This document shows, in pieces, positions 1 to 34,528 of a stretch of 34,528 nucleotides of DNA; positions within the stretch are counted from its first letter, which is position 1; every line of letters begins with the position of its first letter. The stretch comes from Candidatus Bathyarchaeota archaeon (GTDB lineage: Archaea; Thermoproteota; Bathyarchaeia; Bathyarchaeales; DTEX01). The stretch spans positions 1 to 34,528 of the forward strand of contig QMXE01000005.1 of the NCBI GenBank assembly GCA_003661975.1. Direction: 5' to 3'. Below the pieces are notes generated by a model. It was given only the letters and a program-made list of their open reading frames with translations. It did not search any database and was not told the origin of the DNA. Position numbers and translations under genes: made by a program.

Positions 1-516
1 CCCGGGACTCATCTCTGTTACTCGAGTCAAATCATATATTATGTGATCTTTCGGGTTGATTTGAACGAAATAATCTATCTCATCAAACGTGATAAGTAAA
101 AACATGTTCTCCAATCTTAGATACTCGATCAACTGCTGAATCATCTCTTCTGGGCTTAGACTTCTTGTCGAGATTTTCGGAGTCAACTTTCTAATGAGAT
201 TTCGGAAGAGAACATACCGTGTAGTGCCGTCAACCTTACAATTCACATAAATATACCTTAACTTAACATTTTCCTTCTTGGCATACTCCATTATCTGCTC
301 ACCGAACCTTATAGCCGTGCATGTCTTTCCGGATCCAGTTGGACCTATCATTTGTATAAATCTTGGATAGGCACTTTTGACGTTTCTTATTATGGCACCA
401 TATATTGAGAAAAGCATGCGGAGCTGCTCCTCTCTATATGGAAGTTTTTTTGGAATGTAGTGCGGCGAGAGCTTATTTCTATCCTTAAATATTGGTCTAA
501 TTGACAACCGGATCAC
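1..516 (-). CDS. cdc6: Orc1/Cdc6-family AAA+ replication initiator (C-terminus cut off by window edge)
   Basis: Open minus-strand frame from GTG (516-514) running off the left edge, absent from the ORF track. My translation MIRLSIRPIFKDRNKLSPHYIPKKLPYREEQLRMLFSIYG...IQMIGPTGSGKTCTAIRFGEQ...LLITFDEIDYF has Walker A GPTGSGKT, Walker B ITFDE and the Orc1/Cdc6-like 'P..L..REEQ' N-terminus. Confidence 0.85.
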   Translation of the reverse strand, partial: MIRLSIRPIFKDRNKLSPHYIPKKLPYREEQLRMLFSIYGAIIRNVKSAYPRFIQMIGPTGSGKTCTAIRFGEQIMEYAKKENVKLRYIYVNCKVDGTTRYVLFRNLIRKLTPKISTRSLSPEEMIQQLIEYLRLENMFLLITFDEIDYFVQINPKDHIIYDLTRVTEMSPG

Positions 517-675
517 CCTATCTTCTAGTGCTTCAGAATATTATCCCCTACTCAAGTGTAGATATCCCAAAATAAGTATCTAACCCTCATTGATCTTCAA
601 TTCGCAACCTGCCAAAAAAGGTATATCATCATTCTCCATGTCTTAAGTATCGAGGATCCCTTAGGGGAAATAATT

Positions 676-1967
676 TTGAGAAAGATTAGATACAGCGTGT
701 TCTTTATAATTGCTTTAATAAGTGCTTGTATTCTTGTCATTCGCAAATCTTAGTATTTCAGCTCAGAATGGAAATATCCATATCTACTATGGGCATATAC
801 CCTCAAGGATATTTGTTAATGAGTTTCATGAGGATAATGGAAGATGGGAGATCCTCAAAGATACAACCGCAGATCATGGAACAATGGGGATCATCGACAT
901 CACCGACTTCACAGATGTTAAGGCATATACGCTGCCTGACAAGAGGCTTGTTAAAGAGTCTAAGATTGGAAGATATGAGAAACTCCTCGTAGATTACCTA
1001 ACGGAACGCTCTTTAAGATATGCTTAACTAAGCCCATATCTGTAATGTTAATGGGTGGAAGACTATTAGGTAAGGGTCAGCTCCAGACGAGCACATTCCT
1101 TACAAGTGTTGACGGAAGCTACGTAAGAAAGGAGTTCATTTTCTTGCAGGTTGGGCACCCATACTTCTATCCGGCCTTATGGGCTGGATGGCATTATAGG
1201 CACTTTGGTTTCTCAACGAGAGTTATGGCCCTAGAGGATTCGCACATACGTTAAAGGATGAAGATGGAAGGGTAATCATGAAATTCGACCTTAAAGCGAA
1301 TGAGGAGAAAACACTTAACGTAACACATTTCAGGGTTTATCATCTCATCTCCACGTGGAACGTGATGGTTCATTCTATTCCAGCGGGGGATCCATCTTTT
1401 ACCCAGTCGTATTTCGAGGGATTTCTTGGAAAGGTATTCTATAGAGGCTCTAATGAGCGAGCCTACTGGAAAGACCCGGCATATGAGAATCGGACATTCA
1501 TACTGACAAGCATCGAAGACAATTACATACGCGTTATTGACGTGCATAATGGAAGACTCTAAGGATAGAGGATTATCAATTCTCGGATTAAGGGCTAATC
1601 AAATAGCAGCCATATACATTCCTTCAGGGGAGAGTTACATCTTTCCCTACAAGGATACCATAGTCACAATAGACGATATTAAAATGAGACTTCACGAAGA
1701 TGAACCTTATAGGCTGAGGGAGGGGGTTTATGTGACATCAACCACAGAAAACATATTAATCGAAGTGGTAAATATGCAGAGACATCAGGGCGTAGGCACA
1801 TTTGCGGCCTGTCTACCCTCGATCCAATCCCTAGATATTACAAAGGCTTAAAGATTAAACCTCCGCTACAAGTTGAGACACAATGGAGAATGCCTTCTTG
1901 GGCGTATTATGTCATTCTGATGGCATTGACTATCATTTTAGCCGTTGCATTGAAGATCAGAAGATAA
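676..1967 (+). pseudogene. Frameshifted gene for a secreted/membrane-anchored protein (N-terminal signal peptide, C-terminal TM helix plus KIRR tail)
   Basis: Consecutive open segments switch frame: frame 1 from TTG 676 (LRKIRYSVFFIIALISACILV), frame 2 722-1027, frame 1 1045-1254, frame 3 about 1225-1562, frame 1 1537-1851, frame 3 to stop 1967 (..PRYYKGLKIKPPLQVETQWRMPSWAYYVILMALTIILAVALKIRR*). Confidence 0.75.
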
Positions 1968-1991
1968 CCGAATGAAGAATGGTAAATTGTT

Positions 1992-2732
1992 TTATGGTTC
2001 AAGCGGTTCTACATGCACTGCACGGGGAATCGTAAGCGTTTTAGGCCTTTTAATAGGCGCCGCCCATCTAACAGCATTCTCGATCACCAATAAGACCTTT
2101 TCATTGTGATAAATTGGATAGGTCTCATGTCCCGGTCTGAAATAGAAGATCTTCCCACGTCCACGATAAAAGCAACATCCGCTTCTGAAGACTTCTCCTC
2201 CCTTAAACCAGCTTATGAAAACCAGCTCGTCCGGATTTGGAATATCAAAGAATTCGCCGTACATTTCGGTCTTTTCGATCTCAAAGTAATCTCCAATCCC
2301 CTCAGCTATCGGATGTCCAGGTGAGACTACCCATAGGCGCTCCTTCTCTCCATCCTCCCTCCATCTGAGGCTACAACTCGTTCCCATCAATTTCCTAAAA
2401 ATCTTAGAGTAATGCGCCGAATGTAGCACTATAAGGCCCATACCATCGCACATAATCCTATTATATACCCTCTCTACCACTTCATCGCTTACCTTATCAT
2501 GAGCGGCATGTCCCCACCAAATCAGCACATCAGTATTTCTGAGAACTTCATCTGTTAAGCCATGCTGAGGCTCATCTAGAGTCGCCGTTTTCACTTCAAT
2601 ATTAGGCTTCTGACTCAAGTATTCAGCGATAGCTCCATGAATCCCCTTAGGATATATCGCTGCTACCCTTTCATCTTCTCTTTCATGAATAAATTCATTC
2701 CAAACCGTAACGCGAATCTTATCTCTGTTCAT
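1992..2732 (-). CDS. ThuA-like (trehalose utilization/glutamine amidotransferase-like) protein
   Basis: [35 protein letters not shown]...[23 protein letters not shown]...[22 protein letters not shown] is characteristic of the ThuA family. Confidence 0.85.
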
Positions 2733-2864
2733 GCCAATTCCCCAGATATCTAATTGATAGGACAGATAATATTTTTATGCCTAAATGTCTTTTCTCGTCT
2801 CTTAAAAACGGAAGATATAAATTTGATGATCATTTAAATTGGAGTGCTTCGAGGCGAAAGGATC

Positions 2865-3362
2865 ATGGCATATAAGTATCTGGCTGAGGCTTGGAAGAGG
2901 CCGGATGCATCATACATTAAAGAGTTAATGCAAAAAAGGGTGATTGAGTGGCGGAAACAGCCGGCGATAGTTAGGATTGATAAGCCAACAAGAATTGATA
3001 GGGCGAGGAGACTCGGATATAAAGATAAGCCCGGATACGTTGTTGTCAGGGTTAGGGTCAGAAGGGGAGGATTGAGTAAGCAGCGCCCAAGAGCGGGACG
3101 TCGACAGAAAAGAATGGGCGTGAAGAAATATAAACCCGCCAAGAGCCTCAGACTCATCGCTGAAGAAAGAGCCGCAAGGAAATATCCAAACCTTGAGGTT
3201 CTCAATTCCTATTGGGTCTGGGAGGATGGTCGATCAAAATGGTTTGAGGTCATACTCGTTGATAGAACATTACTGCCTGATCTTCGCCTCGGCAAAGGCA
3301 GAGGACGAGTATTCAGAGGACTAACAAGTGCCGGAAGGAAAGTCCGAGGGCTGATGGCTTAA
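2865..3362 (+). CDS. rpl15e: 50S ribosomal protein L15e
   Basis: [75 protein letters not shown]; start set to the ATG at 2865. Confidence 0.97.
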
Positions 3363-3365
3363 CGC

Positions 3366-3845
3366 TTAGAAAAGATATACGAGCGCAACGACCACGCATC
3401 CGTAGCTTCCCTTTGGAACATCCAAAGTCTCAATTTTATATTTGACGTTTCGAAGCCTTATTCCCCTCACATTCGCCATCTCATGAATCCTCTCCAGTAG
3501 GATCTTCCTCGTGACAGATTCATCCATACTTCCATATGCTTCAGCCACAATCCCGAAGCCTTCCTTCTCAGCGAAGCCCCATGCTATTCCAGCGCTTATC
3601 TTCCCATTCCTTCCATAAGCCTTCGATAAGACAGTATATGTTATGCTTCCAACGGGAATATCTCTTGGAGGGACCTCCCTGCAATTCGGCGGGATTATAG
3701 AGCTCACCTCGACTAGATTACAATTTGCTATTCCAGCATCTTTTAATGCATTATCAAATGCATTAAGTTCTGAAAATTTTCCGATAGCCTTTCCTCCGGT
3801 TACGAAGAACCCCTTGGGTATTAAAGTTCGCATTTCCATCATCAC
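3366..3845 (-). CDS. pdaD: Pyruvoyl-dependent arginine decarboxylase
   Basis: IPKGFFVTGGKAIGKFSELNAFDNALKDAGIANCNLVEVSSIIPPNC..., with the PdaD-like VSSIIPP self-cleavage site. The exact start among clustered Met codons is uncertain. Confidence 0.93.
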   Translation of the reverse strand: MMMEMRTLIPKGFFVTGGKAIGKFSELNAFDNALKDAGIANCNLVEVSSIIPPNCREVPPRDIPVGSITYTVLSKAYGRNGKISAGIAWGFAEKEGFGIVAEAYGSMDESVTRKILLERIHEMANVRGIRLRNVKYKIETLDVPKGSYGCVVVALVYLF

Positions 3846-3944
3846 CTCTTAGAATTTAGCAAACACTAGCATTATGAAAAATCAGAATTAATAAAAGTCT
3901 CTATGCTCATAAGAAAAGAACAGGGTTAAGGACGTGAAGCGCTA

Positions 3945-4388
3945 GTGGTAAGGAAGAGGGTAGCCTCTATCGAGATAAGCATATTCGCACATGCAACTGA
4001 GGATCCCGAGAAAGTTAAGAGGGCATTCCATAATATTCTACCACCAAACAAAACTGAAGAAGTTATACTTCATAAAAGCGTTCTGAAGGGGGAATATGGA
4101 AATCCAATAATTTATTACAGGGCGAGAATAACAAAGCCTGAAATAACCGAGGCTCTTTTGAGGAGAATAGGCGATAATCTTCCACTGCACGATAAAAAGG
4201 CTCTGAACTCCGAATTCGGCAGGCGATTGGACAGGGGAAAACTTTACATAAGACTTGATAAGCAGGCCGCTTACATGGAGAGATATAGGCTTTGCAATAC
4301 CGATCCGATACACTTGAAGATAAGATTCAAAACTTCAAAGATTAATGAGATAAAACAGATATGTAGGGAGTTAGGGATGTTGCCGTGA
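3945..4388 (+). CDS. COG1325-like predicted exosome-associated/RNA-binding protein
   Basis: VASIEISIFAHATEDPEKVKRAFHNILPP...; sits directly upstream of rnp3/rnp2, as is typical for this family. Confidence 0.75.
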   Translation: MVRKRVASIEISIFAHATEDPEKVKRAFHNILPPNKTEEVILHKSVLKGEYGNPIIYYRARITKPEITEALLRRIGDNLPLHDKKALNSEFGRRLDRGKLYIRLDKQAAYMERYRLCNTDPIHLKIRFKTSKINEIKQICRELGMLP

Positions 4389-5122
4389 AGGGCTTCATTG
4401 ACCTACACCTCCGCCCAAACCTCGAAGAACGCGTCGAGATCGAACGTATCATTAAGAGAGCTGCTGAGCTAGGGTATAGGGCTGTTGGAGTATCACTCCC
4501 CCAAGAGAAACTTCAAGAGAGAGCGAGGGAAATACGTAAAATTTGCAGTGATTTAGACATAGACTTCATTAGCAGGATAGATTTGGAGCCGCGGAATTCC
4601 CTGGAACTCTTGAGGAGCTTAAGGTTTTTGAGGAGGAGAGTAGAGGTGATCGCCGTTAAATGCCTGTCTAAGAGCGTCGCTAGGCAGGCGGCTAAGGATA
4701 GAAGAGTCGATATACTATCCTTCTCCCCAATAGATTTGAGGAGAAGATTCTTCGATTCGGCTGAAGCCGAGCTCGCATCAAAAACTCAAGTCTCACTTGA
4801 GTTTGATATGGCTCCGCTTTTATATTTACATGGAAATCAAAGGATCAATCTATTATGGAAGATGAGGATAGAGACTATAATAGCGAGGAAATTTGATGTG
4901 CCAATCGTCCTTTCTAGTGGTGTAAGCGAAGCATGGCTATTGAGGAAGCCAGAGGATTACGCTTCACTTGGATATCTTTTTGGATTAGATCTTGAGAATG
5001 CAAAGAAGGCAATCTCTGAGAACCCAAAGAAAATAGTTGAGCGGAACAGGAGGAAGCTCAGTCCGAATTACGTCGCTCCAGGCATTTACGTGATTAGGAG
5101 AGGGAAAGATTGCCCAAAATAG
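4385..5122 (+). CDS. rnp3: RNase P protein component 3 (Rpp30 homologue)
   Basis: FIDLHLRPNLEERVEIERIIKRAAELGYRAVGVSLP...FSPIDLRRRFFDSAEAELASK..PLLYLHGNQRINLLWKM..IVLSSGV; overlaps the upstream gene by 4 nt. Confidence 0.9.
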   Translation: MKGFIDLHLRPNLEERVEIERIIKRAAELGYRAVGVSLPQEKLQERAREIRKICSDLDIDFISRIDLEPRNSLELLRSLRFLRRRVEVIAVKCLSKSVARQAAKDRRVDILSFSPIDLRRRFFDSAEAELASKTQVSLEFDMAPLLYLHGNQRINLLWKMRIETIIARKFDVPIVLSSGVSEAWLLRKPEDYASLGYLFGLDLENAKKAISENPKKIVERNRRKLSPNYVAPGIYVIRRGKDCPK

Positions 5123-5430
5123 TCAGGAGACGATATATTGCCGTTAGAATTGATAGTGACCAGACAATAGAAAGAAAGGATTTCATACGTGCAGTATGGA
5201 GTAGCATCCTCAGACTTTTTGGAGAGTACGGCGCAAGCCAAACGGAATTGAAGATGATAGACTATGATCCCACAAAAGGATTAGCAGTACTCCGCTGCAG
5301 CCATAAGGCTTTACCCATGATTAAAGCTTCAATTCCATGCATCACGCATATAGGAGCATCTCCAGTCACCATTCACGTGGAAAGAGTCTCCGGAACATTA
5401 AAGGCATTAAGAAGAAAGCTTTCTATATAA
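5110..5430 (+). CDS. rnp2: RNase P protein component 2 (Pop5 homologue)
   Basis: KIVRRRYIAVRIDSDQTIERKDFIRAVWSSILRLFGEYGASQTELKMIDYDPTKGLAVLRCSHKALPMIKASI; TTG start overlapping the end of rnp3. Confidence 0.9.
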   Translation: MPKIVRRRYIAVRIDSDQTIERKDFIRAVWSSILRLFGEYGASQTELKMIDYDPTKGLAVLRCSHKALPMIKASIPCITHIGASPVTIHVERVSGTLKALRRKLSI

Positions 5431-5500
5431 ACTTAGTAAAGAATTTTTTCTGCGGTGAAGTCACATCTGATCTCTGTCTCTCGAGAAGCGATTCCGTTTT

Positions 5501-6820
5501 TTATGGAGTTAATCTGAACCTGTCTCTTGGGAAGAGAACGACCTCCCTGATATTTTTTATTCCAGTAAGCATCATGATCAGTCTTTCCAGACCTATTGCC
5601 CATCCAGCATGCGGAGGCATACCGTAATCAAATGATTGAAGGTGATACTTGAAGGATTCTGGATGCAATCCCTGCTCCTTCAATCTCTTCATAAGAAGAT
5701 CCTTCTTATGAACTCTCGTTCCACCCGAAGCTATCTCTATCCAGCTCCACATTAGATCGAATCCTTCACTTATCTCCGGATTATCATCTTTAGGTTTGAT
5801 GTAAAACGGTTTGAGTCTCGTCGGCCAGTCAATTATGAAATAAAAGTATGGATGAACCTTTCCTAGGGCTCTATATCCCATTGTTGGTATATCTTCACCC
5901 CACTCTAACTTTATGCCTAACTCTCTAAGCTCATCCAAGACCTCATCATAGGTTAATCTCTTCAGCGGAAGCTTGGGAACCTCAACATTATGATTAAGAA
6001 CCTCCAGTTCCTCCTTGCATTTTTCACGCACAACCCTGCATATAAACTGCATAAGTTCCTCGGCAAGTCTCATCACATCCTCAGCCGTGACAAATGCCTC
6101 TTCAATATCGATCGATATAAACTCCGTTATGTGCCGCCTAGTATGAGATTTTTCAGCCCTATATGCAGGTCCTATCTCATATACCTTCTCAAAATCTATG
6201 ATGAGCTCCTCCTTATACAGTTGGGGGCTCTGCGCGAGAAAGGCTTCACGCTCAAAATAGATTACTGGAAAGAGAGCTGCTCCTCCCTCGGTAGCCGAGG
6301 CTATTATCTTTGGCGTATTCACCTCCAAAAATCCCCTCTTTGACAGAAAATTCCGAGTAGCCTCAAGCACTACATGGCGAATCTTGAATATCGCTTGGGA
6401 TCTATCACTACGCAAATCTAGGACTCTAGCGTCCAATCTGACATCTATATCCGCTGGCGTCCTGCCGGTAACGTCTATTGGAAGCGGATGCTTCGCGATC
6501 CCAAGAACCTTAATCTCTTTGGGTATTATTTCAACTCCTCTCGGAGCCTTCTCCATACCCCTAACAATTCCCTTTATAGCTATACAGTCCTGTCTATGGA
6601 GGGAACTAGACTTCCTAAGAGCCTCCTCATCGACTTTAGATTCTGGAATTGTAATCTGAACCTTACCGAGCCTATCCTGGAGAACTATGAACCTTATGCC
6701 TCCGAGATCACGAATTTCACGTATCCATCCCATCACGATTACTTCTTGCCCATCTAATTCTGGCGTTATATCCGCCGTGTAATGTGTTCTCCGCCAGTCT
6801 CCTAAATCATCGATCTCCAT
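5501..6820 (-). CDS. aspS: Aspartyl-tRNA synthetase (archaeal type, Asp or Asp/Asn)
   Basis: RRTHYTADITPELDGQEVIVMGWIREIRDLGGIRFIVLQDRLGKVQIT... and class II motif 3 GWAIGLERLIMMLTGIKNIREVVLFPRDRFRLTP. Confidence 0.96.
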   Translation of the reverse strand: MEIDDLGDWRRTHYTADITPELDGQEVIVMGWIREIRDLGGIRFIVLQDRLGKVQITIPESKVDEEALRKSSSLHRQDCIAIKGIVRGMEKAPRGVEIIPKEIKVLGIAKHPLPIDVTGRTPADIDVRLDARVLDLRSDRSQAIFKIRHVVLEATRNFLSKRGFLEVNTPKIIASATEGGAALFPVIYFEREAFLAQSPQLYKEELIIDFEKVYEIGPAYRAEKSHTRRHITEFISIDIEEAFVTAEDVMRLAEELMQFICRVVREKCKEELEVLNHNVEVPKLPLKRLTYDEVLDELRELGIKLEWGEDIPTMGYRALGKVHPYFYFIIDWPTRLKPFYIKPKDDNPEISEGFDLMWSWIEIASGGTRVHKKDLLMKRLKEQGLHPESFKYHLQSFDYGMPPHAGWAIGLERLIMMLTGIKNIREVVLFPRDRFRLTP

Positions 6821-6854
6821 CTGCAGGTAGCTCCGATAATCTTTTCATGCCTTA

Positions 6855-7364
6855 TTAAGCTGCAAACTCAACTCTTAGTATCATACCCCTCGATTCCTTT
6901 GCGATCTCCTTTAACGCATCGATATACTTCATATACTTCTTTTTTCCTTTCCCCTTTAAGATAACTCTTGTCTCGATCGTTCCGTCTGGAAGCCAAATAT
7001 GATTTATTGTCAAGATATCTAACGGGGCAAACAAGTCTTCCAAAAACTTTCTTTCATCTGATTTATACTCTAAAACCCTAACTGTCCTCTTCGTCTTCTC
7101 CTCTAACACCTTAATTATCTTTCCGCCGTGACTTAAAATACGTGGGATATCTCCCCGCCCAACAAAAATCGCCAAAACACCATCTGATTCTATGGATTTA
7201 TGAAAGTATACATCTTGTAGTGAAGGATACATCTTTTCCAGAGAAAGGAGTATCCTCCCTATCTTTAGGTCTAGCTGACTTACCTTACCACTCTCAACCT
7301 TCTTCTTACATTTCGGACATAGGATCCCGCTTTTTAAGCAAAACTGACATAACTCCGTTCTCAC
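6855..7364 (-). CDS. Predicted RNA-binding protein with N-terminal Zn ribbon and KH/NusA-like domain
   Basis: CQFCLKSGILCPKCKKKVE N-terminal Cys pairs; AIFVGRGDIPRILSHGGKIIKVLEEKTKRTVRVLEY has a KH-like GxxG region. Confidence 0.7.
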   Translation of the reverse strand: MRTELCQFCLKSGILCPKCKKKVESGKVSQLDLKIGRILLSLEKMYPSLQDVYFHKSIESDGVLAIFVGRGDIPRILSHGGKIIKVLEEKTKRTVRVLEYKSDERKFLEDLFAPLDILTINHIWLPDGTIETRVILKGKGKKKYMKYIDALKEIAKESRGMILRVEFAA

Positions 7365-7424
7365 CTACTCTTGATCCCTCCAAAATAAAGGAGGTGGGAC
7401 GAACTTTAATGTGCACTGCACCTC

Positions 7425-7700
7425 CTATCGAGTCAATACTATCTCTATTGTGCTGACATTGGTTATGTTGCCGTCTTCCTCGCTCTTCAGCTCTTCCGTG
7501 CCAATCGTGATCTTTCCGACCTTAACGTCCGGTAGGAATCTCCTTCTAGTTATCTCGGCTACGTCTACTGCTCTGCTTATTGCTCTTCCTCTGGCTTTTA
7601 TGCTAACTTCTTTTGCTCCGCTGTGGAATAGTGTTATGCATGCTAGGACGTAATTCATTATTGGCTTTTTACCAATAAGCACAGAGTTCGCCTCAGACAT
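7425..7700 (-). CDS. albA: Alba chromatin protein
   Basis: [65 protein letters not shown]... is a classic Alba sequence. Confidence 0.95.
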
Positions 7701-7729
7701 TTCTTATCGCCTCACTCCCCAATTATATG

Positions 7730-7744
7730 TAACTTTTGAAGTTA
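7730..7744. promoter_or_regulatory. Palindrome TAACTT-TTG-AAGTTA upstream of alba
   Basis: Perfect 6-bp arms around a 3-nt spacer, 30 bp upstream of the alba start. Confidence 0.4.
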
Positions 7745-7802
7745 TTGCTCTATAACCACTAATAAATATCTTGCGGTATAAAAAGACTATTATTCATTTG
7801 CA

Positions 7803-7836
7803 TCGACCAAAACAAATATATCTGTTTTGGCGTCGA
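7803..7836. promoter_or_regulatory. Long inverted repeat/5'-UTR hairpin upstream of L40e
   Basis: CCAAAACA (7807-7814) / TGTTTTGG (7823-7830), perfect 8-bp arms, extended by TCGA (7803-7806) / TCGA (7833-7836) across a 2-nt bulge. A TATA-like TATAAAAAG lies at 7777-7785. Confidence 0.6.
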
Positions 7837-7855
7837 GTATATTGAGGGATGCTAA

Positions 7856-8017
7856 ATGCCGATCACAGATCCTGTGAAGAGGAGTATAGCACAGCGTAAG
7901 AGGCTCTTCTATAAGATCTGCAGGGAATGCGGGGTTAGGAATGCTCCAACAGCGAAGAAATGCAGAAAATGCAGAAGTAAGAATTTGCGATGGAAGAAGA
8001 GGGAGAGAACGCGATAG
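7856..8017 (+). CDS. rpl40e: 50S ribosomal protein L40e
   Basis: 53-aa ORF absent from the supplied track: [53 protein letters not shown]; two CxxC pairs. Confidence 0.96.
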
Positions 8018-8020
8018 ACC

Positions 8021-8881
8021 CTAAAGTTTAAGTATAATCTCTATCTGGCATCCCTTTGGCACACGAATTTTTTCCTTCCATGCATCCCCAACAGATATTA
8101 GAGCAAAGATCCCTGAAACTTCAGCCTTAGCCTTCTTTACGAGATTAACTAATGCTGCTTGAACATCTCCCGTCCGTATGACATCATCAACTATTAATAC
8201 GCTATCGTATATTCTTGAGATCTCCACTTCATATAAGCCGTCAGAGGGACTCTTACCTAATAGGCGAGCCTCGTATCCCTTTGCTCTCCACTTCTTTATA
8301 GATTCTAGAGCTTCCCTCTCTGTCTGATGCTTTTCTCTCATCCTCTTCTGTCTTCTAATCGCATTCTTTGGAATATACAGCGTCATCGTTCTACCTGATC
8401 CATTCAATGTATATGTCTCCTCGAGAAAGGCTGAGACTCCAGCCTCCCTCATCGGCTTCGCTATAACAACATTAACGCCTAAAGCCTTAGCAACAAGAGT
8501 TGCAAGTGGTATTCCATCCACGGCTGCCGTGAGAACCTTCGTTATTCTTCTGCCAGCAAACCTCGCAATTGCATAGTTTGCAGCTTGACTTAACAGGCTC
8601 ATATCGCCGATTACTGAAGTATTATCAAAGAAGCCATTATCATCCCACTTAAGCCTCCTCTTAATCTCCCCTTCCAAATCGATTATCCTTAAGAGGGCCT
8701 TCCATATTTCCCGTGCTCTTTTCATATTAGGTAGGACATGACCTTTTACGTATCTGCTTAGGACGGTTACTGGAAGATTCGTCTCTTCCTGTAACCTCTT
8801 GTAAGTGTATTGTTTTTTAGCCATTCTTAAAAGTTCAACCGTCGCGAGACGAAATCTCAAGTCTTCTGTTCTAGTGGACAT
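8021..8881 (-). CDS. HTH plus phosphoribosyltransferase-like transcriptional regulator (GfcR/PurR-like)
   Basis: N-terminal HTH (YTYKRLQEETNLPVTVLSRYVKGHVLPNMKRAREIW) and PRTase-type PRPP loop SVLIVDDVIRTGDVQAAL. Confidence 0.8.
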   Translation of the reverse strand: MSTRTEDLRFRLATVELLRMAKKQYTYKRLQEETNLPVTVLSRYVKGHVLPNMKRAREIWKALLRIIDLEGEIKRRLKWDDNGFFDNTSVIGDMSLLSQAANYAIARFAGRRITKVLTAAVDGIPLATLVAKALGVNVVIAKPMREAGVSAFLEETYTLNGSGRTMTLYIPKNAIRRQKRMREKHQTEREALESIKKWRAKGYEARLLGKSPSDGLYEVEISRIYDSVLIVDDVIRTGDVQAALVNLVKKAKAEVSGIFALISVGDAWKEKIRVPKGCQIEIILKL

Positions 8882-8997
8882 TCGATATCACTTGCCAAGT
8901 ATCAAAACTCTCCCAGAGAATCACTTATACAGGAATATATCATTTTCTATCTTTTGAATTTCAGTTAAATATACATTTGCTTAGACATTCCACTATT

Positions 8998-9013
8998 TTA
9001 AATGAGCATTTAA
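8998..9013. promoter_or_regulatory. Palindrome TTAAATG-AG-CATTTAA overlapping a TATA-like element
   Basis: Perfect 7-bp arms; the right arm overlaps CATTTAATATAAAAGG. Located between the divergent GfcR-like gene and the 9.2 kb hypothetical gene. Confidence 0.45.
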
Positions 9014-9215
9014 TATAAAAGGCGTTTATTGAGAATAGGAGTCAGCCGACCTTTCTCTACCCGTAATTACCGAGTTTTCTTCTGGTGAGGGACATAAAAT
9101 AATTTTTGCCAACCAAAGAGAGCAGAAGATAGAAATAGATTTAAGCGAAAATTAATTCCTAATCAAACGATAGGGAACAGTGTCAGTAAATGGCTTGGCT
9201 TACGGAGGAGTAACT

Positions 9216-9605
9216 ATGGGGGAGAAAGAGAAGGTTAAGATCATATATCAGCCGCCTAAAGAGATCGTAATCCTCGATTACTTCCAATTTTCGAAGGAAA
9301 ATCTGAGCCAAATGTTCGCAAAGATAATTCATTCTGGACTTCCCGTAGTAGCATACTGGGCTGAGGGTGTCCTTTTCATATACTTTCCGCTTACACCAGA
9401 TACGAATGACCTTATGGAGAAGTATTTAGAGGGGAGGATCTACTGGAGCTCCGTGAACTTCGCGTTAATGCCAAAATATGCCCCATCGATAAAGGTAAGT
9501 GGTCTAGAGGTTCCTGTTGTAAATGTCTCTGAACATCCAGTAATGCGTGAAACTGCGAGATGGCTAAGAGAACAGGCAGAAAAAAGAAAAAATGCGAAAA
9601 ATTAA
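9216..9605 (+). CDS. Conserved-looking hypothetical protein
   Basis: ORF opens at GTG 9180, but the ATG at 9216 is preceded by GGAGGAG(TAACT), a good Shine-Dalgarno sequence. Product MGEKEKVKIIYQPPKEIVILDYFQFSKENLSQMFAKII... Confidence 0.7.
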   Translation: MGEKEKVKIIYQPPKEIVILDYFQFSKENLSQMFAKIIHSGLPVVAYWAEGVLFIYFPLTPDTNDLMEKYLEGRIYWSSVNFALMPKYAPSIKVSGLEVPVVNVSEHPVMRETARWLREQAEKRKNAKN

Positions 9606-9907
9606 AGCAGGTTGCTTGGACTGTCCGATTCTGAAACCTCGATTCTTATTATTCGTCTTCTCTCCAGTCGTTTAAGAGCATCAAAGAACTCGCTTTTCTG
9701 TTTTCCCTCAAGCCTAAAGTGCTGAATCATATCTTTTATTCTGGACCAGCGTTGCCCATTCCTCCGTAAATGGCTCTGTAGATACTCGATAACTAACCGC
9801 TCGATCCTACCGCACTTCCAAGTCGTATTTCTTATGAGAACAGCGGCAGCACCGAACATCTTTTGGGTTTCAGCTTTAGGCCTTCTTGCCATGAATGCTC
9901 TCCCCAC
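9602..9907 (-). CDS. Small hypothetical protein, possibly winged-helix
   Basis: MARRPKAETQKMFGAAAVLIRNTTWKCGRIERLVIEYLQSHLRRNGQRWSRIKDMIQHFRLEGKQKSEFFDALKRLERRRIIRIEVSES; wHTH-like pattern; tail-to-tail with its neighbour. Confidence 0.6.
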   Translation of the reverse strand: MGRAFMARRPKAETQKMFGAAAVLIRNTTWKCGRIERLVIEYLQSHLRRNGQRWSRIKDMIQHFRLEGKQKSEFFDALKRLERRRIIRIEVSESDSPSNLL

Positions 9908-10111
9908 TTTGAGGCCTTATAGAACAATGATCCATAGCACTATTACATATTAGTGATATATATTCCTGCATATTACTTTTTTGGCTCCACAGCACTCAGG
10001 ATTAAACTTTTATTATATATTTAAGCCTTATATAATCCTTATTGAGTTCAGCTTCAATGACCTTCGAATACTTTTAAGGGTAATTAGTAAGCGATCCTTT
10101 GAGGAGTGTAC

Positions 10112-10822
10112 ATGACAAGATTCATTTCCCGTAGTGCCATCATAAATGGAGTTGTAGGAGACGCAATAATTCTAGGTAAGACCGTGATTGCCGATGGAAC
10201 GATCATTGAAGGGAACGTCACTGTTGGATATCCCATCGAGAAGAAGATAAAGATGATCAGGGCCGTTGGAGAGTTTAGTCTAGAGGAAAGCAGTAGAATA
10301 AGTAATGGCGCAAGGATTGGAAGCCAATGCATAATCCGTTCTGGCACCGTGATTTATGAAGATAGTGTAATAGGAAGCCATGTTAGGACGGGACATAACG
10401 TCCTAATAAGGGAGGGTAGCACCATCGGAGATAACTCACTTATTGGAACCGGAGTTATTCTTGACGGAACTGTAAGAATAGGCAATAACGTTAAGATTCA
10501 ATCGAACGCCTACCTTCCTCATCTGACAGTAATCGAAGATGATGTATTCATTGCACCCAACGTCTGCTTCACCAATGATCCATATCCGCCAAGTGGAAGA
10601 CTTATCGGCGTAAAGGTCGAGGAAGAAGCAATAATCTGCGCAAACGCAACTATTCTGCCAGGAATCCATATTGGAAGAAAAGCTGTTGTAGGCGCGGGAT
10701 CAGTTGTAACAAAGGATGTGCCTGACAACACGGTGGTTTTCGGGAATCCTGCCCGTCCCCGCATGACCCGCGAGGAATACGATAGGAAAAGGCGAAAGTG
10801 GCAGATAGCAAAAGATTTCTAA
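10112..10822 (+). CDS. Left-handed beta-helix hexapeptide-repeat acyltransferase
   Basis: Repeated [IV]G..[VI] hexapeptides ([50 protein letters not shown]...) and the C-terminal [23 protein letters not shown]. Confidence 0.92.
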
Positions 10823-10855
10823 TATATTGATTTATGATATGGATTGTGATGGAAG

Positions 10856-11509
10856 ATGATCGACCTTAAAAGATATAGGATAATCGATCTTTCGCAGGAG
10901 ATCATTCCCGGAATATTGAAGGTAAATGGGGAGTATATCCATGGAGGTCAGATTAGGCAGTTTGAGATACGTCAGTTCATATATGCTCCTGATAAGGCCA
11001 TAATGCATTGGGTTGAAGCCGAAACACATGTTGGAACGCATGTTGAGATGCCAGCGCACTTAAAGGATGGATGGAAATCCGCCTCAGAGATGCCTCTTGA
11101 AAAGTTCATGGGAGAAGCCGTTGTGTTAAAATTCGATTTTCTGAACCCCATTAAGGGTAGCGGGCAACCAATAAAGCCTGAATATCTAGAGAAAAAAGTT
11201 AAAAAGGACGATATAGTCCTACTTTGGAGCCCATATCATGGTGATGAACAACCATACATCTCTCCGGAATCTGCAAAGTGGCTTGCGAATAGGCCAGTGA
11301 AGATGGTAGGAGTTCAGAACGTAAGAGTTGAGGCTCCCGGATCAATGGCCACCCACAATAATCTTTTAGGGAATGACATTCCAATGATCGAGGGCTTAAT
11401 AAATCTGGAGAAAATTAATAAGGAGAGGGTATTCTATATTGGACTTCCACTCCGAGTTGCTGGTTTGGACTCATCTTGGATAAGAGCGATAGTTCTAGAG
11501 CCAATATGA
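10856..11509 (+). CDS. Cyclase/kynurenine formamidase-like family protein
   Basis: YRIIDLSQEI... with metal motif ETHVGTHVEMPAHL (family HxGTHxDxPxH). Confidence 0.85.
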   Translation: MIDLKRYRIIDLSQEIIPGILKVNGEYIHGGQIRQFEIRQFIYAPDKAIMHWVEAETHVGTHVEMPAHLKDGWKSASEMPLEKFMGEAVVLKFDFLNPIKGSGQPIKPEYLEKKVKKDDIVLLWSPYHGDEQPYISPESAKWLANRPVKMVGVQNVRVEAPGSMATHNNLLGNDIPMIEGLINLEKINKERVFYIGLPLRVAGLDSSWIRAIVLEPI

Positions 11510-11522
11510 GCGGTGGGAGCTG

Positions 11523-13418
11523 ATGAGCGGTAAATCTGAAGGATTAAATGTGATCCTATTCTCTCCAGATACTGTCAGGAGAGATCATCTGAGCTGTTAT
11601 GGCTATCACAGAAAAACAACGCCGAACCTTGACAGATTAGCCAAAGAGGGGATCCTTTTCACGGATCATGTCGCGAATAGCGGTTGGACTTTACCTCAAT
11701 ACATGACCATGCATACCGGGCTTTATCCCTTAACGCATCGAATGACATTACTCAAGTATAATCCTCCACTCTCATCAAAGATATTCACGATCGCGGAAAT
11801 CCTTAAGGAACATGGATATGTTACAAAGGCTTTCACGAGTAGTAACAGATACCTTCATCCCAGCCTAGGCTACGGCAGAGGATTCGATGATTACTTTTGG
11901 GGTTTAGGATACAATCAGGCTACAAAGAGGATAATCAATGCGGCAATCAAATGGTTAGATGAATATGGAAGGCAAAACAAATTCTTTATTTTCATTCATG
12001 ATAATGACACTCATGAGCCATTTAACCCTCCGAAACCCTTTGATGATATGTGGGGCGAAGGATACATCGATAGATACGACGGTGAGATTAGCCATGTGGA
12101 CTTTTACTTCGGCAGGTTACTCGATAAACTTGAGGAGCTCGGCATAAAAGAGAATACATTAGTCATATACACGTCTGATCACGGAACTGAATTTTGGGAA
12201 CATGGATTCCTAGAGAAGAAAGTGAACTTATATAATGAGATTTTGCACGTTCCTCTCGTGATGTCATGTCCCTCCATATTGCCAGAAGGAAGAATAATTC
12301 ATGGATTGATAGCTACAGTCGATATTGTTCCCACAATTTTAGATATTCTGGATATACCCGTAACATATACTCTTCAGGGAAGGAGCTACTTGCCTCTCAT
12401 TAAGGGAGATCCTGGCTTTCAGCCTCGAAGCATGATCTTCAGTCATACTGAGCATAATACTAGGCTCAGAAATGTTGACCAGCCGAGCTTCGAGCATCTA
12501 TCAGTTCACACGGAAGATTACAAGTTTATACGAGCTAAGATCCTTCTTCCCTTCGATGAGAGATTCTTCGAGATAAAAATGGAGGGAGGAGGAAATTGGG
12601 TTACGCGATTTAAGGCTCTCGCTAAGAGAATTGGGATGGATCCTTCTAAGATTAGGCAAGGAACGATCTTCCGTGAATTATACGATTTAAGAAATGATCC
12701 GAAAGAACAAAGGAATATCATAGATGAGAAGTGGGAGATCGCCGTTGAACTCGAGAAAAGATTAGATTTGTGGGTTGAGGAGACAAGGAAACTCGGAAAT
12801 GAATTAGCATCGGCGATTCCGAAAGCCAAGAAACCAGAGAAGACTCTTATCCGTCAAAGGCCAGCAAGAGGACAAATCATCCCGAAATGCCCAATTCCCA
12901 TCCGCATAAATGTTGGTGGAGATAACTACGTTGATAGCGCGGGATGCAAATGGCTTGCAGACAGACCCTATAGCTATGGGAAATGGGGATACATAACACG
13001 CACTTACAGCGACGTACTGATCGTTAGAAGTAAAATTTGGAATACAGATGATCCAACGATCTATCAATCCCAACGTTTCGGACAAAGCTTCTCCTATGTT
13101 TTCGATGTGCCTAATGGCGAATATAAGGTGGTCTTACATTTCGCTGAGACCATTATGGATTTCGGCGGAATCGAGTTCTTTAATGTTTACATTCAGGATA
13201 AGCCCGTTTTGACGAGCTTTAATATCTTCAATGAGGCTGGCGGAAAATGCAGGGCGATAAAAAAGACCCTTACATGCAAGGTCAGCGATAATCAGTTGTC
13301 AATCCATTTTGAGTCGTTGACTGAACCTCAGCAGGAGGCGGCTAAAGTAGCTGGAATAGAAGTATTGCCTATGCGACGAAATAAAAAATTCACTTCAACT
13401 GATCATCCTAAACTTTAA
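11523..13418 (+). CDS. Sulfatase-like alkaline-phosphatase-superfamily hydrolase with C-terminal malectin-like domain
   Basis: NVILFSPDTVRRDHLSCYGYHRKTTPNLDRLAKEGILFTDHVANSGWTLPQYMTMHTGLYP...; VIYTSDHGTEFWEHGFLEK; C-terminal IRINVGGDNYVDSAGCKWLADRPYSYGKWGY...YQSQRFGQSFSYVFDVPNGEYKVVLHFAE. Confidence 0.9.
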   Translation: MSGKSEGLNVILFSPDTVRRDHLSCYGYHRKTTPNLDRLAKEGILFTDHVANSGWTLPQYMTMHTGLYPLTHRMTLLKYNPPLSSKIFTIAEILKEHGYVTKAFTSSNRYLHPSLGYGRGFDDYFWGLGYNQATKRIINAAIKWLDEYGRQNKFFIFIHDNDTHEPFNPPKPFDDMWGEGYIDRYDGEISHVDFYFGRLLDKLEELGIKENTLVIYTSDHGTEFWEHGFLEKKVNLYNEILHVPLVMSCPSILPEGRIIHGLIATVDIVPTILDILDIPVTYTLQGRSYLPLIKGDPGFQPRSMIFSHTEHNTRLRNVDQPSFEHLSVHTEDYKFIRAKILLPFDERFFEIKMEGGGNWVTRFKALAKRIGMDPSKIRQGTIFRELYDLRNDPKEQRNIIDEKWEIAVELEKRLDLWVEETRKLGNELASAIPKAKKPEKTLIRQRPARGQIIPKCPIPIRINVGGDNYVDSAGCKWLADRPYSYGKWGYITRTYSDVLIVRSKIWNTDDPTIYQSQRFGQSFSYVFDVPNGEYKVVLHFAETIMDFGGIEFFNVYIQDKPVLTSFNIFNEAGGKCRAIKKTLTCKVSDNQLSIHFESLTEPQQEAAKVAGIEVLPMRRNKKFTSTDHPKL

Positions 13419-13533
13419 CGAGCATACACTAAGATTAAACAGTATATACTTATATTTTTGCTTTCATGATCTATAAATTGTTTTTAGGAGAGTGATGTTC
13501 ATCTGTTAGGGTCATGCTTGGAGGGGATTAGAA

Positions 13534-13812
13534 TTGGTCAGTCGGAAGAAATTAAAGGAATATGAAGAGAAAGTGAAGCAGGCGATGTTTATTCTTAATC
13601 AAGTCTCAGAGGATACGACCACCCCACGAAATATTAGGAGGGCAGCGAAGGAATCCATGGATGCCCTTCAATCAGAGGAATATACACTAGCCGTTAGAGC
13701 ATCTAATGCCATATCCATACTGGATGAGATCCTGCAAGATCCTAATATGCCTCCATATACAAGGGTGAAGCTCTGGAACGTAATGAGTCTTCTTGAGGGA
13801 ATAAAGGATTAA
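13534..13812 (+). CDS. UPF0147 family protein
   Basis: VKQAMFILNQVSEDTTTPRNIRRAAKESMDALQSEEYTLAVRASNAISILDEILQDPNMPPYTRVKLWNVMSLLEGIKD. Confidence 0.93.
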   Translation: MVSRKKLKEYEEKVKQAMFILNQVSEDTTTPRNIRRAAKESMDALQSEEYTLAVRASNAISILDEILQDPNMPPYTRVKLWNVMSLLEGIKD

Positions 13813-13916
13813 CTCCTATCATCCTCGATGTAACCGACTAGCAGCCCCAGAATTTATTCACACTAGGAATTTAAGATAGTAAATATTATGAGACTTAAAC
13901 AACATAGAATATACGG

Positions 13917-14981
13917 GTGTGTTTTTTGGTTAAACATGAAGCATTGCTCTATGAAAGACTTCCGGATAACACTGTTAGATGTAACCTATGTGGACGAAGA
14001 TGTATAATTAAAGATGGAAAATTTGGATTTTGCCGCGTTAGAAAGAATGAGGCTGGAAAGCTATACTCGTTAAATTATGCTGAAGCTTGCGCGGTTCATG
14101 CCGATCCAATAGGTAAAAAGCCGCTCTCACATTTTCATCCAGGCTCTTACGTAATGTCAATTGCGACTGTTGGATGCAACTTTCGCTGTCAGTTCTGTGA
14201 TAACTGGAGCATAAGCCAAGAAAGGGATATAATCGGCAGATATTTTCCGCCGGAGGAAGTAGTTAAAGCCGCGAAGGAATATGACTGTCAAGGCATAAGT
14301 TACACTTATACTGAACCAACCATCTTCTTTGAGTATGCATATGACACTGCTGTCTTGGCTCATAAGGAGGGACTCTTCAACACATTTGTCACTAATGGAT
14401 ATATGACTCCAGAAGCTGTGAAGATGATTGCCCCCTACTTAGACGCGGCGACCGTCGACTTCAAAGGAGGAGGAGACCCAGAATTCTATAGGAGATTCTC
14501 CTCTGTTCCATCAGTTGAGCCTATATATGATGCTCTTGTCGAGATGAAAAAGAATGGAATACATATTGAGATCACAAATCTTGTTGTTCCAAAGATAGGA
14601 GACTCAATGAAGCAAATCGGCGAACTTGCAGAATGGATCTGCGAAAATCTAGGCGAGAACACACCGTTTCATCTTTTGAGGTTTCATCCGGATTATAACC
14701 TTACAACCATTAGATCTACGGAGATAAAGACTCTTGAGGATGCATACGAGACTGCCCGACGTGCAGGATTGAATTATGTATACATTGGGAACGTTCCCGG
14801 CCATAAATATGAGAATACTTACTGTCCAAGATGCGGTGAGCTTCTCATTGGGAGATATGGATTTGGAATAACGAGATGGAACCTCACTGAAGATATGAGA
14901 TGCCCCAAATGCTATGAGAAAATACCAATAAAGGGCAAGTTTCATCAAGAGGGATTGTCGTTTCCAATATCGCTAATATAG
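13917..14981 (+). CDS. amrS: AmmeMemoRadiSam system radical SAM enzyme
   Basis: CNLCGRRCIIKDGKFGFCRVRKNEAGKLYSLNYAEACAVHADPIGKKPLSHFHPGSYVMSIATVGCNFRCQFCDNWSISQ..; radical SAM CNFRCQFC; C-terminal CPRC/CPKC. Confidence 0.93.
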   Translation: MCFLVKHEALLYERLPDNTVRCNLCGRRCIIKDGKFGFCRVRKNEAGKLYSLNYAEACAVHADPIGKKPLSHFHPGSYVMSIATVGCNFRCQFCDNWSISQERDIIGRYFPPEEVVKAAKEYDCQGISYTYTEPTIFFEYAYDTAVLAHKEGLFNTFVTNGYMTPEAVKMIAPYLDAATVDFKGGGDPEFYRRFSSVPSVEPIYDALVEMKKNGIHIEITNLVVPKIGDSMKQIGELAEWICENLGENTPFHLLRFHPDYNLTTIRSTEIKTLEDAYETARRAGLNYVYIGNVPGHKYENTYCPRCGELLIGRYGFGITRWNLTEDMRCPKCYEKIPIKGKFHQEGLSFPISLI

Positions 14982-15038
14982 ATATCTAGCAGCAGCATTA
15001 ATAAGTGATTTCTCAGTAAAGTTCCTCTTTGAAGGTTT

Positions 15039-16130
15039 ATGTGGAGGATAATCCGTAGGGATGCAGTTGCAGTTTTAGAGGATGAAAAAGCCCGCAGGAG
15101 CCTGTCGAGGTATTTCGATGTCATGCAGGATAGTAAGCCAGCTAAATTTCTAATCGCAAAGAAGATCCCGACGGATTTTGACGAAGATGACTCACTGAAG
15201 GATCTTTGGAGCCTACATGACGAATTACTCGAGGAATTTTATGAGCTACAGGAGCAAATAGACTCTAAAATGAGGAGGATCGAGGATCTTAAGACCCCAG
15301 AAAAGTCATTTTTGGATTTAAAGGAGAAAATAGCCGCTCGGATCATGGAAAATTGCCATTTCTGCATTAGAAGATGCGGAGTGAACCGTTTAGAGGGAGA
15401 ACTTGGATACTGCAGATGTGGATCGCAGATAGTCGTCTCATCTATTTTTGAGCATCTAGGAGAGGAGCCTGAACTTGTTCCGTCAGGAACGATCTTCACC
15501 ATGGGCTGCACTATAAGATGTCTGCATTGCCAGAACTGGACAATCTCACAATGGTTTGAGGAGGGAGAGATATATTCCACGAAGCGATTGGCACTGGCTG
15601 TTGAGCACCTGAGGAAGAGCGGATGTAGAAACGTTAATCTCGTCGGCGGAGAACCTACTCCATGGCTACAGCAGTGGATTCAGACATTTAAGTATGTAAA
15701 TGTGAATGTCCCGATCGTCTGGAACTCAAATTCATACTATAGTGAGGAAACAGCTAAGCTCTTAGCGGGATTTGTAGATGTATACCTATTGGATTTCAAG
15801 TATGGCAATAATAAATGCGCGGAGAGAATCAGTGATGCTCCGAATTATTGGGAAGCCTGCACAAGGAATCATCTGCATGGGAAAAAGTATGGAGAATTAA
15901 TCATCAGGGTTCTCGTTCTTCCGGGGCACTTAGATTGCTGCACGAAGACAATATTGAATTGGATATCCAAGAATTTAGGGGCAGACACCAGAACAAACGT
16001 TATGTTCCAGTATAGACCAGAATGGAGAGCCTATGAGATTCCGGAGCTAAGAAGAAGACTGAATGGAGAAGAAATGAAAAGAGCAATAGAATTGGCTAAG
16101 CAAGCGGGATTAACCAACTTTATAACTTAA
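15039..16130 (+). CDS. Radical SAM protein, PflA/PflX-like, with N-terminal helical extension
   Basis: CHFCIRRCGVNRLEGELGYCRCGSQIVVSSIFEHLGEEPELVPSGTIFTMGCTIRCLHCQNWTISQWFEEG; CTIRCLHC cluster motif. Confidence 0.85.
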   Translation: MWRIIRRDAVAVLEDEKARRSLSRYFDVMQDSKPAKFLIAKKIPTDFDEDDSLKDLWSLHDELLEEFYELQEQIDSKMRRIEDLKTPEKSFLDLKEKIAARIMENCHFCIRRCGVNRLEGELGYCRCGSQIVVSSIFEHLGEEPELVPSGTIFTMGCTIRCLHCQNWTISQWFEEGEIYSTKRLALAVEHLRKSGCRNVNLVGGEPTPWLQQWIQTFKYVNVNVPIVWNSNSYYSEETAKLLAGFVDVYLLDFKYGNNKCAERISDAPNYWEACTRNHLHGKKYGELIIRVLVLPGHLDCCTKTILNWISKNLGADTRTNVMFQYRPEWRAYEIPELRRRLNGEEMKRAIELAKQAGLTNFIT

Positions 16131-16194
16131 ACTGCTGGACTGGGTCATAGAAATATGGAGTGGAAGATTTCACCTCGATAATAAAGAAGATTTT

Positions 16195-17163
16195 CTATTC
16201 TGACAGTATCTCTGCTAATCTATATTTCTCCAAGTCTATCTTCTTTTCTGCACTCCATGAATAGTCAAGATCAACAGAGCATATCTCTCCATTCTTAATT
16301 CCAACCATCCGTTTCTTCTCTCCAGTAAGCAGGAGCTCAACAGCATGATATCCGAATTGCGATGCCAACGTCCTGCTTAGGGCCGTAGGAGTCCCTCCTC
16401 TCTGGATATATCCGAGAACCGTGAGTCTAACCTCATATCCAGTCTCATCAGCTATGTGCCTAGCGATTTCACGTGAGTCTCCAGCGCCCTCAGCCATCAC
16501 TACGATTTCAGATGTCTTTCCAGCCTCACGTGCACTCTTAATCTTTTCGCATACCGAATCCATGTCAAACCTAACTTCAGGTATTAGAATTATTTCGGCT
16601 CCTCCAGCAAGGCCGACCTCTAATGCTAGGAAACCACGTCTTCTCCCCATAACCTCAACAACGAATATCCTCTCATGAGAAGTTGCGGTGTCCCTGATCT
16701 TGTCTATGGCTGAAAGAGCAGTATTGACAGCCGTATCAAATCCTATGGTCGTATCGGTTCCAGCAACGTCATTATCTATTGTTGCGGGTATTCCGATCAT
16801 CGATATGCCGCTTGCCCTATAAAGCTCACTTGCACCTCTGAATGTTCCGTCTCCGCCGATCGCTACAAGCCCATCAATGCCATATTTCTTAAGAGTCTCA
16901 GCTGCCTTCTCTATTCCTTCAGGAGTCCTCATCTCTTTACATCTTCGAGTCTTCAGGATTGTCCCTCCGAGATTTATTATTCCACTTACGGATCTCGCCT
17001 TTAGTTGGCGGGCTTGACCCTCGATCAACCCGGCGTATCCTCTCTCAAATCCTATAATTTCTAGGTTGTTATGCAGGGCTGAGCGGACAACCGAGCGGAT
17101 AGCGGCATTCATTCCGGGAGCGTCGCCACCAGCAGTTACAATACCGATCCTCCTTAAAGCCAA
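16195..17163 (-). CDS. pfkA: 6-phosphofructokinase, PfkA family
   Basis: RRIGIVTAGGDAPGMNAAIRSVVR...GLVAIGGDGTFRGA...IGIPATIDNDVAGTDTTIGFDTAVNTALSAIDKIRDTATSHERIFVVEVMGRRRGFLAL...LGYIQRGGTPTALSR. Confidence 0.95.
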   Translation of the reverse strand: MALRRIGIVTAGGDAPGMNAAIRSVVRSALHNNLEIIGFERGYAGLIEGQARQLKARSVSGIINLGGTILKTRRCKEMRTPEGIEKAAETLKKYGIDGLVAIGGDGTFRGASELYRASGISMIGIPATIDNDVAGTDTTIGFDTAVNTALSAIDKIRDTATSHERIFVVEVMGRRRGFLALEVGLAGGAEIILIPEVRFDMDSVCEKIKSAREAGKTSEIVVMAEGAGDSREIARHIADETGYEVRLTVLGYIQRGGTPTALSRTLASQFGYHAVELLLTGEKKRMVGIKNGEICSVDLDYSWSAEKKIDLEKYRLAEILSE

Positions 17164-17260
17164 ACTTTGTCACCACCAAAAAACATCGTCACTAACTCAA
17201 AGTTTAATGAAAGCTATTATGGAATTTAAGTGAAGCGGCACATGAAAATAAAGATAAAGC

Positions 17261-17273
17261 AGATGTGACATCT
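17261..17273. promoter_or_regulatory. Palindrome AGATGT-G-ACATCT next to a TATA-like TTTAAAAT in the pfkA/map divergent region
   Basis: Perfect 6-bp arms, 1-nt spacer, directly upstream of the map promoter-like element. Confidence 0.35.
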
Positions 17274-17309
17274 TTAAAATACTAGTACTCTCGATTACTG
17301 GGTGATCTC

Positions 17310-18209
17310 ATGCCAGTTCTAAGTGCGGATGTTCTCGAGAAGTATGAAGAGGCAGGTCGAATAGCATCCAAAGTTAGGACGAAGATAGAAGATACCGTGA
17401 GGGAGGGCATGCGGATTATCGACATCTGCGAGATGGTTGAGGAGAACATTCGAAATCTTGGAGGAGAACCAGCTTTTCCATGCAATATCTCCGTAAATGA
17501 GATCGCCGCTCACTATACTTCTCCACCAGGAGATGAAAGAATAATTCCAGACGAATCTATAGTGAAGATCGATATAGGCGTTCATATCGATGGATATATA
17601 GTTGACACTGCAACGACCATATGCTTTAACCCGGAATATGATGAGATGGTTCAAACCTCCCGCATCGCCTTGGAAACAGCTATACGAACTATTAGACCGG
17701 GAATCTCCACTTCCGATCTTGGATCTAAGATCCAAAGAGCCATCGAGAATATGGGATTCAAGCCGATATCAAATCTTACGGGGCATCAGATAGGGCGTTA
17801 TATGATCCATGCTGGGAAATCTCTTCCGAACGTCTCGCACATCTCATTTAGGAAGATCCATGAGGGAGAGGTATATGCCATTGAACCGTTCGTTACAACA
17901 CCAAATGCAAGGGGCAGAGTAATTGAGGGAGAAGAAGCACATATATTCAGATTTTTAAAGAGAAAGAAATTGAAGCTCAAAGAATCTAAGAGGCTTCTGA
18001 ATTTTATAGAGAGAAAATTTAGGACTTTACCTTTCGCGAAGAGATGGCTTATAAAAGATAACATCTTTAATGAATTTGCATTTACACACCTTCTCGAATC
18101 TAAATGCTTAATGGCTTATCCGGTCTTTATCGAGGAGAGCAGGCAGTGGGTCGCCCAATTCGAACATACAGTTTACATAGATAAAAATGGAGCTGTCGTT
18201 TTAACTTGA
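17310..18209 (+). CDS. map: Methionine aminopeptidase type II
   Basis: PAFPCNISVNEIAAHYTSPPGDERIIPDESIVKIDIGVHIDGYIVDTATTICF...LTGHQIGRYMIHAGKSLPNV...EGEVYAIEPFVTTPNARGRV...QFEHTVYI. Confidence 0.97.
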   Translation: MPVLSADVLEKYEEAGRIASKVRTKIEDTVREGMRIIDICEMVEENIRNLGGEPAFPCNISVNEIAAHYTSPPGDERIIPDESIVKIDIGVHIDGYIVDTATTICFNPEYDEMVQTSRIALETAIRTIRPGISTSDLGSKIQRAIENMGFKPISNLTGHQIGRYMIHAGKSLPNVSHISFRKIHEGEVYAIEPFVTTPNARGRVIEGEEAHIFRFLKRKKLKLKESKRLLNFIERKFRTLPFAKRWLIKDNIFNEFAFTHLLESKCLMAYPVFIEESRQWVAQFEHTVYIDKNGAVVLT

Positions 18210-18625
18210 GGTATAGGATTAATCTTTCCCGCCTTCTTTTTGCCCTTTTCCTCTTCCCTAAAGATCGTATATATGAATGACGGACCATTGCATTTCGGGC
18301 AGGAGCCGATCTTCTTTAATACATAATCTCCCTCTTTAAAATTCCGAACGGATTCAAATCCGCAACGTGAACATCTGATTACCGTTAAGACTTTTTGTTG
18401 TTCAAATCCTAATTTGGGAGGCTTCACGCCTATCTGTAGAGCCATATAGATCGAGAGGGCAAATGCGCTTGCACTCAAGAGGAGAGCCAAGAAATCCATA
18501 TGTCCACTCTCCATATATGTCTTAAATGCCTGAATAAGCGTTATAATCGATAGGATGAGCATGATCGCAATTATCGATATCAAGTATAGGATTGATCTTT
18601 TTGGCCCTTTTAGATCAGCGCTCAT
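18173..18625 (-). CDS. Two-TM membrane protein with zinc ribbon (unknown function)
   Basis: Two hydrophobic helices, then CSRCGFESVRNFKEGDYVLKKIGSCPKCNGPSFIYTIF; overlaps the 3' end of map by 37 bp on the opposite strand. Confidence 0.75.
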   Translation of the reverse strand: MSADLKGPKRSILYLISIIAIMLILSIITLIQAFKTYMESGHMDFLALLLSASAFALSIYMALQIGVKPPKLGFEQQKVLTVIRCSRCGFESVRNFKEGDYVLKKIGSCPKCNGPSFIYTIFREEEKGKKKAGKINPIPQVKTTAPFLSM

Positions 18626-18634
18626 ATATATCTC

Positions 18635-19783
18635 CTACTGTGCTATTCCAATAGTATTTCCTATTCCAGCAATTATTATGTGATCGCCTATCTTCGTATT
18701 CTCATGAATTATCCTCTTTATTCGCTTAATAACTTCATCAACACTATTTGCTATCTCCTTCTTCATGACTGAGATGACATCCTCTATACTCTCCTTTATC
18801 AGGATAGCATCTAAAGGCACCTTATACTTTGCTGCGACCTCCTCAACTTTGTACTTATCTACTCCAGGACCGCCTATTGCGACTCCAGTTCCCTCAGCGA
18901 CCTCGCCGGACTTTTCACCTTCAAGCTTCTGAGCTGCATCGATGATTATTATCCTGCTGATCTTACCTTCCATCTCCTCTAATAGACGCCTTATAGCTTC
19001 GCCTGGTTTTCCCACATTTCCCCCTGGTCCCTTGGCCTTTAGCACATAGGCTATTCGCCCATCTATTGGGACTTCGCTTACGACGGTATCTTCGACAATC
19101 TCATATTCTTTTCTTCCATGCATCAGCCTTGCAGCTATGAGCGGGCCTATCCCGTCACCTATGGGCTGACCATTCTTGAAGGCCGTCAAAGCACTTGCAT
19201 AGGCCTGGGATTCCTTCATTATCTGTGGGAGGAGCATTTGGAGCTGAAGAATAATATAGAAGCTAGAAGTCTTCTTTCCTATGAGATAGTAGTGTCTAAC
19301 AACTTTGTATATTTGATTTAAGGCTAGTGCGGCTTCGATCATATTAGTTAGATTATTTATCTTAGTCTCATCAGCGTCCGGAACCATAAGTTTAACTTCA
19401 TCTTTAAGTCTGAAATCGCGAACGTCAACGAGATGCTCAAGTCGCTTTATTATTCCGTATGGGTCAAGATCGACTGGTGGTATATAGACGTATTCAAGGA
19501 GACGATCGACACGCTCGGTTGGATCATTATCATGCTTACTAAACTTCTTAACTGTGGAGATCGCAATTTCTCTTCCGCGATCTCTGATCATCTTTAACTT
19601 AAAGAGTGAACCTTCTATCTCCTTTAGCATAATCTTAACTTGGAGCTTCTGTCCATATAGTAGATAGAAGATGAAAAAGGCTAACCATAATATTTGGATG
19701 ATCATCCCGATGGCATTATCCTGAGATGGAACTCCCTGCATAATATCGGGAACTGAATGGGCACTCATCGAGATATGTAACAC
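18635..19783 (-). CDS. DUF1512 family archaeal membrane-associated protein
   Basis: N-terminal TM (IGMIIQILWLAFFIFYLLYGQKLQVKIMLKEIEGSLFKLK) and the conserved region IPPVDLDPYGIIKRLEHLVDVRD...GDGIGPLIAARLM...AKGPGGNVGKPGEAI. Confidence 0.85.
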   Translation of the reverse strand: MLHISMSAHSVPDIMQGVPSQDNAIGMIIQILWLAFFIFYLLYGQKLQVKIMLKEIEGSLFKLKMIRDRGREIAISTVKKFSKHDNDPTERVDRLLEYVYIPPVDLDPYGIIKRLEHLVDVRDFRLKDEVKLMVPDADETKINNLTNMIEAALALNQIYKVVRHYYLIGKKTSSFYIILQLQMLLPQIMKESQAYASALTAFKNGQPIGDGIGPLIAARLMHGRKEYEIVEDTVVSEVPIDGRIAYVLKAKGPGGNVGKPGEAIRRLLEEMEGKISRIIIIDAAQKLEGEKSGEVAEGTGVAIGGPGVDKYKVEEVAAKYKVPLDAILIKESIEDVISVMKKEIANSVDEVIKRIKRIIHENTKIGDHIIIAGIGNTIGIAQ

Positions 19784-19852
19784 CGAGTAGAAAAAGACAA
19801 GAAATTATTAATAAATCTTATAGGAAAGAAGGCGAGTATGCCAAAATGACGT

Positions 19853-21094
19853 TTAGGCGGCATCTTTCTTAGGCATCGTCTCCTTTATAAAGAATAAGCA
19901 GATATCCGAGATTAGACGTAAAATAGCTGCCAGGATCAAGCATGTAAAGAGAGCTTGCCTCTCCCCAACTAATGCTGAAAGTCTACTTGCAACGATCCCT
20001 CCGATAATAGAGCCGAGGAAGGTTGCAACGCCCATAGTCATATTCGTTGAAGCCGCATAATTCGCCCTTAAACCTGGAGGAGCAGAATCCATTATATATG
20101 CTGAAAGACTTACAATCGCTGCCGACGAAGAGACTGATAGAAGAACATTTATAATGAGCAGGTGATGCCAGCTACTGGCAAATGCGTAGAGCAGAGGATA
20201 CAAAAGGAAAGATGTTCTACTTATGATTAATGTCGGTTTTCTACCAAATCTATCAACTATTGAACCCATCTTCGGCTGGGTTATACTCGTCACAAATCCT
20301 GAAGCCGCAGATATCACGGCTATTTGCCACACAGTCGCACGCACAACCTTAATAGTAACATAGGGGAAGAGAGGCCAAGCAAAGGCCATTGCAAAACCAT
20401 AAAATCCATTAATGACTAAGAAACGGCGAAAATCGCTATCAAGCAAGGGAGATGTTATGCCGCTCCATCCGCGAGTCGGCCGTTCCACCCTGACTTCCTT
20501 AACGAAGATGACCAAGACCGCGGCTAGAATTGCCGTTGCAGCGGACAATACGAATGGAACTGTGAAGGAGCTGGCTGTGATCTCTCCGTGCTGCTCATAC
20601 GTCATTAAGGCTACAATAAGCGTTGCTAGAACACCTGATAATTGGCTTACAGCCCCGATCCTGCCGAGAATTTTACCTCTATTCTTTATGGTTGTATAAT
20701 CCGCTAATAGTGAACTCCATGAGGGCACAGCAGCCGAGCATAAGATGGACTGAAGTATTATGAGCAATATGAGCTGATCAGGTTCACGGAAGAAGAGAAG
20801 AGCAGCTATTATACATCCACTTGAAAAGTAACCCATGGCTATAAGGGCCTTTCTACTGAATCTCTCAGAGATTTCACCCCAGCCTATCTGGAGGATGTTC
20901 TGGAATAAGTTTCTGGCGGATCTCATCATCCCCATCTGATCAAAGGATACTCCCAGAACGACGGCGTATGGAAAGAAAAAGCTCAATAGGAGACTATCAG
21001 AGAAATAGGTAGCCGCTGCGGTTCCATAAAGTAAGGAGTTCGGCTTCAGCGTTTCTTTTGAATCATCGCTGCTCAAGTCTCTGTTACCCTTCAT
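19853..21094 (-). CDS. Major facilitator superfamily transporter
   Basis: About 12 hydrophobic segments; QPKMGSIVDRFGRKPTLIISR is the MFS A-like loop motif. Confidence 0.88.
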   Translation of the reverse strand: MKGNRDLSSDDSKETLKPNSLLYGTAAATYFSDSLLLSFFFPYAVVLGVSFDQMGMMRSARNLFQNILQIGWGEISERFSRKALIAMGYFSSGCIIAALLFFREPDQLILLIILQSILCSAAVPSWSSLLADYTTIKNRGKILGRIGAVSQLSGVLATLIVALMTYEQHGEITASSFTVPFVLSAATAILAAVLVIFVKEVRVERPTRGWSGITSPLLDSDFRRFLVINGFYGFAMAFAWPLFPYVTIKVVRATVWQIAVISAASGFVTSITQPKMGSIVDRFGRKPTLIISRTSFLLYPLLYAFASSWHHLLIINVLLSVSSSAAIVSLSAYIMDSAPPGLRANYAASTNMTMGVATFLGSIIGGIVASRLSALVGERQALFTCLILAAILRLISDICLFFIKETMPKKDAA

Positions 21095-21218
21095 GCTTCA
21101 AGTGAATCAAACCTATGCATGCGATGATAAATCTTTTATGTTCTGCTGAAATCATACGAGATGTAATTTATCCTCATAAGAGAATTTTAGAGTATAGTGA
21201 AAAATTGAATGCCAATTC

Positions 21219-21270
21219 TCCCTTAAGAAGGGACGGGATACACGGAAGAGATGACCGTGAGGACGTCATC
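21219..21270. other. Cluster of inverted repeats between amrB and the MFS gene
   Basis: TCCCTT-AAG-AAGGGA (21219-21233); CACGG/CCGTG (21241-21245/21255-21259); GATGAC/GTCATC (21250-21255/21265-21270). Confidence 0.4.
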
Positions 21271-22159
21271 TTTCGATTATTATAGAAGCATATCCAACTA
21301 TGGCATCAGTCGATCCCTGAACGTCATAGCTTGTAGCATACTTCAACAGTCTCCCCTTACTCGCTCCAAGCCTCTTTGACGCTATTATCATCGTCGCAAC
21401 GGGAAGATATCCGCACATCGTATAATTGTTTTTTTGGACGATTGTGATAAGCCTCTTCGCATCAAGGGACGTTATAGCCTCGATCATTGAATTATCGGTC
21501 TGATAAATCCACTTTAATACCTTCTCAAGGGGTTTTGTTCCAGCGGGAGTATATCCATATAGGACTCCATAATGCGTAAAGTCCGTGCTGCCGAGAACAA
21601 CTATATCTCTTCCCAGATCTTCCGCCACGTCAGCTATGGCTTCTCCAACGTTCTTACACATCTCATAGTCTCCATAACCGACTATTATTGGGACTATTCT
21701 GAAATTTTCTCCATAGATATATTGAAGGAATGGAAGCTGTATCTCTATTGAATGTTCACCCTCATGGGCTTCAGGATTTATATCAACGAATCCGGAATGC
21801 TTAACTATTGACCGAGCAAGTTCTGAATCTACCTTCACATCGCCCATGGGCATCCTCCAGATAGCATCAAGCATTGTGGCGAATCCAGGATTTCCTGCAT
21901 GGCTAACTCCTAAAATGACAAATGTCTCCGGCCTACCATCCCTAGCTAAGTGATAGTATGTATGAGAAGCTATGGGACCTGAGTATATGAGTCCGGCATG
22001 TGGGACAACGCCTCCGACAATCCTCCTATCACCATTCTCTGAGATCTTTGGCTTGCTGCCAACACCATGCTTTGAGAGAAAACAGCGTTCAATCTCGATT
22101 CTCTCTTGACTGGGATCAAAGGGATGAAAACCCCAAGCAGAGGGTCTTCTCACATACAT
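21266..22159 (-). CDS. amrB: AmmeMemoRadiSam system protein B (MEMO1 family)
   Basis: VRRPSAWGFHPFDPSQERIEIERCF...RRIVGGVVPHAGLIYSGPIASHTYYHL...VILGVSHAGNPGFATM...LGSTDFTHYG...MCGYLPVATMI. Confidence 0.93.
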   Translation of the reverse strand: MYVRRPSAWGFHPFDPSQERIEIERCFLSKHGVGSKPKISENGDRRIVGGVVPHAGLIYSGPIASHTYYHLARDGRPETFVILGVSHAGNPGFATMLDAIWRMPMGDVKVDSELARSIVKHSGFVDINPEAHEGEHSIEIQLPFLQYIYGENFRIVPIIVGYGDYEMCKNVGEAIADVAEDLGRDIVVLGSTDFTHYGVLYGYTPAGTKPLEKVLKWIYQTDNSMIEAITSLDAKRLITIVQKNNYTMCGYLPVATMIIASKRLGASKGRLLKYATSYDVQGSTDAIVGYASIIIER

Positions 22160-22215
22160 GCAGATTCCTCAATATCATTTAATACGCGGTTTGGAGAATA
22201 AATATTTAATTCAGA

Positions 22216-22446
22216 ATGGACGGAGGACTTGGCGTTATGGGAGCAAATGGATTAAAGGACATGTCTCCCTCCGAGAGGCAACTTTACGAATACATAAAGA
22301 GGGCTGAGGAGATTATGGTATCCAACATTCCCTCTCGAATGATGGGAACTCTTCCTCATCTCATCAGAAAGGGATTAGTTGAAGTTTATAAAAAACAGAC
22401 TGTGCCTTGGTCATCAAAGAAGAAGAAATTCGTTAGGGCTCGGTGA
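22216..22446 (+). CDS. Small HTH-like hypothetical protein
   Basis: SPSERQLYEYIKRAEEIMVSNIPSRMMGTLPHLIRKGLVEVYKKQTVPWSSKKKKFVR; helix-turn-helix/wing pattern. Confidence 0.6.
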   Translation: MDGGLGVMGANGLKDMSPSERQLYEYIKRAEEIMVSNIPSRMMGTLPHLIRKGLVEVYKKQTVPWSSKKKKFVRAR

Positions 22447-22626
22447 GATTTTAAACTCTAATGCATACCGATAAGACATACCAACCTTGAAGGGATGATA
22501 GGATTAGACATAAAAGCGATATTTTCTGTTATTTTGATTATAGTTTTTTCATCCATAATATATATAAAAAATGCAAATATAGACAGGTAATACCGGGTTT
22601 TTACGAATTCGAGGGAAGTGAAAATT

Positions 22627-22905
22627 ATGAGTAGGAAAAGATCAAAGTTAGAGATATATCTCGATGTTCTAGAGAAGATTAATGAAGGCATCAGTAGGCC
22701 AACTAACATAATGTATAAGTGCAATTTATCTTGGAGACCTCTCCGAGAAATTCTGGGAACCCTTATGAATAGAGGATTAATCAAGGAGGTTGAACAGCAC
22801 AATTACAGGTGTTATATAATAACCGAGAAAGGAAGGGAGACGCTGATATACTTTAGAAGAATAATTAAGGCATTCAATTCAAGAGGGAACTTGGTCATCC
22901 AGTAA
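22627..22905 (+). CDS. Winged-helix DNA-binding protein (archaeal single-domain wHTH)
   Basis: MSRKRSKLEIYLDVLEKINEGISRPTNIMYKCNLSWRPLREILGTLMNRGLIKEVEQHNYRCYIITEKGRETLIYF. Confidence 0.82.
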   Translation: MSRKRSKLEIYLDVLEKINEGISRPTNIMYKCNLSWRPLREILGTLMNRGLIKEVEQHNYRCYIITEKGRETLIYFRRIIKAFNSRGNLVIQ

Positions 22906-22918
22906 AAATTGGAGGGAA

Positions 22919-23914
22919 TTAAAACATTTTTATCCGTTGTCCAAGATTCTTGGACAAAGCCTTTCTATATACAATATCTGCTGTTACAGCATCTTGGATT
23001 GCAAGTCCAGTAGAAGTAAAGATTGTGATCTCTTCAGACGATGTTCTTCCAGGCTTTAACCCTGCAATGACATCCCCGAGCTCTCCGCAGATCTTTTCCT
23101 TGGTGATTATACCCTTTGAGAATGGAACATTAACCTCTCCTGAATGTAATCCTTGTTCCCAATCATCAACGTATATCTTTGCGCGTAAAAGTATCTTCGG
23201 ATCAAGCTCCTCTTTTCCAGGAGCATCAGCACCAATACATGTTATATGCGTTCCCTCGGAGATCCACTCATCAAAGACTAGAGGTTTCCTCGAAGGCGTT
23301 GTTGTAACTACGATGTCAGCGTTATCAACGGCGTCCTTTACATTTTTCACGGGAACCAGCGTGGTTTTCCCTTCGCAGATAGGCCTCATCTCCGAAATAT
23401 AACTTTCTATTCTGCTTTTGCTTCTACTCCACACTCTAACCTCCTCTAAACTTCCATAGAGACTCAATAAAGCCATAAGCTGAGTTTTAGCCTGAACCCC
23501 AGCTCCAACAAGGCCTACAACCTTAGAATCCTTTCTTGCCAGATACTTTGCTGCTATTCCACCGGCCGCTCCCGTTCGCATCGCCGTGATCCATCTCCCT
23601 CCCATTATAGCTAGGGGAACGCCGCTCTTCGGATCTATAAGAACTATGACCGCCATAACCGTTGGAAGATCAAATTTCTTCGGATTATCAGGATGAACAT
23701 TCACTACTTTAACGGCTGAGATCCCTAATCTCTCGAGATATGATGGCATGGCCCTTAAGTCACCATTATATTTCTCGTATATGATGTAGACCTTCGGGGG
23801 CATCTGCACATATCCCAAAGCTTTCTCTTTAAATGCCGTCTCAACGGCATTCATGACCTCATCAATCTGAAGTATGGCTTCTATATCACTCTCCGTGAGG
23901 AGTAGGATCTCCAT
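22919..23914 (-). CDS. Ornithine cyclodeaminase/mu-crystallin/archaeal alanine dehydrogenase family
   Basis: EAFKEKALGYVQMPPKVYI...GDLRAMPSYLERLGISAVKVVNVHPDNP...GGRWITAMRTGAAGGIAAKYLARKDSKVVGLVGAGVQAKTQLMAL. Confidence 0.92.
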   Translation of the reverse strand: MEILLLTESDIEAILQIDEVMNAVETAFKEKALGYVQMPPKVYIIYEKYNGDLRAMPSYLERLGISAVKVVNVHPDNPKKFDLPTVMAVIVLIDPKSGVPLAIMGGRWITAMRTGAAGGIAAKYLARKDSKVVGLVGAGVQAKTQLMALLSLYGSLEEVRVWSRSKSRIESYISEMRPICEGKTTLVPVKNVKDAVDNADIVVTTTPSRKPLVFDEWISEGTHITCIGADAPGKEELDPKILLRAKIYVDDWEQGLHSGEVNVPFSKGIITKEKICGELGDVIAGLKPGRTSSEEITIFTSTGLAIQDAVTADIVYRKALSKNLGQRIKMF

Positions 23915-23920
23915 CTATCC

Positions 23921-24829
23921 TCAACCACCATATATTGGAATACCATTATTTGGATCTCTAGTGTATTCCATAAATTTCTCTAGTATCTGCCTAGTTACAG
24001 GCCCCATTTTCCCTTCACCTATCTGCCTCTTATTGACCTCTCTTATTGGCATAACCTCCGCTGCAGTTCCAGTAAGAAATGCCTCATCGGCATTGTAAAG
24101 CTCCGCCACGGTGATTCCCTTTTCGATGACTTGATAGCCGAGCTTTTGAGCTATCTCCTTGATGACACTTGCAGTTATTCCAGGAAGAGCCCCGCTTGTC
24201 GACGGCGGGGTGAACAATTTGCCGTCCTTAACGATAAAAATGTTTTCTCCAGTTGCCTCACAGATAAAACCGTTTGGATCCAGAATTATTGCCTCATCAG
24301 CACCAGCATTATTTGCTTCGATCTTAGCCAATATACTGTTCAAGTAATTTAAAGATTTAATTTCATGTGTTGTCGCATCAACAGAGTCCCTTCTAACCCA
24401 TGAGACTATCATGCTCATACCTCTTTCTCTAACCTTCTCATCATATAATTGAAGTAGAGGAACAGCAATTATTATAACGGATGGCTTTGGACACTTCCTT
24501 GGATCCAAGCCTAGATCTCCCTTCCCTCTGGTTACAACAAGTCTGATATAAGCATCTTTAAGACCGTTTTTTCTAAGAGTCTCTAATACAGCCTCTATCA
24601 TCTCATCTTTCGTCATCGGTATATCCAGCATTATCGCTTTAGCCGAGTTATACAGTCGGTCTATATGTTCCTTAAGCTTAAAAACTACACCGTTATATGA
24701 ACGGATACCCTCGAAGACTCCATCTCCATAGAGAAATCCATGATCAAAGACTGAGATTTTCGCTTCTGATTCAGGATAAAATTTTCCATCAATGTAAATA
24801 AGTAGTTCCCTCTCAGACAAACCCAACAC
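23921..24829 (-). CDS. ilvE: Branched-chain-amino-acid aminotransferase
   Basis: IDGKFYPESEAKISVFDHGFLYGDGVFEGIRSYNGVVFKLKEHIDRLYNSAKAI...EIKSLNYLNSILAKIEAN...EATGENIFIVKDGKLFTPP. Confidence 0.95.
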   Translation of the reverse strand: MLGLSERELLIYIDGKFYPESEAKISVFDHGFLYGDGVFEGIRSYNGVVFKLKEHIDRLYNSAKAIMLDIPMTKDEMIEAVLETLRKNGLKDAYIRLVVTRGKGDLGLDPRKCPKPSVIIIAVPLLQLYDEKVRERGMSMIVSWVRRDSVDATTHEIKSLNYLNSILAKIEANNAGADEAIILDPNGFICEATGENIFIVKDGKLFTPPSTSGALPGITASVIKEIAQKLGYQVIEKGITVAELYNADEAFLTGTAAEVMPIREVNKRQIGEGKMGPVTRQILEKFMEYTRDPNNGIPIYGG

Positions 24830-24877
24830 CTCATCAGAATCAACTTAGTTTATGACTATAAAAAAGTAATGTGTGGC

Positions 24878-26752
24878 TTATCCGTAAAAGCGCGGTCGCC
24901 TGGAGAGCCTCATCGGAAGACTTAGGGGCTTGAAGGGCTTATCTCTAACGCGCTCCTTGATCTCGCTGATAAGATCTTTAAGGTGCATTCTTCTTATCTC
25001 TCCACCCATCTCCGCGCCTGAAATCCTACGATCTCTAACGGATAAAACTCCAGACTCCAATTCTCTCTGCCCGACAACTATTATGTATGGTATCCATTCC
25101 ATTTCGGCCTCTCTGATCTTCTTTTGCATAGTCATCGGCCGATCATCCCAGTCAACTCTTATATTGTGCTTAGAGATCTCTTTGGCGATCTTTTCGGCTT
25201 CTTGGAAGAAACGGTCAGCAACAGGAATCACCCTTACTTGAGTTGGGGAGAGCCATAATGGAAGCATGGGAGGCTTTCCCCTCTTTTGGTCCATATAGGC
25301 CTTCTCGAGCATCGCATATAGATCCCGCTCAATAGCCCCGCTTGGAGAGCAGTGTAGGATTAATGGAACCCTTCTTTCTCCCTTCTCGTCAATATAGCAT
25401 ATCCCGTATCTACCAGCATTTTCTGTATCTATTTGATCGGTTGATAGAGCTGATGCCTTGTCCAGGTTGTCAATAAAGTTGAATTCCCACTTTAAAACAA
25501 AATAGAAGAACTGTTTGTTCCATACTTCAATAAGCGCGGGCTTTCCAAACTTTCTTACAAGAAGAGCGATGAAGCCCTTATTTTCTTCATAAAAATCCTT
25601 AGTGAACCTTATGACCAGCTCATAATCTTCTCGATTCAAACCGAATCCCTCAAGAGTTTCGATGCTCAGCTGGAATCTCCTCAGCATCTCCTCTTTAGCC
25701 TGCTCTAAATCAGCGCATATTGCATGAACATCAGGCATCGTGAAAGCTCTTAGCCTTCTAAGACCAGAGAGCTCGCCGCTCTTTTCCCTTCTAAAGCTAT
25801 ATCTGGTCAGCTCATATATTCTGAGCGGGAGCTGACGATAAGATATCTGAGTACCTCGGAGTATTAGGAACTGTCCAAAGCATGCACTAAACCTAAGAAA
25901 GAACTCCTTATCGTCGGATCTCAGAATATACTGTCGTGCAGGGAACCTATGCAGATAACTTGCAAGAGCTGGATGCTCAAGATCATACATGATCGGTGTT
26001 TCGACTTCCATACCGCCGTATGCGATTACCTTCTCAGTCACGAACTGCTCCATTAAAGACTTTATCAATCTTCCCTTCGGATACCACCTGAAGTTTCCGG
26101 GATCGCTTGCCGGCTCATAATCAACTAATTCAAGTCTCCGCATTAAATTAACGTGTGGGGGAGTCTGCTGAACCGCCCTCATCTTTGAGATCTCATAATG
26201 CGCAAATTTCCTCAGATTTTCATGATTGGTGAAATCATAATCTTCGACGGGAATCAATCTTCCGTCAAGATCCATTATATACCAATCGGATCTTATCTTC
26301 TCCTCTGCCTTTAGAGCCTCAGAAACTACCTCCTTCTCTTCTCTCAGCTGGATTGAACGAAACTGCTCTGCGAGCGGATGGCCTTTCACTGAGATTGTGA
26401 AAGCCTTACACCAGCCGAATGGAGCTCTATAAGTCTCTATTCCCAGACCCTTCGCATAAGACTCCATGTCCTTCAAAATCTCTAGGGCTTCATATGAAGA
26501 TGCAAGATCCCCACTCAGATGCGCATAGGGATATATGAGAATCCTATTCGCCTTTATCCTATTTAAGAAGACCTTCACATCATCTATCGCTTTTCGTCCA
26601 GTTTGAATAGTATCTCCCTTTTCGACTGAAACGAAGAGAACAACCAATTCTTCTAGGCGGCAGGGCTTTCTCTCGCATTCCTCTGCTGAAGCAATCTCCC
26701 TTTCGATCGGCTGATACTCAATGAAATCTGAGTGAAGCTGAAGTATCTTCAT
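24878..26752 (-). CDS. thrS: Threonyl-tRNA synthetase (archaeal type with DTD-like N-terminal editing domain)
   Basis: MKILQLHSDFIEYQPIEREI...YPYAHLSGDLASSYEALEIL (archaeal editing domain); catalytic FRWYPKGRLIKSLMEQFV...FRFSACFGQFLILRGTQISYRQLPLRIYELTRYSFR; anticodon domain PVADRFFQEAEKIAKEI. Confidence 0.96.
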   Translation of the reverse strand: MKILQLHSDFIEYQPIEREIASAEECERKPCRLEELVVLFVSVEKGDTIQTGRKAIDDVKVFLNRIKANRILIYPYAHLSGDLASSYEALEILKDMESYAKGLGIETYRAPFGWCKAFTISVKGHPLAEQFRSIQLREEKEVVSEALKAEEKIRSDWYIMDLDGRLIPVEDYDFTNHENLRKFAHYEISKMRAVQQTPPHVNLMRRLELVDYEPASDPGNFRWYPKGRLIKSLMEQFVTEKVIAYGGMEVETPIMYDLEHPALASYLHRFPARQYILRSDDKEFFLRFSACFGQFLILRGTQISYRQLPLRIYELTRYSFRREKSGELSGLRRLRAFTMPDVHAICADLEQAKEEMLRRFQLSIETLEGFGLNREDYELVIRFTKDFYEENKGFIALLVRKFGKPALIEVWNKQFFYFVLKWEFNFIDNLDKASALSTDQIDTENAGRYGICYIDEKGERRVPLILHCSPSGAIERDLYAMLEKAYMDQKRGKPPMLPLWLSPTQVRVIPVADRFFQEAEKIAKEISKHNIRVDWDDRPMTMQKKIREAEMEWIPYIIVVGQRELESGVLSVRDRRISGAEMGGEIRRMHLKDLISEIKERVRDKPFKPLSLPMRLSRRPRFYG

Positions 26753-26908
26753 GTATGAAGCCTCATCAACCGTAAGGATTACCTTAATTTTTTACTATCG
26801 ATATTAGATAAAGATTTTGTGAGAAAAGCACATCCTATAATAGCAAACCCATCACATTATATCTTCACAATGCATTAAGTCTATGTTCCCTAGCAGCCTC
26901 TCAAACCG

Positions 26909-26969
26909 CTTTCATCAGTCAAAATGAAAGGATCAGCAACTCAATGAAATACAGATGATCAATTTCATT
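26909..26969. other. Two tandem hairpins in the thrS upstream intergenic region
   Basis: CTTTCAT(26909-26915)/ATGAAAG(26924-26930), 7-bp arms; AATGAAAT(26943-26950)/ATTTCATT(26962-26969), 8-bp arms. Confidence 0.5.
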
Positions 26970-27043
26970 TTAGTTTACTTCACTTTACAGCATCTAAAAA
27001 TTGTCTGTAGAGTTAGAGGAAAGAAAAGATTAGCTCTTTGATC

Positions 27044-27277
27044 TCAGCCCTTAAATCTCCATCTCTCCAGCATCTTCTCCTTCTTAATGGCTTTCTTGTA
27101 TTCCTTATAATGCTCTCTACAGAGATAGGCTCTTCGCGTCCCCTCAGCATTTGAGATCTTCAAGCCAGCAGCCTCAACATTGGATATCGATAATGACCGA
27201 ATAGCTTCCCTATCACAGCCATCAACGCTACATCGTATGCCCTTAGATACCCTCCCCATACAGCAACCACCAAACAT
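27044..27277 (-). CDS. Small Cys/His zinc-binding hypothetical protein
   Basis: MGRVSKGIRCSVDGCDREAIRSLSISNVEAAGLKISNAEGTRRAYLCREHYKEYKKAIKKEKMLERWRF; likely start is the second Met (27259). Confidence 0.65.
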   Translation of the reverse strand: MFGGCCMGRVSKGIRCSVDGCDREAIRSLSISNVEAAGLKISNAEGTRRAYLCREHYKEYKKAIKKEKMLERWRFKG

Positions 27278-27290
27278 TCATTATGAATGT
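27274..27290. promoter_or_regulatory. 17-bp palindrome ACATTCA-TTA-TGAATGT overlapping the start of the 27.0-27.3 kb zinc-protein gene
   Basis: Perfect 7-bp arms with 3-nt spacer. Confidence 0.45.
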
Positions 27291-27385
27291 AATATCTTAT
27301 GGAATGTTCCTAAATGAATCTTTCTTCATCAGATAAGTATCAGAGACGCACATGCTTATATCAAGAGAAGTTGATAGCAATCTTC

Positions 27386-28345
27386 TCAGGCACTCTTCCG
27401 CGTAGAAACCTTCTCATATATGCATTCAGCCCTCTCATAGATCTCGGAACTTGATCTTAATCCTCTAGGCCCTGGCTCTTCAATAACAAAAGAGGCGGAA
27501 GCTGAGCCTACACAGGAGCACCAAAGAGGCTCTTTTCCTCTTATGTATTCGGCTAGAAATGCACCGATGAAGACATCTCCAGCTCCCGTTGTATCAACGA
27601 CGATCCTAGGTTTGGCGGCTGGAACCTCATAGATCCTTCCATTAAAGCTTAAGGTTACACCTCTTCCTCCTCTCGTGACGATTACTATATCTACACCCAT
27701 CTTACACAATATTCCAATAGCATCATCAACTTTTAGATTTCCCATTGCGATTTTAATTTCCTCTTCAGAAGCCTTAAAAATATCGATTATCCTCAGAACT
27801 CTTTGATCTTCAAGCTTTCCCAATGAGACTCTCCCTTCCTCATTGAATCTTCTTAGGAGGCCTTGTGGATCTAGTGAAAGAAGGGAGGCGTTTTCGCGTA
27901 GCTTATCTATCACCTCATAGGAGACTTCGCCTGCGATTGGAGATATATGCGCGACCTTTGCTGAAAGGGATTCCGGAATCAATGAAGGCGTGATGGGAGG
28001 AGCCCTACTTTTTAAGATAAGCTGTCTTCTGCCCATCTCATCATATATAAGCTCATAACTCGTGGTAGACGCGCCCTTAATTCTACGTAGCATTGAAAGA
28101 TCAATGTCTTCATTCATTAACCATCTTACATAATCTTCAGGAAAATCTTCTCCTACATTTGAGATTACTGATACTTTCGCTTTAAGTCTTTTAGCGGCTA
28201 ACGAGACAAAAGTCGGAGGACCTCCTAAGCTGGGCTTGCTAATCAAATCCCTTTTAGTTCTTATGAAGTCTATAGAGAAGTGTCCGACCGTAACGAGATC
28301 GAAAGATAACATTCCTATGCTCCACAAAAATTTTAGGGCGCTCAT
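27386..28345 (-). CDS. PfkB/ribokinase family carbohydrate kinase
   Basis: FDLVTVGHFSIDFI...LGGPPTFVSLAAKRLKAKVSVISNVGEDF...PRIVVDTTGAGDVFIGAFLAEYIRG; the ATG at 28312 may be the true start. Confidence 0.9.
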   Translation of the reverse strand: MSALKFLWSIGMLSFDLVTVGHFSIDFIRTKRDLISKPSLGGPPTFVSLAAKRLKAKVSVISNVGEDFPEDYVRWLMNEDIDLSMLRRIKGASTTSYELIYDEMGRRQLILKSRAPPITPSLIPESLSAKVAHISPIAGEVSYEVIDKLRENASLLSLDPQGLLRRFNEEGRVSLGKLEDQRVLRIIDIFKASEEEIKIAMGNLKVDDAIGILCKMGVDIVIVTRGGRGVTLSFNGRIYEVPAAKPRIVVDTTGAGDVFIGAFLAEYIRGKEPLWCSCVGSASASFVIEEPGPRGLRSSSEIYERAECIYEKVSTRKSA

Positions 28346-28466
28346 GATTTAATCTTATTGGCGGAGAAAAATTGTTTAAAGGCGGATATTTTTTTAGAAA
28401 GGTATAAGTGTATATTCATTCCTTTTCTATGTGACTTTCAAAGAATATTTGGTAAGCGTGAAGGCT

Positions 28467-28751
28467 ATGCCGATTAAAAGGAAGAGTAGGGGAAGATCCA
28501 AGGGTCAAAAGGGTAGAAGCGGATATGTTCAGTGTAGCATGTGCGGAGAGCTCGTTCCACGAGATAAGGCTAAGAAGGCGACAAGAAGAATCTCGCTTGT
28601 AGATCCTGTCCTTGCAAGAGAGCTCCGCCAGAAGGGAGCATACTTACCTGCACGATTCGATACGAAATACTACTGTATTTCATGCGCCGTGCATTTAGGC
28701 TTAGTTAAGGTGAGGGCTAAAGAGGCTAGGAAGAGCAGGAGCAGGAGATAG
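28467..28751 (+). CDS. rps26e: 30S ribosomal protein S26e
   Basis: MPIKRKSRGRSKGQKGRSGYVQCSMCGELVPRDKAKKATRRISLVDPVLARELRQKGAYLPARFDTKYYCISCAVHLGLVKVRAKE. Confidence 0.95.
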   Translation: MPIKRKSRGRSKGQKGRSGYVQCSMCGELVPRDKAKKATRRISLVDPVLARELRQKGAYLPARFDTKYYCISCAVHLGLVKVRAKEARKSRSRR

Positions 28752-28782
28752 GCGATCTCACTGAATAATGTCTATTGACTTG

Positions 28783-29397
28783 CTACTTCGAGCCTTTCCT
28801 AAAGAAGAATATTGTCCGTTGAAGCACGGTGAGGTTGGTTGCTATCGCTAGAAGGAGGATTCCCCAACGTATGATATCTATTCCGAAGACATTAAGGAGA
28901 GATGCAACAATTATTACTATGATCCTTTCAGCTCTTTCGAATAAGCCTATAGTTTCCATAGGGACGCCTTCAGCCTCAGATCTCGCCCTAGCATAGCTCG
29001 TAAGTAATGATCCTATAAGGGCAAGAAGTCCCCATAAAAGATCACACAGTCCACCGAGTATAATTCCAATATAAATTGCTGAATCCACATATCTATCTAT
29101 CAGCGAGTCTAAGAATCCTCCCTTAGCCGAGGCTTTCCCATAAATTCTCGCCAATGCACCGTCTAATGCATCCATGAATCCAGAGATTAGAAGCATAATT
29201 ATCGCGGCTAATAAGTAAACTCTGCTCATGGCGGGATTGAACATGTTTACTCCGGCAAGCCAGTATAGGAGGCCTGAGAAGAGACCTGAAAGCAAGCCAA
29301 TTATGCTCAGGTGATTTGGAGTTAATCCGATCTCGTTGGCAATCTCAGCCTCTTTCCTAAGCATCGATTGAATTCTCTTTTTGATCCTCGTTAGCAA
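28783..29397 (-). CDS. CDP-alcohol phosphatidyltransferase (likely archaetidylinositol-phosphate synthase)
   Basis: MDALDGALARIYGKASAKGGFLDSLIDRYVD matches the DxxDGxxAR...GxxxDxxxD motif; multi-TM. Confidence 0.9.
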   Translation of the reverse strand: MLTRIKKRIQSMLRKEAEIANEIGLTPNHLSIIGLLSGLFSGLLYWLAGVNMFNPAMSRVYLLAAIIMLLISGFMDALDGALARIYGKASAKGGFLDSLIDRYVDSAIYIGIILGGLCDLLWGLLALIGSLLTSYARARSEAEGVPMETIGLFERAERIIVIIVASLLNVFGIDIIRWGILLLAIATNLTVLQRTIFFFRKGSK

Positions 29398-29433
29398 CTT
29401 TAATTTTCCACCATAACTTATGAGGTGTTTAGC

Positions 29434-30327
29434 TCAAAACTTTTTGAGTATCTTCGCTACGTTTTTATGCCTTGGAACGCCAAAGTATCCTGCCACGAGT
29501 GGACATTTGGTTCTCAGCAGTAGTAGATGAGGCTTCTCTAACTTTAGCTCCGTTAGGGTTTCCGCATAGGCCATTCCTTTTGCCACAATAAAATCTGAGG
29601 ATCTATACGTTTCTAGAAATTCTTCGCTGCATTCTGAGGGAATAAAGCCTAAAGCATCTGACCCCGTGGTTATGATCTCATCTGCAACCTTATCCATTCC
29701 GACAAATAATGCATCCTCTAATGTCGCATCGTTCAAGATCGGTTTCCCCTTAACTCCAACTATCACTCTTCCACCGTCAATTATACTCTTCAGCTCCTTA
29801 ACGAGTAGGGTGTCAAAGGCCACTTCACCAGCATTATCAGTCAAAAAGAGGATCCTCTTTGATCTGCGGGCTATCTCAAATGCTTCTGGAAGATCATCTA
29901 TCACCAATTCTTTTTCAGCTTGCTGAATAAGTCTGGCAATATCACTAAACGTAAACTCATGGCCAGGTATATCGAATTCCATTATATTACCGACAATAGA
30001 TATTAGACATGCCATTCGGAAACGGGATCTCTTATCTCTCTTTGATGAAAGAATTTTCTCGGCGTAAGGCAGAAGTTTTAGAGCCTCCCTGTTGCATATA
30101 CGTTTCTTCTCTATGAATGGATCTGGATTTCCCGTTATCTCCTTAATCATCCTATCCCTTTTGGTTCCAATGATTGCTGGCACACTCGTAGGCTTAAATT
30201 CCCTGCAGAGCAAGCATAAAAGCTCTTCAATGGCCTTAAATCTTATCTGTGGGTCATCAGTTGCCTCAAGAATCTCATTATATCCTCTATTAAAGAGGCA
30301 TAGAGCGCAGCTGGTTGCGACCTTCAA
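29434..30327 (-). CDS. DUF89/ARMT1-like damage-control phosphatase family
   Basis: CALCLFNRGYNEI..., LFLTDNAGEVAFDTLLVKEL, VGVKGKPILNDATLEDAL, TTGSDALGF, FIVAKGMAYAETL are DUF89 signature blocks. Confidence 0.88.
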   Translation of the reverse strand: MKVATSCALCLFNRGYNEILEATDDPQIRFKAIEELLCLLCREFKPTSVPAIIGTKRDRMIKEITGNPDPFIEKKRICNREALKLLPYAEKILSSKRDKRSRFRMACLISIVGNIMEFDIPGHEFTFSDIARLIQQAEKELVIDDLPEAFEIARRSKRILFLTDNAGEVAFDTLLVKELKSIIDGGRVIVGVKGKPILNDATLEDALFVGMDKVADEIITTGSDALGFIPSECSEEFLETYRSSDFIVAKGMAYAETLTELKLEKPHLLLLRTKCPLVAGYFGVPRHKNVAKILKKF

Positions 30328-30349
30328 CCAGTATACCTCTTTGTAAAGC

Positions 30350-31087
<738 letters not shown>

Positions 31088-31116
31088 TTATTCTTTCCCT
31101 AAAGAGAAGGGTAATA

Positions 31117-31965
31117 TCAGCATCCTCTAGGCTTTGTTAGAATGACGCGATCTCCAATCTTTATATTTAAGAGGCTTGAGGCATTCCCCTGATTTATCGA
31201 GATCTCTAAGAAGCCCGTTCCGCCAACTATGGAAAGCAGGGAACCTTTCTGGACATCATCATAGGATGAGCATAACTTTACTCTCACCTCTCTATCCCTG
31301 AACTTAAATTGAAGACTCGCGCCGTCTGAGATTCCAAGGGCCTTAAGCATGCTTTCTGGAATATTCGTGATCAAATTGCCAAATCTGTCTATGTATAGAA
31401 TTTCCCCTACAACTTCATTTCCCATGATTTTCGGAGATAAGAAACTGGGCATTACGGGGTTTTCCACTCTTGGACCGAACTCGGAAGGATCAACACCATT
31501 TGCTAGGTGAGCTGCTGCTGGACTGAATATATCTCTTCCATGGAATGTTCTTGAAACGCGCCTTAACATATACTTTGGATTTGCAATTTCATACACGCAT
31601 TTGACCCCGTCATTTCTTGCAGCAAGCATTAATAGGCCGTTATCTGGACCAACATAGAAGGCCCTCTCTGTCTCCACTATTATCGGCTTACGTGCCGTTC
31701 CGACGCCTGGATCTACAACTGCTACATGAATCGTCCCTTTAGGAAAGTGAGGAGCTGCTTGGGCTAGAATGAATGCCCCCATTCTAACATTGAACTTTTC
31801 GATCTCGTGACTGACATCAACTATCCGCGCCTTTTGACATATAGAGATTATAACGGCTTTCATCTCTGCAACGTATGGATCCCTCAGTCCGAAATCTGAA
31901 AGAAGCGTGATTATAGGCCTATAATTAACCAATCTGAACGCCCTAACAATTGAGTATTCATTCAA
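31117..31965 (-). CDS. SAM hydrolase (adenosine-forming)/DUF62 family
   Basis: ITLLSDFGLRDPYVAEMKAVI...IVDVSHEIEKFNVRMGAFIL...VAVVDPGVGTARKPIIVET...GPDNGLLMLAA...TFHGRDIFSPAAAHLANG...YIDRFGNLITNI. Confidence 0.94.
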   Translation of the reverse strand: MNEYSIVRAFRLVNYRPIITLLSDFGLRDPYVAEMKAVIISICQKARIVDVSHEIEKFNVRMGAFILAQAAPHFPKGTIHVAVVDPGVGTARKPIIVETERAFYVGPDNGLLMLAARNDGVKCVYEIANPKYMLRRVSRTFHGRDIFSPAAAHLANGVDPSEFGPRVENPVMPSFLSPKIMGNEVVGEILYIDRFGNLITNIPESMLKALGISDGASLQFKFRDREVRVKLCSSYDDVQKGSLLSIVGGTGFLEISINQGNASSLLNIKIGDRVILTKPRGC

Positions 31966-32033
31966 AAAAATGAATTTTTAGGAAGTTATATTAGCAGAAA
32001 GGCAGAAGATGTAAAGGAGTAGGGGCGAAGTTG

Positions 32034-33092
32034 ATGAACAGCGTTGATGCACCGCAGATTACAGATGTATTTTTGCGTAAGCTCTATAGGCGGATGAAAC
32101 CGTCACTTTCATTTCAAGCAAAGACAAAGGAAGAATTCGAAGAATGGAAACGGAAACTGAAGAATAAGATCGTAGAGTTATTAGGAGAGTTTCCGGAACC
32201 CGCGCCATTAAATCCGCAGCTTCTCTCAACAGAAGAGACTGAAAAATATGTTAGGGAGAAGTGGCTGATACAGTCAGAGCAAGACTGTTACGTTCCCCTT
32301 TATCTTCTCATACCCAAAAATGTAGATGGGAAAAGACCTGCAATATTATGTGCCCATGGACATGGGCCTTATGGCAAGGATCCAGTGGCCGGAGTACATT
32401 TTAATGATCCAGAGAGAAAAGCGAATATCCTTAGACATAATTATAATTATGGAGAGCAGATGGCTGAGAGAGGCTTCGTTACGATAGTGCCCGACTGGAG
32501 GAGCTTTGGAGAGCGAATAGCATATCAAAATCCCTATCTGGGAAGAGATATATGCAATATTCATTTTATACAGCATTTAATTCTTGGTAGAACGCTTCTC
32601 GGTTCAAATATCTTTGATGGAATGCGCGTAATCGACTTTCTTTTAACAAGAGAGGAAGTCGACCCTGAGAGAATAGGATGTATGGGATTATCCTTTGGAG
32701 GCACAATGACAACGTATCTTGCATTGCTTGATGATAGAATAAAGGCCGCTGACATAATATGCTATGCAACTACAACTGAACATTATGCAATTTCAAGGCC
32801 AAACTTCTGCGGTTCCCAGCTAGTTCCATACTTATATAAATATGCGGATGTTCCCGATGTGATAGCGGCTATTGCCCCAAAGCCTCTCTTAATAGAAAGC
32901 GGAGCTTCAGATACATGCTTTTGGATCCACTCAGCAAAGAAGGCTCACGAGATAATTAAGAGAGCCTATGAAGTGAGTGGTCATCCGGAGAATCTCTGGA
33001 TCGAAGTTTTTCCAGGGGAACATAGCTTCTCGGGACGAATGGCATTCAAATTCTTTGAGAAGTTCCTATGCCAAGATAAGGGACGCGATTAA
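32034..33092 (+). CDS. Alpha/beta hydrolase (acetyl-xylan-esterase/dienelactone-hydrolase-like)
   Basis: RPAILCAHGHGPYGKDPVAG...GFVTIVPDWRSFGER...DPERIGCMGLSFGGTMTTYLALLDDRIKAA...APKPLLIESGASDTCF...EVFPGEHSF; nucleophile GLSFGG. Confidence 0.88.
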   Translation: MNSVDAPQITDVFLRKLYRRMKPSLSFQAKTKEEFEEWKRKLKNKIVELLGEFPEPAPLNPQLLSTEETEKYVREKWLIQSEQDCYVPLYLLIPKNVDGKRPAILCAHGHGPYGKDPVAGVHFNDPERKANILRHNYNYGEQMAERGFVTIVPDWRSFGERIAYQNPYLGRDICNIHFIQHLILGRTLLGSNIFDGMRVIDFLLTREEVDPERIGCMGLSFGGTMTTYLALLDDRIKAADIICYATTTEHYAISRPNFCGSQLVPYLYKYADVPDVIAAIAPKPLLIESGASDTCFWIHSAKKAHEIIKRAYEVSGHPENLWIEVFPGEHSFSGRMAFKFFEKFLCQDKGRD

Positions 33093-33222
33093 TCCATCAG
33101 CATATATGAATATAGATGTTCATGCATGCTATTATCAGCTCATTTATGCATTAAAAATTACATATAAATACTCCTTACAACCCAATATATTCCACCAAAA
33201 GCTATTGGGAAGCTGCTCTGAA

Positions 33223-34362
33223 ATGATGGGAAAGAAGCTAATAATGGTTCCCGGTCCCACGAATGTTCCAGACAGCGTTATGAGAGCGATGATTAAGCCT
33301 ATCATAAGTCATCGTAGTGAAGAGTTCAGGAGACTCTATGAGTCATTAACTGAGAATATGAGATATCTCTTTCAAACGGAAGGCGATGTTTTTGCCTTAA
33401 CCGTTTCAGGAACAGGTGGAGTAGACTGCATGATTTATAATACTATAAGTCCAGGAGATAAAGTCGTAATACCAGTCTTTGGACTCTTCAGCGAGAGGAT
33501 GAAGCAAGCGATAATTCGAAGAGGAGGGAAACCAATCGAGATACGGGCATCCTGGGGGAAATGTCCTACAGCGGAGCAAATAAGAGAGGCGATAGAAAGG
33601 GAGGGAAACATTAAGGCAATAGCAATAGTATATAATGAGACATCCACTGGAGTTACATTTCGCGATCTACCCCAGATTGGAAAGATCGCTCAAGAGAATG
33701 ATCTTCTCCTACTTGTAGATGCCGTTTCAATTTTGGGAGGAGATGAACTTCCAGTCGACAGGTGGAAAGTTGACATCTGCGTCACCGCAAGTCAGAAGTG
33801 CATTGCATGTCCACCTGGACTTGCACTCTTTTCAGTGAGCGAGAGAGCTTGGGAAATAATAGAAAAAACTCAAAGACCATTCTATTTCGACATGATCATG
33901 ATGCGCGAATTTGATGGGAAGAGCGAAACGCCGTTTACGCCTTCTATTCCACTCTTTTACGCTCTTGATGAAGCCTTAAAGATTATCCGAGAGGAGGGTT
34001 TAAGTAGGAGATTTACCCGCCACAAGATCTGCAGCGAAGCTTTCTATGACGCCGTCGAAACTCTCGGGTTAGAGCCTCTTCCGGAAAAAGCCGTTCGCTC
34101 CCAGACTGTTATCACCTTCAAAATACCTGAAGGAATCGATGGCGCTGCTATTCGTAGGATAATGGATGAGAAATATGGCGTTGTAATCGCTGGAGGAGCT
34201 GGAAAGCTTAAGGAGAGCACCCTTAGAATAGGATGCATGGGAATAATATCTGAAAAAGAAACTATGCTGACAATTTACGCTCTAGAGAATGCACTGCAAA
34301 GTTTAGGATACAAATTTGAATATGGCTCTGGAGTAGAAGCTGCTCGAATGAGGTTCCAGTAA
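33223..34362 (+). CDS. Class V PLP aminotransferase (alanine-glyoxylate/serine-pyruvate aminotransferase-like)
   Basis: MVPGPTNVPDSVMRAMIKPIISHRSEEFRRLYESL...VSGTGGVDCMIYNTISPGDKVVIPVFGLFSERM...LLVDAVSILGGDELPVDRWKVDICVTASQKCIACPPGL (SQK lysine). ORF opens earlier (32977) but homology begins at 33223/33226. Confidence 0.93.
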   Translation: MMGKKLIMVPGPTNVPDSVMRAMIKPIISHRSEEFRRLYESLTENMRYLFQTEGDVFALTVSGTGGVDCMIYNTISPGDKVVIPVFGLFSERMKQAIIRRGGKPIEIRASWGKCPTAEQIREAIEREGNIKAIAIVYNETSTGVTFRDLPQIGKIAQENDLLLLVDAVSILGGDELPVDRWKVDICVTASQKCIACPPGLALFSVSERAWEIIEKTQRPFYFDMIMMREFDGKSETPFTPSIPLFYALDEALKIIREEGLSRRFTRHKICSEAFYDAVETLGLEPLPEKAVRSQTVITFKIPEGIDGAAIRRIMDEKYGVVIAGGAGKLKESTLRIGCMGIISEKETMLTIYALENALQSLGYKFEYGSGVEAARMRFQ

Positions 34363-34430
34363 TATTCGCCCCCTTAACCACACCTTGGATAATATTTTAA
34401 GAAGAAGACTTTTAATTTGCTCATGCCATT

Positions 34431-34528
34431 TCATGTGAGCCTTCCCCTACTGAGGTGGGGGCTTCCAGCGTTCGGCTGGTGCTTTACATCTCCAGTCACA
34501 CCCGCCGGTTCAGGGGCTCACGGCTCCC
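34431..34528 (-). mobile_element. tnpB: 3' (right) end of an IS200/IS605-type element with tnpB C-terminal remnant; truncated by window edge
   Basis: Minus-strand reading GAVSP then (frame shift) PEPAGVTGDVKHQPNAGSPHLSRGRLT* resembles archaeal TnpB tails ('..NPSVEAGSPRL'). GC-rich terminal hairpins CCCCTAC/GTGGGGG (34444-34461) and CCAGC/GCTGG (34465-34479), enclosed by GTGAGCC/GGCTCAC (34435-34441/34515-34521). Confidence 0.55.

Follow-up and report, generated by a model that had tools for sequence, protein, structure and literature searches.

Positions 676-1967 (+) of the window, i.e., the whole 34,528-nucleotide stretch of DNA analysed here, hold the coding sequence of one protein spread over different frames, and this locus is very probably a genuine pseudogene, witness to the decay of its family in the genome that carries it, that of an uncultured archaeon of the Candidatus Bathyarchaeota group. 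The region would represent a recently inactivated copy of an archaeal cell-surface protein gene that belongs to a multigene family. A profile search located seven family loci in this genome, and all six that can be assessed (6/6) are broken, at different columns of the family profile. As the family is intact in related genera, the lineage appears to be losing it as a whole.

The locus and its frame breaks

The window corresponds to contig C5 of a 1.78 Mb MAG made of 207 contigs and estimated to be 93% complete. Six open segments, read across three frames, follow each other within 676-1967 (+) and are listed here with the flanking genes.

1..516 (-): Cdc6-like AAA ATPase, truncated by the window edge (flank); Pfam AAA_22; syntenic in G001, G002, G005 and G006
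676..738 (+): probable TTG start and N-terminal half of the signal peptide; open frame LRKIRYSVFFIIALISACILV, in a frame differing from that of the next segment; weak ungapped profile match, 8.9 bits
722..990 (+): remainder of the signal peptide, then repeat 1 (profile columns 19-111); frame-aware alignment; E 1e-6 to 6e-6 to intact relatives in single genomes
991..1247 (+): last part of repeat 1 and beginning of repeat 2 (columns 112-187); break at 991; insertion of ~14 codons between ~1147 and ~1215; blastp E down to 1e-12
1248..1557 (+): repeat 2 and beginning of repeat 3 (columns 188-332); break at 1248; ~39 columns (289-327) missing at ~1544/1545; blastp
1558..1845 (+): last part of repeat 3, then repeat 4 (columns 333-447); break at 1558; columns 335-346 missing; blastp E 3e-20 to L018:3653-5116
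1896..1967 (+): C-terminal TM helix, KIRR tail and stop, in another frame again; ungapped profile match of 13.8 bits, columns 459-477
1992..2732 (-): ThuA-domain gene, intact (flank); Pfam ThuA, 1-209/209; syntenic in 5/5 congeners
2844..3362 (+): ribosomal protein L15e gene, intact (flank; synteny anchor); Pfam Ribosomal_L15e

A frame-aware dynamic-programming alignment of 600-2050 against a profile of 29 intact family members gave the window copy 202 bits over columns 19-447 of the 489-column profile, versus 13.7-16.3 bits when this DNA was base-shuffled (three times) and 15.1 bits for its reverse strand. Three intact G012 genes, used as a control, showed zero breaks under the same alignment. 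A sequence-only reading of this DNA had already joined the open segments of 676-1967 into one protein with a KIRR tail, and all of them were found where it had placed them, with TTG as the start at 676 and KIRR and a stop as the end at 1967. Breaks were located at ~991, ~1248 and ~1558 with no in-frame stop along the alignment path, and segments 722-1027, 979-1254, 1200-1562 and 1507-1851 each match, collinearly in blastp, the same intact proteins of 480-500 aa. Such intact homologues with a matching segment order, proposed earlier as a check, thus support the pseudogene reading.

Five frame switches had been located, out of at least five proposed, and the alignment confirms the three central ones. 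The outer two, at ~720-748 and ~1790-1848, were not picked by it; they are plausible but weaker, since the ungapped hydrophobic matches behind them score 8.9 bits (RYSVFFIIALISACILV) and 13.8 bits (SWAYYVILMALTIILAVAL), low values due to the segments being short and hydrophobic. The candidate signal peptide and C-terminal TM helix with basic tail of the window copy thus stand in the right order, but in other frames and with weak profile scores.

The absence of ~39 codons (columns 289-327) near 1545, a deletion whose exact edges are ambiguous, makes the damage more than a set of frameshifts. The window copy also lacks columns 245-250 and 335-346, whereas ~14 codons between ~1147 and ~1215 are without counterpart in the family profile. 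Thus, the description of the gene as fragmented but otherwise open is right for the frame breaks and understates the damage, and the full length of about 430 aa deduced from the segments has to be corrected, the missing columns placing the original intact form nearer 480-500 aa. Compared with the intact family, the window copy carries at least three frame breaks, several missing stretches, and altered conserved residues such as G161R and G224W. It retains 37 of the 47 conserved family residues (79%), on a par with its nearest intact paralogues (72-84%), so that the loss is recent relative to the divergence of the protein, in agreement with the earlier impression of recent damage. GC content by codon position did not clearly separate the pseudogene from intact genes.

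The neighbouring genes look intact, as first noted: a Pfam domain was matched in 19 of the 20 window ORFs scanned, near full length for most of them, and one had no match. In the window ORF listed as 32977-34362, which encodes a class-V aminotransferase, the Pfam match starts only at residue 109; the listed start codon is probably too far upstream.

The intact family and its distribution

Intact members are proteins of 480-500 aa including a signal peptide, four beta-rich repeats, a C-terminal TM helix and a basic cytoplasmic tail, and they have in common the motifs YYG..P, NGT.FK, GKEF, ALED and GGF.G / GF.GK.F. The window copy displays the same segment order and conserved motifs as these Bathyarchaeota surface proteins (e.g., L018:5232-6677 and L033:3917-5440). 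Profile-profile comparison of blocks with hhalign related R1 to R2 (E 1.4e-10), R2 to R4 (E 7.6e-8) and R1 to R3 (E 2.9e-7), the remaining pairs being weak. An AlphaFold2 model of an intact relative, built from 12 sequences, displays an all-beta ectodomain followed by a terminal helix (mean pLDDT 73.9, pTM 0.75). As judged from the repeats and this model, the ectodomain is predicted to be built from four related units, each beta-sandwich-like and ~80-100 residues long. A Foldseek search of the model against the PDB returned no usable match (query TM 0.09-0.16, rmsd >13), and no function is claimed from the fold.

According to the sequence-only reading, the ectodomain matched no recognised family. 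This holds for the window segments themselves, three of which gave no PF17517 match in Pfam, but a family of intact homologues does exist and borders on Pfam PF17517 (IgGFc_binding). The cut-off of this Pfam family (25.6 bits) is passed narrowly by two of 12 intact members (28.2 and 26.0 bits), and two more match below it; most members do not reach the cut-off, and the matched profile positions vary from one member to another. The vertebrate protein that gave PF17517 its name binds IgG-Fc or mucin-type partners, whereas IgG is not known from the surroundings of an environmental archaeon. Matches to WD40/beta-propeller families were far under the Pfam cut-offs or short and were rejected as a generic beta-repeat signal. 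An NCBIfam search gave nothing convincing for the family, a literature search on PF17517 and IgGFc-binding proteins in archaea found nothing relevant, and the family is essentially unnamed and undescribed.

At E <= 1e-5, the family is matched in 12 of the 257 genomes of the class. These are the window's own genome, ten genomes of the same taxonomic family (G007-G012, G015, G016, G018 and G019), and one genome of another family with a weak match; the named relatives sharing this protein family are Candidatus Bathyarchaeota MAGs. Other genera of this Bathyarchaeota family carry intact copies, often in tandem, with five copies inside one 16-kb stretch in G012 and tandem copies in G009 and G011. 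A MAG labelled uncultured Clostridia bacterium also has a contig with a full-length member (L035:329-1909), which may reflect either a transfer or a binning error. In G008 (contig C6), a family copy at L073:3282-4777 is divided between two ORFs, of 123 and 366 aa, in different frames. Close to it lie a 761-aa membrane protein, oligosaccharyltransferase-like by eye, and an ABC ATPase. With this split copy, decay may extend beyond the window's genome.

Decay across the genome and competing explanations

Frame-aware alignment of the other family loci in the same genome gave the following picture.

C27: two breaks
C40: starts at column 108; five breaks
C10: three breaks, a 75-column deletion and one stop; at contig end
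C140: columns 15-179 and ~383-485 kept, with unrelated DNA between; at contig end
C9: remnant, columns 364-485; two breaks and one stop
C16: only 66 codons at a contig edge, which cannot be judged; left out of the broken count

In a tree of the family, the own-genome copies join different G012 paralogues through branches of ~0.8-1.3, and the nodes concerned are moderately supported (0.83-0.97). Given these distinct positions and long branches, they would be paralogues of old and separate origin, each inactivated on its own. About 19 breaks were counted over all copies, with few stops in homologous sequence, which suggests an indel-rich decay. An intact copy could still lie in the unassembled part of this 93%-complete MAG. 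As the six assessable copies, all of them assembled, are broken independently, this lineage appears to have ceased to maintain the whole family by selection.

Pseudogenes as such are reported to be common in sediment MAGs, including those of Bathyarchaeia: PMC13288992 gives 125-527 per high-quality MAG across the studied populations and 1.28e-4 pseudogenes per base in one Bathyarchaeia MAG. A single surface-protein family dead in all its copies is not described in its passages on pseudogenes.

The history of the locus bears on whether an ancestral family is being lost or whether the copies were acquired by transfer from relatives, either already broken or broken after their arrival. The profile search found family copies in none of the five congeners (0/5), most of whose genomes are incomplete (66-95%). 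In G001, G002 and G005, the gene order is cdc6-like, an unrelated gene of 367-422 aa on the strand opposite to that of the pseudogene, thuA and L15e, whereas in the window the pseudogene takes the place of the 367-422 aa gene between cdc6-like and thuA. A search around the L15e locus of congeners revealed no remnant of the family, and the window showed no trace of their 367-422 aa gene. This gene is conserved in G005, G002 and G001 (L102:2882-4132, L100:1992-3260 and L098:2716-3819, respectively) and has no NCBIfam match. The empty congeners and their unrelated gene at this site would fit a transfer; however, deep divergence separates the copies from every known member, and, since they join several different old paralogue branches, several separate transfers would be needed. 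Acquisition by transfer is thus considered rather unlikely, the incompleteness of the congener genomes also weakening the argument from absence.

Loss of the family could also have been driven by selection rather than by neglect. All copies would then have been inactivated independently and recently because display of the protein had become harmful, for example as a virus receptor, a scenario to which we give a low probability.

It is very unlikely that the gene is intact and that the breaks are artefacts of the MAG consensus, although frame breaks far outnumber in-frame stops in homologous sequence and conserved residues are kept as well as in intact paralogues, both of which could be expected from errors. 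Indeed, base-calling errors do not produce the 39-column deletion of the window copy, the 75-column deletion of the C10 copy or the unrelated DNA within the C140 copy. Homopolymer-driven sequencing error is rejected, the longest run at 19 break sites averaging 3.0 versus 3.06 in the background. The neighbours of the pseudogene and other long paralogous surface genes of the same genome are open, including the long M28-FtsX and DUF6785 genes, and the five other assessable copies are broken elsewhere. Confusion during assembly is countered by the divergence between paralogues, ~1 substitution per site, which is too high for it. Local sequence error, left as an option by the sequence-only reading, is thus considered unlikely, and genuine decay is preferred.

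Finally, that the pieces are separate genes, or that programmed frameshifting or other recoding restores the product, is hardly credible despite several long, open segments (up to 120 aa) with well-kept conserved residues, because intact relatives carry all segments fused in one frame, break columns differ between copies, a shared slippery run was not found, and the ~39 deleted codons could not be supplied.

Possible function and meaning of the loss

With genuine decay as the preferred reading, ordinary translation of the window copy would yield no full-length, anchored product, given the frame breaks and the deletion. As for the intact members, they would bind or adhere at the cell surface and in some cases help to break down and take up extracellular protein, an assignment that we advance tentatively and with somewhat less than even confidence. 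It draws on the genomic context: the G012 array adjoins genes for an M28-peptidase/FtsX fusion and/or DUF6785/6784 proteins identified by Pfam, and at G015:C75, G016:C23, G011:C33 and G019:C12 the same neighbour types were recognised because they resemble the G012 proteins, the peptidase domains beside the G016 and G019 copies being identified by eye. Most intact copies do not adjoin peptidase/transporter genes, and M28-FtsX and DUF6785/6784 genes are also present in genomes without the family (G006 and G013).

M28 peptidase-FtsX permease fusions of ~1,500 aa recur in relatives, e.g., L018:8629-13332 (G012:C6) and L130:335-4741 (G000:C90), often beside DUF6785/6784 and a ~630 aa multi-TM membrane protein without Pfam match. 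Intact members might serve the M28-peptidase/FtsX and DUF6785/6784 membrane proteins by capturing protein or glycoprotein outside the cell. Loss of the whole peptidase/transporter gene set together with the family is ruled out by the open M28-FtsX and DUF6785 genes of this genome; the lineage would rather have dropped a capture accessory and retained the genes for the peptidase and the transporter-like proteins.

The single locus described here is an ordinary pseudogene. Less ordinary is the death, in this genome, of all the assessable members of one surface family, whereas this essentially undescribed family is expanded and intact in some other genera. It offers a natural case for asking what the role of such surface proteins is and why a lineage drops them.
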